From positions 1 through 64,000 of the forward strand of contig NZ_BBDN01000006.1 in assembly GCF_001316265.1 (NCBI RefSeq): a stretch of 64,000 bases of DNA. Direction: 5' to 3'. The stretch is from Vulcanisaeta sp. JCM 16159. GTDB taxonomy: Archaea; Thermoproteota; Thermoprotei; Thermoproteales; Thermocladiaceae. Under the pieces are notes generated by a model that worked only from the letters and a program-made list of their open reading frames with translations, made no database searches and was not told where the DNA came from. This document shows, in pieces, positions 1 through 64,000 of this stretch. The first letter of the stretch is position 1. Each line of letters opens with the position of its first letter. Both the position numbers and the translations under genes were made by a program.

Positions 1-890
1 GTCTCACGCTTCATCTTACCCATTGCAAGCCTAACTGACTTTCACCTAACGCTGATGTCGCCATCGCCGAGCACAGCAAATAACAAGAAGACCATGAAGT
101 CATCATCGCCTAACTCGCTGGCTCGCTTAGCAGCCTCGACCTTGCCCTCGAACACACCCCTATGGTCATTAGCCATTAAGTGCCACTTAATGCTTGCATC
201 ACCATCATTGAGGCTCACGCCATCAATGTACATGTAGTTCCTCCCAGGCCACGTAATGAGCCAGGCGATGGCTTGCCAGAGCTGGTTAGTACCCATCTCT
301 GGGTAGCCCTCTTATGAATCGAGCCGTCGGTCAGCAATAGCCCGTACTGCGTCGCCCTTAGCTTACCATCATCGAGCAGTTTTGGCGTGATAACGCGAAA
401 ACCCTCGAGGCCAGTTAAGTACAGCGTTATCGTTATACTACCCGACTTGGCGACTCTGTTTATGGTAATAGCTAGGTTCTCCGTGTATAGGTGCGCCATG
501 AATGACTTATTGCCGTCAAACGGCTCACCGCTAATTAATACCTTGGCTCTGCTGTTCCTCAACTCCTCAAGCTCATGCCTATAGGCTTTTGAGCATCGCT
601 TTCCTTAGCCTGGCTATGTTTTCGTCGTTGCTCTCATTAATCTCCTCCCCAATCTTTAGCAACCAATCACTCAACGCCTTGATTGACTCGTCAAACGGCG
701 TGTTCTCGCCACTCAGCAACACGCTCCTATGCTTCTCGACCCTATTCATGAACTCATTGATTAACTTCATTACTTCCTCAATGACCCTTGGTTCATTGAT
801 CTCCTCACCGCATTTTAACCTCTTCTCACCCCCTGACCTTGACTCCCCAGCAAATCCTTGGTTTAACGGCTTCAAGAGCCATGGAGACAT
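1..890 (-). pseudogene. Decayed PaREP2b-family gene, cut by the window edge
   Basis: Three reading-frame pieces on the minus strand (about 579-890, 215-562 and 42-296) line up in order with the intact 404-residue PaREP2b-like protein at 42627-43841. Shared blocks include GLLLTDGSI, MGTNQLWQ and a later GDGD motif. Frames change near 570 and 300. An in-frame TGA at 42-44 interrupts homology that continues to base 1 (VRLAMG, matching VRLTMG in the intact copy). PaREP2b is a repeat family of Pyrobaculum in which most members are known to be degenerate. Because indels are common in this window, some breaks could be sequence errors, but the added stop argues for real decay. Its function is unknown. 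Confidence 0.75.
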
Positions 891-921
891 CCATGAATTT
901 AACTCCCAACGAGACTAATGA

Positions 922-1239
922 ATCACTACCAAACCAGTACTAAACAGGCTTAAGCAGGCAATTGAAGAGAGGGCCTTGGTCCACGTAGAGGGGCATGAAC
1001 ATGGAGTACGACGGAGACTATTACCTCGAGGCCATGAATAGGGAAGTCAGGATGATTAGGTAGGTAAAGGCGTTGAGCAGTGACCTACTCAAGCCAAGGT
1101 ACAAACTCACGTACATCATAACAAGCAACGAGCCGAGAATAGTCAAGGTTAGGTACGCATGCGGGATGAAGCAAACGAGCGAGAGGTAGTCTTAAGCAAG
1201 GCAATGAGGTACTTAGACGAGTTGTTTAGGGATTCATGA
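922..1239 (+). pseudogene. Remnant resembling PaREP2a, divergent from the PaREP2b remnant
   Basis: Short translated pieces on the plus strand (PVLNRLKQAIEERA, then MEYDGDYYLEAMNREV, then VVLSKAMRYLDELFRDS ending at a TGA) occur in shifting frames with internal stops. The first and last pieces recur in the same order at 43905-44041 beside the other PaREP2b copy (SVLSRFKHLIER; SKAMRHM). A divergent pair next to PaREP2b fits the PaREP2a/PaREP2b arrangement known from Pyrobaculum. The PaREP2a name rests on that context and recall, not on a search. Confidence 0.5.
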
Positions 1240-1391
1240 GTGCTGGCTATGGGTTAATCCCCAACCATTGAGGACCTCCCTCGCAATCCACGGCACCATT
1301 AAGCCTGGTTTTAAAGATCACAAACACGTTTTAGCGACAAGACAAACCAACCAACGAATTACCGAGTTAAGTCATATCCAACACTTAACAT

Positions 1392-1502
1392 ACCCATTGT
1401 GGCTTTGAGGGTGGTAGAGACTCAATTGCGATTCTAGACATCGAAAAGAGGGCTCTACTCAAAATCCAAGTGGGGGAACCGATGATCCATGCCCTTAAGT
1501 AG
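1392..1502 (+). pseudogene. tnpB: 3' end of a TnpB (OrfB, IS200/IS605-type) gene
   Basis: The reading frame encodes a 36-residue tail that starts THCGFEGGRDSIAIL and ends at TAG 1500-1502. The CGFE...RD pattern is the last part of the C-terminal zinc finger and the RuvC-III Asp region of TnpB proteins. Nothing upstream (1240-1391) reads as TnpB in any frame, so only about 10% of the protein survives. It lies beside PaREP2 remnants, so this stretch has collected mobile DNA. Identification is from motif spacing only. Confidence 0.65.
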
Positions 1503-1510
1503 GGGCATGG
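1487..1510 (+). repeat. Hairpin at the TnpB 3' end, probable IS200/IS605 right-end structure
   Basis: CCATGCCC (1487-1494) and GGGCATGG (1503-1510) form a perfect 8-bp stem with an 8-base loop overlapping the last TnpB codons. Subterminal palindromes at the right end are typical of IS200/IS605 elements and, in TnpB systems, belong to the guide (omega) RNA. No matching left end was found. Confidence 0.5.
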
Positions 1511-1835
1511 GGAGGAACCCCAACTCCAAATTCACATCCTTAAGAAATTAAACACTAAATACAGTCCTAATGGCCATTTTAGGCAAATATAAAGTTCTAA
1601 TTAAATGATTAAATAATTAAATGATTTACGAACAAACACGCATACACAAGAACCGTTGCCACACGCCCTAGGTGTGGGTGGACTTTGTTTATGGTTTGTG
1701 TTTTGGTTTTAATTCTTGTTGTTTCTTCATTGTTTGTGTTGTTTTGGTTTCTGCGTGTTGGGGGTTGCCGCTTCCTCGGCTCGTGTTTGAGCTTGATGAG
1801 TAAACGAGTAAAGAATTAAAACTTCTTTGGGGTAG
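1503..1835. other. Non-coding stretch, no gene recognised
   Basis: This 330-base stretch contains AT-rich sequence (1550-1640) and a GT-rich run (about 1680-1760). The only sizeable open frame is on the minus strand (1689-2072) and has low-complexity, unprotein-like composition, so I did not accept it. I see no tRNA, C/D box pattern or promoter tied to a gene. Confidence 0.4.
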
Positions 1836-2171
1836 AATCCATATCATGTCGCTTATCTCGCAGGTATTGCATTTGGGACTAGTGGTTCTGCTTCGAATCT
1901 TGGCTTTATTTATCATGATGCGATAATCATAGAACCTGAAAATTATGAAGTAAAGGTGGGGAATGCCCTCCTGCTCACTTACGATCCAAATATTGCCAAT
2001 GATAATGAGGTTAAAATTAAGGAACTTAGGGATGGCGTGTTCTACGTAGTAAGCGTAAATGATGAAATACACCTAGTTAGGAAAAATGGTTCAAACATTG
2101 AATTCTACACAGCCTATGCCTCGAGAAGTGGCACCTTGGTGCTGGTTTTAAATGCCGTCGGAAAGGTATGA
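1836..2171 (+). pseudogene. Unknown protein, probably 5'-truncated
   Basis: An open frame of 111 codons runs from just after a TAG (1833-1835) to a stop at 2169-2171. The only available starts are internal (GTG at 1956 gives 71 residues). The sequence before that GTG (YHVAYLAGIAFGTSGSASN) reads like normal protein, so the beginning is probably lost or frame-shifted. It looks beta-rich with acidic and hydrophobic alternation. I recognise no family. Confidence 0.35.
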
Positions 2172-2350
2172 AGAGACTGAGTTGGAAATTCAATTGCTAA
2201 TGATATTTACTCTTAAATTTAGAGTTAAACGGGTTGTCCCGATTATTTCGTTAAAGCCCTGTACATACATTGAGGCAGGGATTATACGGAAATACCGATA
2301 TCATTATAATGGCAACACATTAAAGAGACTATGAAGTTGGTGATTATTAG

Positions 2351-2734
2351 ATGAAATTCAGAACATTACTGGCGAAGCCAGGACATATAGTGCTGGCTAA
2401 TGGTTGTGAAGCAGAAATAAATATTTTCGTATTTGACGTCACCATGGGCCCACCCGTTGGTGGGTACCCAGACTTTAATATCTTAATCAATGGTCTTCTT
2501 TCAAAGCTTCAATGTCCGCAAGAGGTCATTAATGAGGTTAGTAAATGGCAAGTCCTTATGGGAGGTATCATTGAGTCTGAACCCTGGGACCTAATACCTA
2601 TAAAGGGTGCTGACGCCGCTGAATTAATCGTGGAGATTCGCATAAATGATTTAAAGCTCCAGGTTAGGGTCACCGCAACACCATACTTAGCCACAATATT
2701 AAGGGTTATAAGATGCCCGATAATCAACCCATAA
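2351..2734 (+). CDS. Hypothetical protein, 127 aa
   Basis: An ATG-initiated frame of 127 codons with normal amino-acid balance and no membrane segment. A possible Shine-Dalgarno-like GGTGAT lies 7-12 bases upstream of the start. The C-terminal half (ELIVEIRINDLKLQVRV) suggests beta structure. It sits downstream of a truncated unknown frame and may be part of the same decayed island. No family recognised and no functional proposal. Confidence 0.45.
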   Translation: MKFRTLLAKPGHIVLANGCEAEINIFVFDVTMGPPVGGYPDFNILINGLLSKLQCPQEVINEVSKWQVLMGGIIESEPWDLIPIKGADAAELIVEIRINDLKLQVRVTATPYLATILRVIRCPIINP

Positions 2735-2919
2735 TTTATGTTAAGTGGCTATATTCATATCAATTAATGAGCATGGAAAGAATTCATGCCTAAATCAATA
2801 CTCACCTCATCATAATTATCATAGTTCATGGATTCATTAATCTATTGCTCGTTATAAGTACATTATGCATTAATTAATCACGTACATACTTTTCGCGGGT
2901 TGTTTTGTGAAGATTAACC
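2735..2919. other. Intergenic AT-rich region ahead of the LSm gene
   Basis: No open frame, RNA gene or repeat could be supported here. The region holds the upstream part of the LSm promoter at its right end. Confidence 0.4.
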
Positions 2920-2928
2920 TTTAAAATA
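2920..2928 (+). promoter_or_regulatory. TATA element for the LSm gene
   Basis: CTTTAAAAT lies about 27 bases upstream of the ATG at 2951, the spacing expected when transcription starts at or very near the start codon. Confidence 0.6.
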
Positions 2929-2950
2929 TTGTTTTTTTGAGTTAGTCCCA

Positions 2951-3184
2951 ATGCCTCGCTGTATGGAGATTGTTAATGAGGAGTTGCAGAAGAGTTTGAA
3001 TAAGGTGATTCTAGTGAAGCTTAGGAATGGTACCGAGATTAGGGGTGTCCTCGTTGGTTATGACCAGCACCTTAACCTGCTGCTTACGAATACGGAGGAG
3101 ATTAATCCGAAGGGTGGTGTTAAGAGTGGCTTGATGATTATTAGGGGTGACACCGTGCTTTTTATTAGTCCGTCAACCTCATGA
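2951..3184 (+). CDS. LSm (Sm-like archaeal) RNA-binding protein
   Basis: This 77-residue protein is the length of archaeal Sm-like proteins. Sm motif 1 is visible as VILVKLRNGTEIRGVLVGYDQHLNLLL (split here: VILVKLRNGTEIRGVLVGYD then QHLNLLL, residues 19-45) and Sm motif 2 as the IIRGDTVLFI segment near residue 64-73. Such proteins form heptameric rings that bind U-rich RNA in the cytoplasm. The start at 2951 suits the TATA spacing; an alternative ATG is at 2963. The 3' end overlaps the convergent GH38 gene by six bases. Confidence 0.92.
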   Translation: MPRCMEIVNEELQKSLNKVILVKLRNGTEIRGVLVGYDQHLNLLLTNTEEINPKGGVKSGLMIIRGDTVLFISPSTS

Positions 3185-6110
3185 CTTGATGAGTATGGTC
3201 TTTATCTCGAAGGGCTTGAAGCATAGGCTGCCTAAATTTGCATTGCCGTAATTATTTAGCTCGAGGAGGTCCGTCTCAATGCCATCACCCCCGATGAAGC
3301 CCTTGATCTCGGTGCACGCATTTACCCCGTAGGTCTCGTAAAGCCTCAGGGTAATTCCCGAGTCCTCACCCCACTTGAGGGCTTCGAGCATTATTGCCGG
3401 GTTCGTAATCTCGAGGAATGAGGATTCACCGCCTGCTGTATCCTCAACGACAATTAGTGGTTGATTGAACTCGTAGGCCCTCCTGGGCACTTGAGCGGTC
3501 CTCCAATCACCTGGGTGTGGGTATATGGCGTAGGTGAACTCGTTATGGCCGTAGTCCAGGAATGGGTTTGGGTAAATGGGCGACCTGAGCAGTGTTATTG
3601 CAATGGTATTCTCCTCCACCGAGTAGCCCTGCCTACCATCATTGAGTATGGCAACGCCGTAGTCCGGGTCCCAAACATCGACCAGCGCAGGGCAGGTACC
3701 TCGAACTTAGCCACCTCCCAGGTATTGCTGGGCCTCGTTGGCCTATTGATCACTCCATAGGGTATCTCAAAGGATGCGTTTTGCCCGAATATGCCCAGTC
3801 TATAAACTGCCTTGAGTAGTGTTAACCTCTCCCTCCAGTCAACCTCATTCTCCACATCAACACGCCTACTGAAGGCGCCCACACAAATCCTCTGCCTAAT
3901 ACTCGACTCCCTAAACACGTAATTAACCTCGATGCATCCCCTCAATGACCCACTCTCCACGATGTTGAAGCCCGTGGGTTCCAACCTCCTACAAACCCTC
4001 CTGTAGTAGGCATCTATGTCCCAACCATCCCACCTACTGGGCATGTCCTCACAAGCCATTAGGTACCGTCCTCAACAGCCCACCTACCCGCCTCCTTATC
4101 GTAGATCCTCAACGAGCCATCAAAGACGACCCTAATCACGGAATTCTCAACAAGATTACTACCAACAGTAACATCGCCCGAGGAATTCCCCGCGCCTTTC
4201 TCAAAGGACCTCCAACCAAGGGCTGGGACCTCAATTAGCGTTAGGTAACCATTGTTGACTTTCTGCGTTGGTACACCGCTCAGTTCCTCCTTAACCATGA
4301 CCAACTCCCTTCGGGTCCAGGGCAGTGGGTTTACGATAGTTACGGAGTGGCCCGTGCCAAGGGCCTTCCTTAGCACACTCATTAACTCCTCACAGGCCCT
4401 TCTCAGGTCCTCCTCAAGTTCGTTAATTACCTCCTCATAGACCGCCTTAGTCGATGTGGCCCCCATTGGGTCGTGGTACTCAGCCTCGAGTAGTGGGTAC
4501 CAAAGCTCCTCATAACTCCTCCTGATGCCGGCGATTACGCTGAAGGTCTCCAGTTCCCTGAGCCTATTCTCGAGGGCCCTAACCAACTGCTTGAGCCTTA
4601 TGCCATTGGTGTAGACTCCCTGTGAATCTCAAGGTATAGTTCACCCCTCCACCTCGGTAATGAGTTATCCTTAACAACCTCATTAACTAAATCCCTTAGA
4701 TTGCCCATTACGAGTCTTGGCATGCCGGGTAAGTCCTTATAGGCCCTATACCTCTCGAGCATTAACCACGTTGGTCCCCCACCACCATCGCCCTTACCGA
4801 AGGGTAGGAAGGCCGGCAGCTCAGGGCTTGTGTGGTCCGACCAAGCCCTGGCTATTTGCCTAGGCGTTAGGTCAGCGCCGTAGGTTGCGTAGTTAATCGT
4901 GGGTATCACCGAACCATCAATACCCTCCCACAGGAATACGGAGTATGGGAACCTATTAACCGTGTTCCAATACATCTTATGCTCAAAGAAAACCCTGATC
5001 CCCGCCTTCCTGAGTATTTGTGGTAGTGAGGCTGGGAATCCGAAGGTGTCCGGCAACCAACCAATCTCCGTCGTAAACCCAAACTCCCTGAGGAGGAACC
5101 TCTGTCCATAGAGGAACTGCCTAACCAAAGACTCACCACCAGGCAAATTAACATCACTCTCAACCCACATACCACCAACTGGCACTATCCTACCAGCCCT
5201 AACGGCCTCCCTAACCCTAGCCCACAAATCCCCATCCTCACCAAGCCACCTTAGGTACGCCATGTTTGATACCAGAAACGTGAGCTCTGGGTAGGACTGG
5301 AGCAGTGATAGGACATTGATGATAGTCCTCCTAACCTTCTCCCTAGTCACATCCCTACTCCACAACCAACCAAGATCAATGTGCGCATGGCCCGCCACAT
5401 ACACGACGCCCCTGTGGCCCCTCCTAACCCTCAACTCCCCAATACCCTCCTCAAGTACCCTCAAACCCTCCTTGGCAGCCCTACCAAGCTCATTGAAGTC
5501 CGGCGGCCTCAGGTGCGTCAATTCCTTAATATCGTAATAATTAAACAATGCCCTAACGAAGCCGGGAGGCTCAACAATGTGCGCCCTAACCGCAAACTCC
5601 AACTGCCAATTGGCCACGGAGTCCAGGGGAACCACGTCAAGGGCCTCATTAAGCACCCTGAGGTAGTCAGTCCTCAAGTCTTCGAAGGCCTCGGCAACAT
5701 CAAGCAGGAGCTTAGCCTCAGGACAAAGTTGAACAGTGAAGGCTCCCTATAAACAATGTACATACCGTTGAAGCTCACCCTACGCTCACCAAACATCCTA
5801 ACAGGGGATAAAACAAGCGACAGGGAGTGCCTACCTGGGGACGCCCTAACCCACCTACTCTCACCCTCATCACCGTAGTTAAAAACGGCGAACTGAAGAT
5901 CATCAACCCTCAGGTACCCTCACCAACAACATCCACGAAAAACCAAGGCTCACCAAAATCCCTAACCACGACAGAACCGCAGAGAGCACCGCCACAGGCC
6001 TCAAGATTAACGACATCGACACCCATTATTGAGGCAGCCTCAAGATAAAACAACTTAGTCCTAACACCACCAACATCCCTCAAATCAAAACCCACAAACA
6101 CCAACAACAA
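3179..6110 (-). CDS. GH38 alpha-mannosidase, broken by several frameshifts
   Basis: Successive minus-strand frames join into one roughly 970-residue glycoside hydrolase family 38 protein. The catalytic domain shows HAHIDLGWLW (zinc-binding His and Asp) and WLPDTFGFPASLPQ with the nucleophile Asp. Downstream come the helical domain and the beta-rich GH38 C-terminal domains. Frames shift near 5905, 5690, 4595, 4060 and 3605. At 5690 the correct continuation (EAKLLLDVAEAFEDL into RTDYL) is obvious one base over. The enzyme would remove alpha-mannosyl residues, probably in the cytoplasm since no signal peptide is seen. The 5' end is uncertain: the frame opens with TTG codons near 6110. Five breaks exceed any neighbour, so true inactivation is possible. 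Confidence 0.85.
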
Positions 6111-6260
6111 TCAACAAACGCCAATATAAAAACAACGCACAAACCACGAAAAACAAACCATGAAAAAGAATTTAGAGACTTATTCCCTGAATCATTCCGT
6201 GGCAAAATTTTTGCCACGGAACAACCTAAGGAAAAACCTCCGAAAATCTTCCAATGTGGT

Positions 6261-6778
6261 TCATGACTTATTTCTTAATTCATTTATTAAGTCGCTTAGT
6301 GTCTTGTTTGTTGGTGTTATCCAGTACGTCATTATTGACGTCCCTATTAATTCGTTGTTTCTGTTCCTTAGTTCCGCTGTTATTAGCGCCATTGGTTCCT
6401 TAATGTGTGTTATCCTGGCTTTTGCCTCAGCACACCCTCGTTTATTGGCTTTAGGTACTTCACGGTTAGGTCTGTGGTCACTGCGATCACGTACCTTGGG
6501 TAGTAATGGCTTATTATGGCTACCCAGGCCATTGCGTCGACTAGCGCTGCATGAACTCCTCCGTGCACGGTACCCAGTACCTGTAGGTGCTTCCTGTCCA
6601 CCTCCACAAGGCCTATGGCGCAGTCCCTACCCACATCCTCAACCCTAATCCCTATTAATGTCCAGTAGGGGCTTAATTCCTCAATGGCCTTCATTGTCCT
6701 CAACAACTCGTCATTGCCCGCTTCACACATCAATTCCCGCATTGCCGGTTTGGCATTATGGCCGTGGGCTTTAAGCAT
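6261..6778 (-). CDS. PaaI-type hotdog thioesterase (one frameshift)
   Basis: The protein contains the hotdog signature GTVHGGVHAALVDAMAWVA followed by VTTDLTVKYLKPI, as in PaaI/YdiI-like acyl-CoA thioesterases. After about 6412 the frame breaks, but the next frame continues the fold (ARITHIKEPMALITAELRN) to a TGA at 6261-6263, giving about 170 residues. I prefer the ATG at 6778 because it overlaps the stop of the upstream remnant (TAATG). It would hydrolyse acyl-CoA thioesters in the cytoplasm. The substrate cannot be told. Confidence 0.8.
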
Positions 6779-7269
6779 TAGCCCGTGAGTAACCACCTCC
6801 AGAGTGGCGTTATCTTTATTCTGAGTCCCTCGACCTCATCCTCCAAGTCCCAACTAATTGCCCTAGCCACTCCACGCCTAAGCACTTCACTAGTCCTAAC
6901 CAGGGCCCTGAACTCCCTCTTATTGATTTCGTCCATTGCCGAGGCGTGGGCGACTTGGACGTACTCCCTAAGCTCTTTATTAATTATGAAATCAACCTCG
7001 TAATTATTTATCCTTCAGGTAATTATAACCAAACCCCTCCTCATTAGCTCCACTGCAACCACGCTCTCCATCATCGTTCCAATGGGCCTCCTCCTGAAGT
7101 ACGCAGTATCTATTAGGTATACCTTCCTTGGCTGTTGAATGATCTCCCTACTTGAGAACCTAAACCTTCGAATAAGCATTACGTAGTAAGACTCCTCCAG
7201 GTACTTGGGATAATTACTAAGCGTTCACCACTCCTCAATAACCTCCCTAAGCACACTTTCAATACTCAT
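6778..7269 (-). pseudogene. C-terminal remnant of a DUF4143-type AAA ATPase
   Basis: Minus-strand frames read LSNYPKYLEESYYVMLIRRF, PRKVYLIDTAYF, MMESVVAVELMRRG and, after a TGA near 7019, NNYEVDFIINKELREYVQVA. This is the order of the DUF4143 domain that follows the ATPase in archaeal and bacterial AAA proteins of this class, including its nuclease-like EVDFII motif. The N-terminal P-loop ATPase domain is absent; a short MSIESVLREVIEEW frame precedes it and is also broken. At least one frameshift and one stop plus the missing ATPase indicate a dead gene. Confidence 0.6.
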
Positions 7270-7386
7270 GCCGTGAATTCAATATAAAAACAGGAAACAG
7301 CCTAATTCCTATAGGAAACAAAATTAACGAGAATTAAGCATATATATTTATTTAAATGAGTAAATAAAAATACTCAGTATTAGCCA

Positions 7387-7788
7387 TTAATTATTTTTCT
7401 CCTTTAAATAATTACTTAGGCATTCTTTATTTATCGCTATTCTCCTGTTTATCCATGCCCTCTCGGTTATTTTTATTGGCTGTATCATCTCATCCATCAC
7501 GGTAAGTGGGTCATAGTCCCTACTCAGGACTATGCACCTACCCCTCCTCAAGCATTCCTTGGCGGCCCTAACCTCGGCCGGCTCGTCCTCCGCTAGTATG
7601 TAATCGAGACTTAACTCCCTAAGCCACTTAACCCTGACCTCGGCGACGGCCTTATGCTCAGGCCTTGAGTAATCAATCACGAATACCACGCTTGGCCTTA
7701 GGTAGTCGTAATCAAGGGCAAGCCTAACGTTCACTAGGAATGTCCTTGGGTCCCTGAGGCCGTAGGTTATGCTCGCCAGGTCTATCAT
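7387..7788 (-). CDS. Possible FEN/PIN-like nuclease-fold protein
   Basis: This 133-residue frame contains AEVRAAKECLRRGRCIVLSRDYDPL, close in pattern to the AE..AA...G...VLSrDyD.L stretch of FEN-1/XPG and NYN/PIN-like nucleases (split: AEVRAAKECLRRG and CIVLSRDYDPL). An earlier VVFVIDYS strand would hold another acidic residue. The open frame extends upstream to about 7900 (VNGPRLRRVYAKCVVEVERG...) without a good start codon, so the N-terminus may be missing or miscalled. A TATA-like TTTATAAAA at about 7910 lies upstream. The family call is from motif resemblance only. Confidence 0.4.
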   Translation of the reverse strand: MIDLASITYGLRDPRTFLVNVRLALDYDYLRPSVVFVIDYSRPEHKAVAEVRVKWLRELSLDYILAEDEPAEVRAAKECLRRGRCIVLSRDYDPLTVMDEMIQPIKITERAWINRRIAINKECLSNYLKEKNN

Positions 7789-7942
7789 TAAATAATCATA
7801 CCTGTCATTGACTAGGTCTGGTAGGGTCCCGCGCTCGACCTCGACAACGCACTTTGCATATACCCTCCTGAGCCTTGGTCCATTAACTACTCGGTTATTT
7901 CCATGATATTTTATAAAATAAATAGCTAAGGTTTAAGGGGCA

Positions 7943-9943
7943 TCACTCCTTCATTATTTCGTCCATGTACGGCTTTAACGCTTCAATAACGGCGTAAAAG
8001 GCCTCGGGATTTAGCACGGCGTTTATGTTCACGGCCTTGTCAATGGGCCAGCCCATTAGGACCTTCTTAATGGGGACCTCAAGCTTCTTGTAGTTCCTCG
8101 TCATTGGTATGTCTGGGACCTGTATTATGTAGTCTGCGATGTAGTAAGGCCCCAGCTGACTCCTGAGTGCGTCGTTTATCTTCCTCCTCAATTCCTCAGT
8201 CAATTGTAGGCCAGGTCTCAGGGCTACGAAGAGTATTAACTTATTCTTGACCTCAACCGCTAGGCTACCCACGACCTCAGGCAGGGACTCAACGACCTTG
8301 TATATGTCAAGGGTCCCAATCCTAATACCCTTCCTCTTTATTGTTGAGTCTGAACGCCCACTGATTATTATCGTGCCCCTATCCGTTATCATGGCCCAAT
8401 CACCATGTCTCCACACACCCGGGAACATGCTGAAGTAGGACTCCCTATACCAGTTGTAGTCTGGGTCGTTCCAGAAGTAGATGGGCATTGACGGCATTGG
8501 CTTCTCAATGACCAACTCACCAACCTCATTAACCACGGGCTTGCCCTCCTCATTATACACATTGACCGCAGCCCCCAACCACCTACACTGCATCTCACCC
8601 TCCACACGGGCAGTATTGGGCAGCCCCCAACGAATGCCGAGACAACATCCGTACCACCACTTATTGGCGCCAGCCACACGTCCTCCTTAACCTTGGTGTA
8701 AACCCATTCAAAGCCCTGAGGCGATAGTGGCGCTGCTGTTGAGCCAATCTCCCTAAGCGTCTTTAGGTTGAATTGCCTGCCAGGCTCTATGGTGGACTTC
8801 ATGGCGGCATGAATATAGGGCGCACTGAGACCAAGTATTGTGAGACCCTCCTTCTCCGTAATCTCCCAGTAGGTTCGAAGTTCCTGGCCGTTGGATCACC
8901 ATCATAGAATAGTATTGTCGTACCAAAGAGCAGGGCATTAACCGTGAAGTTCCACATCATCCACGAAGGTGTCGTGTACCAAGTGAACTTATCGCTTGGT
9001 TTATAATCCATGTGAAGACCAACCTTATACGCCTCGAGGAGGACGCCACCGTGGCTGTGGACCACGGGCTTCGGTATACCCGTAGTCCCCGACGTGAATA
9101 ACACCCATAGTGGTTCATTGAACTCCATGGGTTCGAAGGAAAGCCCAACACCCCTCCTGCCGGTGACCTCCCTCCAATCATGCACTGGCTTACCAAGACT
9201 TAGCTTCACTGAGTCCCCCGTGTTCGGTACCACGACGACCCTCTCAATACTCTGTACCGAGTCAACTATTTGCTTAATGTCACCGTACTTATCAAACACC
9301 CTACCCCTGTATGGGTAGCCATCCACCGCAATCAACACCTTGGGTTGGAGGAGATTAAACCTATCAATTGCGGCCCTAGGCGCCAACTCGGCACCAACCC
9401 CAACCCAAATGGCCCCAATGCTTGCCGTGGCCAGCAATGCCACCACGGCCTCCGGGACCTGGCTAACGTACGCAGCGACCCTATCATCCCTGCCAACACC
9501 AACACTCCTAAGCCAATCAGCCAAGGCAGCAACCTCCCTATACAGCTGGTCCCACGTAAGGCTCCTCCTAAGCCCATCCTCCCTAACGTAGATCACCGCC
9601 TCCTCGCCCCAACGGGCAGCCTTAAACACGTGCTCCGCATAATTAAGCCTAGAACCAGTGAACCAGCGGGCCCCAGGCATGGTTTTTGGCTCGAGAACCT
9701 TAGTATAGGGTGAGTGGGGGATAACACCGAAGTAACGCCAAATACTGACCCAGAAGTTCTCGAGATCCTCAACACTCCACCTCCAAAGCCTATCATAATT
9801 ACCCACATTCCTTAAAGGGTCATCAATGGAAACCTCAAACCTAAGGCCAAAAACCTCACCAAGCCAATTAACAAACCTCAACATGTTTGAGTTCTTAATT
9901 ATCTCTTGATTGGCTGCCAAAGAGTTTTTACCTCTTCCGCCAT
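7943..9943 (-). CDS. Acetoacetyl-CoA synthetase-like acyl-CoA ligase (three frameshifts)
   Basis: The frames join into an ANL-superfamily ligase of about 660 residues. The N-terminal VKTLWQP then NQEIIKNSNMLRF matches acetoacetyl-CoA synthetases. The P-loop is LFTSGTTGIPKP; later come SGGTDVVSAFVGG, HGDWAMITDRGTIIISGRSD and the C-terminal MTRNYKKLEVPIKKVL with the adenylation Lys. Breaks fall near 9910, 8885 and 8620. The ATG at 9943 is chosen because its short frame gives the conserved N-terminus once one A is restored. The enzyme activates acetoacetate (or a similar short acid) with ATP and CoA. Substrate specificity is inferred from overall likeness. Confidence 0.85.
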
Positions 9944-10047
9944 ATTGGTATTGTATAGAGTTAATACCTTATTAAAATTAATTCATTTTGTTATCGCTTT
10001 AATTATGTAAAATAATGAACAAAGCCTAAATCACGTAACGAGTAAAA

Positions 10048-10057
10048 GTTATAAATA
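10048..10057 (+). promoter_or_regulatory. TATA element for uS19
   Basis: GTTATAAATA is centred about 27 bases before the ATG at 10079. Confidence 0.65.
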
Positions 10058-10078
10058 AGGTAATTACTGCGGTTTTGA

Positions 10079-10682
10079 ATGTCGAAGAAGCCAGAGACAA
10101 AGGCACCGGGTAAGGCTGAGGAGAAGGCTGGAGCCAAGGCTGCTGGTAAGGCGGCGGAGAAGGCTGCCGAGAAGCCGGCGGCCGCGCCAGCCGCCGCAGC
10201 GGCAACTAAGGAGGAAGAGGAAGGTGCAGAGGCTGGTAGGAAGGGTTGGTTAACCGCTGCCGTGATACCACAGGAGGAGTGGAAGGGATTTAGGTACAGG
10301 GGCTATACGTTTGAGGAGATCTCTAAGATGTCCATGGAGGAGTTCATTAAGTTATTACCGGCTAGGCAGAGGAGGTCATTAATGAGAGGTTTAAAGCCTG
10401 AGCATAGGAAGTTCCTCGAGAAGGTTAGGAGAGCCAAAAAAACTCATGGCTGAGGGCAAGAAGGTAACCCTTAAGACCCATGCCAGGGACATGATAATAC
10501 TACCCGAGATGGTTGGTTTAACGATTGCCGTCTACAACGGCATTACGTACCTACCAGTCACGATCAGCCCATGGCACGTCGGCCACTACCTAGGTGAGTA
10601 CGCGATAACGTCGAAGATAGTGCAGCACGGTGAACCTGGTCTCAAGGCTACGAGGAGTACGCTGCACATAGCCTCGAAGTAA
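10079..10682 (+). CDS. rps19: Ribosomal protein uS19 (one homopolymer frameshift)
   Basis: The first frame carries the archaeal uS19 N-terminal domain ([33 protein letters not shown]). The second carries the RNA-binding core ([44 protein letters not shown]). Removing one base from the run of seven A at about 10437-10443 joins them. The protein has an unusually long Ala/Lys/Glu-rich N-terminal tail of about 55 residues, a low-complexity extension. uS19 sits in the head of the small subunit and is essential, so the break is most likely a sequence error; slippage at A7 is an alternative. Confidence 0.95.
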
Positions 10683-10710
10683 TTCCCTTCATTACTTCGT
10701 ATTGAAAAAT

Positions 10711-10720
10711 ACTTATAAAT
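10711..10720 (+). promoter_or_regulatory. TATA element for the eL8-eS28 operon
   Basis: ACTTATAAAT lies about 29 bases before the ATG at 10745. Confidence 0.65.
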
Positions 10721-10744
10721 GCCAATTTCACGATTTAGACGAGT

Positions 10745-11266
10745 ATGGCAACAGTAAGTGTAGACCCGAAGACATTTTACGCGAACCCACCGCAGGGGAA
10801 GCCATTTTACGTTAGATTCGCAGTACCGCAGGAAATAGCTGAGAAGGCCTATGAGGTATTGTCAGCTGCCAGAGAAACCGGTAAAATCAAGAAGGGTACT
10901 AACGAAGTGACAAAGGCAGTCGAGAGAGGGTTGGCTAAGTTGGTCCTGATTGCCGAGGACGTTGACCCACCGGAGATTGTTGCACACCTACCAATACTCT
11001 GCGAGGAGAAGGGCGTGCCGTACGTCTATGTACCGAGTAAGGAGAGACTTGGCAAGGCCGCTGGATTGCAGAACACTTCGGCGGCATCTGCCGTGATCAT
11101 AGACCCAGGCCAAGCATCGGCTGAGTTGGATAACCTTGTTAGGCAGATAAATGATGTTAGGGTTAAGGCCGGCCTCAACCCAATACAACTACCGCAACCA
11201 CAGGCCGCACCACCTGCTGAGAAGGCTCCAGCCAAGAGGGCTGCCAGGAAGGGTGAATCTAAGTGA
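10745..11266 (+). CDS. rpl7ae: Ribosomal protein eL8 (L7Ae)
   Basis: The L7Ae RNA-binding core is plain: [20 protein letters not shown] (about residues 51-70), the acidic [12 protein letters not shown] stretch, then [13 protein letters not shown]. It binds kink-turns in 23S rRNA and also C/D and H/ACA guide RNAs and RNase P, which is notable given the C/D box RNAs found in this window. At 173 residues it is longer than the usual 120-130 because of an N-terminal extension and an Ala/Pro/Lys-rich C-terminal tail. It overlaps eS28 by four bases, so the two are translated together. Confidence 0.96.
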
Positions 11267-11505
11267 GTGAGGAGACGAAGGCCGAGAGGTTTAGTCCGTA
11301 TGAGGATTCCGTCGCCGCGTTGGTAGTTCAAATACTGGGTAGGACCGGTATTGCCGGCGAGGTCAGTATTGTTAGGGTTAGGATACTCGAGGGCAGGGAC
11401 AAGGGTAGGGTAATAACTAGGAACGTGAAGGGGCCGGTCAGGGTTGGAGACATTGTGATGTTGAGGGAGACCGAGAGAGAGGCCAGGAAGCTAACGGTTA
11501 AATAA
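11263..11505 (+). CDS. rps28e: Ribosomal protein eS28
   Basis: This 80-residue protein has the S28e OB-fold sequence ([20 protein letters not shown], then [20 protein letters not shown] and a C-terminal LRETEREAR). It starts with GTG inside the last codons of the L7Ae gene (GTGA overlap), the common archaeal L7Ae-S28e order. It belongs to the small subunit near the mRNA exit site. Confidence 0.95.
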
Positions 11506-11595
11506 ACATTGTTTATATTCATTATTATTTGTTAAACCACGACCTAATCTCTCATTCCCATTGGACTTCTCGGTACTAATTACGGTGGTAAAACC

Positions 11596-12009
11596 ATGCC
11601 TAACCACGTAAATAAGGGATTTAACACCGCAGTATTGCATGGCAATGTGTCACCCACAGATTTAATGCTTATTCTCACAGTACCCATGGCCCTTATACAT
11701 GCGGCATTTGCATTAATTAGTCTGAGGTACTTAACCGTGCCAAGGCCTATTGGCTTGCCAATAGCTTTTTATGAAAGCACCTATTACGTGATACTCCTAA
11801 ACTACGCACTACTTAGCCACTACAGTATGGTGTTGCTGGGCATAATCACGTTGTTTCTAGTAATACATGTCGGTGGAGCTTACCTATACGTGAATGGCGC
11901 ATTAAGTTACTTATCACGTAACCGCAACAATCTTAAGTACTATGGTTATTACGAACTCTCTGAACTCGTATTTCTAATAATCGTTATGACCAGTGTATTC
12001 ACTCATTGA
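11596..12009 (+). CDS. Small membrane protein of unknown function
   Basis: The 137-residue frame has four hydrophobic stretches (about residues 20-44, 61-79, 81-101 and 119-136), so it is likely a four-helix membrane protein. No family was recognised. It lies between the eL8-eS28 pair and the S9 peptidase on the same strand, separated from each by 50-90 bases. The ATG at 11596 follows a weak AT-rich element. Confidence 0.6.
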   Translation: MPNHVNKGFNTAVLHGNVSPTDLMLILTVPMALIHAAFALISLRYLTVPRPIGLPIAFYESTYYVILLNYALLSHYSMVLLGIITLFLVIHVGGAYLYVNGALSYLSRNRNNLKYYGYYELSELVFLIIVMTSVFTH

Positions 12010-12059
12010 TCTTTGCCCTGGGTGAAATCTTAATAGCTTAAGGACTTCTCGTATTATTA

Positions 12060-13974
12060 ATGGTTAGGAAGTTGATGCTTGAGGACTTAAGATTGGTAAG
12101 GATGATCCATGATTTAAATGCGGATGTTAATGGTGGTGTCCTCACCTTCACGGTCTCTAAAATCGCGGATTCCATGGAGGATTACGAAAGGAACGTCTGG
12201 ATCTTTGATGGTAAGTCCCTGAGACAAGTCACTAGGGGTAATAGTGACTTCTCACCAAGAATTTTAGGCGGTAAGGGCTTGGTGTTCCTATCCAAGAGAG
12301 GACTTAGTAAGGACAAGCCTGGTGTTGAGGTTTGGTACCTGCCATTCGATGGTGGTGAGGCCATGAAAATAGCCTATGTTAGTGGTGGAGTTAATGATTT
12401 ACGTATTATTAATGGTGTCATGTACTTCATTAGTAATGTGGGTCCTGTCCAGGAAGATGTTAAATACGTTGATGATTGGCCCCTCTGGTTTAATGGCAGG
12501 GGATTCATACACACATTTAGGTCGCACCTGTTCTCGCTTGACTTAAGCGGCTCTGTTAAACAGATAACCAATGGAGACTTTGATGTTGTTTCCTACGATG
12601 TTGAGCCTGGTGGTAGGAGGGTGGCCATAGCCGTGAGCACCGATAAGTTTAAGCCCTATAGGAATGAGGTTTGGGTAATAAACCTGGAAACCAATGAGAG
12701 ACACACCATCCTTAGTAATTATAGTGTATCGGCAATTAGGTGGTCACTGGATGGTAAGTACCTGGCACTTGTTGGTAATGATCTTCATAGGGGCCTTGCA
12801 ACTCATAACCACGTATTACTTGTGAGACCCGAGGGTGGTGAGGTTATTGATTTAATGAGGGGCATTGATAGGAATGTTGGTAACGGCCTAAATAGTGATG
12901 TTAGGGGATCACCACCGCCAATAAAGCTTCAGTGGGTTAATGACTGGGTCTACTTCATAATGATGGATGGTGGGTCAACAAAGCTCGTTAGGGCTAGCGT
13001 CAATGGCGGTGTCGAGTCCGTGGTTGGCGGCGAAAGGAGTATTGAGGATTTCGTGGTCATGATGGACGGCACCATCTACTTAATATCCATGGACACTGAG
13101 GCCCACTGAACTATATAGGTGGTTCAATGGCAGTGAGGAGAGAGTAACGAACTTCAATGACTGGGTCAACTCGGTAGAGCTCTCGAGACCTGAACCTTCA
13201 AGTTCCGCGCCAGTGATGGTAGGGAGGTTGAGGGCTGGTTAATGAGACCTACGGGGCTTAGGCAGGAAATTAGGTACCCAGCGGTCCTGGAGATTCACGG
13301 TGGCCCAAAGACGGCCTATGGCTACTCATTCATGTTTGAATTCCAGCTATTGGCTGGTGAGGGTTTTGCCGTGATTTTCATGAATCCTAGGGGTAGTGAT
13401 GGTTATGATGAGGAATTCGCGGACATACGCGGGCATTATGGTGAGAGGGATTATGAGGACCTAATGGAGGTCTTGATTACGTAGTTAGGAATTACGACTT
13501 CATAGACCCAAATCGGCTGGGCGTCATTGGTGGATCGTACGGCGGCTTCATGACCAACTGGGTAATAACGCATACGGATAGGTTTAGGGCAGCCATCACC
13601 GATAGGTCAATATCCAATTGGGTAAGCTTCTTTGGTGCCAGTGACATAGGGCCTACTTCGCCAATGACCAAATAGGCGGCGGTGAGAATAGGGACTTCTG
13701 GACTTACCTCGAGAGCTACATGGCTAAGTCACCGATTATGTACGTGAAGAACGTCAAGACACCGCTACTGATAATACACTCACTCGAGGATTACCGATGC
13801 TGGTTCGAACAGGCAATACAACTATACACAGCACTCAAGTACCTTGGCAAGGAGGTCAGGATGGTTGTTTTCCCTGGGGAGAACCATGACCTTTCTAGAT
13901 CCGGTAAGCCCAGCCACAGGATAGTTAGGCTAAGGACTATCGTTGATTGGTTCAATGAGAAGTTAAAGACTTGA
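12060..13974 (+). CDS. S9 family acylaminoacyl-peptidase-like serine protease (frameshifted)
   Basis: An N-terminal beta-propeller (to about codon 380) is followed by an alpha/beta hydrolase domain. The oxyanion strand reads EIHGGPKTAYGYSF, the nucleophile elbow GGSYGGFM, the catalytic Asp falls in SLEDYRC and the His in GENHDLSRSGKP. Single-base losses near 13107, 13195, 13480 and 13650 break the frame; restoring a T at 13195 gives EPFKFRASDGREVEGWL. About 640 residues in total. It should release N-acylated amino acids or cleave short peptides in the cytoplasm. The 3' end is four bases from the convergent eL32 gene. Confidence 0.9.
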
Positions 13975-13977
13975 GGA

Positions 13978-14562
13978 TTACTGGCTTCTTCTTAGTTCCT
14001 CAATAACGTCCTTTGTCACGTTAATGACCCTCACACCTCTCTCAATAGCCCTCTTTACAATCTCGATCCTCTTCCTAAGGCCGACGGTCCTACCAATAAC
14101 TATCGCCTCCCTCGTTGGGTCAACCCTATCAACCTCCTCAGGCCTATGAACAATCACAAGCCTAAAACCACTTGGGTGTAGGTTCCTGACCAGCCTTGGC
14201 TTTCCATAACCAACCTTAACCCTCTTCGGGTAACCCTTAATCTCAAGCCTAATCTTATTATCATCACCCCTGGGCCTACGCCAATGCTCACCATGGGCAA
14301 CCCTCAAGTACCTCCACTCATCCATCCTCATCCAACGTGGCTCCCTCCTCTCCATCAACAACCTAAGCCTCAACAACTGCCTCAATTTACCACCCAGTGA
14401 AACCCTGGGCCTAGGCAACCTAACCTCCTTAACCTCGGGCTTAGCCACCGCCTGCTCAGGGGCTTGCTGAGACTGCACCTGAGTCTCCGGCTGGGTGGCT
14501 TGCTCACTCGTTGATTGCTGTTGTACTTCCTGCCCCGTTGGCTTACTCTCCTCCGTAGACAT
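13978..14562 (-). CDS. rpl32e: Ribosomal protein eL32
   Basis: The conserved body is visible as RRPRGDDNKIRLEIKGYPKR, VKVGYGKPRLVRNLHPSGF and IVIGRTVGLRKRIEIVKRA. At 194 residues it is longer than the usual 130-150 because of a Gln/Glu/Pro-rich N-terminal tail of about 50 residues, similar in style to the uS19 tail at 10079. It lies just downstream of uS8 on the same strand, as in the archaeal spc-type operon order (uS8, uL6, eL32), but with uL6 missing between them. Confidence 0.95.
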   Translation of the reverse strand: MSTEESKPTGQEVQQQSTSEQATQPETQVQSQQAPEQAVAKPEVKEVRLPRPRVSLGGKLRQLLRLRLLMERREPRWMRMDEWRYLRVAHGEHWRRPRGDDNKIRLEIKGYPKRVKVGYGKPRLVRNLHPSGFRLVIVHRPEEVDRVDPTREAIVIGRTVGLRKRIEIVKRAIERGVRVINVTKDVIEELRRSQ

Positions 14563-14604
14563 CGCAGAAGCACCTTGTTAATGCCCTTTTTAAATTTACT
14601 ACCA

Positions 14605-14997
14605 TCAATAGACGTAGGCGATGAGCACACCCCCAATATTCATCCGCCTAGCTTCAAGGTGTGATAACACACCCTTCGAGGTGCTGAGTATTAGTATGCC
14701 TACGTTCCTGGCAGGTAGGTACTTCTCCTCCCACTCCATTAGCTCAGAGGCCTTAACGCTGAACCTGGGCTTTATGGCCCCAACATCGTTTATTTTACCG
14801 AGGAGTTGAACCTTGAACTTACCACCCCTACCATCCTCGATAAACTCAATCTCGCCAACATAGCCATACCTCTGCATAACCCTGAGAACATTACCCACTA
14901 GCTTGGAAGACGGCCAAATAATTACCTCCCTATGACCCCTAACCTCCGCATTCTTAATCATCGTCAACGCATTCGCCAAGACATCAAGCATTACCAT
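14605..14997 (-). CDS. rps8: Ribosomal protein uS8
   Basis: Conserved segments include [14 protein letters not shown] at the N-terminus, [20 protein letters not shown] and the C-terminal [20 protein letters not shown] with the STSKG rRNA-binding loop. I chose the ATG at 14997; the frame stays open to 15018 and another ATG lies at 14991. uS8 organises the central domain of 16S rRNA. The neighbour downstream is eL32. A C/D box RNA with its own TATA lies directly upstream on the same strand. Confidence 0.95.
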
Positions 14998-15041
14998 ACA
15001 ACCAACGGTCAAAGACACAAATTAAAAACTTTACTAAGTCG

Positions 15042-15090
15042 TCAGCGAAGGACCACGTCATCAACCCTCAGCCGTACTCCCTAACATCAC
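15042..15090 (-). ncRNA. Box C/D guide RNA upstream of rps8
   Basis: Read on the minus strand: C box GTGATGT, a 12-base spacer TAGGGAGTACGG, D' box CTGA, three bases, C' box TTGATGA, a 12-base spacer CGTGGTCCTTCG and D box CTGA. Two exactly 12-base spacers between four good boxes match the strict geometry of archaeal C/D RNPs, which guide 2'-O-methylation of rRNA or tRNA. A TATA element lies about 25 bases upstream. The last base of box C deviates from RTGATGA. Targets cannot be checked, since no rRNA is in the window. Confidence 0.75.
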
Positions 15091-15111
15091 GGTTAGAAAT
15101 ACGTGGGGCGG

Positions 15112-15119
15112 GTTTAAAT
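15112..15119 (-). promoter_or_regulatory. TATA element for the C/D box RNA
   Basis: GTTTAAAT (TTTAAA core) is centred about 25 bases upstream of the C box at 15090 on the minus strand, placing the transcription start at the RNA's 5' end. Confidence 0.55.
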
Positions 15120-15236
15120 GTTTGGCTGTGTGTAATATATTTATTTGTATTGAAATAAATATTAATAAATATAACTGTTCATAAAAGATTAGAAGCCGCA
15201 AACACAATAAATCAGGATAACTAACGACTTAGTATT

Positions 15237-15599
15237 ATGAGGGTACTAATTAATGGCAGGGAGGTTGGTGATGAGCACACCGGGTGCGCATTATGTGGTG
15301 ACAATAGGGAGACAGGCACCTACCTGAGTATTGATGGAACACTTAGGTGTAAGGTATGCGGTAAGCCATGGAGTGGGACCTACCAGGAAGTCGCTGGTGC
15401 CAAGCTATACTTTTGTTGTGGAGACCATTATAAGGAGTTTAGGAGGGTAATACAGAGGGCTATCGCGATAGGCAATATTGGCAGGGTGAAGACCGTGCTC
15501 ATTTCCATAAATGGTGGTGAAAGAAACATAAGAGTTGAGGATTATGATGGTAGGGTGGTGACGATAAACGAATCAATATTCAACTTGTCCGAGCAATAA
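15237..15599 (+). CDS. Small cysteine-rich, probable zinc-binding protein
   Basis: The 120-residue frame has Cys pairs C17-x2-C20 (CALC) and C38-x2-C41 (CKVC) and a CC at 60-61 followed by a His at 64 (CCGDH). Such spacing suggests one or two zinc sites like those in the Ta0938 family of archaeal zinc proteins or a treble-clef finger. The C-terminal half is mixed beta/alpha without Cys. It stands alone, transcribed away from uS8. The family link is tentative and I assign no function. Confidence 0.6.
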   Translation: MRVLINGREVGDEHTGCALCGDNRETGTYLSIDGTLRCKVCGKPWSGTYQEVAGAKLYFCCGDHYKEFRRVIQRAIAIGNIGRVKTVLISINGGERNIRVEDYDGRVVTINESIFNLSEQ

Positions 15600-16037
15600 A
15601 TTATGTAAGTAATAAATGATGAGCGATTTAATATAATGAGCGCCGGTCTGTATTATAAGGTTAGGAGGGACTATGATGAGGAGTTCAAGAGGGTTTTAAT
15701 AATGAGGTTTTAAACTCCTTTAAGGAAATGCTGATGACTTTATAGATGCAGAACTTTACAGGGGATTAATGATCTTTCAAAATACCTGATATAATCCTGA
15801 TATAATTATGGTGAGTGAAGAGACCTAGAATCATTTAAAGACCCAAATAAGCAAGGAGTTTTAAGGAGACTATAATGCATTGAGGAATAATCCTAAAGGA
15901 TACGCCAAAAAGCACAGAATCTTTTCAGGAAATGAGTATGTAACGTGCGCCTGACCCACAGCCATGAGCAATGATCATGATCTTTCATGTCATTAATAAT
16001 GACAATGAACCCGTATTTAATTATGAACGATTTGTGG
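15600..16037. other. Intergenic region with a tiny broken frame
   Basis: Most of this 430-base gap carries no gene. From 15636 a short frame reads MSAGLYYKVRRDYDEEFKRV and stops at 15713. Pieces in other frames follow (VLNSFKEML; ADDFIDAELYRGLMIF), suggesting a decayed or error-broken gene of about 60 codons with no recognised family. The right end abuts the tRNA-Pro gene. Confidence 0.35.
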
Positions 16038-16151
16038 TGGGGCCGCCGGGATTTGAACCCGGGTTCACCGGCGTGCTGGACGGGGATTGTTCCCCAGGCC
16101 GTTGGACCCAGGTTTACCTGGTGCATCCTAGCCAGGCTAGACTACGGCCCC
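16038..16151 (-). tRNA. tRNA-Pro (GGG) with two introns
   Basis: Acceptor GGGGCCG/CGGCCCC, D stem GTCT/GGAT, T arm CCGGG-TTCAAAT-CCCGG and discriminator A are plain. The anticodon arm forms only if two introns are removed. Intron 1 is 16102-16122 (21 nt) after base 27; its bulge-helix-bulge uses GGAT/GTCC with bulges GC|A and AA|C. Intron 2 is 16074-16091 (18 nt) at the canonical 37/38 site; its central helix is CTGG/CCAG with bulges GG|A and CA|C. The spliced RNA is 75 nt with stem CCGGC/GCCGG and loop CTGGGGC, anticodon GGG. CCA is not encoded. Multiple noncanonical tRNA introns are typical of Thermoproteales. Confidence 0.93.
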
Positions 16152-16159
16152 CGTAGTTA

Positions 16160-16468
16160 TCATTCCATGAGCAATTTTAAGCTTTTCAGTGTATTGCTTC
16201 TTTCGTTAAGCCATCTCCTCATACACCCTCTCCACGTACTCCCTATCCTCATTGCACGTCGTTCGGCCTTACCCATCGTATTGTCAAACCTTACTGCGCA
16301 GCAGGTAATTAATTCATTCGTTCTTACTCTGTAAATGGCAATTAGAACCTTAACACCGTTTAATACATTGTCATAGCGAAGAACCTTCATGTATAATGGC
16401 TCATTCTCAAGACCTAGGTACCTGGCTAGAAACTCCATGACGCGTTTATAAAACGCGTAGTCAATCAT
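16160..16468 (-). CDS. Hypothetical protein, 102 aa
   Basis: A basic, soluble-looking frame (YKRVMEFLARYLGLENEPLY near the start, GKAERRAMRIGSTW near the end) between the Fe-S oxidoreductase and tRNA-Pro. Amino-acid usage is normal. No family recognised. Orientation matches the upstream Fe-S gene, with a gap of about 45 bases. Confidence 0.5.
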   Translation of the reverse strand: MIDYAFYKRVMEFLARYLGLENEPLYMKVLRYDNVLNGVKVLIAIYRVRTNELITCCAVRFDNTMGKAERRAMRIGSTWRGCMRRWLNERSNTLKSLKLLME

Positions 16469-16512
16469 TGGGCTGGGATAGAGGGGTTTAATTAAAGGTG
16501 TTGTCCATAGGA

Positions 16513-17870
16513 TTAGGGAGAGGTGATTTGCCTTTCGATGCTTTTCGGTATCATGGCTTTATACACTAGGTCCATTAGCCCTGTGAATGTTAATTTACGG
16601 TTGTACAATTTATTTAGTCTTGGTAATACCCTATCCATCTGTAGTTTGCAGGCTGCGCATGGTACTACAATACAATCCGCGCCCTTATTAATGGCTTTTA
16701 AGTACCAGAGCTCCGCGTATTTAATGGATAATTCCTCCATTTCCTTAGCCAGCATTCCACTTGTTCCTCCACAGCATATGGCTAGTTCGGCTTATCATTC
16801 AATTCCGCATAACGCATCACGGTATTACTCAATATGAACCTCGGCTCCTTAACAAGGTCACCGCCCCTGGCGTAGTGGCATGGATCCATGTACATGTAAG
16901 TCAAGTCGCCATTGACCAACGCATCCAGTTTAATTAAACCCCTTCTTATGGCGTCTGCGGCTATATAGAGTATGTGCGTCCCCTCGATACCGTACTCCTT
17001 AAGCCTTGGTACCACGTAGTTCTTGAATACTCTCCAACCATGACCACACTCACCGGCTATCACTAACTTCACGCCTAATCTACGCGACTCCTCGACTATT
17101 CTCTCCGCAATGAGTCTCATGTGTCTTTCATCCATGAATAGGCCATAATTCGTTATGTCAGGCACCCTAGTGCTTAGGGTGAAGTCTATGCCCAGCTCAT
17201 TGAGTAGTAGTATGTAGCCCTTAAGCGTGTTTACGGCAACCGTGTAGTCCGCACAGGCCGATGGGAGAAGCATGGCGTAGGCGGGTTCATTAACCTTAAC
17301 CTTGACGTTAACGCCCTTCTCATGCTTGATTTGATCGACCACGCTTAGTATTACTTCCTTAATTACGTCCTCAGGTAAGCCGAGGAAATTCCCCATGGAT
17401 TCAAGGTTGTTTATTACTCCCGCTACGTAATTAGGCGCCAGGCCTATTTCGTAGAGTAGCGACCTAATGGTCCTCGAGATATCAGCAACATCGACGCCGA
17501 AGGGACAGGCCCAGGCGCATCTCCTGCATGTTAGGCATTGCCAGAAGTACGTGTATGCCTCGTTTATTGAGTTTTCATTAATGGAACCACGAACTAATGA
17601 CCTGGCCAGGGCTATCCTACCGAGTGGTGAATTCTTGATATTATGCGTTGCCAAGTACGCGGGGCATACCGTTAGGCATGCGCCGCAGCCCATGCATAGG
17701 CTTAGCGAGATAGCTAGGTTCCTATTCTCGCGCAACCTCCTCCTCAGCAATTCCCTAAACCCATTAATGCCCTGCCCACTTAGCCTAATACTAACCCTAC
17801 TGTGGAGCCTTTCAATTAGGTCTGGAGAGGCCTTCTCATGCCTATACTCATTAATTGAGGCACTACCCAT
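16513..17870 (-). CDS. HdrD/DsrK-like Fe-S oxidoreductase (one frameshift)
   Basis: Two 4Fe-4S motifs are seen, CMGCGACLTVCPAY (about residue 58) and CLTCRRCAWACPFG (about residue 112). Two CCG-type cysteine domains follow, with MDPCHYARGG and, in the next frame, CCGGTSGMLAKEMEE and CIVVPCAACKLQM. The frame breaks near 16787. The architecture matches heterodisulfide reductase D, DsrK/TmcB and glycolate oxidase GlcF-type proteins. It probably passes electrons to a disulfide or sulfur substrate at the membrane. No membrane cytochrome or dsr gene is adjacent, so the partner is unknown. Confidence 0.82.
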
Positions 17871-17930
17871 TGCCTATTTCATTGCTTTATCAATGCCTTA
17901 ATTCATTATTGTATGTGCAAAATCTGCACC

Positions 17931-17980
17931 TCAGCGAGGAGTTAGGTTCGTCATTATTCCGCAACGGGACGCATCATCAC
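17931..17980 (-). ncRNA. Box C/D guide RNA between the Fe-S gene and eS8
   Basis: Read on the minus strand: C box GTGATGA, 12-base spacer TGCGTCCCGTTG, D' box CGGA, three bases, C' box ATGACGA, 13-base spacer ACCTAACTCCTCG and D box CTGA. Boxes C and D are perfect and C'/D' carry one change each, as is usual for internal boxes. Spacer lengths fit archaeal C/D RNPs. A TTTAAA element about 25-30 bases upstream could promote it. It lies in the divergent gap between genes. Methylation targets were not determined. Confidence 0.75.
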
Positions 17981-18002
17981 CATTAATTCCACGAGGCAAA
18001 AT

Positions 18003-18010
18003 CTTTTAAA
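18003..18010. promoter_or_regulatory. TATA element, possibly bidirectional (eS8 and C/D RNA)
   Basis: CTTTTAAA contains the self-complementary TTTAAA. It is about 27 bases upstream of the eS8 GTG at 18034 and, on the other strand, about 25 bases upstream of the C/D RNA 5' end near 17982. It is suitably placed for both. Confidence 0.55.
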
Positions 18011-18033
18011 GGCAATGCCCGCGTTGGGACTTC

Positions 18034-18434
18034 GTGGTTAAGCTACTGAGTTTTTACCAGGACAGGGATTCCAAGAAGCCCAGTGGTGGTTATAGGCTAG
18101 GCCGTATAAGGTTAAGAGGAAGGCGCTTGGTGGTGGCCCACCGACCAATACCACATTATCCAATAGCGATGTTAGGAACGTGCTTAGGGTCTTTGGTGGT
18201 AATGTTAAGGTTAAGGTCGTCAGTGCGCAATATGCTAACCTATACATTCCCAAGGAGGGTAAGGCCGTTAAGGTGAAGATACTTAGGGTACTCGAGACGC
18301 CGGCGAATAGGGAATTGGCTAAGAGGGATATCATTGTTAAGGGCACGATTATCGAGACCGAGAGGGGTAGGGCCGTGGTCACGTCAAGGCCTGGGCAAGA
18401 CGGTGTGGTAAATGCCGTACTCCTTGAGAAGTAA
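18034..18434 (+). CDS. rps8e: Ribosomal protein eS8 (one frameshift)
   Basis: The N-terminus (FYQDRDSKKPSGGYR) is in one frame. The rest (PYKVKRKALGGGPPTNT, GNVKVKVVSAQYANLYIP, LETPANRELAKRDI and the hallmark SRPGQDGVVNAVLLEK) is in another. The shift lies near 18100, outside any long homopolymer. About 133 residues, usual for archaeal eS8. GTG 18034 is the start by TATA spacing and by alignment with the family N-terminus. An essential protein of the small subunit, so an indel error is likely. Confidence 0.93.
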
Positions 18435-18475
18435 TTAGGTAAAGCATTATTAATTAGTGGTTCTCCTGCTTAATC

Positions 18476-18811
18476 GTGGATAAGAAGGATTATTGGATTA
18501 TTTGGGTTGCCTACTTTGACGCTGGCAAGAGTAGGGGCCTTGGTAGGAAGGTGCCTAGTAGTGTGGCCGTGAAGTCACCGACAATTGATGAGTTAACAAA
18601 GGCAGTTAGTAACCTTGGCCTTGAGTTTGAGGTTTACAGCGATAAGAAACACCCGAGTAATTGGTTTGAGGGGCCTTATGGCTACGTCGCAGTGAGGAAG
18701 GACTCTGCGATTAGGAGGTTTGGTTCGATAAATAAGAGAAGGTTACTCATGATCATAGCCAGGGAATTAATAAGGGTTAGGCAATCCACGCAGCAGGGGA
18801 GAGGCACCTAG
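18476..18811 (+). CDS. srp19: Signal recognition particle protein SRP19
   Basis: The 111-residue frame begins WIIWVAYFDAGKSRGLGRKV, the SRP19 signature, and contains HPSNWFEGPYGYVAV near residues 60-74. SRP19 binds helices 6 and 8 of 7S RNA and helps SRP54 assemble for co-translational targeting. GTG at 18476 is used as the start. It follows eS8 by 41 bases and may share its transcript. Confidence 0.92.
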   Translation: MDKKDYWIIWVAYFDAGKSRGLGRKVPSSVAVKSPTIDELTKAVSNLGLEFEVYSDKKHPSNWFEGPYGYVAVRKDSAIRRFGSINKRRLLMIIARELIRVRQSTQQGRGT

Positions 18812-19113
18812 TTGCTCATAACCATTATTAGTCTCAGGCTCACTAAATCATTTAATGCATTATGCAGTGATTGTAGCAGGTCCTTGTCGATTGGCATGCT
18901 CATTATTAAATATACCAAGTCCTTAGGATCACTCGACAAATCTGGGTTAAGATCTGCTGGTATTGGCATGTTAAGTTCAATCTCTACCTCATTTAAGTCG
19001 GTGGGCATGACCTTAAGCGTCACGTTGTTTCCATAATCCTTAAGCCAGGAATTATCATTATTACTCTTCCTGAAACCCATGCTCTTGAGGAGGTCTATGA
19101 ACATATGCACCAC
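18808..19113 (-). CDS. Hypothetical protein, about 100 aa
   Basis: Frame of 101 codons, soluble and acidic, with a C-terminal DKDLLQSLHNALNDLVSL helix. It is convergent with SRP19 (four-base overlap) and lies 35 bases downstream of the VirB2-like membrane protein on the same strand, so the two may be co-transcribed. ATG at 19104 is an alternative start. No family recognised. Confidence 0.5.
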   Translation of the reverse strand: MVHMFIDLLKSMGFRKSNNDNSWLKDYGNNVTLKVMPTDLNEVEIELNMPIPADLNPDLSSDPKDLVYLIMSMPIDKDLLQSLHNALNDLVSLRLIMVMSN

Positions 19114-19147
19114 TGATTTATTAATTCACTATATATTAATTGCTCAC

Positions 19148-19515
19148 TCATATGTGGACTATTACAATAGCCAATAACGCAAGTAATATTGCAGATATTA
19201 CGAGCCTGCGTCCACGGTAGGGCTAATGCCTGATAGCCATAGGAAGCCTCCGATAATACCGAAGAGTAGTGCGAGTACCGTCGATGCATTATATATCACG
19301 TTCTTAAGAAAGTTGGTGAAGGATATTAAGTTATTAAGTGCATCATTAATCACGTTCTCTGTACTGTTGGTTATTGAATTCATGAAGTTATTTATCGTGT
19401 TCGTTACATTACTCGCAGCATTATTAATGTCGCCTATGCTCTGTGATGCATGCGCTATTAATGGAGTTACCACCGTGATTAATATCACGAGGAATACCTC
19501 CAGGGCCTTCCTCAT
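19148..19515 (-). CDS. Secreted two-TM small protein, VirB2/TrbC-like layout (one frameshift)
   Basis: From ATG 19515: a Sec signal peptide (MRKALEVFLVILITVVTPLI with AHA before the cut), an Asn-rich amphipathic stretch of about 50 residues, then TM1 (STVLALLFGIIGGFLWLSGI). After one frameshift near 19200 come a short basic loop SPYRGRRLV and TM2 (ISAILLALLAIVIVHI) ending at TGA 19148. Signal peptide, two helices and a basic cytoplasmic loop is the layout of VirB2/TrbC pilins and of the crenarchaeal CedA1/TedC DNA-import pilins. This is architecture only; other small membrane proteins could look the same. Confidence 0.5.
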
Positions 19516-19632
19516 TTCCTTCACCAATACCTTAATTATCATTTCGATTAATTAATTACTTTCAGCCTACTCTCACGTGGTGCTAGCACTGATAAAAGCT
19601 TTATAAAATCATAATAAGTGAATTATTTTGCA

Positions 19633-21010
19633 TGAAGATACCAAGGGCACTGACAATAGCGGGACTGGACTCCGGCGGCGGCGCTGGTATTACGGCGGAC
19701 TTAAAGACATTCCACGCCCTCGGTGTTTATGGCATGGTAGCCTAACAGCAGTTACCGCTCAGAACACCCTAGGTGTCAGGGCCGTTCAAGAGATCGACCC
19801 ATCAATAGTCGAGGCCCAGATAAACGCGGTCGCCGAGGACATAGGCGTTGATGCCGCTAAGACAGGCATGCTAAGTAGTTCGCCTATCATGGAGGCGGTA
19901 GCTCGATCAGTAAGAAGATGGGGATTCCCGCTGGTTGTTGATCCTGTCATGTACGCCAAAAGTGGTGACCCACTAATTAGACCTGAGGCAATGGAGACCC
20001 TGAAGCGCGTTATAATACCCATCGCCAAGGTTGTGACCCCAAATGCGCCCGAGGCATCGCATCTAGCTGGTTTTCATGTTGATACCCTTGACGAAGCTAA
20101 GAGGGCTGCCAAGACCATCGCTGAGGAGTTGCACCCAGAGATTGTCATTGTTAAGGGCGGCCACTTAACAGGCAATGAGAGTATTGACATTGTTTACTTC
20201 AGGGATTCGGGCGAGTATAGAGAGTTGAGGGCTCCGAGGATCGATACCAAGAACACCCACGGGACTGGCTGCTCATTTTCAGCAGCCATAGCCGCCGGCC
20301 TAGCAAGGGGCCTGGATCCCTGGGAGGCGATTAAGTTGGCTAAGGAGTTAATAACCACGGCCATTAAGTACTCATTACCTCTTGGGCATGGCCATGGACC
20401 GTCAATCCAATGGCATGGCTTGAGCTTAGGCCTATAGGGCTGACGTTATTGATGAGATGAACAAGGCATTGAGAATGATTGAAGAGAATGCCGACATAAT
20501 TGGGAATTACATACCCGAGGTCCAGTCAAACCTGGGCTACTCATTACCTGCCTTCTATGCCAGGGATTTAAATGACGTCGCCGCGGTGCCGGGTAGGATA
20601 GTTAGGTACATGGGAAGGGCCAGGCCAAGTGGCCCACCAACCTTTGGCGTTAGCTCTCACGTCGCTAGTTACATACTCACAGCAATGAAGTACAACCCGG
20701 AGATCAGGTCTGCAATGAATATTAAGTATGATGATAGGGTGATAGAGGCCGCGAGAGAGCTTGGCTATGTGGTTAGTGGTTATGATAGGAGGCAGGAGCA
20801 CCGGACGTTAAGGCTAGGGAGGGCGCTTCAATACCCTGGGGCACTGAACAAGCCATAAAGAACGGGGGCAGGGTCCCCGACATTATTTACCACCTTGGTG
20901 ATTGGGGTAAGGAACCAGAGATCGTAATACTCGGTAGAAGCCCAACGGAGGTTATTAGTAAGTTACTGGCGATACTGGGGCATGTTTATGGGAAACAACA
21001 GCAACATTGA
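19633..21010 (+). CDS. thiDN: Bifunctional ThiD-ThiN: HMP(-P) kinase / thiamine-phosphate synthase (frameshifted)
   Basis: The ThiD half starts [20 protein letters not shown] and holds [27 protein letters not shown] and the anion-hole [18 protein letters not shown]. The ThiN half has [20 protein letters not shown] and SRSxHVA-like SSHVASYIL segments and ends [12 protein letters not shown]...[13 protein letters not shown]. Breaks at about 19743 (one C lost), 20437 and 20800. It phosphorylates the pyrimidine moiety and couples it to the thiazole phosphate. A TATA (CTTTATAAA, about 19598) precedes it. The fusion is the common archaeal form. Thi4 and ThiR occur elsewhere in this window. Confidence 0.93.
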
Positions 21011-21202
21011 AGATAGGGCAGGAGCCATGCTCATCAACGCCCAAAATTAGGGGATAAAGTGCATTCAATCACATTTAGGTTCCTCAAAATAGTATGGTTT
21101 TTACATTGAACCGATGGAATCAGTTAATGAATTGAGGTCTTTGAACGCGAAGTTACGGCAAAACGAGAGGTCTCTATTTTAATAATGCCGGATAAGGCGT
21201 TA

Positions 21203-21526
21203 TCAGACCAAAACAACCTGCAGATACTTGTCTCCGCGCCTACTTATTTTGTATTTGCTTACTTTGCCATCCCTGAGTACCACGACCTCGCCATTCACGT
21301 TCTTAGCCACAGGTCTCCAACTCGGTGAAAAGTAGTACTCACTTCTCTTGTACTTGGACTTAGCCAGTGGGTAGGCGTTGCCGTTGTAAAGTATCACGCC
21401 AACACTCCACTCAGGCGCCTTATCAATAAGTGATAAGTAATCTTCACTGCCAATGGACCCTCCATCACTCTCCTCATTAATTTCCTCATTTTCAGGCTCC
21501 TCTTCGTATCTATCTTCGTCTTCCAT
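21203..21526 (-). CDS. Hypothetical protein with acidic N-terminus, 107 aa
   Basis: The first 30 residues are almost all Glu/Asp/Ser/Gly, followed by a compact beta-rich domain (WSVGVILYNGNAYPLAK, YYFSPSWRPVAKNVNGEVVV, SKYKISRRGDKYLQVVLV). Such a layout is seen in small conserved crenarchaeal proteins, but I do not recognise this family. It stands upstream of nothing on its strand and follows a 190-base gap after ThiDN. Confidence 0.55.
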   Translation of the reverse strand: MEDEDRYEEEPENEEINEESDGGSIGSEDYLSLIDKAPEWSVGVILYNGNAYPLAKSKYKRSEYYFSPSWRPVAKNVNGEVVVLRDGKVSKYKISRRGDKYLQVVLV

Positions 21527-21644
21527 TACATAAAGCTTAGGCTACCTCTTTATATTTTTATCTAAGTCCTTTAAAGTACCCTTGGTATAAGTACGTAAAC
21601 CCAGTAATACCTTAAAATACCTTAGGAATTTATTAACTGCATGC

Positions 21645-21800
21645 TTATTTCTTAAATCTCTTGGGCCTTAGGTTCTTACTCTTACACCTCCTGCACTTCT
21701 CAGCACCCGGTGGGTTCCTGGCCCCGCACTCCCTGCATATCCAGTAATTGAACCTATGCTCAACGGCTATCCTAAGCTTCTCAGGGTCGCTAATGGGCAT
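21645..21800 (-). CDS. rpl40e: Ribosomal protein eL40
   Basis: A 51-residue protein: [17 protein letters not shown], then the zinc-binding pair C-x2-C ([14 protein letters not shown]) and C-x2-C ([14 protein letters not shown]). This is the full archaeal eL40 with its C4 zinc site. The ATG at 21800 fits the family N-terminus. It is a large-subunit protein near the factor-binding site. It stands apart from other ribosomal genes here. Confidence 0.93.
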
Positions 21801-21853
21801 ACGTGCCTATGGAGTTAAGGGCCTTTTTATATTTTTACCTCATTAAATCACAC

Positions 21854-22174
21854 TTATCCAACAATCACTATGGACTTTATCTTAATCTCGTCAAGAGGCT
21901 TTATCCCGTACTTCTCCCTCACCTCCTTTGGAATTGTGAATTGCCTACTGGCCGTGTTACGAGTCCTCAGCAACTTAACCCTCTCAAGCATTATCTCCTG
22001 GCCGAAGTACTCAATGGTTATGTTTGCATATAGGGCATTTTCGATATTGAGAGACTTAACTAAGCTTGCCGGTATCAGGACTTGATAATTTATGTATATA
22101 TTCGTTACATATGGTAGTTTAGTAATTACCATGCTTCTCCTAACTCTCCTTATCCTAGAAATTCCTGATGCCAT
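21854..22174 (-). CDS. AbrB/SpoVT-like DNA-binding protein
   Basis: The C-terminal region ASRQFTIPKEVREKYGIKPL followed by DEIKIKSIVI is the swapped-hairpin AbrB/SpoVT fold sequence. The N-terminal half (YQVLIPASLVKSLNIENALY, then ANITIEYFGQEIML) looks like a second, more diverged copy. Such proteins are archaeal transcription factors or antitoxins. No toxin gene is adjacent, so a stand-alone regulator is more likely. ATG 22174 gives 106 residues. Confidence 0.65.
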   Translation of the reverse strand: MASGISRIRRVRRSMVITKLPYVTNIYINYQVLIPASLVKSLNIENALYANITIEYFGQEIMLERVKLLRTRNTASRQFTIPKEVREKYGIKPLDEIKIKSIVIVG

Positions 22175-22275
22175 ATCAAGAGCATGGTTGTTAAATTAAT
22201 TTATTAAAGTTTCTAATTAAGTCCAGAAAATTAGAATTATAATGCGTATGTGTTGAATAACATACATGGTGAACT

Positions 22276-22284
22276 CTTTTAAAG
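22276..22284 (+). promoter_or_regulatory. TATA element for the MarC-like gene
   Basis: CTTTTAAAG lies about 28 bases before the ATG at 22308. Confidence 0.6.
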
Positions 22285-22307
22285 GACTTAGTCACTATTA
22301 TTGAACG

Positions 22308-22898
22308 ATGAGTATCGCAATTGACGTATTAATAATGACCGCCCAGCTAATCGCAATAGTGGATCCAGTTGGTGCGCTGCCAATAATGATTAGCATGCCG
22401 GGTATAGATAAACCTGAGATATTTAGGAGGGCCCTTAGGATAATTGCCATCGCTGTCCCATCATTACTGATAACCTTTGCAGTGGCTGGGCCATACATAT
22501 TGACCGCCTTTAATATAAGTATTGCTGACTTCAGGATAGCTGGCGGCATAGTACTCCTCGTAATAGGCATTGACACACTCAGGGAAGGCGCGCCAAGGAC
22601 CATGGGCCTAAGCCCTGAGGACTTCATCTTCACGCCAATAGTGACGCCAATGCTTGTCGGGCCTGGCGCGATAACCTCCGTGATGCTCTTCACCACGTAC
22701 TACGGAATTCCCGAGGTCATAATAAGTATACTCATTGCGTCCCTAATAACTTACTTAATAATTAGGTTTAGCTTCGCAATAATTAGGCTCATGGGCAGTA
22801 ACATGCTCAGGTTCATTGGTAGGTTCATGAGCCTAATCATAATGGCTTGGGCCGTATCGCTAATAATAGAGGGGGCCAAGGACGCATTATTGGTTTAA
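22308..22898 (+). CDS. MarC-family integral membrane protein
   Basis: The 196-residue protein has six predicted helices. It carries MarC/UPF0056 landmarks: AIVDPVGALPIMISMPG in the first helix pair, FRIAGGIVLLVIGIDTLREG, and TPMLVGPGAITSVMLF in the fourth-helix region. The family's role is not established; early links to multidrug resistance were not confirmed. It lies alone, with a clear TATA for a leaderless mRNA. Confidence 0.88.
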   Translation: MSIAIDVLIMTAQLIAIVDPVGALPIMISMPGIDKPEIFRRALRIIAIAVPSLLITFAVAGPYILTAFNISIADFRIAGGIVLLVIGIDTLREGAPRTMGLSPEDFIFTPIVTPMLVGPGAITSVMLFTTYYGIPEVIISILIASLITYLIIRFSFAIIRLMGSNMLRFIGRFMSLIIMAWAVSLIIEGAKDALLV

Positions 22899-23007
22899 TT
22901 TCTTATTAAACATGAAACATAAGCAAAAATGAGTTTTAAAGGGCCAACTCACCCTATTTGTGATTAACCAACTAATTGCTGAAGTAGGTAGGCTAGGCCG
23001 TAGGTGT

Positions 23008-24855
23008 TTATTTGCCCAAGACCATCAACTGGTTCCATTGACCTGGTATGACGTAGTAAAGCCCATTTTGGCCAAAGAGTGTTAGGAACATCGCCCCAGA
23101 TATGCCCGTGGAGAACTCGTTAGTTGGATACACGGAACTTAATGCATAGAACTCATACGGGTAGTAGTAATACAGTAGGTATAGGGTTGGTGCCAAGTCA
23201 CCTATCTCAAATGAACTGCCAAGGTAGCTCTGTATCGTCGCCGTCATGCCCGCCGACAATGGCGTGGCTAGACTGGTGCCTCCGATTAGGTATGGGAATA
23301 CTGTACCGTTAAGGACTATTATAACACCCGTGAATGGATTAGCGTCAGCCGCAATGTCCGGCACACCCCTGTGCCCAACCGTGTAGAAGACAACGCCCAG
23401 GTCAGGTTCACGTACACGCACTCTTTCATAGATTATGTTTATCAGTGACTGACCAGGGGTTTCTGGGAAGGTGAAGGAGTAACCACCGCCACTACCCCAT
23501 AGGTAAGTGCTATTCCAATTCCAGGCGTACTCGATGCGAATGGTCACCGTGTTTGTGATGTTTCCGTAAAGTGTTGTGCCACCGACGCCGGTCACCCATG
23601 GATCACTGGCTGGGTATAATACACTGGGTTCCATAGTCATGTTAAGATAAAGCCAGTCAGTGTCGAAGGCACCGCTGTCGCCGGATGCGGCGAATACCCC
23701 AATGCCCTCCGCGGCTGCTTGCATGAATATCTCGTCATAGCCATAGAGTAGGTTGTAGCTTGGCGGTGGGTAGTAGAACATGTCTTCGTAGGCACCCCAG
23801 CTCAGGCTTATGAACTTGGCTAAGTGGTTAGCGACCACGTACTCCACATCGACGAACAAGTCATCACCCGACGTAGGCGATACAACGAGGAGTATATTGG
23901 CACCAGGAGCCATTGTGTGGGCATACTCAATATCGAGGGCACTCTCCACGGCCCAGCCCTCCGCAGTGCTTAAGTCATATGGAGTGAGCACTGGCGTACC
24001 TGTTGGGTAGATGACCTGGCACGAGGCTGGCGGCAAGCCAAATATGGTATCGAAGGTTGCCAAGTCCTGACATGCAGTACTTTGGTAGATGTATTGGTTG
24101 GCTAGGGTTAGGTTAAAGTCGCCGAAGGCATCAACAATGGCTATGGTCAAGCCCTGGCCAGAGTAGCCATTATTGAAGAGCGGCAATTCATCATACATGA
24201 ATTCCAAGCCCTGGGGCAGCCATATCTCTACCTGATTCTGCATTATCTGCATTGGCTTTCCATTTATTTTTATGGCGCTTGACTTTAGTATCGTGTTTAT
24301 GCCCGTGGTGTTTAAACGCACGGCAGTATACTGCGGCTTATAGGCAGGCGCCTTGGAATTAGCCGTGAAGTAACCGAGTGGCATGCATTCACCGGCTATT
24401 ATCCATTGCTGTATATTACTTGGTGCTGATTCGAGGGCTGTTAGGAAGTTGTCCACTGCCGATGCACTGCCCGTGGCCTCCATGAGCATTGGGAAGGTGT
24501 AATTAACGGTTAAGCCGTACTGCTGGGCCAGGTTAACCACGTAACTAACAACGCTGCTTGGTGGCGAGTACCAACTGGCGAATTCCTGAGGCGTGATGAA
24601 ACTGTGGAAGTAGGGGCTCGACGGGTTATAATACACTTGATAAAGGAGGTAGTCAAGCCCGTTAGGCGTTGTGACATTACTAAGCCAGAACCAAACAATC
24701 ACATGACTCTGCGTCGAACCAGGAACACCGGGAATAACCTCAGTACATGTGAGGTATTGAGGCGACACCTGCTGCGCATAAGCTATTGATGCTGCCAGAA
24801 TTAGTAAGGCTATTGCGATTATTACCAGGGTTTTAACTGGGTTTTTACCTGCCAT
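23008..24855 (-). CDS. Secreted sedolisin (S53 family acid serine-carboxyl protease)
   Basis: A signal peptide (about residues 1-27, ending AYAQQ) is followed by a pro-kumamolisin domain (about 30-200) and an S53 catalytic domain. Catalytic residues are visible: E304 and D308 in WAVESALDIEYA, the oxyanion D393 in ASGDSGAFD and the nucleophile S528 in GGTSLATPLSAG. A calcium-binding-like C-terminal ending is not obvious. Sedolisins work at low pH, fitting an acidic hot-spring heterotroph. At 615 residues it is complete and unbroken. It would digest proteins outside the cell. Confidence 0.93.
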   Translation of the reverse strand: MAGKNPVKTLVIIAIALLILAASIAYAQQVSPQYLTCTEVIPGVPGSTQSHVIVWFWLSNVTTPNGLDYLLYQVYYNPSSPYFHSFITPQEFASWYSPPSSVVSYVVNLAQQYGLTVNYTFPMLMEATGSASAVDNFLTALESAPSNIQQWIIAGECMPLGYFTANSKAPAYKPQYTAVRLNTTGINTILKSSAIKINGKPMQIMQNQVEIWLPQGLEFMYDELPLFNNGYSGQGLTIAIVDAFGDFNLTLANQYIYQSTACQDLATFDTIFGLPPASCQVIYPTGTPVLTPYDLSTAEGWAVESALDIEYAHTMAPGANILLVVSPTSGDDLFVDVEYVVANHLAKFISLSWGAYEDMFYYPPPSYNLLYGYDEIFMQAAAEGIGVFAASGDSGAFDTDWLYLNMTMEPSVLYPASDPWVTGVGGTTLYGNITNTVTIRIEYAWNWNSTYLWGSGGGYSFTFPETPGQSLINIIYERVRVREPDLGVVFYTVGHRGVPDIAADANPFTGVIIVLNGTVFPYLIGGTSLATPLSAGMTATIQSYLGSSFEIGDLAPTLYLLYYYYPYEFYALSSVYPTNEFSTGISGAMFLTLFGQNGLYYVIPGQWNQLMVLGK

Positions 24856-25011
24856 ATTGAGCGATTGATAGCCCTATTTATTTTTAAATATTTCCCTCAT
24901 TTTCATACTATACTTTGACCAAATTAATTTACATGCCTATTTACTTTGAGCTTTCTATCTCTAAATGAAAAATACACCTTATTAATACCGCCTCCTCCTA
25001 ATTTAACCGGG

Positions 25012-26211
25012 ATGTCATTAAGACGAGTTGATCGCATTGGACTGTTATTGGCAACAGCCAATTCATTAAGCGGAATTATTTGGGGTGCTAATTCGGTCAT
25101 TTTATCAATATACATGCTAGGTATTGGTATGTCAACCACGTTAATCGGCATCATCCTTGGTCTTTTCTCATTAATGAACGCCCTCGGTTCATTAATTGTT
25201 GGATATCTAACGGACCTCATGGATCGCATTAGGCTCTTCGCAATGCTATCAATAATCAGCGGATCCCTAATACTCCTAATGGTTACTGGTGTGCCCATAA
25301 TCGTGTCGGCGGCATACCTAATGTCGGCTTTGTTTAATAGGTACGTAGTGTTAACAGCCATAGTCGGTGAATATGCCAAGCAAAGAGGTATTTCTGACGA
25401 GGTATTTAGTTTATCATCCTCCTTTAACGTAATTTTTAGTGTTGTTGGATCAGCAATTACTGTGTTACCCAGTTACCTTGGACATCTTGGTTATGAACTA
25501 ATTTTCGTCATTGAGGCAGCCGCCGTATACTTAACAATACCCTTAGTGCTCAATGCGATTAAACATTTGGATCCAGCCATTGTTAATGCCAAGATCGAGA
25601 GGATCAGCCTTAAGGACCTAGGTGAGCTGCGCTCATCGTGGTTAATAAAGAGACTTATGCCGGAGGCAATAATTGGCCTTGGAGCTGGGGTGATAATACC
25701 ATTATTCAGCCTCTGGTTCTACCTTAAGTTCCACATAAACATTGCAAACCTGGGTATTGTGTACGCCATATCCAATGCCACGCTCGCCCTGGGTACATTA
25801 ATGGCGCCGACAATATCGAGATTTCTACATAGTAGAGTAATTTCCGTGGTGACACTTGAGGGATTGGCTACGGGAGTACTAGCAATAATGCCATCAATAT
25901 ACAACCTACCACTATTACTGGTCCTATTCATAATTAGGAACACTCTCATGAACATGGCAAATCCATTACTAACCTCGCTCATTAATGAGCTAGCACCTAG
26001 GGAGGAACGAGGAAGGGTATTTGGCATCTGGAATATGATATCCTCAATACCGCGAGCCGTGGGTCCCAGCATTGGTGGTTACTTGATGGATACCGGCTAC
26101 TTAGACCTGCCCTTGTACATAACGTCTATGCTTTACGCCATCGCTGTGGTACTATTCTACGTATTGCTCAGGAGCATTGAGAATAAGATTAGGGTTGTCC
26201 ACGGTACATAG
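25012..26211 (+). CDS. MFS transporter
   Basis: About 400 residues with 12 predicted helices. The motif-A region after helix 2 reads GYLTDLMDRIRLFA, and the second half repeats it weakly (APREERGRVFGIWNM). The ATG at 25012 (MSLRRVDRIG) is preferred; the frame is open to 24946 but that extension is Pro/Leu-rich and unlike a membrane start. Substrate unknown. It is divergent from the sedolisin gene. Confidence 0.82.
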   Translation: MSLRRVDRIGLLLATANSLSGIIWGANSVILSIYMLGIGMSTTLIGIILGLFSLMNALGSLIVGYLTDLMDRIRLFAMLSIISGSLILLMVTGVPIIVSAAYLMSALFNRYVVLTAIVGEYAKQRGISDEVFSLSSSFNVIFSVVGSAITVLPSYLGHLGYELIFVIEAAAVYLTIPLVLNAIKHLDPAIVNAKIERISLKDLGELRSSWLIKRLMPEAIIGLGAGVIIPLFSLWFYLKFHINIANLGIVYAISNATLALGTLMAPTISRFLHSRVISVVTLEGLATGVLAIMPSIYNLPLLLVLFIIRNTLMNMANPLLTSLINELAPREERGRVFGIWNMISSIPRAVGPSIGGYLMDTGYLDLPLYITSMLYAIAVVLFYVLLRSIENKIRVVHGT

Positions 26212-26248
26212 TACATATACTGCTCCTTTACTTGTCACAAGAAAAAAT

Positions 26249-26258
26249 GTTAATTAAG
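26249..26258 (+). promoter_or_regulatory. TATA element for the Nramp-like gene
   Basis: GTTAATTAAG lies about 26 bases before the GTG at 26280. Confidence 0.45.
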
Positions 26259-26279
26259 TAGGCCATCTGTGACTCTGAC

Positions 26280-27529
26280 GTGAATTTTCAGGAGAGAGTA
26301 TCGAGGAGTATTAAGGAAGTTGGTGACTCACTTAGGGTGTTACTTGGTCCGGGTTGGTTGACGATGCTTGCCGATGTCGATGCGCCAAGTATACTAACGG
26401 CAATGCAGAGTGGTTATTATGCTGGGCTTGCGATAATTCCCTGGCTAATACTTCTGACAGTACCTCTGTACTTTATTCAGGAATTGACCATTAGAGCGGC
26501 GCTGGGTAGTGGGAAGGGCATGGGAACGCTGCTTAAGGAGGTCTATGGAGATAAGGTTGCGGCAGTATCGCTGATCGCCATGCTCATAATAGATGGAGCC
26601 GCCTACATCGGTGAGTACGCAGCAATCTCAGCAATTGGGCTTCTCTTTGGTGTGCCCGTGGTTATTTCCGTGATCTTAGTCCTGGCATTTCACACAGCGA
26701 TAATACTAATGGGTGGTTCGTATAAGAGGGTTGAGAATGTGCTGCTTGCGATCTCCGCATTCATACTAGTGTACCTAGCGGCCTTTGTCATAGTACCCAT
26801 CAAGCCCCAGGAGGTTTATGGCACGTTATTATCGATTTTCCTACCAAGTTCATACGCCAATTCCTTATACGTGACCTTGCTTGCGGCGAACATAGGCGCA
26901 GTGATAATGCCCTGGATGCTTTATTACCAGCAGTCGGCGATTGTTGATAAGGGCTTAAGGAGGGAGCATTACACTCACGAGAGGTTTGAGACAGCGATGG
27001 GCGCCGTAATAAGTGAGACATTGATGATTGGTAGCCTATTGGTTGGTTATTGGCTTAGGGTCAGGGGTGGGGTTATTGATAACTTTCAATCAGCACTTCT
27101 CTCGATAAGCATGGTCATTAGCCCGTATTGGTTCGTGGTGGCTGCCGTGGGCATGATTGCCGCTGCGTTACTTGCCATATTCGTGATAAGCCTAGGCTTC
27201 GCCTATGGACTTAGTGAGTACTTCAATTGGCCCGCAGGCTTAGTAGGAGGATGTGTGAGGCCAAGGGCTTCTACGCATTTTATGTAGTTGAGATCGTGCC
27301 CGCCGCCTTAATTATACTCTTCATGAGGGACCTCGTTAACTTAATACTGGGTATAATGATATTCAACGCAATAGCCCTGGCCATACCCACCTACTTATTG
27401 ATAGGCTTGGCTTCGAGGAAGGACGTCGTTGGTGATTATGCAATAGGCAGGGCTAGGGCTATTGTGTTATATATAGTTACAACGGCGTTAATTATTGCTG
27501 GGGCCTATGCGGTAGTAACGGCGGTTTGA
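26280..27529 (+). CDS. Nramp-related divalent metal transporter (one frameshift)
   Basis: About 415 residues with 11 helices. The helix-1 metal motif reads ADVDAPSILTAMQSG where classic Nramp has DPGN, and helix 6 reads GAVIMPWMLYYQQSA where classic Nramp has MPHN/MPHNLYLHS. The frame breaks near 27240 and continues as CEAKGFYAFYVVEIVPAALI. The changed motifs place it in a divergent Nramp-related branch. The MntR-like gene 48 bases downstream supports a role in Mn or Fe uptake and its control. GTG start from TATA spacing. Confidence 0.82.
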
Positions 27530-27576
27530 ACCATTATTTGGGAATAAGGTTTAATTAGACCTTTACTAAGTGTAGT

Positions 27577-27992
27577 ATGGGGCTACATGTGAGAATATCC
27601 AGTAGGGAATTCCTATATTTGCTGGTGATTAAGGGGATGAATGATAAGGCTCTGGCGCAACAATATTTGGGGTTGCGAAAGCACTTGGCGTCTCGACCGC
27701 AAGTGCGTATGAGGAGATAAATCACCTAATTAAGAAAGGGTTCGTGGAGAAGAGGGATGGTGGTATCTTCATAACTGATGAGGGCATTAGGGAGATGAAC
27801 TCATTAGTTAGGGCTCATAGAGTCGTGGAGACATTATTAGTTAGGGCAGGGATAGACCCAGACAAGGCTTGCGAATTAGCTAAGATGTTCGATTATGCCT
27901 TGCCCGAGGAGGTCGTGGATAGGCTCTATGAATACCTAGGGAAACCAAGTAAATGCCCGCATGGTAAGGACATTCCCAGCCCCAGTTCATGA
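27577..27992 (+). CDS. DtxR/MntR-family metal-dependent regulator (one frameshift)
   Basis: The N-terminal winged helix is split. ISSREFLYLLVIKGMNDKAL is in one frame; FGVAKALGVSTASAYEEINH and KKGFVEKRDGGIFITDEG follow in the next, after a missing base near 27660. The metal-sensing domain follows (AHRVVETLLVRAGIDPDKAC, MFDYALPEEVVDRLYEYL, CPHGKDIP), as in MntR/IdeR proteins. About 138 residues, no SH3-like domain. It sits directly after the Nramp-like gene with its own TATA-like GTTTAATT, so it probably controls that transporter. Confidence 0.85.
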
Positions 27993-28055
27993 GTAATGCA
28001 CAAATACACTATATATATGATAATACTTAATAAGGAACCTATTGTGCATTAATCA

Positions 28056-28959
28056 ATGAAGTATGTGTGGGTGGACGGTAAGTTAATCCCTGAGAAGGAG
28101 GCTGTAATACCCATACTTACGCATGCCCTGCATTACGGTACGTCGGTCTTCGAGGCATAAGGGCCTATTGGAGCTCTGATAGTAATAACCTGTACATATT
28201 TAGGGCTAGGGATCACTACACTAGGTTTCATAATTCAGCCAAGATAATGGGCATCAAGATTAACTATAGCATTGACGAACTTATCAAAGCAACCGTGGAG
28301 CTACTAAAGGCTAATGAGGTACATGAAAACGTCTATATAAGGCCAATAACCTTTGTATCGGCTAGTACTGTCAACCTGGATATCAGGAATTTGGATACGT
28401 CTACGGCCATAATAGCCATACCCTTCGGTCATTACCTGGAGCCCAAGGGCGTTAGGGCTAAGGTCGTTAGTTGGTTGAGGGTTCACAACTCCATGTTCCC
28501 AATGAAGCTAAGGTCGGTGGTATCTACGTAAACTCAGTAATCGCGCTGCTTGATGCCAAGGTCTCTGGGTTTGATGAAGCCATTTTGCTTAATCGTGACG
28601 GTTACGTAGCCGAGGGTAGTGGGGAGAACATATTCATTGTTAAGGACGGCGTACTCTACACACCGCCGACCTACGACTCAATCCTCGAGGGCATCACTAG
28701 GGATACGGTAATCACCATAGCCAGAGACCTGGGGCTAACGGTTATTGAGAAGAGGATAACCAGGGAGGAGCTATACACTGCTGATGAGGTCTTCTTCACA
28801 GGAACGGCCGCTGAGGTAACCCCCGTGGTGAACATAGATGGTAGGGTCATTGGCAATGGAGAACCAGGCCCAATAACCCTTAAGGTAAGGAGTTACTACA
28901 TAGACGCAGTTCACGGTAAAGTTAGTAAATACATGAGCTGGCTCACGCCTGTTTACTAA
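28056..28959 (+). CDS. ilvE: Branched-chain amino acid aminotransferase (two frameshifts)
   Basis: Three frames join: MKYVWVDGKLIPEKEAVIPI...ALHYGTSVFE, then GIRAYWSSDSNNLYIFRARD...YIRPITFVSA, then AKVGGIYVNSVIALLDAKVS...EGSGENIFIVKDG. The Lys in AKVGG is the expected PLP lysine of class IV aminotransferases and the rest matches IlvE, about 300 residues. It interconverts branched-chain amino acids and their 2-oxo acids. Breaks near 28155 and 28508. A TATA-like ACTTAATAAG lies about 28 bases upstream of the ATG. Confidence 0.92.
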
Positions 28960-29025
28960 GGGTTTTATCATCGTTAAAATCGATGTATAAGATGGGAATG
29001 GTTTTTAAACGGTGGTTTTTCGTTT

Positions 29026-30222
29026 ATGATCGTGCGTATTAATCGGGAAATAACCCATTACGCAATAATAATATTCCTGATAACCTTTACTACCCGCGCA
29101 ACCAATAACATGATTGGGACAACCGCACCCCTACTTGCTAGGTATGACTTACTATTCCCCAACTACCTGGTTGGCTTTCTGGCATCGGCAGTTACTGCCG
29201 TAAATCTAGCGTCCATAGTATTTATAAACGCTAGATTACCTGGATCAACAAGGAGACTGCTCTTCATAGCCTCAAACGCATTAATAGTGGCTTTACTGCC
29301 CATGTACTTCCTAGCCAATTCACTTAGTATTTGGATTGTCTCAATACTCACGGGGTTTGCCTACGGCTTAATAATGCCCAACATACTCACATCAGCGAGT
29401 ATAGTCGGTGATCAACTTACTGCGGAGAGAATACTCGTACTCTACACGCTAGCCCTAAGCACTAGTCTTGTTGTCGGTCCATTATTCGAGACCTACCTAC
29501 TAACCCGCCTTGGTTATAGGTATGTATTCCTACTATTCATACCACTGGCAATACTCTCCCTAGCTTTATCATTCAAGGTAAGGTTCCCGCCAGACCCCAA
29601 GGAAACGAGGAGGGTAATTAATACGGGCAGGATACTCAGAAATAGGGGTTTAATATCGGCATTACTTGCGAATTCCACGTACAGTATACCCTTCGTGGTC
29701 TTCACAGCCTTTGTCGCCATTTACGCACAGAGTGTGTACCACGTTAGTAAGTACTTGGCCTACTTCTCATTCGTACCATTCTTCCTTACTTCCTTCCTTA
29801 CCAGGCTTTACCTAACCATTCACGTCCCAAGTAGCCTATTCAGGCCAATGCTGATCTCCATAGTATTAACCATGACAGGCATTACACTGCTTTACCTATC
29901 GCCTAACTACATGGTATTCACGATTTCAATGTCAATACTCGGCATACCCCACGGTTCGACATACCCACTCTCAACCTTAATGATTAGTAGGGGTACTAGT
30001 ATCGAGGAGAGGAACGCCGCGAATTCCTACTTCGCGGCGTTCCAGGGCGTTTTAGGAATAATAGTACCAGCACTATTCGGCATCTCAGCAGACCTAATAG
30101 GTATTAGGTTGTCAATGGCCCTGCTTTTAATACCTGTAATAACCATAGCCATTGCATTCACGAGATTTTACTTGAACTCAGGCCTTGAACAATTCAGACC
30201 TGGAATACCCTCCTCTCACTAA
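29026..30222 (+). CDS. MFS transporter
   Basis: 398 residues with 12 hydrophobic segments and a typical MFS pattern: an Arg/Pro-rich central loop (KVRFPPDPKETRRVINTG, about residues 183-200) and a second-half SRGTSIEERNAANSYFAA loop. Substrate not deducible. The end overlaps the convergent PGI/PMI gene by 29 bases. A TTTTTAAAC element lies upstream of the ATG. Confidence 0.8.
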   Translation: MIVRINREITHYAIIIFLITFTTRATNNMIGTTAPLLARYDLLFPNYLVGFLASAVTAVNLASIVFINARLPGSTRRLLFIASNALIVALLPMYFLANSLSIWIVSILTGFAYGLIMPNILTSASIVGDQLTAERILVLYTLALSTSLVVGPLFETYLLTRLGYRYVFLLFIPLAILSLALSFKVRFPPDPKETRRVINTGRILRNRGLISALLANSTYSIPFVVFTAFVAIYAQSVYHVSKYLAYFSFVPFFLTSFLTRLYLTIHVPSSLFRPMLISIVLTMTGITLLYLSPNYMVFTISMSILGIPHGSTYPLSTLMISRGTSIEERNAANSYFAAFQGVLGIIVPALFGISADLIGIRLSMALLLIPVITIAIAFTRFYLNSGLEQFRPGIPSSH

Positions 30223-31209
30223 GTAGGTTCTTAAGCCTATCAATTGGCTCCGTAGATACCGGTTCAACGCCCAGCAACTCCGCTAGGGCCAAGGTCACTA
30301 TTCCTAGGTAGGTCACACCGTACATCTCAGCCTCCAGTGGAGTCCTGCCCTCAAGCTTAACGATTATTGGCTCCGCCCCAAACGAGGATATTACGTTAAT
30401 GAGGACCTCCTCGTACAAGCCCTCATAGTCATTAGGCCCCATTATCGCAACATGCCTTAGGCCAACCTGCTTAGTCGTGACTGCGGCTATGTCATTATGA
30501 GCACCCTCAGGCACCACCGAAACCACCGAGTAGTACTTGGCGTTTTCGTTAAGGTCGTTCTTAAACCTAATACCAACACCACGTCTACTCTCCGTAACCC
30601 AAATCACGGGTATTGAACCTAACAACTGCCTGGCTAGGTTCACGGCATCATCAACATGCTTAAGGGCATTCTCAATCCCAGCAATACCACTCTCCAACTC
30701 ATTAGCCACTGAGCAATGCCGAACCTCTCAAGGATTATTAACGCCGGGTATAGCAGTGCTGGTAATCCATACCTGGGTGCTGAGGCCTTTGGTATTAGGA
30801 CAACGGGTACACCCTTACTGCCAAGTACTGCGCTTAATTTGCCGCCCGTCGTAATACCGATCACTGGGTATCCCCTGGATAGGGCCTCATTAGCACTCAT
30901 TATAGTCTCGGCAGTATTGCCCGAGTAACTGATGGCTATGACCAACGGCCTTGACAACCTCCTTGACAACCTCATGTTCTTACTCACGATTATGGGTACT
31001 CTACAATCCCAGAACCAGCACAGGTCATTGATTATGTCACCAACAACGCCACTACCACCCATACCAGTGATGACCACTGAATCTATTTCTTCATTGTAAT
31101 CTATGACCTTACCGTCGATGTTCAATCTAATGTTTCTTAAATTCATGGGAACGTTAAGTATTGACTCCCTTGCGAGTGATGGCCATCTTGGGTAGTCAAT
31201 TAGGTTCAT
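30194..31209 (-). CDS. Bifunctional phosphoglucose/phosphomannose isomerase (one frameshift)
   Basis: The first SIS domain has VVITGMGGSGVVGDIINDL and VIAISYSGNTAETIMSANEA. The second frame holds ESGIAGIENALKHVDDAVNL, AHNDIAAVTTKQVGLRHVAI and the C-terminal EAEMYGVTYLGIVTLALAEL. This is the PGI/PMI family first described in crenarchaea, which isomerises both glucose-6-P and mannose-6-P with fructose-6-P. About 320 residues. The break is near 30718. Convergent with an MFS gene. Confidence 0.92.
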
Positions 31210-31270
31210 TATGGATTATGAAGCTTAAACCTTTGTAAGCTTTAAGTACTGTGCAGTTAGTACATGGTTA

Positions 31271-33244
31271 GTGCTATTTAGGGTTGTCATAAATAGTGAT
31301 GTTGAGATTAGGAGGGAGTGGCCGTGGGATAGGGTATCGAGGGTTAAGGACAGGCTAAAGGAACTTGGCTTTAGGTGGAATGGTGAGTATTGGTCCGGTA
31401 AGGTTTACTCCGTCTCATTAATTAGGGAGTTGAAGGAATTACTCGAACTAACTAGCGAGGAGACCGAGAAATTGATGAAGACTATTCTAGTAAACTCATC
31501 AGGCGGTGTTATCGGTGTCGAGGATTTGGGGAGCCTCGGTTCTATACCAGTGATTGTGTGTTGGGTGAGGAGGGTGGTTTATTCATTGTTTCACTATCGT
31601 GCTTGGTCAGGGACTTTATTAAGAATGATAGGAACTATATAGGCAGTGTATCTTCATATGAAGAGTACGTTGATAAGGCTGTGGAGAACATTAGGCAGTT
31701 GCTCATTGGTAAGGCAGTGATTGGTGATATGGAGCTCGCACTGAAAAGAGCTCGGGAATTTGCCTTGGCTAATAATAAGTTGAGAGACTTGTTCATGAGG
31801 AGGATTGAGTGGTGGACCGCTAGGCTTGGCCTTGATACTGCTGAGCTTCACTTTCTGTCAAAGGAGCTTTATGAAAGGCTAATGGGGTTAACAATTCCGT
31901 ACTACATCACCGATAAGGAGGGAAACTTGAATAGGCGTGATCTGAGACTCGTACGTAAGGATGATGTTGTTAGAAATGATGGTAAGGTTATGATTAGATT
32001 CCCCGTATTCGTTAGGGATACCATCAGAGAATTACTGGTAAAGAGTGGTTATAAGGTTGTTGACTTACCATGGAGCCCGAGAGAGGTACAGGTCCCTAAG
32101 GACGAGGTAAAGCTCCTACCCTTCCAGGAGAGGGCCCTTGACGCTTGGCTGAGGCCGGTAAGAGGGGTACGATTGTCGTACCAACTGGCGGTGGTAAGAC
32201 ATTCATAGCCCTTAAAGCACTGGCCACGGTTAAGGTACCAGCGATAATACTCGTCATAACGGAGGAATTAATGAATCAGTGGTATGAGAGAGTAATGAAG
32301 TATCTGGGCATTAGGCCGGTAGGTTGGGTGGTGGTTTTGATGATGTTAGGGAGGTCACTGTGGCGATCTATAACTCGGCAGTTAATAGGATTGCGGAGAT
32401 AAGCAATAGGTTTGACATGGTTATATTTGATGAGGCGCACCACGTTCCTGCCGATACCTTTAAAGAGGTTGCGTTTAAGCTTAGGGCGCCCTTTAGGTTG
32501 GCTTTGTCTGCTACGCCGAGGAGGAGCGATAGTAATGAGCACTTGATCTTCCTGAGCGCCGGTGATATTGTTTACCAGGCTGATTATAGGGACATGGTTG
32601 AGGCTAAGTTGGTTGTTCCAGTTAGGCACTTTAGGATCTATGTTGACCTAACGCCTGAGGAGAGGAGGAGTTATGAGAAGGCTGGTGATAATGCCATTGT
32701 ACTGAGGAACATTGCGAGTATGGCGAGCGCCAAGATAGACGTTGCCAGGGAAATAGTGAAGGCGGAGGTTGGTATTGGTAGTAAGATTATTGTTTTTACG
32801 CAGTTAATAAGGCAGGCCGAGGAGTTATATAAGGTCCTTAAGGAGGAGTTGGGGCCTATCGTTGCATTGATAACCTCCAAGACAAGTGATAGGGACTCAA
32901 TATTCAGGGCCTTTGCTAGAGGTACGTATAAGGTTATTGTGACTACTACAGTCCTTGATGAGGGTATCGATGTGCCCGATGCGGATGTGGCGATCATCCT
33001 GTCGGGGACTGGTTCCCAGAGGCAGATGATTCAGAGGGTTGGACGTGTTGTAAGGGCTAGTGATGACAAGGTTGAGGCGAGGGTATATGAGGTAGTGGCT
33101 AGAAATACGATTGAGGAGGCCCTTAGTGAGGAGAGGCATGTTAAGGGTGAGGTCCTTGAGGTTGAATGCAGGAAATACTTGGCTGATGAGGTTAAGCGGT
33201 TGATAAGTCATGTAATTAGTAGTACACGGTTATTTACTCAATAA
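31271..33244 (+). CDS. xpb: XPB-like SF2 DNA helicase (frameshifted)
   Basis: Motif I PTGGGKTFIALKAL, motif II VIFDEAHH, motif III LSATPRRSD, motif V TTTVLDEGIDVPDADVAIIL and motif VI QMIQRVGRVVRASDD are visible. Before the helicase core lies a long N-terminal region of about 290 residues (starting RVVINSDVEIRREWPWDRVS) that includes a damage-recognition-like segment. Breaks near 31555, 32155 and 32335. About 655 residues. XPB unwinds or distorts DNA at lesions. The usual archaeal partner nuclease Bax1 is not adjacent. Confidence 0.9.
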
Positions 33245-33259
33245 TGACTATGGTAGTGG

Positions 33260-33268
33260 CTTATATAT
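33260..33268 (+). promoter_or_regulatory. TATA element for the small membrane-protein operon
   Basis: CTTATATAT lies about 25 bases before the GTG at 33289 and is the only clear TATA ahead of four closely packed genes. Confidence 0.5.
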
Positions 33269-33288
33269 TGGGTTGGTAATTAGTAATT

Positions 33289-33474
33289 GTGAAGTTCCTT
33301 GAGGAACTAATGAATATATTATTTCAGGAGTATGGGACTTTAATACTCACGGCCATTTCCATTGTACTTTCAATGACCGTGATAACCATGTATGTAGAGT
33401 TATTACGGAATAATATCGAAATAATCAGTGAACTTAACTCAATAATTAAATGGATTAATTCAGTGATTAGGTGA
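33289..33474 (+). CDS. Small single-TM protein, 61 aa
   Basis: A short amphipathic N-terminus is followed by one hydrophobic helix (TLILTAISIVLSMTVITMYV, about residues 17-36) and a charged C-terminal helix. GTG start at 33289 suits the TATA. First of four closely spaced genes for membrane-anchored proteins. No family recognised. Confidence 0.55.
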   Translation: MKFLEELMNILFQEYGTLILTAISIVLSMTVITMYVELLRNNIEIISELNSIIKWINSVIR

Positions 33475-33479
33475 TTACA

Positions 33480-33642
33480 TTGATTAGGTACATATTAACG
33501 TCAATACTCATATTGATGATATTTATGATTATAATCACTATAGAGGCTTCCTAATAAAAACGCTCTACTTAGTAAACTCCGTGAGTAATTATGCCATGGT
33601 GATCATTAATGGCACTCGCAGACTCCTTGGTATTCCCTGACC
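33480..33642 (+). CDS. Small membrane-anchored protein (one frameshift)
   Basis: From TTG 33480 the frame reads a hydrophobic helix LIRYILTSILILMIFMIIIT. A one-base shift near 33542 continues it as YRGFLIKTLYLVNSVSNYAM and VIINGTRRLLGIP, ending at TGA 33642. About 54 residues, with a pilin-like N-terminal helix. It overlaps the next gene by about 34 bases. The existence of the gene is uncertain because it needs both a TTG start and a frameshift. Confidence 0.35.
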
Positions 33643-33917
33643 TACTAATCTCAATAATGCTAATAGTCGCAATATTCATCCTCACCATATACCTAACAAA
33701 CCAACTACTGAGGTTATCGATTATCGACTACAGAGCAACGATGGGAACTTACCTATTCACGGAATGCCAATTAGGTAATTTCACCGGCAATATGTATCTA
33801 GACCATGTCATAATAACGAATAAAGTTACAATGGATAATTACTTAGTCATGTGCCCGAGGATATTAAGTAATGGTTCGCAGCTTGAGGTTAACGTGTACG
33901 TGGCATACGTAAGGTGA
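33609..33917 (+). CDS. Membrane-anchored small protein, 102 aa
   Basis: A short N-terminus (MALADSLVFP) leads into one hydrophobic helix (DLLISIMLIVAIFILTIYLT) and an outside domain of about 65 residues with two Cys and two N-glycosylation sequons (NFT, NGS). The layout recalls minor pilins or archaellum FlaF/FlaG-type proteins but no family match is claimed. It is third of four closely packed genes. Confidence 0.55.
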   Translation: MALADSLVFPDLLISIMLIVAIFILTIYLTNQLLRLSIIDYRATMGTYLFTECQLGNFTGNMYLDHVIITNKVTMDNYLVMCPRILSNGSQLEVNVYVAYVR

Positions 33918-33923
33918 TAATGA

Positions 33924-34724
33924 ATGATCTATAAGTCATTATTGTCAATAATCATAACATTACTGGTTATAATCGTACTAACTACATACTTAATAAGTTA
34001 TGTGAATGATGAGACGTCGAGAGCATTAACCCTCGAGAATACCTACCTATTATCCATAAACGTGTTTAAGCAATTAAATAATACGTTACCGCAGATACTA
34101 CACAACGATGCATGCCAAGTTATTGTAAACCCCATGAATTACTCATGCAACGCCCTTGCTGAGAACCTAACGAATACATTAAATGATACTCTCAACACAA
34201 TTAGTAATGGGACTGGGTATGCCGTAAGGTACGAAATAATTAATTATGAGATTTACGGCAAGGATAATGAGACCGTGTACAGCGCAATCATCCAGGCAAC
34301 CACTCAATCTAATAATATTAGGGGGACCGTCGTTGTTACATATCCATTCAATTTATGCTACTATGCACAGGTAATTAATGGCATCGCCAGCGGCATGAAA
34401 ACCAACGTGACTATCCAAGCCAATAATATAACAGAGGCCGTGCGAGACATTAATAGGTACCTAGCGGGTAAAGTTAATCATGAACCCAACAATATAAACA
34501 TAACGCTTTACTATGTTGGTGTTTTTCAAATGATTAGGCAGGCACATAATTATACAGTTTATAAGGGTACAATAGATTATACATTATATGCATCACCAAG
34601 CATCAGACTATGTAATGTAGTGACTGTAATAAATGGTAATTTTCACGTGGTGGTGTTAATTAATATGTTCGTGAATAATACGTATTATTTCACGGTTAAT
34701 GGTATAATTAATAATGAGCAGTGA
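33924..34724 (+). CDS. Membrane-anchored, sequon-rich surface protein, 266 aa
   Basis: One N-terminal hydrophobic helix (LLSIIITLLVIIVLTTYLIS) is followed by a 235-residue extracellular domain holding about eleven N-x-S/T sequons (NNT, NYS, NLT, NDT, NGT, NET, NVT, NIT, NIT, NYT, NNT) and four Cys. It is almost certainly outside the cell and heavily glycosylated. Seven bases separate it from the gene before it. Pseudopilin, adhesin or a pilus-tip protein are all possible; I do not recognise the family. Confidence 0.7.
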   Translation: MIYKSLLSIIITLLVIIVLTTYLISYVNDETSRALTLENTYLLSINVFKQLNNTLPQILHNDACQVIVNPMNYSCNALAENLTNTLNDTLNTISNGTGYAVRYEIINYEIYGKDNETVYSAIIQATTQSNNIRGTVVVTYPFNLCYYAQVINGIASGMKTNVTIQANNITEAVRDINRYLAGKVNHEPNNINITLYYVGVFQMIRQAHNYTVYKGTIDYTLYASPSIRLCNVVTVINGNFHVVVLINMFVNNTYYFTVNGIINNEQ

Positions 34725-34784
34725 TTTCCACGAACTTTAAAGACTTGGCTAATGCATTTAAATGATTGAATATGAACCTTACTC

Positions 34785-35825
34785 GTGATTGATGAAATTA
34801 TTGGAATTAATATAAGGAGTGTCCTAGTGATTGGTATTGGCGGTGGGGGTGATGTTGTTGGTTCAACAATTACCTATAGTCTGGCCATTAATGAGGATAA
34901 GAACGCCGTACTCGGTGCCGTGCTTTGGGAAAGGTATGTGAACGATATTGTACCAGGGCCCATCAGAATTCAGGAGCTTAAAAATGCTGAAGCAATTGGT
35001 AATTACCTGGCCATTGTTAATGGAGACACCTACGCAGTTAGGGAGGGTAAGCACGTTATTCCTCAAATAGCCAATGTACTAAGTGTAATTAAGGATGATG
35101 GATTGGGAATAAGCATCTCAGGGTCTGTAAATAACGTGGCTAAGGAACTTAGCGACTACGTGAATAAATATGGCATTGATGTGATAGGCATAGACGTCGG
35201 CGGTGATGTGCTTGCCTTAGGTAATGAAGATGGACTCTACAGCCCACTTACGGATAGTTACTCAGTCGCTGTCTTAAGTAAGGTTCAGGAAATCACGGGT
35301 GTCCCGACAATACTCGGTATTACGGGCCCTGGCGTAGACGGGGAGTTAGATAGGGACTATGTATTAACAAGAATAAGCCAATTAGCCAGCAAGGGCGCAT
35401 TTCTGGGTGCCTATGGGCCGACGAGGGATGACTTAGCGATACTCGAGGACATACTCAATAGGGCAATAACCGAGGCCAGTGCCTTAGTTTTTAAGGCCGC
35501 AAGGGGCCATTATGGGAATGTTAGCATAAGGGGGAACACCAGGTACGTTAGGTTGGACATATCATCATCAATAACTTACTACCTGGACCTAAAGAAGGCA
35601 ATGAACGACCTACCACTGGCTAACCTTATAATTAATGCAAAGGATCCTTGGGATGCCATGAAGATACTAAATAGCAGGGGAGTAATGACCGAACTGAACT
35701 TTGAAGAAGAGGTTTATAGGTATTACAGGACTAGGTTAAAGATACCAAGTCCCGAAGAGACCTACCTAATGATTAAGGAAATAAAGGGTAGGTTAAGGTC
35801 GCAGTCGCAATTGGTAGATAGGTAA
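34785..35825 (+). CDS. DUF1152 family protein
   Basis: The 346-residue protein begins with a Gly-rich loop (VLVIGIGGGGDVVGSTITYS). It later shows IGIDVGGDVLALGNEDG and ILGITGPGVDGELDRDY, landmarks of the archaeal DUF1152 family, whose members look like nucleotide- or sugar-binding Rossmann-type proteins. The function is unknown. GTG at 34785 is used, with a TATA-like CATTTAAATG about 28 bases upstream. Confidence 0.8.
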   Translation: MIDEIIGINIRSVLVIGIGGGGDVVGSTITYSLAINEDKNAVLGAVLWERYVNDIVPGPIRIQELKNAEAIGNYLAIVNGDTYAVREGKHVIPQIANVLSVIKDDGLGISISGSVNNVAKELSDYVNKYGIDVIGIDVGGDVLALGNEDGLYSPLTDSYSVAVLSKVQEITGVPTILGITGPGVDGELDRDYVLTRISQLASKGAFLGAYGPTRDDLAILEDILNRAITEASALVFKAARGHYGNVSIRGNTRYVRLDISSSITYYLDLKKAMNDLPLANLIINAKDPWDAMKILNSRGVMTELNFEEEVYRYYRTRLKIPSPEETYLMIKEIKGRLRSQSQLVDR

Positions 35826-35827
35826 AC

Positions 35828-35880
35828 TCAGTCTGCGGTACTCATCATTTGATACCTTCAGGTAAGGGCGTGTTCCTCAC
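35828..35880 (-). ncRNA. Box C/D guide RNA after the DUF1152 gene
   Basis: Read on the minus strand: C box GTGAGGA (one mismatch), 12-base spacer ACACGCCCTTAC, D' box CTGA, nine bases, C' box ATGATGA (perfect), 10-base spacer GTACCGCAGA and D box CTGA. Two perfect CTGA boxes with a perfect C' in a 50-base intergenic gap are unlikely by chance. The wider D'-C' gap and changed C box make it less regular than the other two. It starts two bases after the DUF1152 stop codon, on the opposite strand. Confidence 0.6.
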
Positions 35881-35915
35881 CACCCTTAATTAATAATACC
35901 TAGTAATTTAAGTCA

Positions 35916-36394
35916 TTAATCGCCAGCCTCCTCATAGAATAATGCGTAGTCCTTCTCGGCTTCGCGGAGTAATTGAAGCTGCGATATTCTTTCCTCAGCC
36001 TTCCTATACATACTTGCAAATTCCATAATCCTAGCAGCCACGTCGTCAGACTTACTAAAGTTTACAGGGTTATATAGAAGCTTCTTTCTATCATTACCCT
36101 TAACACTCACTACATAACCTTCGACAACGCCGGACGTGGGTATTTTACCCAACTCACCACCCTCGCCTCTTATTAGGAATACATAGCCCTTGCGAGAACC
36201 ATCGTTGAAGGTTATCCTAACGAGAACCAGCGCTATGTGAAATTCCCTGAGTATGTTTGTGATCACGTCCCTATACCTCTCATACTCACGCACATAGGGC
36301 AGCCTCTCAATGAGGGATAAATCATCCCTATTTAAGTCATTGAGGAGCTCATTGAGCATGTCCATGACATTCCTACCAGTGTTTAAGACCTCCA
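35916..36394 (-). CDS. Hypothetical coiled-coil-ended protein, about 160 aa
   Basis: The frame is open to 36569, but the ATG at 36394 (MEVLNTGRNVMDMLNELLND) is preferred because the extension overlaps the divergent gene at 36534. The protein has a helical N-terminus, a beta-rich middle (IALVLVRITFNDGSRKGYVF) and a C-terminal coiled coil (MYRKAEERISQLQLLREAEK). No family recognised. Confidence 0.5.
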
Positions 36395-36533
36395 TCAAAT
36401 TTGAATAATGCTTAGTTAAAAAATAAGCATTACCTAACCCGCAGTATCCCTGTTTATCATTGGGAATACTTATGATTGCCTTATAGTGAGATGGCAGATA
36501 AGATATATTTAGTGGTATGGCGATAGCATTTGG

Positions 36534-36857
36534 ATGAGCAATTTGAATAAGCGAGTGTATGAATTGCATGGCAGAGTGATGAGTGAGTTCATGGGTGGTA
36601 AATGCTATGATATTGATGAACCATCAGTGATCAGTTGCATTAAGGACGCATTGGCGAGTATTGGACTTAGTGTTAAGGATTTGATATTCTTCGATATAGA
36701 TGGTAATATCGTTAAGGACCTAGGCAGCGCTAGATACGTGAGGGTCACAGCAACAATCGATGACGTTAGTGGTGAACAAATATTTACCTTTGCCTTGCTT
36801 AAGTTCAGGAATAAGTATAGAGTTCTTTATCTTCAATCAGCAATAAAGGAGGAATAA
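36534..36857 (+). CDS. Hypothetical protein, 107 aa
   Basis: Soluble alpha/beta protein (VSVKDLIFFDIDGNIVKDL-like middle, then beta strands YVRVTATIDDV and YRVLYLQSAI). Its ATG lies about 27 bases after a GATATATTTA element, good spacing for a leaderless gene. Divergent from the preceding hypothetical. No family recognised. Confidence 0.6.
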   Translation: MSNLNKRVYELHGRVMSEFMGGKCYDIDEPSVISCIKDALASIGLSVKDLIFFDIDGNIVKDLGSARYVRVTATIDDVSGEQIFTFALLKFRNKYRVLYLQSAIKEE

Positions 36858-36912
36858 AGAATTCCATTGTATGTTTAAATTCAAATCCTAAGACTTAGTT
36901 AAAAACTAAGAA

Positions 36913-37886
36913 TTACGGTGAATATTCAACCAATCTATCAAGCATTTGTATCCTCTTTGCTGGGTGTGGGTGCGTCATGAACAGCTCCTCCCAAATTGAC
37001 GGCTTATAATGCTCCAATACTCTATTAAATCATCAACATTACTCTCAATATACTCAGTACTGACTGGCGATGCGAAGAATAGCATCCTCAATGTGCCATT
37101 CGTAGTCCTCTTCACCACGTTTGGATCCATGTAAAGCGTTATCTTTGCAAGGGCCCTCTGTAGGTTACGGGCGCCATTCTCCACGGTCAATGCGCCGTTA
37201 ATATCCGCGTAGGCCTCCCTCAACCTATTTATATATAAGACAAATAACTGGAATAGGAAGCTGATGGCAATTAACACCAAACCTACCAGGAGCAGTAGTC
37301 CTCCATTGTTATCCCTACCCTCAGACCAACCTCCCCACCAACCACCCCACCAGAGTGACCAACCAAGCCAGTAAATGACCGTGGGCAGTAAACCAACGGC
37401 CATTAAGACCTCCACATCCCTATGCCTTAGGTGGCCAATCTCATGGCCAAGGACGGCCTTCAACTCACCAGGCTTCAGTATCTTCAGTAGGGGCAGTGTT
37501 ATCGCAACCCTCCTACCGGCTATTGGACTTCCATAGGCGAAGGCGTTGGGGAACGGTACATCGGCTATGTAGACCTTGGGCACATCCTTAAAGCCATTAG
37601 CCCTTGCAACGTCGGCAACCATGTCATAGACCCAGCCATAGGTTGGGTCATCAGGCTTAACCTCGTGAGCCCTATACATGACATTAATCAAAAATGGGCC
37701 AATCAACCACTGGAACAGCGTTAGGAAAAACGCCATAACAACTAAACTAGTGACAAGCGCAATACCGCCTATCGACCCTCCCGTCAACCACCACATGATG
37801 CCGTACGTAAACGCAGCGCCCAGTAGTAATATTGCTATTATCGCAAGTGACATCTTCAACCTAAACACCAGTAATGCCTTGTTCAT
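36913..37886 (-). CDS. htpX: HtpX-like M48 membrane metalloprotease (one frameshift)
   Basis: Two N-terminal helices are followed by PFPNAFAYGSPIAGRRVAIT, the zinc motif HEIGHLRHRD (H-E-x-x-H), a Trp/Gly-rich membrane segment, NRLREAYADINGA with the third zinc ligand, and, after a shift near 37010, MTHPHPAKRIQMLDRL at the C-terminus. About 320 residues. It degrades misfolded membrane proteins. ATG 37886 is chosen over the longer frame because it gives the usual short N-terminus. Confidence 0.9.
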
Positions 37887-37932
37887 ACAAGGCGAAAACC
37901 ACGGTATTAATTTTAAACCTAACTCACGTACA

Positions 37933-38629
37933 TTACATAGACCCAATTATAAACCTCGCATCGGCTGCGTACGCGCCCTTACCCCTCTCAAGCACAATGA
38001 CTGGGTTTAGGTCGGCCTCAACAATGTTTGGGTTATCGGATAGGAGTTCTGAGAATTTCGTTATTATGTATATGACCGCCTCCTCATCCCTCACGGGCAT
38101 GTTCCTATAACCATTGAAGAGCCTATACCCCTTTATCTCCCTCACCATTGCCCTGGCATCCTCCTCGGTGATAGGCACAATCCTAAAGCTCACGTCCTGC
38201 AGTACCTCGACCATTACTCCACCGAGCCGAAGCTATTACATGGCCAAAAATTGGGTCCTTGGTTGCGCCAATTATCGTCTCTAGACCCTCAGGCACCATT
38301 CTCTGTAGCAGGAAGCCGCTAATCCTGGCATACGGCGCCTTTTCCTTAATATTATTCCTGATCTTCTCACAGGCGTTTTTGAGCTCGTCATCGCTGTTTA
38401 TATTGAGTATAACACCACCAACATCGGATTTATGGATTATATCTGGGGAAACGACCTTGAGTACCGCTGGGTAACCAATGTCCTTAACCACCTTGAGCGC
38501 CTCATCAACATCCTGAACCAGTGCGAAGTCAGGTACGGGTATGTTATACTGCCTAAGCAACTCAAAGGACTCATGCTCGAGTAGTTTATACCTACCCTCC
38601 TCAAGGGCCTTCGCAATTATTGGGTTCAT
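37933..38629 (-). CDS. ADP-forming acyl-CoA synthetase, beta subunit (one frameshift)
   Basis: An ATP-grasp subunit: NIPVPDFALVQDVDEALKVV, PAVLKVVSPDIIHKSDVGGV, LLQRMVPEGLETIIGATKDP, then after a break near 38210 GLGGVMVEVLQDVSFRIVPI and DLNPVIVLERG. Its ATG overlaps the alpha-subunit stop (ATGA). With the alpha subunit it converts acetyl- or other acyl-CoA plus ADP and phosphate to the acid, CoA and ATP, an energy-saving step of peptide and sugar fermentation in archaea. Confidence 0.9.
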
Positions 38630-40085
38630 GCCCACCACCACTCCTTAGCCGCACCTTTAATTTTTGCGTATTCATAGAGAGCCCACAACGCCTTAGCAGC
38701 CCTATGTGGCGCGTGATACACCGGTATTCCGTTCTCCTCCAGGTTGCTCTCGAACTTAGCCACATATTCATTGCCACCAAAGCTGACAACAACTATTGGC
38801 TTGCCAAACCTCCTGGCCTCCACTATGTAATTACCTAGGTTTATTGACAGGCCAGGTATCTGCATCAGGGCTATTATTAAGGCCATGTCCACGTAGCTCG
38901 TTGGTAGTACCGTGTCCAGTACGAACTTGTACATGGCGTCCGTGGCGCTACCCGTCAGGTCAATGGGGTTACGGGTAACGGCGAGAGGCGGTAATTGCTT
39001 CCTCAGTATTTCCTGAAGACTCTCGGATAATTCTGGAACCTGTAGGCCACGCATGTCAAGGGCATCAACGGCCTGTATACCCATTCCACCGCTGTCTGTT
39101 AGCACCAGTACCCTGTTGCCCCTTGGCAGTGGTTGTGTTGCTAGGCTTTGGCCATATCGAAGGCGTCAGTCAGGTTATCAGCCTCTATGACATTGGCTTG
39201 TTTGAGCATTGCCCTGTACACCTCGTAATTACCGGCCAGAGCCGCCGTGTGGGACTTAACAGCGCCCGTTGCTGCCTTGGTCCTGCCTGCCTTGTAAACA
39301 ACTATTGGCTTAACACTGGTTACCTCCTTCATAACCTCGAGCGTTCTTTTTCCTTCTCCTGGGTATTTCAATCCCTCCATGTACATCACAATGACCTTAA
39401 CCCTATTATCTCTGGCAAAGTATTCAAGAAGCTCGGCTTCACTGATGTCGAGCTTATTCCCGTAGTTCACGGCCAATCCAACACCGATGTTCCTCCTAGC
39501 AGCCCAATCAAGTATTGCGCCAGCCACCGCGCCGCTTTGGCTAATTAATGCCACAGGACCTGGCCTTGGCCTACCCATCCTATCCTCGGGGAGAAAGAAC
39601 GTATCCAGGCCGTTAAATGCATTATAAACACCAATGCAGTTCGGCCCAAGAACTCTAATGCGATTTTGAACAACTCTCCTCAATTCCTCCTCAAGTCTCG
39701 CACCCTCCTCACCAACCTCACTAAAGCCGCCACTAATGATAATCACGACCTTAACACCCTTCTTCACGCACTCCTCCGTAACCTTAGGCACGGCGGGCGC
39801 CGGTACGGCTATGACTGCCAGATCAATATTATCCTGAATGTCCAGTATTGACTTATAGTACTTAATACCATTAACCTCATCATACTTGGGATTGACCAGG
39901 TAAACCTTACCCTTAAACTTAGTGAGGAGGTTCTTTGTAATGACACCGCCAACACTATTCTCCCTAGGTGTGGCTCCGATTATGGCAACTGACCTTGGAT
40001 TAAATAATAAATCAAGCGGTGAGAAGGTCGTTGACGCCTCAGAGACGACCTTAACCTCCTGCGGCTGCGTCTCTTGTTCTTCCAT
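38626..40085 (-). CDS. ADP-forming acyl-CoA synthetase, alpha subunit (one frameshift)
   Basis: CoA-binding domain with FNPRSVAIIGATPRENSVGG and VLGPNCIGVYN; succinyl-CoA ligase-like domains with PVALISQSGAVAGAILDWAA and the phospho-His region VKSHTAALAGNYEVYRAM. The frame breaks near 39135 (MAKA into the LVLTDSGGMGIQAVDALDM frame). About 485 residues. The ATG at 40085 (MEEQETQ) is one of two nearby. The beta gene follows with a four-base overlap. A promoter region of about 190 bases is shared with the divergent aminotransferase. Confidence 0.92.
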
Positions 40086-40255
40086 AAGAATCAACGTCCC
40101 TTTAACCTTGGTTCTTAAAAACCTTTCTAAATGAATAAATAATCTATTTATTTTTATAGATTATGAACGTATTGAAAAAAATATTCAAAAAAGTTTGAAA
40201 AATCTATGGTAAAAATATTATATTCTTTATGCCAGAAAAATAATTAATAGATTAA

Positions 40256-40264
40256 GCTTAAAAG
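40256..40264 (+). promoter_or_regulatory. TATA element for the class III aminotransferase
   Basis: AGCTTAAAA lies about 27 bases before the ATG at 40287. Confidence 0.5.
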
Positions 40265-40286
40265 GAACGAATTCTTAATTAACTTA

Positions 40287-41605
40287 ATGGGAAAGACCGA
40301 GGAAATCCTTAAGGAAATAGATGAGTACCTAATGACGAACCTGTACCCAACTCATAGGATTGTTGTTAGGGAGGCCCGTGACATCTATGTCTATGATGTC
40401 GATGGGAATACTTACCTGGACTTCATGACCGTCGTAACCACGGCATTACTCGGCCATAACCCACCGGGGCTCACTGACGCCATTACTGAAACAGCTAAGC
40501 GACTAATTGCTGGTAACGGCTATAATTGGTACACCGAGGAATTACTGAATGCTGCAAAAGCCGTGTTGAGCCTATTTCCTGATAAGAGTATGTACAACAA
40601 GGTTCACTTCAAGTTAAGTGGTTCCGAGGGGATTGAGCTGGCATTGAAGATTGCGAAGAGGTTTACGAAGAATACTTATGTGATGTACCTAATGGGTGGT
40701 TACCACGGTAGGACATACCTAACCGGCTCATACCATGGAATGAGGAGGAAGGAGTATGGACCATTACCACCAGGCACCTTGATAGCCCCATTCCCATACC
40801 CATACAGGTGCCCATTTGGTGACATGCCACCTGAGGAGTGCGGTAAGGCAGCTGTTGAGACCATCGAGTATTACATTAATTACGTGGCCATTAAGGACGT
40901 ATGCTGCCTAATCACTGAGCCAATACAGGGCGTTGGCGGCATAGTAGTGCCACCGAAGGACTTCTTTGAGAGGCTAAAGAAGGTCCTTGATACCTACGGG
41001 ATATTGCTGGTATTTGATGAGGTCCAGACAGGCATGGGCAGGACAGGCACCACCTGGGCCTTCGAGCAATTCAATGTTAGGCCTGACATCGTTGTTGCGG
41101 CTAAGGGCATGACCGGCGGATTACCGGCATCGGCTGTCGTGACTAGGAAGGAGATTGCCTCAGCAATGCAATTGAATGATGAGCACTCGACCTTTGGAGC
41201 CTCAGCGTTGATCATGGCTGCCGTTAAGGCAACCGTTGACTACTACAACATGCATAAGGAGGAGCTGTTAAGCAATGCCAAGAGGATGGGTGAGTACGCA
41301 ATGAAGAGGTTAATGGAGCTCTACGACAAGCACCCACTCATCGGTGAGGTTAGGGGGCTAGGCTCATGATTGGTATTGAACTCGTTAAGAACAGGAAGAC
41401 CAAGGAGCCGGCGACCAAGGAGACTAGCGACATATGCCTTAACAGGGCGTTGAAGAGGGGTGTCCTCTTCGTGACCAGTGGTTGGAATGGCAATGTTATT
41501 AGGTTTGCACCGCCATTAACCGTTAAGCAGGAACACATTGATAAGGCCATAGACGTACTTGACAAGTCACTTGGTGAGGTTGAGAGGGAGGAGAATATTA
41601 AGTAA
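40287..41605 (+). CDS. Class III aminotransferase (one frameshift)
   Basis: Fold-type I PLP enzyme: YDVDGNTYLDFMTVVTTALL, SGSEGIELALKIAKRFT, YHGRTYLTGSYHG, LVFDEVQTGMGRTG and the PLP lysine in VAAKGMTGGLPASAVV. A one-base loss near 41365 separates RGLG from LMIGIELVKNRK. About 440 residues. The family includes 4-aminobutyrate, acetylornithine and other omega-amino-acid transaminases; the exact substrate is open. Divergent from the acyl-CoA synthetase genes, so it may feed amino-acid-derived acyl-CoA fermentation. Confidence 0.87.
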
Positions 41606-41642
41606 TTTGGGTTATTTTACCTACGTAAAAAATTTGTTGCTT

Positions 41643-42068
41643 TTAATTCTCGTTAAGAACCCTCCTTATCTTATCAGCAATTATTTTTTTTAGGCACTGC
41701 ACCAACCACGAAATCCGCGGGCTCACCATCCTTAAATATTATCACGGTCGGTAGGCTCATTACGTCGTACTTAGCCGCAACGTCAGGCCACTCCTGAGTA
41801 TTCAACCTACCAAAACCAACGCAAGGCATTTCCTTAGCCAACGCCTTTAGGATTGGCTCAAGTAGGAAACACGGTGCACACCAGGCGCCCAGAAATCCAC
41901 AACCACAACCTTCCTACTCCTTACGAAATCGTCAAAATTATCAGCACTCAACTCAACAGGCTCATTACCCACGGCCTTAGCCAACTCCCTAGCCTTCCTC
42001 TCCAACAACTTGCTCAATTCCTCATCCTCCTTATCACCCATGTTACTATTCATATTATTTACCGCCAT
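41643..42068 (-). CDS. Thioredoxin (two frameshifts)
   Basis: VVVVDFWAP then, one base over, WCAPCFLLEPILKALAKEMP gives the WCxPC active site. It continues YDVMSLPTVIIFKDGEPADF with the cis-Pro. In the run of eight T on the plus strand (A8 in the gene) removing one base extends the end to PKKIIADKIRRVLNEN. About 140 residues, with a charged 45-residue N-terminal extension. It reduces protein disulfides in the cytoplasm. Two indels in one short conserved gene illustrate the error pattern. Confidence 0.9.
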
Positions 42069-42244
42069 ACCTAAGGCGGGGAACTGCCAATTTAAAGCGT
42101 TTACTCAGTCAATAATTAGACAGGAAATACAGCAATGAGAAGACGCCGCATCCCACTTAAATCATAGGAAGTCTCCTAACACAATGCTGGTAAACAATCA
42201 GGGCAAAAAAACTTAAATTCTCAACAAAGCCAATCATTTACGTA

Positions 42245-42318
42245 GCCCCGGTGGTATAGCCCGGTCTAGTATGGCGGCCTGTCGAGCCGCAGACCCGGGT
42301 TCAAATCCCGCCGGGGCG
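42245..42318 (+). tRNA. tRNA-Asp (GTC)
   Basis: Acceptor GCCCCGG/CCGGGGC, anticodon arm GCGGC-CTGTCGA-GCCGC with anticodon GTC, and T loop TTCAAAT identify tRNA-Asp, with discriminator G as expected. The T stem has only CGGG/CCCG: one G seems missing after TCCCG compared with the usual five-pair stem. Given the indel rate in this window, that is probably a sequence error. CCA is not encoded. The PaREP2 island begins just downstream. Confidence 0.88.
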
Positions 42319-42377
42319 CCTCGAAGATTGATAATAATTGTACTTTGTTTAGGCCCGTGGGCTTTGGGCGGGGCAGT

Positions 42378-42625
42378 TCAACCTCGCCATAGCTTGGCTA
42401 TCGCCTTTGCCCTCCTCTCCTTGCCATTGTCGATTGCTTCCTCGTACATCCTTCTTAACACCCCGCAGACCTTCTTCGTGAGTTCTTGGTCTTTCTTAAC
42501 TTCACTCATGCCCATGTAGACATCGAATCCGCCTTTCAACGGCTCATCCCAGCGTCGTAGCCGACCCTCTTCAGCGCTTCTTGAATCGCCACCGCATCCT
42601 CAAGCCCCTTACGCCAGGTCCTGAG
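42378..42625 (-). pseudogene. Broken small gene accompanying PaREP2b (family seen twice)
   Basis: Minus-strand frames read WRKGLEDAVAIQEALKRVGY and, after a shift near 42545, FDVYMGMSEVKKDQELTKKV then CGVLRRMYEEAIDNGKERRA and KAIAKLWRG before TGA. A matching but more decayed copy lies at 50440-50700. Both are followed by a similar CCCGTGGG..TGGGC sequence. The family name is unknown to me; it may be a PaREP-type small protein. Confidence 0.5.
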
Positions 42626-42626
42626 C

Positions 42627-43841
42627 TCAACAGAGCCGGCTATTATTCACATTAACATTCATCCAAACACCATCAACAACCTCGATTGATGAATGGCCCA
42701 ATGGCTTGGGCTCCATGCTTGCCAGCTCGATTAACTGCCTAAGCTTATCCGCGTCCGGCAATTGGGCTAAGTCCTCAACTAATGTCTCAATCATCGGGTC
42801 ACTGAGCATCTTCCTGGCTAGCTCAATTGCCTTTGAGGTCCAAACCACATAAACTACGGTATACCCATTATCGTTATCCATCCTAAATCCCATGCTCTCC
42901 AGTTTCTCGATTATACCATTCCACAAACCGAGCTTTGAATGACCCATGGTGAGCCTGACCATTTTCTCCTCAACATCCGCATCGCCATCGCTGAGTACTA
43001 CGTATAGTATAAACGTTGGGAACTCCTCATCGCCGAGCCTGCTCGCTTCCTCGGCGACTTCAGCCTTGTCCTTGAACACATCCCTGTGATCAACAGCCAT
43101 TAATTGCCACACGACACTTATATCACCATCATTGAGAGTCAAGCCACTTATATACATGCTATTCTTCCCTGGCCAAGCCAGCAGCCACGCAGAGACCTGC
43201 CAGAGCTGGTTAGTGCCCATCTCTGGGTAACCATCCTCATCAATCGAGCCATCCGTCAGTAGTAAGCCGCACTGCATTGCCCTAAGCTTACCATCGCCAA
43301 AGAGTTTAGGCACAACAACATAGTCACCACCAAGGCCAGTAAACGATATACTTATTGTTACGCCTTCCGACCTAGCGACTCTTTCAATCTCTATCGCCAA
43401 GTGATTCGTGTACAGATGCGCCGTGAAGCTCTCGTCCTTATTGAGCGGTTCTCCCGTAATTATTACCCTCGCCTTGCTACTCCTTAACCTCTCAACCAAC
43501 TCCTCAAGTTCTAGCTTGTAGGTGCTTAGCCACTTCTCTCTGGCTTGGCTTAGGAGCCCAAGCATCTTCCTGCCTATGTCGAGCATCGCCCTCCTCAGGT
43601 TGGTTACATCCTCGTCGTTGCCCTCCCCAATCTTTGCCTCAATCTTTGGCAGCCAATCGCTTAGCGCCCTTATTGGCTCATCAAACGGAGTCGCCGAATC
43701 ACTAAGCAATACACTCTTATGCCTCTCTACTCGACTAAGGAACTCGTTGATTAGTCTCATGGTTTCCTTAATGACTCTTGGATCATCAACGGATTCGCCG
43801 CACTCGAGTCGGTTAGAGCCATTGACTTCAACGCCCCCCAC
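42627..43841 (-). CDS. PaREP2b-family protein, intact copy (404 aa)
   Basis: The only unbroken copy of this family here. It has a helical N-terminal half (residues 1-150), then CGLLLTDGSIDEDGYPEMGT, LWQVSAWLLAWPGKNSMYIS, a second DG motif in YVVLSDGDADV near residue 290 and a C-terminal helical region. The two DG motifs spaced about 90 residues apart, each followed by a helix pattern, resemble LAGLIDADG endonuclease halves. Flanked by tRNA-Asp and a small-gene remnant on one side and a PaREP2a remnant and tRNA-Phe fragment on the other. Activity unknown. Confidence 0.75.
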   Translation of the reverse strand: MGGVEVNGSNRLECGESVDDPRVIKETMRLINEFLSRVERHKSVLLSDSATPFDEPIRALSDWLPKIEAKIGEGNDEDVTNLRRAMLDIGRKMLGLLSQAREKWLSTYKLELEELVERLRSSKARVIITGEPLNKDESFTAHLYTNHLAIEIERVARSEGVTISISFTGLGGDYVVVPKLFGDGKLRAMQCGLLLTDGSIDEDGYPEMGTNQLWQVSAWLLAWPGKNSMYISGLTLNDGDISVVWQLMAVDHRDVFKDKAEVAEEASRLGDEEFPTFILYVVLSDGDADVEEKMVRLTMGHSKLGLWNGIIEKLESMGFRMDNDNGYTVVYVVWTSKAIELARKMLSDPMIETLVEDLAQLPDADKLRQLIELASMEPKPLGHSSIEVVDGVWMNVNVNNSRLC

Positions 43842-43904
43842 AAATCCCTAGAGCCATGAATCATCCACCATAGGACTAATCCTCAACGGGGCTAATAAGC
43901 CACT

Positions 43905-44041
43905 GCCGAATCGGTGCTGAGCCGGTTTAAGCACTTGATTGAAAGGTGATCGATAGGTCAATGCAGTTCGTGTACATCGTGGAGAGAGCCCCAAGCAAGG
44001 CAATGAGGCACATGGTCGAGCCGTTGATGGTCGGCGATTGA
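43905..44041 (+). pseudogene. PaREP2a-like remnant, second copy
   Basis: Short pieces (SVLSRFKHLIER; SKAMRHM..EPLMVGD, stop TGA near 44041) match in order the remnant at 922-1239. Most of the middle is deleted. It is divergent from the intact PaREP2b gene, the same arrangement as at the left end of the window. Confidence 0.45.
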
Positions 44042-44104
44042 GCCGAAGCCTCGCCACCCAGCCCATTAGGTTTATCACACGTTTTCCATATACCACGAAA
44101 CAGC

Positions 44105-44173
44105 AGATTCAGCTGGAAGAGCGACCGGCTGAAGACCGATAGGTCCCGGGTCCAAAATCCCGGCCGGGCTCCA
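44105..44173 (+). pseudogene. Degenerate tRNA-Phe-like sequence
   Basis: A tRNA-like 3' half is clear: CCGG-CTGAAGA-CCGA anticodon arm with anticodon GAA (Phe), then GGTCCCGGG-TCCAAAAT-CCCGG and CCGGGCTCCA. The 5' acceptor strand that should pair with CCGGGCT is absent, the D stem does not pair (ATTC/GAGC) and the T loop has eight bases. It reads as a tRNA fragment such as an integration scar at the edge of the PaREP2 island. Confidence 0.6.
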
Positions 44174-44287
44174 CGCAGGTTATTGATGATTATGTTTTTG
44201 TTTGTTGGGATTATGTTTTGGGCCCGCGGACCTTGGATAAGAATGGTTTAGTTTTCTTCTTTAGGCGTGATTATTGGTGGAAATTGT

Positions 44288-44625
44288 ATGGTAAGGATTG
44301 CAATAGCTACGGATAATGAGAAGTCAATAGGTGATGAACACTTTACTCATGCTAAAATACATGATATACGAACTTAATGAGGATGCCGGAGACTCCGAAA
44401 CTCGTGGAGAATAGGGATAATTCCCTCGGTAATGTTCCAGATACTACTGATGATTTGGTCACGATTCACGAAGCAATAATGGAAAGGGAGATTCCAATGC
44501 TTGGCTTTGTTTTTAATAAGAACTCATTATTAACATACCTCAAAGCAGAAACCCACGGTCTATTTACACAGCATGTCTTAACCACTCACAGTTTGAGCAC
44601 CTTAATTGTCAGACACGTTGTTTAG
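44288..44625 (+). CDS. NifX/NafY-like (dinitrogenase cofactor-binding fold) protein (frameshifted)
   Basis: Frames join as MVRIAIATDNEKSIGDEHFT-HA, then KYMIYELNEDAGDSE, then KLVENRDNSLGNVPDTTDDL and so on. The order D-x-HFTHA, yEL and VENR fits the NifX/NifB-C-terminal fold common in archaea, whose stand-alone members have unclear roles, perhaps in metal-cluster handling. At least two shifts within 110 codons. Low certainty on the family. Confidence 0.5.
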
Positions 44626-44746
44626 TATAAAAAGCATTAATTCATTATCTTAATCTTACTCAATATTTATAAAGGCACAGCCACTGACTACCTTGTTTAG
44701 TTTTTGGCATAACATTTTTATTAATGATCAATAACTTGGTGATTAT

Positions 44747-45531
44747 ATGGCTGGCGCATCAATATCGGAGGCGGGCATAACCCGTGCAATAATGAGGAGT
44801 GCCCTGAAAATACTTGATGAGTACTCGAGTGTTGATGTGGCTATTGTCGGTGCCGGTCCCTCGGGCATGACCGCGGCTTATTACCTAGCTAAGGCGGGCT
44901 TAAAGACCATGGTGCTTGAGAGGAGGTTTTCCTTTGGTGGTGGTATTGGCGGTGCCGCAAGCCACTTACCGAGCATAGTCGTTGAGACGCCGGCCTCTGA
45001 GATTCTTAGTAAGGATTTCGGCGTTAGGCTTCAGGACGTGGGTGATGGATTATTCGTCATTGACCCTGCCGAAATGATGGCGAAACTCGCGACTAAGGCC
45101 ATCGATGCAGGCGCTAAGTTTTTGCTTGGAATTAATGTTGAGGATGTCATAATTAGGGATAATCCCCCAAGAATAGCGGGTCTCGCCGTTTACTGGTCAT
45201 CAATACAAATGGCTAACATACACACAGACCCATTCTTCATAGAGGCTAGGGCCGTAGTCGACGCCACAGGGCATGATGCGGAGGTCGTGGCGGTGGCCGC
45301 GAGGAAGAACCCAGACCTTGGCTTAAAGGTGCCCGGTGAGAAGTCGGCGTATGCCTCGGTCGCCGAGGACTTGGTTGTTAAGTATACGGGTAGGGTTATG
45401 GAGGGTCTTTACGTGACTGGCATGGCAGTCGCAGCCGTGTATGGGCTGCCGAGGATGGGCCTATATTCGGCTCAATGATAATGAGTGGTAAGAGGGTAGC
45501 TGAGTTAATAATTAGCGATTTGAAGCGATGA
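44747..45531 (+). CDS. thi4: Thiamine thiazole synthase Thi4 (one frameshift)
   Basis: FAD/NAD-type Rossmann motif VAIVGAGPSGMTAAYYLAKA at about residue 30, LERRFSFGGGIGGAASHLPS, and the substrate region AVYWSSIQMANIHTDPFFIE followed by VVDATGHDAEV. The active-site position that is Cys in yeast Thi4 is His here (ANIHTDP), as in methanogen enzymes that take sulfur from sulfide and act catalytically. The C-terminus continues one base over as MGPIFGSMIMSGKRVAELII. About 260 residues. It makes the thiazole precursor used by ThiDN at 19633. Confidence 0.93.
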
Positions 45532-45582
45532 TGAGTACGTGGGTTGGGTTTAAAAGCTATTAAAGGGTCATACCTGCTTAAT

Positions 45583-46473
45583 ATGGCGTATACGCTGGTC
45601 ATAAATTACGTATTGGCATTCCTGCTATCGTTCCTAGTCTCTGGGAATAACCTATCAGCTAACGCAGGGGCTGCCGTTGGGTCCAGGTCTATTGATTATA
45701 AGTATGCCATAGCAATTGCATTGCTCGGTTATGTACTTGGCCTATGGTTGCAGGGTACCTACATGAAGGCTAATGTGGTGAGTGGCGATGTCGCATGGTG
45801 GCCATGGCCGTTACCATAGTGATATTCATAATTGGCGAGAGCATGAGAGTTCCAATGTCGTTAACAGGCTCACTATATGCGAGCCTTGTTGGTGCTTCAC
45901 TGGCTGTAGGTCATATTATGGGAAATGCCGCCTTTGTGCTTGGTTACTGGTTATCTTTACCTATAATAGTGATGCTTTTTTTCATACCTCCTTTATAAAT
46001 CCCTGAGCGTGTTCTCAAGGATATCATTTAAATATGCCGGGATTTATCGCGCACTATCGATAATCACCGTATTCTTACTGTCATTCTCCTTTGGTGCGAA
46101 TAACCTTGGATTAATATGGGCGTTACTAAGCTTTAGTTATAAGGGTATGCTTCTAGTCATTGCTGGCTCAATACTGGGTGTACTATTGATCGGCTGGAGA
46201 ACCCTGTATAGGCTTAGCTCTGGCTTATTTACGATAGGCTCACTGACCAGCTTCACAGTACAGTTATTCTCATTCATTGCCATGGAAATAGGGACACTAT
46301 TCTCTGTACCGATGCCCGTCACTATAACCACGTCTTTCGGCCTAGTGGGTGTTGGTGCGGCGCATAGATTTAGGATAATAAACCTTAGATACTTCAATGA
46401 GTTAATACTTGGGTTCATAGTATCAATAATCATCGGCCTTGCACTTAGCTATATATTAATCAGGGTTATTTAG
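45583..46473 (+). CDS. PiT-family phosphate permease (two frameshifts)
   Basis: The two PiT repeats are visible: SFLVSGNNLSANAGAAVGSR in the first half and FSFGANNLGLIWALLS in the second, standing for the GxNDxAN signature. Note N in place of the signature Asp in both repeats. Frames shift near 45795 and 46000. About 295 residues, about ten helices. It would take up inorganic phosphate coupled to Na+ or H+. The stop overlaps the convergent G1P dehydrogenase gene by four bases. Confidence 0.75.
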
Positions 46474-47542
46474 GCAATACCCGTAATTTCAACAAGATTT
46501 TCAGCAGCCTTACGCGTTAAGCCCGCCCCCAATATGGTAAATCTATCAGCCTTATGTTATGGGCCATTGTTAATGCTTCTATTACTATCTCCTTATCGAG
46601 ACCGAGTTCCTTGGCTGTGACCGGTATGTTCAAGCCCTGTAGGAATGACTTTATCCTCCTCCACCTCATGCCATGTAAGTAAGCCATCATTATCGCGCCA
46701 AGCGCCACCTGCTCACCATGCAGCGCAGGCCTAAATCCCTTCTCCCTTGCCAGTATATCTATTGCATGACTAAATAAATGCTCAGAGCCGCTGCATGGTC
46801 TCGAACTACCTGCGATTGCCATGCAACCCCACAACCAAGTAACGCCTTCACCACTATTCTAATGCTCTCCTCATTATGAATCTTCAACCTATCTCTATTC
46901 CTAAGGACTATTAATGCGCTATCCCTGGCAAGCCGCCGCGTACTCACTGAACTCCTCACCCTTAACCCTGACCGCCAATTCCCAGTCCTTAACGGCTATT
47001 AACTTACCAACCAACTCACCAATGCCGGCCAGTAAGTACCTCCTTGGTGCTTCGAGTATTATCGAAGTGTCGGCAATGATGGCTATGGGGGATCTCTGGA
47101 CCTTACCGACTCCATACCTATTAAGGTCTAATTGAAGTATGTGGGAAACGTAGGGGCTCGCTATTCCATCATGAGACGCTATCGTTGGTATGGATAGGTA
47201 TGGAATATTCATTATGTGGGCCATGGCCTTACCAAAGTCAATTATTCTACCACCGCCCAGGGCTATTATATAGTCGGTAATATGAACATACTTATTTGAC
47301 AATTCAATTATCCTTTCAGGACTTACCTCATTAACCTCCTCAATATCGCATATCCTGCACTCAATCTTATCGATGAGGTGCTTACCGAAGTGAGGACCAA
47401 TGAGGATTAAACCCCTTAATCCATTAAGCCCCAACTTACTTAATATCTCGGGTACCTTACTAATGGCACTAGGTCCGAATACCACAATCCGAGGAATCTC
47501 ATACATCTCCAGCGATTTACGCTGTGGTGATGCCATTACCAA
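46470..47542 (-). CDS. egsA: Glycerol-1-phosphate dehydrogenase (frameshifted)
   Basis: NAD(P)-binding [57 protein letters not shown] and the metal-ligand region [16 protein letters not shown] then [18 protein letters not shown] are all present. Breaks near 46925, 46820 and 46555; the true end reads [20 protein letters not shown]. About 350 residues. It makes sn-glycerol-1-phosphate, the backbone of archaeal lipids, an essential step, so the breaks are likely errors. Confidence 0.93.
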
Positions 47543-47626
47543 TTAAGGCAGGCATATTGGTAATTTAAACTATTTCTTTACCCTTATATTAACGAAATTA
47601 ATTTAATCTATGGAACCTAAGGTCAA

Positions 47627-48150
47627 TTACTTACTAAGTGCCTTGGTAAGCAAATCTACAGTCACCCTTTTCATGGTAACTACATTACCGTCAATTACGA
47701 AATCCCCATTAACAAACTCAACACCATTGCCCTTAAGGACGCTTATTAGGTCCGTAGTTGGGTAAACAGTTGCCCTTTTACCCTTCAATAGACCAAGTTT
47801 AGCCGCGTAAGCTGGCGTTGCCAGGGGTAATATCGTCTTCTTACCAGTGCTTATTGATTGAACAAGTAACTTCTCAAAGGCCTCTTTATTCACTATTGGC
47901 TTGGTCTTACCGGGCATTTCCTTACCAGTAACGGCGTAGTACGCCCAGTAACCACCTATGAAGCAGTAATGTCGTAGCCATCAAGGACACCCTCACCCAA
48001 CCTATCTGTTAAGTCTACGTCAAAGTTAATACTTACAGCCTTACTTACCAGTCCCGTACTAACCTCCATACCCAACTGCCTAAGCGCCTGTACCGTCATT
48101 GAGTACTCTCCTTTGTATGATGCATCAGCAACAATAATTAACGCCTTCAT
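47627..48150 (-). CDS. DJ-1/PfpI-like protein (one frameshift)
   Basis: MKALIIVADASYKGEYSMTV at the start and DGYDIT then, one base over, FIGGYWAYYAVTGKEM, KTILPLATPAYAAKLGLLKG, KRATVYPTTDLISVLKGNGV and VVTMKRVTVDLLTKAL follow the DJ-1/PfpI order. The usual nucleophile-elbow Cys is replaced by Thr/Ala-like residues (PLATPAYA), so classic protease or glyoxalase activity is doubtful. About 173 residues. Downstream of AdkA on the same strand. Confidence 0.65.
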
Positions 48151-48206
48151 ACAACCCTTCGAAGAATTCCATATTATTTTAAGCATTTCGCGCCTTGATA
48201 ATGAAA

Positions 48207-48812
48207 CTACTTATTATTACCTGCACCCCTGCTTTTCATTATTAAATCAACGATAAATTTAGCAGCGATTTCAGCATGCTCAAAGGGCCTTGACTGAGGT
48301 TTCCTTCTGAAGTCTAGGATGTATACCGAGCACTCTCCGGCATTGGCAGCCGCGAATGCGTAATACCTATTGGCCAATTGATGCATTTCAATCTCCTCAG
48401 GAGAATCAGGCTCCCTATCCCTGAGCCCCACGTCCTTAGCCCTCCTCTCGAGTATATCCTTTGGGTCGAACTCCATGAGCACAATTGCATCTGGCCTAAG
48501 CTTTACCATTATCCTGTCAGGAAGGCCTGGATAAAACCCACCCTGAACCCTAATGCTGGCATGGGTATCTATAATAACGTCACCAGGCAATTTAGCAATC
48601 TCTTCAGCAGCAAGTTCCTGGACCTTCCTGTATTCCTCCACAGGCAACTTCCTTCTCATCTCATCCCTATTTGTAATCCCGTATTGTCTCTTGGCGATTT
48701 CGAGCATGTAATCGCCATAATTAACGACAGTTACGTCAGGGAGAAGCTCCTTAACGAATTTCAGCGTTGTTGACTTACCACTGCCCGGCACAGCGACAAG
48801 TACGATCTTCAC
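48207..48812 (-). CDS. adkA: Archaeal adenylate kinase
   Basis: P-loop AVPGSGKSTTLKFV at residues 7-20, VNYGDYMLEIAKRQYG, DTHASIRVQGGFYPGLP and RAKDVGLRDREPDSPEEIEM match the AdkA family (about 190-200 residues, trimeric in Sulfolobus). It equilibrates AMP, ADP and ATP. Complete and unbroken, ATG start. Followed by the DJ-1-like gene with about 55 bases between. Confidence 0.94.
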   Translation of the reverse strand: MKIVLVAVPGSGKSTTLKFVKELLPDVTVVNYGDYMLEIAKRQYGITNRDEMRRKLPVEEYRKVQELAAEEIAKLPGDVIIDTHASIRVQGGFYPGLPDRIMVKLRPDAIVLMEFDPKDILERRAKDVGLRDREPDSPEEIEMHQLANRYYAFAAANAGECSVYILDFRRKPQSRPFEHAEIAAKFIVDLIMKSRGAGNNK

Positions 48813-48888
48813 GTGATAAAGCTAAATCTTCATTAATTTTAAATTTTATTACACGGCTACCTAAATCACCATTTGCCATAGAATCTTA

Positions 48889-48898
48889 CTTTTAAATA
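48889..48898 (+). promoter_or_regulatory. TATA element for the glycosyltransferase gene
   Basis: ACTTTTAAAT is about 25 bases before the GTG at 48918. Confidence 0.5.
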
Positions 48899-48917
48899 AG
48901 TACATAGATGCGTTCCT

Positions 48918-50119
48918 GTGGTAATACGCGTACTAATGCTCAGCTGGGAGTACCCGCCTCATATGGTTGGTGGATTAGGAAGACATGTTTATCACATTAC
49001 CAGGCATCTGGCCAGGGATGGCGTTGATACCACCGTAATGAGCATAGCACTACCTGGCTCACAGCCCTCTGAGGAGGTCGAGGGGGTTCACGTTAGGAGG
49101 GTTGACCCATTCAGGTTTAGGTCCACGGGCTTCATCACCTGGGTATTGAACTTCAATGAGGAAATGATCGAGGAAGCCCTCAGGCTTTATGATGAGTGGG
49201 AGTTTGATCTGATTCACGTCCATGATTGGTTAACGGGACCTGCGGGCATCGCACTTAAGCATCTGCTTCATAAGCCCTTGATTGCTACAATACACGCCAC
49301 TGAGACCGGTAGGCGCGGTGGTATTCATAGTGAGGAACAATCCATAATTCACTCATGGGAGTGGAGGACAACATACGAGGCATGGAAGGTAATTGTCTGT
49401 AGTAATTATATGATGAGTGAGGTCTCGATGGTGCATGGGTTACCAATGGACAAACTGATAATGATACCCAACGGCATTGACGTGTCCTACATAGACTCTA
49501 TTAAGGTAAGGCCCGGCTTCAGGGATCTATATGCAATGCCCAGTGAGAAGATAATAGTCTTCGTTGGTAGGCTAGTCCATGAGAAGGGACCAGACCTAGT
49601 ATTGGCGGCATTTAAGGAATTGCTGAAGTGGGATTGGAACCTGAAGCTTCTGATCGTTGGTGATGGACCAATGAGGGAATACCTAATGGGTCTGGCCCAT
49701 GACTGGGGCATTTGGAGCAAGGTATACTTCACGGGCAGGGTCGATGACGAAACGCTCTACTCAATACTAAAGGTCTCGGATTTGGCAATACTACCAAGTA
49801 GGTATGAGCCTTTGGAATAACAATACTCGAGGCAATGGCCGCGGGTCTAGCCGTGATCACAACCAGAGTTGGCGGACCCGATGAGATAGTGCGTGACTGG
49901 TACAATGGTGTTAAGGTAGCGCCTAATAACGTTGATGAGATAATAAACGTGGCCAAGATACTACTCAGCAATGATGAGTTGAGGAGAAACATAGCGAGGA
50001 ATGCGAGGGACTCCGTGAATCGGTGGTATAGTTGGCAGTCTATTGCTCGTTGGACAAAGAAGGTTTATCAAGACGTACTTAGGGAAAGTGAAAGCACGAA
50101 GTGGGTATCACTATGGTGA
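48918..50119 (+). CDS. Glycogen synthase-like glycosyltransferase (one frameshift)
   Basis: Begins MLSWEYPPHMVGGLGRHVYH with the Gly-rich acceptor loop of GT4/GT5 synthases. Later HVHDWLTGPAGIALKHL, NGIDVSYID, VFVGRLVHEKGPDLVLAAFK and, across a break near 49818, ILPSRYEPLE then ITILEAMAAGLAVITTRVGG with the E-x7-E nucleotide-sugar motif. About 400 residues. Likely makes alpha-1,4-glucan (crenarchaeal glycogen synthase) though a related glycosyltransferase role cannot be excluded. Confidence 0.87.
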
Positions 50120-50130
50120 TTATCAGAAAG

Positions 50131-50266
50131 GGAGACCTATTAAGGGCTTGAGTTATCCCAAAGACCCTATTCCTCAGTATTGGTATGGCTTCTTTATACG
50201 TGGCTAGGTCGGGACCGTTGGGCCGCTGACCACGGTTCTCAAGACCTAGACCCTTAATAGGTACCT
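50131..50266 (+). ncRNA. Structured RNA-like element with pseudoknot (or inverted-repeat element)
   Basis: Outer stem ACCTATTAAGGG (50135-50146) with CCCTTAATAGGT (50251-50262), 12 bp. Next, CTTGAG (50147-50152) pairs with CTCAAG (50238-50243). CTAGGTC (50204-50210) pairs with GACCTAG (50243-50249) and crosses the previous stem, so a pseudoknot forms. An ACCGT/ACGGT hairpin sits inside. The strand is uncertain: the minus strand has a TTTAAA near 50323. It follows the glycosyltransferase stop by 11 bases. Topology recalls the RNase P core (P1, P2, P4) but its conserved sequences are absent. A miniature inverted-repeat element is the alternative. Confidence 0.5.
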
Positions 50267-50439
50267 CAACGAGGGCGGAACCGACACTACTCTAATTCTG
50301 AAATTAATGAGAACTGTGAAACTTTAAACTTACATGGACTTAGCAATGTCACTAATTAAGGTAGGTATAATATCTTTATTAATGAGCTGGCTTAGGATCT
50401 TGAGCATAGGATCTTGCGTGGGTTTTGAGCTAGGTTTAT
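50267..50439. other. Non-coding stretch after the structured element
   Basis: No gene seen. Contains AACTTTAAACTT (about 50319-50330), a TATA-like sequence usable on either strand, and an AT-rich run before the next remnant. Confidence 0.35.
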
Positions 50440-50700
50440 TTTGTTAAGCCCGTGGGTCCTGGGCAGTTTAGTTCGCCATTTTTTTGCCTTTACTATTGCC
50501 TTTGCCCTCATTTATTTGTATCCTCAAGTATCCTCCTTAGCTTCTCACAGACCTTACCAGCAAGCTCGGGGTACCTCCTGATTGCATCCATGCACATGCA
50601 TACTACGTAGTTCCCGCCCTACCCACTCAAGCCCAACCTCCCTGTAACCAGTCTTTTGAAGTTGCTCCAAAACCCTCACTGCATCCAATCATCATTAATC
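50440..50700 (-). pseudogene. Second, more decayed copy of the small PaREP-associated gene
   Basis: Minus-strand pieces VRVLEQLQKTGYREVGLEWV, YVVCMCMDAIRRYPELAGKV, CEKLRRILEDTNK and MRAKAIVKAKKWR align in order with the copy at 42378-42625. Frames shift repeatedly and stops interrupt it. Both copies end near a CCCGTGGG(C/T)..TGGGC sequence (here 50449-50463). Confidence 0.45.
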
Positions 50701-50967
50701 TTCACACATTAAACAAACACACCCTAGGAAATAAATGCAACACGACAAGAACCCTTAAGCCCACTAAACCAGGCGCTAAGAAATAAAGTAATAAGCATAT
50801 GTAAAGATATGAATAAGCGCCCATGTTATTCAATAAGAAAACAACAACCCTTCACGTATCATAAAACGATTCTTACATCATCATTCAGCCTGGCCACATT
50901 AATCATCGCAAGCAGTAAATTAGTAAGTCCTTATAAGGGTTTATGGTTCATGACCATAAAGGAAAAT

Positions 50968-50975
50968 CTTATAAG
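50968..50975 (+). promoter_or_regulatory. TATA element for eS31
   Basis: CTTATAAG is about 28 bases before the ATG at 50999. Confidence 0.6.
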
Positions 50976-50998
50976 GGATGAATTAAGCCCATGCCTGA

Positions 50999-51187
50999 AT
51001 GCCAAAGGAAGTAAAGGCCAGGGCGCACACATGGTATGAGGTTGATTATGAGAAGGGCACCATAAAGTTCCTTAGGAGAATTTGTCCGAGGTGCGGCTCA
51101 GTAATGGCTTATCACAAGGTCCCAGTGCCACGTTATTCATGTGGTAAGTGCGGTTATACAATATTTGAGCAGGTTAAGGCACGATAA
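50999..51187 (+). CDS. rps27ae: Ribosomal protein eS31 (S27ae)
   Basis: 62 residues with the zinc ribbon ICPRCGSVMAYHKVPVPRYS then CGKCGYTIFEQ: C-x2-C and C-x2-C. The N-terminal KARAHTWYEVDYEKGTIKFL matches archaeal eS31. It is a small-subunit protein of the head. Preceded by about 800 bases of remnants and the RNA-like element, so it stands alone. Confidence 0.93.
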   Translation: MPKEVKARAHTWYEVDYEKGTIKFLRRICPRCGSVMAYHKVPVPRYSCGKCGYTIFEQVKAR

Positions 51188-51265
51188 ACATGCCAATTAA
51201 ATAATATTTCGTATTCATTAACGATGCAGTAAAATTATTTACCTAAAAAAATTAGTGCCGAACCA

Positions 51266-52607
51266 ATGGACCTAAGAAAGTACTTGGTCGATCTAAGAGA
51301 TTCAGATATGTTAAGGTTCGTCGATGAGGAGTTAAGCATTAATTACGAGATACCTTATGTAATCACACGATTCGATAAAGGACCAACTTTAGAGTTCACC
51401 AACGTACGTGAGTTTAGGCATGTTCACGTAATTGGCAATGTAGTTAATACCAGGGATAAGGTGTATAAGGCACTCAATGTAAAAAGCGATACTGAGTTTT
51501 ACAGGAGACTTCTTTGGGCTGAGAATGCGCGCCATCCTACAAGCCAGTTGAGGTAAGCGATGCCGTTTATGAACCATTACCTAACACCGACTTAACTAAA
51601 ATGCCCATACCAAGGTACTTCGAACTTGAACCGGGGCCCTGTCTAACGAGCGCGGTGGTGATAGGCATGGATGTAAGGGATGGCATACTGAATGCAAGTA
51701 TCCATAGGTTAACCCCAATAGGCCCTGATAAGTTCGTTATTAGGCTTGTACCCAGGCACCTTTACAGGATTTACATGAGGAATAGGGAGATCGGTAAGGA
51801 CACGCCAATATCGATTTCATGGGGCCTACATCCAGCCATTCTCGTGGCAGCGGCCTCATCACCACCCTTCGGCGTCTTTGAATTGAATATGGCAAATGCA
51901 CTGCTTGATGGTTCACTTAAGGTTAAGGTCCTAGACAATGGAGTGCCTGCACCCGCTTATGCGGAGGTCGTGATGGAGGGTTATATATCGGCCAAGGAGA
52001 CCGCCAGGGAGGGGCCATGCATGGACATACTGGTACGTATGACGAGGTTAGGGAACAGCCGGTTGTCCGGATCACGAGGATTTACGTTAGGAGGGACAGC
52101 CCATTAATTGCCCAAGCCCTCGTGGCTGGTTATTCCGAGCATAAGCTCCTAATGGGTATTGAAAAGGAGGCTAAGATCTGGCAGTTCGTTAGTAACGTAG
52201 TCCCTGAGGTTAGGGCTGTCAGGCTCACTGACGGCGGCTGTGGATGGCTGCATGCAGTTATCGCCATTAAGAAGCAGAGTGATGGCGATCCCAAGAACGC
52301 GATCATGGCAGCCTTCGCGGCCCACCCAAGCCTTAAGCACGTGGTGGTCGTCGACGATGACGTAAACATAGATGAACCAAGTGAGGTTGAATGGGCAATA
52401 GCGACTAGGTTCAGGGCTGATGAAGATCTAGTGATCATTAAGTATGCTAGGGGTTCCACGCTTGATCCTGTGGCTATTGATCCTGCGCAGGGCATAACCA
52501 CAAAGGTTGGTATTGATGCTACAAGGCCGATTCACTCAAATGTAAGTAGATTCAGAAAGGGAATTATCCCTGCCTCTGTTGACTTAAGCAAGATTAAGCT
52601 TAAGTAG
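51266..52607 (+). CDS. UbiD-family prenylated-FMN decarboxylase (two frameshifts)
   Basis: Frames join: [20 protein letters not shown]..., then the core [60 protein letters not shown] (active-site Glu/Arg region), then [40 protein letters not shown] and [13 protein letters not shown]. Breaks near 51550 and 52025. About 445 residues. UbiD enzymes use prenyl-FMN to (de)carboxylate aromatic or unsaturated acids, for example in menaquinone or aromatic metabolism. The substrate is not evident and no UbiX gene is seen here. Confidence 0.9.
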
Positions 52608-52702
52608 GTATACGTTTACTTTACGTATACTTAATTCTATAATTCCTTTGTAATTAATACCTGGGCTAAATTAATAAAAGGAGACTTTACTGTGTCGTAC
52701 TT

Positions 52703-53605
52703 GTGGATATTGGAATTATCAGACCTTACGAGGTTGAGTATAATCCTGAGGACGTGGTTGACTTAGAGGACGCTATTAGGTCCTTGGGTCATAGGGTTAG
52801 GAGGATTTACATCGACATGATTGGTGTCAGGTTCAGTAAGGGCCGCATTAATTATTATCAATTAATTGGTAGGTCTAATTATGAAGAGTTGAGTGTATCA
52901 GGTGCGATACTTAGGCATATCGGTATAATTAGGGATTTTGAGCAGTTCGTGCATAGGTTATGGGTTGTTAGGGCCCTTGAGCTTAGTGGGGTTTATGTAA
53001 TGAACCCTGTGATGAATTGGATGATGGCCAGTGATAAATTCATATCATTAATGCTATTGGCTAAGCACGGGTTGCCTGTCCCCGATACTGTGGTTAGTGA
53101 GAACATGTTTGTTGCCTACAATACGGTCAGGGAGTTTGGTAAGTCCGTTATTAAGCAGATTAGGGGTGCCATGGGATTCGGAGTTTTTCAGGTCGATGAT
53201 GCCGATGTTGCCATGCACATATTCAGTTACCTAACGAACCTAAACAAGCCTATGTATGTGCAGAGGTTCCTTGATAAGGTTGGTAATGGTGATTACAGGG
53301 TTGTGGTTGTTGGTAATGAGGTGATAGGCGCCGAGTTTAGGAGGGGCATTACGTGGAAGAGCAATGTGGCTCAAGGTGCTAAGCCTGAGCCCGCTAAGGT
53401 CACGGATGAATTAAGTGAGTTAGCGTTGAAGACTATTGAGGTCCTCGGACTTGACTATGGCGGCGTTGATATTGCCGAGACTAAAGATGGCTACTTCATA
53501 CTTGAGGTTAACCCAACAATGTCCTGGCAGGGGTTCAAGAGGGCCACCGGCATTAACCCCGCTAGGTACATAGTGAATTACCTGGTCAGTAAGGTAAAGG
53601 CTTAG
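52703..53605 (+). CDS. RimK/LysX-like ATP-grasp ligase
   Basis: 300 residues. ATP-grasp landmarks: MASDKFISLMLLAKHGLPVP, VIKQIRGAMGFGVFQVDD, YVQRFLDKVGNGDYRVVVVG, EFRRGITWKSNVAQGAKPEP and FILEVNPTMSWQGFKRATGI with the metal-binding Glu and Asn. Members add glutamate or related amino acids to a carboxylate (RimK, LysX, coenzyme F420 or methanopterin tails). LysW, LysX's carrier, is not adjacent, so the substrate is open. GTG start; the end overlaps ThiR by four bases, convergent. Confidence 0.87.
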   Translation: MDIGIIRPYEVEYNPEDVVDLEDAIRSLGHRVRRIYIDMIGVRFSKGRINYYQLIGRSNYEELSVSGAILRHIGIIRDFEQFVHRLWVVRALELSGVYVMNPVMNWMMASDKFISLMLLAKHGLPVPDTVVSENMFVAYNTVREFGKSVIKQIRGAMGFGVFQVDDADVAMHIFSYLTNLNKPMYVQRFLDKVGNGDYRVVVVGNEVIGAEFRRGITWKSNVAQGAKPEPAKVTDELSELALKTIEVLGLDYGGVDIAETKDGYFILEVNPTMSWQGFKRATGINPARYIVNYLVSKVKA

Positions 53606-54528
53606 GAAATCCTTGAGGCTATTTTTATTACCTTTAATACTACGTCTATCGAGTCAATACCAAACACGTAGGTGACGGGTTCCAGGGCATAACCTCCAAG
53701 GTCAATCACAGCCTCTATTGTCGGGTCTTTATTGAGTGAGTTTGCCACGGCATTTATGACATCATCCTCGCTACAACTCTCGTGAGGACCAGCCTTGGCG
53801 TAACGAATGCCCAACTCCCTTAGTGCATTCTCTATCTTATTATCATATTTAATACTAGCCACAGACCTGTATCTCGGGTTCACATTCATGCACTTAATGA
53901 TTAATTTGCCTAGGTGCTTACTACCGCCATAAATAGGCCTTGAGCCTATGATTACTCTTCCATCATGAGCATTAATCCTGCCTGGCACACCAACTACGTC
54001 ATTCTCATTGACCGCGCCCGGCCTCGCTTCAACAATATTCATCAACACCCTTGGTATTACAACCTGAATTTCAGGGTGCGTTTCAAGAATTGATAATGCC
54101 TTCTCCATATTTTTAATTACCGAATCAGAGACACCCGTAATGAATATCGAACATACATTGCAGGTTATTGGTAGTGATGGTACAAGTCTCCTATGAGCAT
54201 CGCACAGTCTTAGGGAACCAAGTTCCATTAACACTGCATTGGTTAGGTATTCAAGGGCCTCGTATTCCCTATTACCTAGTATTAACTCAACGACGTTATC
54301 AACAACCCTGAGGATCCAATCCTTACTAATACCTAGGGACTCAGCCCTACTGAGCAGTTCACCATAGTCTTTACTTACGTACCTATTAACCGCTGGTTGC
54401 GTTACGCCCAGTATCCTAGCCACCCTAAGCTGGCTATAGCCACTCTCGAGTAATCTCTTGGCGACTAAACTCCTTATTATTGGCAGTACATTCTCGGCGA
54501 CGAATTCAAGCCCTGTGTTTATACTCAC
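53602..54528 (-). CDS. thiR: ThiR, HTH-ThiN thiamine regulator
   Basis: The N-terminal helix-turn-helix reads SGYSQLRVARILGVTQPAVN near residues 30-48, followed by a Cys-containing region (LPITCNVCSIF) and a ThiN domain (VGVPGRINAHDGRVIIGSRP, RSVASIKYDNKIENALRELG). This is the ThiR architecture known in crenarchaea, where the catalytic ThiN residues are lost and the domain senses thiamine phosphates. It probably represses thiDN (19633) and thi4 (44747), although I found no shared operator by eye. 308 residues, intact. Confidence 0.88.
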   Translation of the reverse strand: MSINTGLEFVAENVLPIIRSLVAKRLLESGYSQLRVARILGVTQPAVNRYVSKDYGELLSRAESLGISKDWILRVVDNVVELILGNREYEALEYLTNAVLMELGSLRLCDAHRRLVPSLPITCNVCSIFITGVSDSVIKNMEKALSILETHPEIQVVIPRVLMNIVEARPGAVNENDVVGVPGRINAHDGRVIIGSRPIYGGSKHLGKLIIKCMNVNPRYRSVASIKYDNKIENALRELGIRYAKAGPHESCSEDDVINAVANSLNKDPTIEAVIDLGGYALEPVTYVFGIDSIDVVLKVIKIASRIS

Positions 54529-54574
54529 AAATTAATACAAAGTATGGTCACTATTAATCCTTACTTTTACTTAC

Positions 54575-55294
54575 CTAGATGCTCCTCATTTTATTAAGCA
54601 TCTTAATGACGATGTCCACCGGGTCATTGTCTGTCGAGTACCTATTAATTACGTTACCTCCCTTGGTCAGTATGACCAGGTACTTATTACTTACCATTGA
54701 CTGACCATCATTGAGGTAGGTCCTAACCAGTAGGTACTTATCACCGCTTATCAATGCCATTTCTAGGGGCATTGAGGGTATCCTGCACATGCATGATGCA
54801 TTTACTCGACCTCTCTCTGCATAGTTACGTAGAATGCCAAGTATGGTTAATACAGCCCTAATACTTCCTGAATTGGTGTATCCCGCATTAATGAATAACG
54901 TATCGCCAACCCTATATGGACATATTAATGGGTAATAATCAGAGTAACCAGAATTCGGGTCTCCAATCAGTATAAAGGCGTTTCTTATGGTTATCCAATC
55001 ATTGTACTTCCTAAGGTCAATACCACCCCTGCTAGGTATCCTGACCAGGGAGTCCTCGCTCAATGTGTATGAGCCATACCTACTACCCATGTCCATGGCC
55101 TTAATTACGTACTGCCCAAAGGACGTAATTGCTACGTGGCCTACTACCTGTCTCTCTATCTTGAGCTCGTCAACTAATTCAATACCATTAACACTGCCCA
55201 GCGGCGTGGTAGTACCATCTATACTCCACACAGTTAACTCTCTACCTATCCTGCCGATTACCAGTACCGTGGGTACTTTAAACGATGTAATCAT
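54575..55294 (-). CDS. Hypothetical beta-rich protein, 239 aa
   Basis: Alternating short strands (VPTVLVIGRIGRELTVWSID, ERQVVGHVAITSFGQYVIKA, KYLVILTKGGNVINRYST) suggest a beta-propeller-like or beta-sandwich fold. No signal peptide or membrane helix. It is transcribed in the same direction as ThiR but about 50 bases upstream of it. No family recognised. Confidence 0.6.
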   Translation of the reverse strand: MITSFKVPTVLVIGRIGRELTVWSIDGTTTPLGSVNGIELVDELKIERQVVGHVAITSFGQYVIKAMDMGSRYGSYTLSEDSLVRIPSRGGIDLRKYNDWITIRNAFILIGDPNSGYSDYYPLICPYRVGDTLFINAGYTNSGSIRAVLTILGILRNYAERGRVNASCMCRIPSMPLEMALISGDKYLLVRTYLNDGQSMVSNKYLVILTKGGNVINRYSTDNDPVDIVIKMLNKMRSI

Positions 55295-55352
55295 TAATCG
55301 CTCTTTTTAAATTAATTATTTAAGATTTATATCAGTACGCAACATTTCCCGC

Positions 55353-55808
55353 GTGACATTGGCAATAAGTGATGATTTGATAAGGAGGTTGATGGGGGTT
55401 GTTGATGATAAGTGGGTTAGTATTGATGAGGTGGAGCATTTACTGGGCGTGAAGATAGGTATTGACTTAATTAACAGGTTAAGCAGATCAAGTCTCTTTG
55501 AGGTTATGTATAGTACGTTGGATGGTACATTTTATATAAAGAGAAGGGCTATTGAAAGTTTCACCGTGGGCAGTACTAAAAATAGCTCTAATGATGCTGG
55601 TAATGGCAGGAATAAACTAAACCTTCAGAGACTTGTGGATAAACTAAGGAGTGAGATTCAGGGAATGATGCCAAAGCCCCAATTTGAGGAGTGGCTTAGT
55701 AATAGTGTTTCTGATAATTGGCGATTGATATATAATCAGTTATTGAATGATGGAGTTATTGAGGAGGTTATTGTTTCAGGGATGGTATTCATCAGGGTTA
55801 ATAAGTGA
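55353..55808 (+). CDS. Hypothetical protein, possible tandem winged helices, 151 aa
   Basis: Helix-turn patterns at each end (VDDKWVSIDEVEHLLGVKIG; PQFEEWLSNSVSDNWRLIYN then QLLNDGVIEEVIVSGMVFIR) joined by a Ser/Asn-rich linker. This fits two small winged-helix domains. Divergent from the 54575 gene and convergent with the next. No family recognised. Confidence 0.55.
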   Translation: MTLAISDDLIRRLMGVVDDKWVSIDEVEHLLGVKIGIDLINRLSRSSLFEVMYSTLDGTFYIKRRAIESFTVGSTKNSSNDAGNGRNKLNLQRLVDKLRSEIQGMMPKPQFEEWLSNSVSDNWRLIYNQLLNDGVIEEVIVSGMVFIRVNK

Positions 55809-55815
55809 CTTAGTT

Positions 55816-56316
55816 TCACGGTATTGCAATATACACATCACCCCTCTTCTTGAGCATGCCTGCGAATACACCCCACTCGGCTAGTAGTATCTCGAGCAAA
55901 TGCCTAATTCCTGGTTCCCTGGCCTCCACGTAGCCTTTCTCATTCAATTTCTCAATAAGGTCATCGATTGTAAATGGTTTACGCAGACCCAGGTTGTAAG
56001 CTGTATGGAATGGCTCAAGATTAAGCAGCTTTTGCCGGAGTATTTTCTTCCTATCGCTAATTTTAGCGTTAAGAAACTCCTTACCCTCATTCGTGATCTT
56101 TATATCACCACCCTTAACCTCGACAAACCCAAGGTAAACAGCCGCGTTTAACGCCGGCATTAAATCATCGATGTCGGACTCCATCTCCTTGGCTATCATG
56201 AATATGTCAGCCTGCCCCTTAAACTCATTGACGAGTGTGTCTATTAATCCAAGCACATCTGCGAACCTTGCATCTAACGGCATAAATGGTAAATCAGGCA
56301 TAAAACCTGCTTCCAT
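55816..56316 (-). CDS. Stand-alone AAA-associated C-terminal-domain protein
   Basis: LPFMPLDARFADVLGLIDTL, IAKEMESDIDDLMPALNAAV, LGFVEVKGGDIKITNEGKEF and DRKKILRQKLLNLEPF match the AAA_assoc_C domain normally fused to nitrate/sulfonate-type ABC ATPases; here it stands alone with a second winged-helix-like half (FTIDDLIEKLNEKGYVEARE). 166 residues. No ABC transporter gene is in the window. Probably a regulator or adaptor. Confidence 0.75.
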   Translation of the reverse strand: MEAGFMPDLPFMPLDARFADVLGLIDTLVNEFKGQADIFMIAKEMESDIDDLMPALNAAVYLGFVEVKGGDIKITNEGKEFLNAKISDRKKILRQKLLNLEPFHTAYNLGLRKPFTIDDLIEKLNEKGYVEAREPGIRHLLEILLAEWGVFAGMLKKRGDVYIAIP

Positions 56317-56365
56317 GGGTTATCACTTTAGTGGTTAATAAGTATTATTTTAGGGTAAAAGTTCA

Positions 56366-56914
56366 CTATTGTAAATATGAAATAGTTAATTTATGAGAAA
56401 TAATCTTACACCTCTCGCAGACTTCAACGTATTCGTTGACCCACGTCTTCCACCTACGTGAGTAATACCTCGAGGAGTACATTAAGGTCATTGGCAGGCC
56501 ACAGCTTGCAGGCACTCCCCCTTAGCATTACGTTGCTGACTTCCTCATAGAAGTTCGTTATTGCAAGGTTAATACCATCCTCTAAGTCTTCCTCCAGCCT
56601 ATCGATGTTTATTGCGTATACTTTAATATTCAATTCCTTATTAAACCAATAACGAGCTTTCGACAAATTATTAACAATGTAATCACTAATCACGTACGGC
56701 CTTTCAGAAATAACGAATAACGCATTGACATCACTAAGCTCCAACTCCTCAATCATGTCAAGTGGGTTTGACCACCATGGAAAGTAACTCCCTGGAATAA
56801 CCCAGCCTTAGCCCTTAATCTATTAAGGTCGGCCTTTATTGAGTCATCACGGACAATCCTAATTCTAAATCCTCTATTTCTAAACTCCTCAATAATCCTA
56901 TCGATAATTCCCAT
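56366..56914 (-). CDS. Hypothetical protein (two frameshifts)
   Basis: Frames join as MGIIDRIIEEFRNRGFRIRI, then WWSNPLDMIEELELSDVNAL, VISERPYVISDYIVNNLSKA, YWFNKELNIKVYAINIDRL, and finally RYYSRRWKTWVNEYVEVCER C-K. The middle has alternating beta/alpha features. The C-terminal CERC pair could bind metal. About 180 residues. Breaks near 56775 and 56465. No family recognised. Confidence 0.45.
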
Positions 56915-56986
56915 GAGCAATTCCTTAAGTAATACTATGGCAAGTTAATAAATTATTTATTACCTTCCAGAGAGAAATTCATGCCA

Positions 56987-57034
56987 ATGATGAGGACCGG
57001 AGAGATGAACCGTGAAGAAACCACGCAGGACTGA
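56987..57034 (+). ncRNA. Possible box C/D guide RNA
   Basis: C box ATGATGA (56987-56993), C' GTGAAGA (57012-57018), a 12-base spacer AACCACGCAGGA and D box CTGA (57031-57034). The internal D' box is not a good match (TGAA at the expected place). The D box ends one base before the TatD stop codon on the other strand. Two good outer boxes and one exact spacer make it plausible but weaker than the other three. Confidence 0.4.
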
Positions 57035-57802
57035 TTATTTCCTACCTAATCGAAATATTGATAATGTATTCTCAGAAATAACACTGTCTAACTCCATTGG
57101 GTCAATACCAAGGATCCTTGACAATTCCATCAGCACAACCTTAATATGAACAGGCCTTGACTCCTCGCCAGGGCTAGGCCCAAGTTCAGGCGTATCGCTT
57201 TCGAGGAGTATTCGATTTAGAGGTAGCACCATGGCCAAGTCCCTCTTTTGCCGGGATCTGGTTATGGTCGGTGGTATTGAGAAGTAACAACCGAGCTCGA
57301 GCAATTTCATTACCTGTTCCCTACTACCACTGAATGCATGCATTACGCATTTGACAGGCCCATACTTGTTCAGTAACCTAATTATATCATCCTCGGCACC
57401 CCTCGAATGAATTATTAATGGCAGATCAAGGTCCTTAGCAAGTAGGATCCATTTAGTGAATATGTGCCGTGAGATCTCCCTAAGCATTCTATCCCTAACA
57501 ACACTGTAGTCAAGCCCAACCTCACCAATCCCAACAATCAAGTCTCTCCTCTCATTAATCACCTTCATGATCTCCTGGACCTCCTTAATGTCGAAACCAC
57601 CATAGTCATACCCTAATGCCGTATGTACAAACTCACCATACCTATTCACGAGACTTATCGCATTCATTACCTCACTTAATCTCATTGTTACATTGATTAT
57701 ACCAAGTAATCCCTCCCTACGAGCTTCACTTATCAATTCATCCGCACGATTATACACATCCCACCTGCTTAGATGTGCATGGGCATCGATCAAGCGCCTC
57801 AA
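57035..57802 (-). CDS. TatD-family metal-dependent deoxyribonuclease/hydrolase
   Basis: IDAHAHLSRWD (metal-binding HxH), VGIGEVGLDYSVVRDRMLRE, LPLIIHSRGAEDDIIRLL, VMHAFSGSREQVMKLLELGC and ILLESDTPELGPSPGEESRP are the TatD landmarks, in order, in 255 intact residues. Likely a 3'-5' DNase active on single strands. Just upstream, on the opposite strand, begins the helicase/HerA block. Confidence 0.9.
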   Translation of the reverse strand: MRRLIDAHAHLSRWDVYNRADELISEARREGLLGIINVTMRLSEVMNAISLVNRYGEFVHTALGYDYGGFDIKEVQEIMKVINERRDLIVGIGEVGLDYSVVRDRMLREISRHIFTKWILLAKDLDLPLIIHSRGAEDDIIRLLNKYGPVKCVMHAFSGSREQVMKLLELGCYFSIPPTITRSRQKRDLAMVLPLNRILLESDTPELGPSPGEESRPVHIKVVLMELSRILGIDPMELDSVISENTLSIFRLGRK

Positions 57803-57871
57803 AATGCCGTGATTAATAACCCCTATAAATTGATTTGCCGGTAGTCGTGATTAATCCAACATTTAGGTATA

Positions 57872-57879
57872 GATTTTTA
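57872..57879 (+). promoter_or_regulatory. TATA element at the head of the helicase/HerA block
   Basis: TTTTTAAA lies about 27 bases before the ATG at 57903, the first of several closely spaced same-strand genes. Confidence 0.5.
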
Positions 57880-57902
57880 AAGAGCCATTCTTATATAACT
57901 CG

Positions 57903-58319
57903 ATGTCGGCGTCGGCACTTAACATAAATCCATTAATGTACAGGTTCGTTAGGTACTGCCTAAATAGGGCCTACTTGGGGCTCGATGATTCTAAATCATC
58001 AGCTGATGAGAGGTATAGCCTAGAAACAATACTATCAATTATTAGGCAGGCTGAGGATAACTGGAAAGATATTAGCAATATTGTTGACTTCATAAGCAAC
58101 GAATTACTGAAGATATATGGAGAGGCCCTTGAGAGACTTCCGGATAAGATAGTTGATAAGTTATTTGAGAAAGTGTTAAATAATTGTAAGGAGCTTGATG
58201 AGGTTAAGACAGACCCAAGGGTGCTTAATGCCATTAATAATGCCCTTGAGAGTATGAAGGGAATTAAGAAGAAGTTTCTTGAGGGCTCTAAGACGCGGAT
58301 TTACGAACCCTCTGCATAG
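57903..58319 (+). CDS. Hypothetical all-helical protein, 138 aa
   Basis: Almost wholly alpha-helical by composition (YSLETILSIIRQAEDNWKDI, VDFISNELLKIYGEALERL, VLNAINNALESMKGIKKKFL). No Cys and no membrane segment. It is 35 bases ahead of the XPD-like helicase and probably co-transcribed, so it may be an accessory factor. No family recognised. Confidence 0.6.
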   Translation: MSASALNINPLMYRFVRYCLNRAYLGLDDSKSSADERYSLETILSIIRQAEDNWKDISNIVDFISNELLKIYGEALERLPDKIVDKLFEKVLNNCKELDEVKTDPRVLNAINNALESMKGIKKKFLEGSKTRIYEPSA

Positions 58320-58354
58320 TGCCTAATTAATTGATTTGGGTCATAACTATTGGA

Positions 58355-59951
58355 ATGGATATTACCGATTACATATACTCAGTATTAAGGAAGAAGGATA
58401 TTATCTTATTAAATGCTTATCCAGGCTTTGGTAAGTCCAGGATAGCGATAGCGGTGGCGATGAAGTGGGTTAATGATGGTGGGCAGGTATTAATAATAAC
58501 TAAGTCCAGGGCCGAGGCACTGCAGCTTTGCGAATTTACTAGAAGGGCTGGTATCAGGGATAGAACCTCCCTATTCCTTGGCAGGGAGTCACTATGTCCA
58601 TTTAATGCACATAATTCTAAGCAGTGCTTCCTATATAGGTTAAATGGTGTATGTAAAGTCAAGAGGACCGAAGTTACATTACCTATAATGACTTGCAACC
58701 CCCTTGACCTGTTTAGTGATGGCTTATGCCCATACGAGGTTAATGAAGCCCTAGCCTATCAATTACCCATAGTAATATCAACCCACGCGTACTTATCAAG
58801 CCCTGAACTCTATGGTAAGATAATGAGTATCATCAATACCTGGAACAAGCCCCTTGTGATCATCGATGAGTTCCATAATGTAGCGGTGGGTCTTGAGGAG
58901 TCTACGTTCATTAAGATTGATGAATTGAGGCGATGGGCATCAAGTGGCAATGACCTAGCCAGCAAATTACTCGATAGGATAAATGGTTATACACCAGAGA
59001 GGGAAGTCGTGATACTGAGGAGGTTTGATATTGATGATTTATTAAAGGGGTCAGAATCAATCGACGATAAAGTTATTGAAATACTTACTCACTTTGGGAA
59101 TGACTTATGTGCATTTACATACGATGGTGACCTAGTTAAGCTAAGGTGTCTCTCATTAAGGCCTATCCGTGATTTAATAATGAAATCACAAAAGGTTCTT
59201 CTCCTAACGGCATCTATTAGCAAAAGATTTTCATACATAGTGAACATTTTCTCTAGGCCTTCGTATTACATAACTGTGGATTCCCTACCTAAGGAGTATC
59301 TGGAAAATCTTGTTGTTTTTTTCTGTAAGGGATGTTGAATTTACGCATAGAAACAGGTTATTGAAGGAGTACCTGGACATCGTCGATAGAAGCATTAAGG
59401 CTTTTATTGAAGCATCACCGCCAGTCGGTGGTTTAGCCGTATTCTTTCCAAGCATTGAGTATATGAATTCATACATTAATCAATACACCCCACCAGTTTG
59501 GGGGATTCCAACTTTCATACTCAGAGATGGTTCTGAGGCCGTAAATGCCATAGGGGTGTTTAAGGAGAATGCCAGGGTCACCAAGTCATTAATAATAACG
59601 TATGCCCAGAACCCAATTGGTGAAGGCATAAACTTTCTCGAGCAGGAGTTAATCGGCGTTATGATTATTGGATTTCCACTACCTCAATACAACCAATGGG
59701 GTTTCTTAAAGTCGCGTTATTACGGAAAACTAGGGATAAGTGGGTTTACAACCACGTTCTTATTCCCAGCCATATCAACCACAATACAAATAATTGGTAG
59801 GTTACTTAGGGATTTGGATAGGCACAAGAAGGTCGCTGTTTTACTTGATGGTAGATTTTATCGCTATAGAAAATACATGCCTAAATGGCTTATGTCTAGG
59901 ATAAAACCAATAAGGCTCTTCCAATTACTAAATGAGTCGCTATGGCGATGA
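58355..59951 (+). CDS. XPD/DinG-like Fe-S SF2 helicase (one homopolymer frameshift)
   Basis: Motif I NAYPGFGKSRIAIAVAM, then a Cys set typical of the Fe-S insertion (ESLCPFNAHNSKQCFLYRL, GVCKVKR, MTCNPLDLFSDGLCPYEV), motif II LVIIDEFHN in place of DEAH, motif III LLLTASISKRF and motif VI TIQIIGRLLRDLDRHKKVAV. A run of seven T near 59315-59321 shifts the frame; one base fewer joins VVFF to SVRDVEF. About 530 residues, smaller than canonical XPD (about 600-650), and the DEFH box is unusual. A 5'-3' DNA helicase is likely. ATG 58355 preferred over an upstream TTG. Confidence 0.8.
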
Positions 59952-59990
59952 GTCATTGAGTGCCTTATAAGTCCTGTTGGGAGTTTCATA

Positions 59991-61002
59991 ATGAGGTGTA
60001 TGGACATACTGGGCATTAGTGCGATTGTAATACCCACTTCATTAATCATTGCATCATTAATGAAGGAATTCTCGGCGGACAATGTTACAGTGGGTACACG
60101 ATTCATGATGCCCTATAAAGTATCACTTGATAGGCATTTATGTATTCTTGGCCCCACCAGGTGGTAAGTCATCACTTGTTAAGGCCATGATTAAGAAGCT
60201 TCGTAGAAAATACGTGGTTACAGTGCTTGACTGGCATGGCGAGTACACGGGGTTATTACCAACATTACCAACCTCGGCAATTAATATAGATCTTGAGAAG
60301 CTTCCACCTAAGTTATTGACTGAGATCCTGGGCTTTGGTCTGGGGCTTAATGAGCCGAGTATGTACATGCTGTATAGGATGATCCGTGATGGTAATTACA
60401 CGAACTTTAATGATTTAATAAATAAGATAGATAATTACCTTGTTAGTACCAGGACAGAGGCTGAGATGAAGGCAGCTATACTGAGGAGACTTGAGTATTC
60501 AGCTATGAACATTGGTAAGGGTATTGTGGATATTAATTCGTTAGTAGAGGGTGACGCTGTTATAGATCTTAGTGACCTGACGATTATTGAGGAGAAGAGA
60601 CTCGTCTCTTCATTAATACTGGCAGCACTGTACATGCATTACATGAGGAGGGGTTTAATCGAGAAGGGTGTTAGGCATGTATTGATTATTGAGGAGGCCC
60701 AGAACCTACTCGACATAGATAGCTCCAGTTACTCAATAATTGATCACATAATAATGGAATTGGCCAAGTACGGGTTGAGGGTTGTCCTAGTTAGTAATGC
60801 TGTGCCTAAATCATCGATATTAAAGCATTGTAATATAGTGCTGTTTAAGATAAATCCTGAATTATTGGATGGTGAGATAATGTTTTCCAGGAACCTAATT
60901 AATAAGTTGAATGAAATATCCACTGAGGAGGCAATAGTAATAAGTAGTAAGGGCATTACAAGGGTGAGGCCATTAAGGCAACAATTGAGCCAACCCATGT
61001 AG
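59991..61002 (+). CDS. HerA-like ATPase (one frameshift in the P-loop)
   Basis: The N-terminal frame MRCMDILGISAIVIPTSLII then VGTRFMMPYKVSLDRHLCIL leads to the P-loop, where the frame shifts (LGPT / GGKSSLVKAMIKKLRRKY). Next come VVTVLDWHGEYTGLL, typical of HerA/FtsK-type pumps, Walker B HVLIIEEAQNLLD, and a C-terminal ATPase segment GLRVVLVSNAVPKSSILKHC. About 335 residues, shorter than HerA (about 500), because the N-terminal beta-barrel is much reduced. NurA, HerA's usual nuclease partner, is not adjacent; an XPD-like helicase is instead. Confidence 0.78.
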
Positions 61003-61058
61003 TTATTAGAAGACTTAGTGAGCTAGGAAATGGATCTTTTCAGGATATTAATACTAAC

Positions 61059-61409
61059 ATGATAAACAGTGTAAACAGTAATTTATTACTAAATAATAAA
61101 CCCATGGCTGAAACGGATAACCAAGTAAGTACCAATAACGAGATCGTGAGTAGGGTAAATGAAGCCCCAGGTCATGATAAAAGGGCAATGGTAAGGCAGG
61201 TAAGCCCTGATAATGGCGGGTCAACGCTACTTAATAGCGCAGTAATAAATAATGGGGATTCGCTATTTAGGAAACAAATAATGGAGTTGGAAAAAGAGGT
61301 TGTTAATTTACGTGACAAGGTTAATGAAATAGAAAGAATACTAGATGCGGATGAAAAGCTCATCGAGAAGATACTGGAGCTTGATGGCAAATTGAAAAAT
61401 GACATGTAA
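61059..61409 (+). CDS. Coiled-coil protein, 116 aa
   Basis: An Asn/Ser/Val-rich disordered N-terminal 70 residues is followed by a clear heptad helix (LFRKQIMELEKEVVNLRDKV then NEIERILDADEKLIEKILEL). Fifty-six bases after the HerA-like gene. Such small coiled coils are often partners or linkers of ring ATPases. No family recognised. Confidence 0.6.
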   Translation: MINSVNSNLLLNNKPMAETDNQVSTNNEIVSRVNEAPGHDKRAMVRQVSPDNGGSTLLNSAVINNGDSLFRKQIMELEKEVVNLRDKVNEIERILDADEKLIEKILELDGKLKNDM

Positions 61410-61489
61410 TTAGTTATAAAGAGATTTCTTGGAACTCTAACGTTTACTACTGCGGGAGTGTCACAATTTCTGAATTTATTTATTTAAGC

Positions 61490-61498
61490 GGATATATA
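61490..61498 (+). promoter_or_regulatory. TATA element for the winged-helix/M48 pair
   Basis: GGATATATA lies about 24 bases before the ATG at 61518, so this part of the block may be transcribed separately. Confidence 0.45.
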
Positions 61499-61517
61499 CG
61501 GAAACCCTGGTGCCCTA

Positions 61518-61955
61518 ATGACAACCTCGGAAAACTTAATGGTGGATACAAAGAAGGTGAAGATTCTAATACTTCAGATGTTAAAGGACATGGTCCTCAA
61601 CGCAAAGGGTCAACTAATAACCTTCAGGCCCGCGAAGGTCGCCCAGGACATATCCATTTGGACAAGGAAGAGTCCACGTTCTGAATCAGTCATAGTCAGG
61701 AATTTCCTTGAGGAGCTTGTTGAGCTTGGTCTCATTAGGGTTATTAAGAGGAGTGCTAGGGGTAAGGTCTACGGTATAATGAGAAACACCGAGTTCTGGC
61801 TCATTCTTGAGCATAACAATGTTCATGAGATACTATCCTTCATTGATGGTTATAAATCCACGAGAAGAGGTAATACTAGTATAAATATGCTGAGGGAATT
61901 AGCTAATGCCCAAAAAAATAAACCTGGCACAGACAGCCACGAATGGCGGCAATAA
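61518..61955 (+). CDS. Winged-helix DNA-binding protein, 145 aa
   Basis: A winged-helix core: VKILILQMLKDMVLNAKGQL, ESVIVRNFLEELVELGLIRV then IKRSARGKVYGIMRNTEF with the wing. A basic, disordered C-terminal tail (about 35 residues). Its stop overlaps the M48 protease start by 13 bases, so the two are translationally linked. Probably a transcription factor, perhaps of this block. Confidence 0.65.
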   Translation: MTTSENLMVDTKKVKILILQMLKDMVLNAKGQLITFRPAKVAQDISIWTRKSPRSESVIVRNFLEELVELGLIRVIKRSARGKVYGIMRNTEFWLILEHNNVHEILSFIDGYKSTRRGNTSINMLRELANAQKNKPGTDSHEWRQ

Positions 61956-63190
61956 GAATATATCAAATAATCCGTGATTTAATTAAAGATCCTCAATCCC
62001 TAATTAATTATGTAGAGGATTATTTATTGAAGATCGCTGGTTTGTTGTACGTGACTAGGGAGATCAACAGTGATATTGCTAGGTTGATGGTGTATGGTGA
62101 TGATGGAAATGCCGAGTTAAGCATTAATCATGAGGTGAGAATAAGGGGTCGTGGTAAGGTAAAGGATCTTGTAAATGCACTGATCCTAAGGTATCTGGGC
62201 ACTGATGGCGTACGTAGAATAACAATACTTCTCATAAAGAGGAAAAATAGGATTTATAGGGTTAATGATTTGCCAAGGGCCTACTCACCGCCTGTTGGCT
62301 TAATATGGCTTATGTTAATATCAATAATGGTGCTATCAATAATTATTGCTGTATTGAGAATTGTTAATGCAATACCATCACTACACCTAATAATAGTATT
62401 GCTCCTATCACCACTTTTAATACCAATTATTTATTCATACATATTACGATTAAAAATTAGACGTGGTGATTTAAGAAATGCACAAATAATAAAGTTTGTA
62501 CTGGAGTACGGGGATTTTGATGAGAAGAGGTTTAACGAGGCTTTACGACTTTTATCTAGAATTGAAAATATAAAATCACTAAATGAAATAAGGAGATTTC
62601 TAATGCTATTGGTGAGCAACTCAAGAACAAGACCACAAAACTTCTATGAGGAGGAGATAAACGTTAACGACTTAATTAGTAGGTTAGGTATTAGGAAGAA
62701 TTATGGCATTTACCTAGTTAATGTAAATCAATGTAACGCGGCATCCATTGGTTTACCCGGCATTAATTACATAATATTAACATCAAGACTTTTATCATGT
62801 CTGAGTACCAATGAGTTAATTGCTGTAATAATGCATGAGGTTGGGCATATTGTTCATGGAGACTCCGCAAAGGCATTGTTCTTAATATCGCTGGTTCAAT
62901 TGGTGAATATTGCACTAATTACCTATATAATTCCATTGATGAGCCTACCAGCGATACCCATAATTATCGTCGCAATATTCTTCGAAATATTTGGCATGGC
63001 ATATATAATGAAATTGAGCGAGTACTCAGCGGATAAGTACGCCCTCAAGTTTGTGCCGAAGAGGGACTTAGCCATGGCATTAATCAGAGTTACTTGGAAG
63101 GAATTACATAATGAATTGGTAAGAAGGAGATTTATTATTTTTGCATCGCACCCGCCAATATCGAGTAGGTTAGCCAGGATTATACGATAA
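61943..63190 (+). CDS. Membrane-bound M48-like metalloprotease, 415 aa
   Basis: Zinc motif HEVGH at residues 298-302 within IAVIMHEVGHIVHGDSAKAL and the third ligand in KLSEYSADKYALKF, followed by FASHPPISSRLARI as in HtpX/Ste24 enzymes. Unlike HtpX at 36913 it has a long N-terminal cytoplasmic part (1-115), a helix pair at about 117-140 and 149-168, and a helical insert (170-240) before the protease domain. It is linked to a winged-helix gene, suggesting regulated proteolysis. Intact. Confidence 0.82.
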   Translation: MAAIRIYQIIRDLIKDPQSLINYVEDYLLKIAGLLYVTREINSDIARLMVYGDDGNAELSINHEVRIRGRGKVKDLVNALILRYLGTDGVRRITILLIKRKNRIYRVNDLPRAYSPPVGLIWLMLISIMVLSIIIAVLRIVNAIPSLHLIIVLLLSPLLIPIIYSYILRLKIRRGDLRNAQIIKFVLEYGDFDEKRFNEALRLLSRIENIKSLNEIRRFLMLLVSNSRTRPQNFYEEEINVNDLISRLGIRKNYGIYLVNVNQCNAASIGLPGINYIILTSRLLSCLSTNELIAVIMHEVGHIVHGDSAKALFLISLVQLVNIALITYIIPLMSLPAIPIIIVAIFFEIFGMAYIMKLSEYSADKYALKFVPKRDLAMALIRVTWKELHNELVRRRFIIFASHPPISSRLARIIR

Positions 63191-63261
63191 TTGGTAACTT
63201 ACAATATTTCATTAGTTATTTAATGGTTAGTTTAATTTTTGTCCCTAGTTATGGCGTATAC

Positions 63262-63684
63262 ATGGACTTAATTGAGAAAATGAGTGAATTGAGGATGTTA
63301 ATCAATAGGCTAGAGACTAAGTATCCCGAACTATCGGAATTATCATCATTAATAAATGACATAATAATTAAATGCGTATCATTATCAGACGTATTAATGG
63401 ATATATACTCAATCACGGACTCGGCAATTCATGAGTTAATGCTTGAGGAAAACCCAGCATTAATTAATTTAAATTCAACATTAATTAGGAAGTACCTAGA
63501 CATAGTTAGTAATTCTGAGGACTTAAATGATGCGTTGGCCAAGGTAACGCCTCAGGAACGATCATTATTAATTGATGCGATTAGGATCCTTAAGAAAAAG
63601 GGTATTGTTGACCTTGATATTAATTATGATAATGAGGGGCTCAAAATAAAAATAATAAATAGGGCTAGTAATGAGGGTCCGTGA
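63262..63684 (+). CDS. Hypothetical helical protein, about 140 aa
   Basis: From ATG 63262 (MDLIEKMSELRMLINRLETK) the protein is helical, with ELSSLINDIIIKCVSLSDVL, LIRKYLDIVSNSEDLNDAL and a C-terminal beta hairpin (GIVDLDINYDNEGLKIKII). The frame opens at 63223 but the extension is unconvincing. Overlaps an alternative GTG start of the next gene by four bases. No family recognised. Confidence 0.55.
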   Translation: MDLIEKMSELRMLINRLETKYPELSELSSLINDIIIKCVSLSDVLMDIYSITDSAIHELMLEENPALINLNSTLIRKYLDIVSNSEDLNDALAKVTPQERSLLIDAIRILKKKGIVDLDINYDNEGLKIKIINRASNEGP

Positions 63685-63758
63685 GCAATTTCGATGATTA
63701 CTATGAAAACGCGCTAGAGAAGGATATATATAACCCCAATTTCTTTCCGTATTTTAAT

Positions 63759-64000
63759 ATGCCTTACGATGTCCCTTTCGTACCTACGCCAGAGGTCGTG
63801 GTCAGGAGAATGCTTCAGCTAGCAAATGTTAAGAGGGATGAGGTTGTTTATGACCTTGGTTGTGGCGATGGTAGAATAGTAATAATGGCTGCTAGGGAAT
63901 TTGGTGCTCAGGCTACTTGTATAGAAATTAGGAAGGATCTGTACGAACAAACACTTAAGAGGGTTAGGGATTTAGGGCTCGAAGATAGGATTCACGTAAT
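63759..64000 (+). CDS. aKMT-like SAM-dependent methyltransferase (3' end beyond window)
   Basis: PYDVPFVPTPEVVVRRMLQL and VVYDLGCGDGRIVIMAAREF closely follow crenarchaeal aKMT, the broad-specificity protein lysine methyltransferase, whose N-terminus reads similarly; the AdoMet motif DLGCGDGR is intact. ATG 63759 is favoured because ATATATATAA lies about 30 bases upstream at 63724-63733, giving a leaderless start; GTG 63681, overlapping the previous gene, would add 26 residues. The gene runs off the right edge. Confidence 0.82.
   Translation, partial: MPYDVPFVPTPEVVVRRMLQLANVKRDEVVYDLGCGDGRIVIMAAREFGAQATCIEIRKDLYEQTLKRVRDLGLEDRIHV

Follow-up and report, generated by a model that had tools for sequence, protein, structure and literature searches.

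A block of genes on one strand in Vulcanisaeta sp. JCM 16159 appears to hold two neighbouring Thermoproteales modules, and a plausible, if not quite probable, reading is that the first of these (module A) is a membrane-docked helicase and pump for DNA, whose task is most likely import. In our computations the gene order is conserved, the helicase and the ATPase are present or absent together, the ATPase carries a membrane helix, the catalytic motifs are intact and the ATPase has an affinity to CedD. The block is old and conserved in most of the Thermoproteales sampled, and the recurrence of its families and gene order across the order makes the arrangement more than chance.

Gene models of the block

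The run of forward-strand open reading frames at 57903–63684 was confirmed in the window, by which we mean the whole 64,000-nt stretch of DNA analysed. The initial annotation had counted seven genes on one strand; the same-strand run stands, but the corrected number is six, the helicase being frame-broken and the ‘HerA’ and ‘coiled coil’ reading frames being one gene. The features of the block are as follows.

57870..57880, + strand: TATA-like box 5' of p138, whose start codon is at 57903; TAG[AG]TTTTTAA is kept in all eight aligned Vulcanisaeta rows; putative promoter
57903..58319, + strand: p138, an all-helical orphan protein found in Thermoproteales only; no Pfam/NCBIfam match above cut-off
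58331..59951, + strand: XPD-like Fe-S helicase (Pfam DEAD_2 and Helicase_C_2), with a frame break near 59310 (tblastn)
59991..61409, + strand: CedD-like/HerA-like ATPase; membrane helix at the N-terminus, coiled coil at the C-terminus, and a disordered linker (tblastn, model, tree, motif)
61059..61409, + strand: ‘coiled coil’ reading frame, the C-terminal tail of the ATPase gene, fused in Vulcanisaeta and genus g3
61434..61496, + strand: ACTCT...AGTGT near-inverted repeat and AATTTATTTATTTAAG box 5' of the winged-helix gene (Vulcanisaeta alignment); putative operator and promoter
61518..61955, + strand: winged-helix protein, its C-terminal end changed by a frame break; found in 44 of 45 order genomes; no family match
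61943..63190, + strand: membrane M48 metalloprotease (Pfam PF01435, HEVGH at residue 298, hydrophobic segments)
63223..63684, + strand: p153, a small protein; F12, of similar layout, lies in the same place in Thermoproteaceae

The helicase of this draft genome is spread over two reading frames (58331–59338 and 59310–59951); in intact relatives it is a single one of 398–574 aa. When the intact ATPase of the relative G007 was aligned by tblastn, the HerA-like gene was recovered in three pieces and two frames, with breaks near 60110–60160 and 60950–60980, and in Vulcanisaeta and genus g3 the ATPase and its coiled-coil tail are fused. A further break near 61912 makes the last residues of the winged-helix protein differ from those of its relatives. 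Six of the 13 G007 genes compared with this genome are split over frames there, three of six within the block and three of seven outside it, and since splitting is found outside as well as inside, errors of the draft assembly look like the cause of the breaks. The genes of relatives were called as longest open reading frames, and the neighbour names RecA/KaiC-like, SRP54-like, ArsA-like and glutamine-synthetase-like were assigned by eye. The row sets, freed of broken and near-identical members, comprised 28 of 37 clustered p138 rows (A1), 22 rows of four clusters (A2), 27 of 36 (A3), 27 of 40 (A4) and 25 of 35 (A5).

Joint inheritance of the helicase and the ATPase

Among the 45 Thermoproteales genomes searched, both genes of the pair are found in 33 and neither in 12, and not one genome has a single member alone (thresholds, E ≤ 1e-40 for the operon ATPase and at least 280 bits for the helicase), which marks the two as a conserved pair. 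The 12 pair-lacking genomes include the metagenome-assembled genomes G006 (54% complete) and G020 (47%), without which the counts are 33 present and 10 absent. In G028, G029, G036 and G004 the ATPase lies away from the helicase, yet is kept elsewhere in the genome, and the block is split in G004, G031 and G036. On the p138 tree (43 rows, among them 10 from pair-lacking genomes but none from G006 or G023) the state of the pair changes three times, too few for a significant tree-aware test. These changes would most simply be losses, the p138 tree itself not telling gain from loss.

The block looks like two modules because 11 of the 12 genomes that lack the helicase and ATPase still have p138 and the winged helix. 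M48 genes are common, so in the pair-lacking lineages the protease was judged by its place, and it adjoins the winged helix in eight of the 12; G017 gave no M48 match. The initial annotation had put forward an undescribed DNA-processing module joined to a protease arm, putatively stress-responsive and under the control of the winged helix. A DNA-processing module is a fair description of the helicase–ATPase pair, but a single machine is not supported, since p138 and the winged helix persist without the pair; small proteins in relatives that lack the helicase or HerA-like gene, the finding named by the initial annotation as telling against its view, were thus observed in part. No account of this operon appeared among the literature titles and abstract openings listed on CedD import, HerA/XPD, Ted, Arch-less XPD, Thermoproteales signature proteins and Vulcanisaeta DNA uptake, a set in which subscription papers are mostly outside the scope.

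The helicase

The window helicase scores 23.5 bits on DEAD_2 (cut-off 21) and 68.2 bits on Helicase_C_2 (cut-off 25.3), and the top PDB match of the family profile is the XPD structure 2vl7 (5e-36). As in XPD/Rad3, helicase motifs I, II and VI and four Fe-S cysteines are present; the key residues of these SF2 motifs and the cysteines C81, C91, C100 and C125 are invariant in the 27 helicase rows. The Fe-S set claimed at the outset is thus real, but the DEFH box that had been singled out in place of DEAH is nothing special, as members of this family have F, S, A or V at the third position. The difference from XPD/Rad3 lies in length. Thermoproteaceae helicases have only 398–410 aa, and the spacing between motifs II and III is 42–45 residues in the 14 Thermoproteaceae rows and 93–124 in the other 13, compared with 160 in two full-length XPDs (628 and 641 aa). 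Judged by this length, the Thermoproteaceae helicase retains its Fe-S cysteines with no room for an Arch domain.

A reduced CedD-like ATPase

The window ATPase matches the HerA/DUF87 family of Pfam with 33.4 bits (cut-off 23.2), and its Walker A and B residues are invariant in 27 ATPase rows, 26 of which have a hydrophobic N-terminal stretch by hydropathy. The predicted model of the G007 ATPase places a membrane helix at residues 6–28, ahead of the motor, with just two short strands between the two and no N-terminal HAS barrel. The pump had been described as lacking most of this barrel, and both the short N-terminus and the missing barrel prove genuine in intact relatives. Walker A begins at residue 28–54 in 21 of the 27 rows and at 64–122 in the other six, among which are rows whose start was called too far upstream. 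The corresponding position in the CedD model is about 220, and the VirB4-like N-terminal domain of CedD is missing from the operon ATPase.

In the tree the operon ATPases form one clade (support 100/100) within the CedD clade. They join the rows over the CedD cut-off with 96/90, and all CedD-like rows are set apart from the HerA-like and TedB rows with 93/88, so that the branch joining operon and CedD rows falls below the tool's support mark of 95/80. The AU test rejected the grouping of the operon ATPase with one HerA set (p 0.035) and did not reject a clade of the operon with all HerA rows (p 0.40). A tryptophan after a conserved aspartate (DWx[GN]E[YH]) is present in all 27 operon rows, each of the form DW[HNV]GEY, in 11 of 11 CedD rows, which are presumably from Sulfolobales, in 17 of 17 further CedD-like rows of the phylum and in 18 of 20 rows of the class, compared with one of 18 other HerA-like rows. 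One of these 18 rows, L258, is placed by the tree within the CedD clade. Among the matches listed, the operon ATPase is the top match of the CedD model in at least 27 of the 33 genomes with the pair; it is not the top match in G011, G029, G036 and G037, and is level in G027. Its scores on the CedD family NF053655 of NCBIfam are about 55–98 bits against a cut-off of 600, which none of the 81 class genomes exceeds.

A separate reading frame of 60–80 aa (F11) stands at the coiled-coil position in 12 Thermoproteaceae regions. Its place suggested the coiled-coil tail, but hhalign gave just 63% and homology was not established. In three of 25 regions outside the order, an XPD-like gene is found no more than a few genes away from a CedD-like gene. 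One of the three is a weak 12.6-bit fragment lying at the edge of a contig, and in one region, that of G061, the XPD-like gene is adjacent on the same strand, directly downstream of the CedD-like gene. Four genomes outside the order carry a large ATPase gene (n15) with a CedD-like gene coming a few genes after it; the one n15 member tested is assigned by Pfam to the type II/IV secretion ATPases.

p138, the winged helix, the protease and p153

The p138 profile found 24 of 24 order members and none of the other 226 among 250 phylum genomes. Its AlphaFold2 model (pLDDT 88.9) has no PDB fold match at E ≤ 0.001, and a globin-like fold was dropped, the best PDB matches being weak (E ≥ 0.66). As the initial annotation had it, the small proteins have no recognised family: p138, the coiled coil, the winged helix and p153 are without a Pfam/NCBIfam family above cut-off, and we discarded the sub-threshold names, all below every cut-off. 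The coiled coil drops out of that list as a gene of its own, being the ATPase tail.

The winged-helix gene occurs in 44 of the 45 order genomes with E ≤ 4.5e-38; ‘winged helix’ is the label of the initial annotation, and the sole PDB lead is Sso10a-2 (E 0.45). Of the near-inverted repeat upstream, the ACTCT arm is invariant in seven of seven Vulcanisaeta rows and the right arm reads AGTGT in five, GGTGT in one and AGAGT in one, while the AATTTATTTATTTAAG box is identical in six of the seven rows and altered in L088. The gene thus seems, from this alignment, to have its own promoter in Vulcanisaeta. The M48 assignment of the protease is confirmed by 79.7 bits on PF01435 (cut-off 20.3) together with the HEVGH motif. 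The equation of p153 with F12, suggested by place, was not established (hhalign 37.8%).

Comparison with known systems

CedD is described in a 2025 paper as essential solely for DNA import in Saccharolobus, with induction by DNA damage reported for Saccharolobus only, and the same paper gives the Thermoproteales VirB4 (TedB), not CedB or CedD (PMC11868833). The operon ATPase resembles the CedD of Sulfolobales in its HerA/VirB4-type ATPase domain, N-terminal membrane helix, DWHGEY-type motif and, more tentatively, its place in the tree, but differs in its missing N-terminal domain, in scoring far under 600 bits and in its operon with an XPD-like helicase. With HerA–NurA it shares the ATPase fold, but a membrane helix stands in place of the barrel.

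The Ted system belongs to the same order, and a HerA-like helicase is reported from its loci (PMC9905601). A TedB-like match (E ≤ 1e-6) occurs in 20 of the 33 genomes with the pair and in eight of the 12 without (Fisher p 1.0), and with no such co-occurrence the operon is ruled out as a Ted accessory. TedA alone was matched in just seven of 61 genomes, too few for co-occurrence. In G027 the HerA-like gene of the putative Ted locus reaches just 15 bits on the operon ATPase profile. The Ted genes of this genome were identified from their position (published gene numbers) and from their membrane and Walker patterns, rather than against a named sequence. Their placement leans on the genome that we take G027 to be; similarly, genus g2 is presumably Caldivirga. 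In bacterial DNA uptake of the ComFA/ComEC type, an SF2 helicase with a four-cysteine site aids a membrane DNA channel. The helicase class and cysteine site offer a parallel to the operon, but the pumps are unrelated and no channel protein was recognised in the operon.

Alternative explanations

The XPD and HerA families act in repair, and an unlikely alternative is that the helicase and ATPase process broken chromosomal DNA or its ends, as a nuclease-less relative of HerA–NurA docked at the membrane. HerA chains are among the top Foldseek matches of the ATPase model, and 13 genomes that have no TedB-like match (E ≤ 1e-6) retain the pair, both of which are consistent with repair. However, no NurA, Mre11 or Rad50 match was found among the nine window proteins scanned, so that the missing NurA partner of the initial annotation holds within this set, and other, longer XPD-family matches (mostly about 575–670 aa) occur in the same genomes. 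In addition, DNA transfer, one of the options first raised, becomes more attractive, since the ATPase tends to fall with CedD in the tree and shares its tryptophan motif, unlike nearly all other HerA-like rows. An FtsK-like part in division, in which the membrane-anchored pump, helped by the helicase, clears the division plane of DNA, is decidedly improbable. The membrane helix, the FtsK/HerA-type motor and inheritance by descent in most of the order would suit it, but the pair is missing in lineages that still divide, and no FtsK gamma-like domain was recognised in the window reading frame.

It is also rather improbable that the block consists of functionally unrelated genes that have long been neighbours in a compact genome. 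That 11 of the 12 pair-lacking genomes retain p138 and the winged helix, and that the block is split in three genomes, would be expected of such a neighbourhood; against it stand a helicase and ATPase never found alone in 45 genomes, three changes of the pair on the p138 tree, and a winged helix and M48 gene that stay neighbours in eight of the 12 pair-lacking genomes. Since HerA-like ATPases are common to many defence systems, an anti-virus system with a protease effector had been a further option, and the ATPase does match the PADLOC HerA models and mad8 weakly. Yet the PADLOC matches are all generic (HerA, mad8, PDC-S01 and DinG types), with no specific system among them, and the distribution over 33 of 45 order genomes follows descent and is not patchy. 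The best helicase model, typeIV_DinG, gives 141 bits for the Vulcanisaeta row against 298 and 312 for two full-length XPDs, and this identity was rejected as generic. Viral contigs, scanned by pattern with the profiles of p138 and the ATPase, yielded no relative, which removed a viral origin, and the plasmid collection contained no match to the ATPase. Defence is very improbable.

Proposed function

In the membrane-docked reading, module A would pair a reduced CedD-type ATPase (one membrane helix, an FtsK/HerA-type motor and a coiled-coil arm fused or encoded alongside) with a small XPD-family Fe-S helicase. The ATPase, presumably hexameric and seated on the inner side of the membrane, would drive DNA across or along it, and the helicase would separate or pull one strand on the cytoplasmic side, probably as a 5'–3' single-strand translocase on the precedent of XPD. 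The most likely task would be DNA import between cells, as with CedD in Saccharolobus, perhaps feeding repair. Within the operon no pore, pilin or nuclease gene was recognised (Pfam, window proteins). Module B, made up of the winged helix, M48 protease and p153, appears to be served by a promoter of its own and is kept where module A is missing; p138 lies upstream of module A, likewise persists without it and may link the two, these roles of p138, the protease and p153 being putative.

A more specific picture, which we think somewhat unlikely as a whole, is that the Thermoproteales have a DNA-import motor of their own: a stripped-down CedD that would do without the pilus ATPase of the Ted system and would be coupled to an Fe-S helicase lacking the Arch domain, which would make incoming DNA single-stranded; p138 would be a lineage-specific adaptor connecting the motor to a control unit with the membrane protease. 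With 33 of the 45 order genomes having a CedD-type ATPase, and 13 of these 33 giving no TedB-like match, such a motor, if real, would be a second or different means of DNA exchange there. An XPD relative with the Fe-S site and no room for Arch would offer a natural test of what the Arch domain is for, and p138, present in nearly every genome of the order and in none of the 226 others searched, would be a clean target for order-specific biology.

Gene models in the window

The run of same-strand genes at 57903-63684 (+) described by the initial annotation was borne out by reading the open reading frames (ORFs) of the window. Pfam matches above cut-off were obtained for the XPD-type helicase domains, the DUF87/HerA ATPase and the M48 peptidase, while scanning of the window proteins gave nothing over the Pfam cut-off for the rest of the block. 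The best named NCBIfam model for the window ATPase was that of CedD, the DNA-import ATPase of Sulfolobales, at 65 bits against a cut-off of 600.

Although the run is real, its ORFs do not correspond one to one to genes, as was seen when intact proteins of a relative, G007, were compared with the window genome by tblastn. The helicase occupies two frames. The ATPase (59991-61409) is broken into three pieces that fall in two frames, and the winged-helix gene changes frame near its end. Over own-genome positions 57000-76000 (L128:1-19001), 6 of the 13 G007 genes compared are split, three of six inside the block and three of seven outside it, the neighbour F8 outside the block being split over three frames. 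Since splits occur both inside and outside, the frame breaks point to indels of the draft assembly and not to decay of the block. Cut genes are to be expected in any ORF-based reading of this genome. Because the ATPase lies in three pieces, the ‘coiled coil’ once listed as a separate gene is instead its tail, and the short ATPase N-terminus is exaggerated here by a frame break, although in intact relatives, too, the N-terminus is short and the barrel is lacking.

Gene order and joint presence in the order

Gene order was compared in 54 regions, using our own ORF calls grouped by blastp. Vulcanisaeta and genus g3 have p138, helicase, ATPase fused to the coiled coil, winged helix and M48, with p153 following M48 in most Vulcanisaeta. 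In most Thermoproteaceae the order is p138, helicase (398–410 aa), ATPase (281–376 aa, longest ORF), F11 (60–80 aa, in 12 regions), winged helix, M48 and F12. One genome of family f3, G026, has an additional gene between p138 and the helicase and ATPase. The block is split in G036, G004 and G031, and the ATPase lies away from it in G028 and G029. The relocated ATPase of G029 and G028 adjoins a gene that by eye is glutamine-synthetase-like (L126:8102-8986, L127:7815-8699), and in G029 ArsA-like ATPases, also named by eye, are close to it. A few genes downstream of p153, Vulcanisaeta encodes a small membrane protein, F25 (L128:8517-8747; own genome 65516-65746, beyond the window), which blastp groups with the gene preceding the CedD-like ATPase of G051.

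The operon helicase and ATPase are both present in 33 of the 45 Thermoproteales genomes and both missing from 12, two of which are incomplete MAGs (G006, 54% complete; G020, 47%); neither gene was found alone. When mapped on a p138 tree with 43 proteins, this state changes three times (Caldivirga with genus g4, genus g8, and G039). The number of changes does not itself separate gain from loss, but losses are the simplest reading because each of the order's three families includes genomes with the pair. With three pairs a tree-aware sign test cannot become significant, so that the co-occurrence is strong as a pattern and weak statistically.

Where the pair is missing, p138 and the winged helix are retained in 11 of the 12 genomes, and an M48 gene adjoins the winged helix in eight; the winged-helix family is found in 44/45 genomes of the order. 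In g8 and G039, the genes for p138, winged helix and M48 remain clustered. Three Caldivirga regions have the winged helix and M48 as adjacent, divergently oriented genes, separate from p138. In g4 (L103, L104, L105), p138 is beside a full-length XPD and genes that by eye are RecA/KaiC-like and SRP54-like. A TATA-like box precedes p138 in 8/8 Vulcanisaeta rows, and a second precedes the winged-helix gene in seven, altered in the most diverged. We read the block as probably consisting of two modules, given the separate boxes and the retention of the second half in genomes that lack the first. In Vulcanisaeta a near-inverted repeat, ACTCT...AGTGT (window 61434-61496; ACTCT...AGAGT in G005), precedes the winged-helix gene and could be its operator.

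p138 itself was found by single-sequence search in 43 of 61 relatives, all within the order, and, among 250 sampled genomes of the phylum, by profile in 24/24 order members and 0/226 others. Its good-confidence model is all-helical, and a structure search gave no useful match among solved structures.

Affinity of the ATPase

A hydrophobic stretch opens the intact ATPases (26/27 rows). In the G007 protein, as modelled by AlphaFold2, a helix (6–28) and two short strands precede the motor, which is followed by a disordered segment (338–419) and a coiled coil (422–468); Foldseek matches to the model are the motors of DndH, HerA, VirB4 and TrwB. In a 95-row motor-domain tree the operon ATPases form one clade (100/100), nested inside CedD rows (96/90 with rows over the CedD cut-off), and the operon and CedD-like rows are split from HerA-like and TedB rows (93/88). 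AU tests rejected grouping the operon rows with one HerA set (p 0.035) and did not reject a grouping with the full set of HerA rows (p 0.40).

A motif following the Walker A region, DWx[GN]E[YH], is found in 27/27 operon rows, 11/11 CedD rows, 17/17 further phylum CedD-like rows and 18/20 class rows, as against 1/18 other HerA-like rows; HerA has its usual Asp-Pro there. The operon ATPase is the genome's top CedD-model match in 27 of the 33 genomes having it. The CedD cut-off is passed by 11 of 250 phylum genomes and by none of the 81 class genomes searched, and for this reason we call the operon ATPase CedD-like, and not CedD.

Helicase and neighbourhoods outside the order

All 27 rows share the key residues of helicase motifs I, II and VI and the four cysteines, and the closest solved structures are XPDs. 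The Arch domain of XPD sits between motifs II and III. This interval is 42–45 residues in Thermoproteaceae, 93–124 in the other rows and 160 in two full-length XPDs; judged from its length, the domain is predicted to be absent in Thermoproteaceae and reduced in the other rows of the family.

An XPD-like helicase lies near a CedD-like gene in 3 of 25 regions inspected outside the order: directly after it (485 aa) in G061, of another family (L290:549-3511), a few genes away in G073, and, as a weakly matching fragment at the end of a contig, in G067. Four genomes from elsewhere in the class (L295, L296, L299, L300) have a large ATPase gene, n15, a few genes before the CedD-like gene; by Pfam, n15 is a type II/IV secretion ATPase in G045 (L296). 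Small membrane genes lie between the two, one of them type IV pilin-like by eye.

Possible function

A link to the Ted system, the VirB4-type system of Thermoproteales, was considered, and two results speak against it. The HerA-like gene of the putative Ted locus of G027, located from published gene numbers with membrane and Walker patterns, reaches no more than 15 bits against the profile of the operon ATPase. At E≤1e-6, a loose threshold that takes in other VirB4-like genes, TedB-like matches occur in 20/33 genomes with the pair and 8/12 without; at E≤1e-40 the counts are 7/33 and 1/12. TedB-like genes of ∼660–680 aa number five in G025 and three in G038.

A role of the helicase and ATPase together in DNA repair is rather unlikely; the same genomes also hold longer XPD-family matches. 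Less probable is a neutral neighbourhood of genes without shared function, and slightly less so again a pump serving in chromosome segregation. We tentatively favour DNA import, the function of the closest relative that has a name. A 2025 Saccharolobus paper assigns VirB4 to Thermoproteales and CedB with CedD to other orders, and reports CedD as essential for import only (PMC11868833). Taken together, the components would be consistent with a pump docked at the membrane and working alongside a single-strand helicase.
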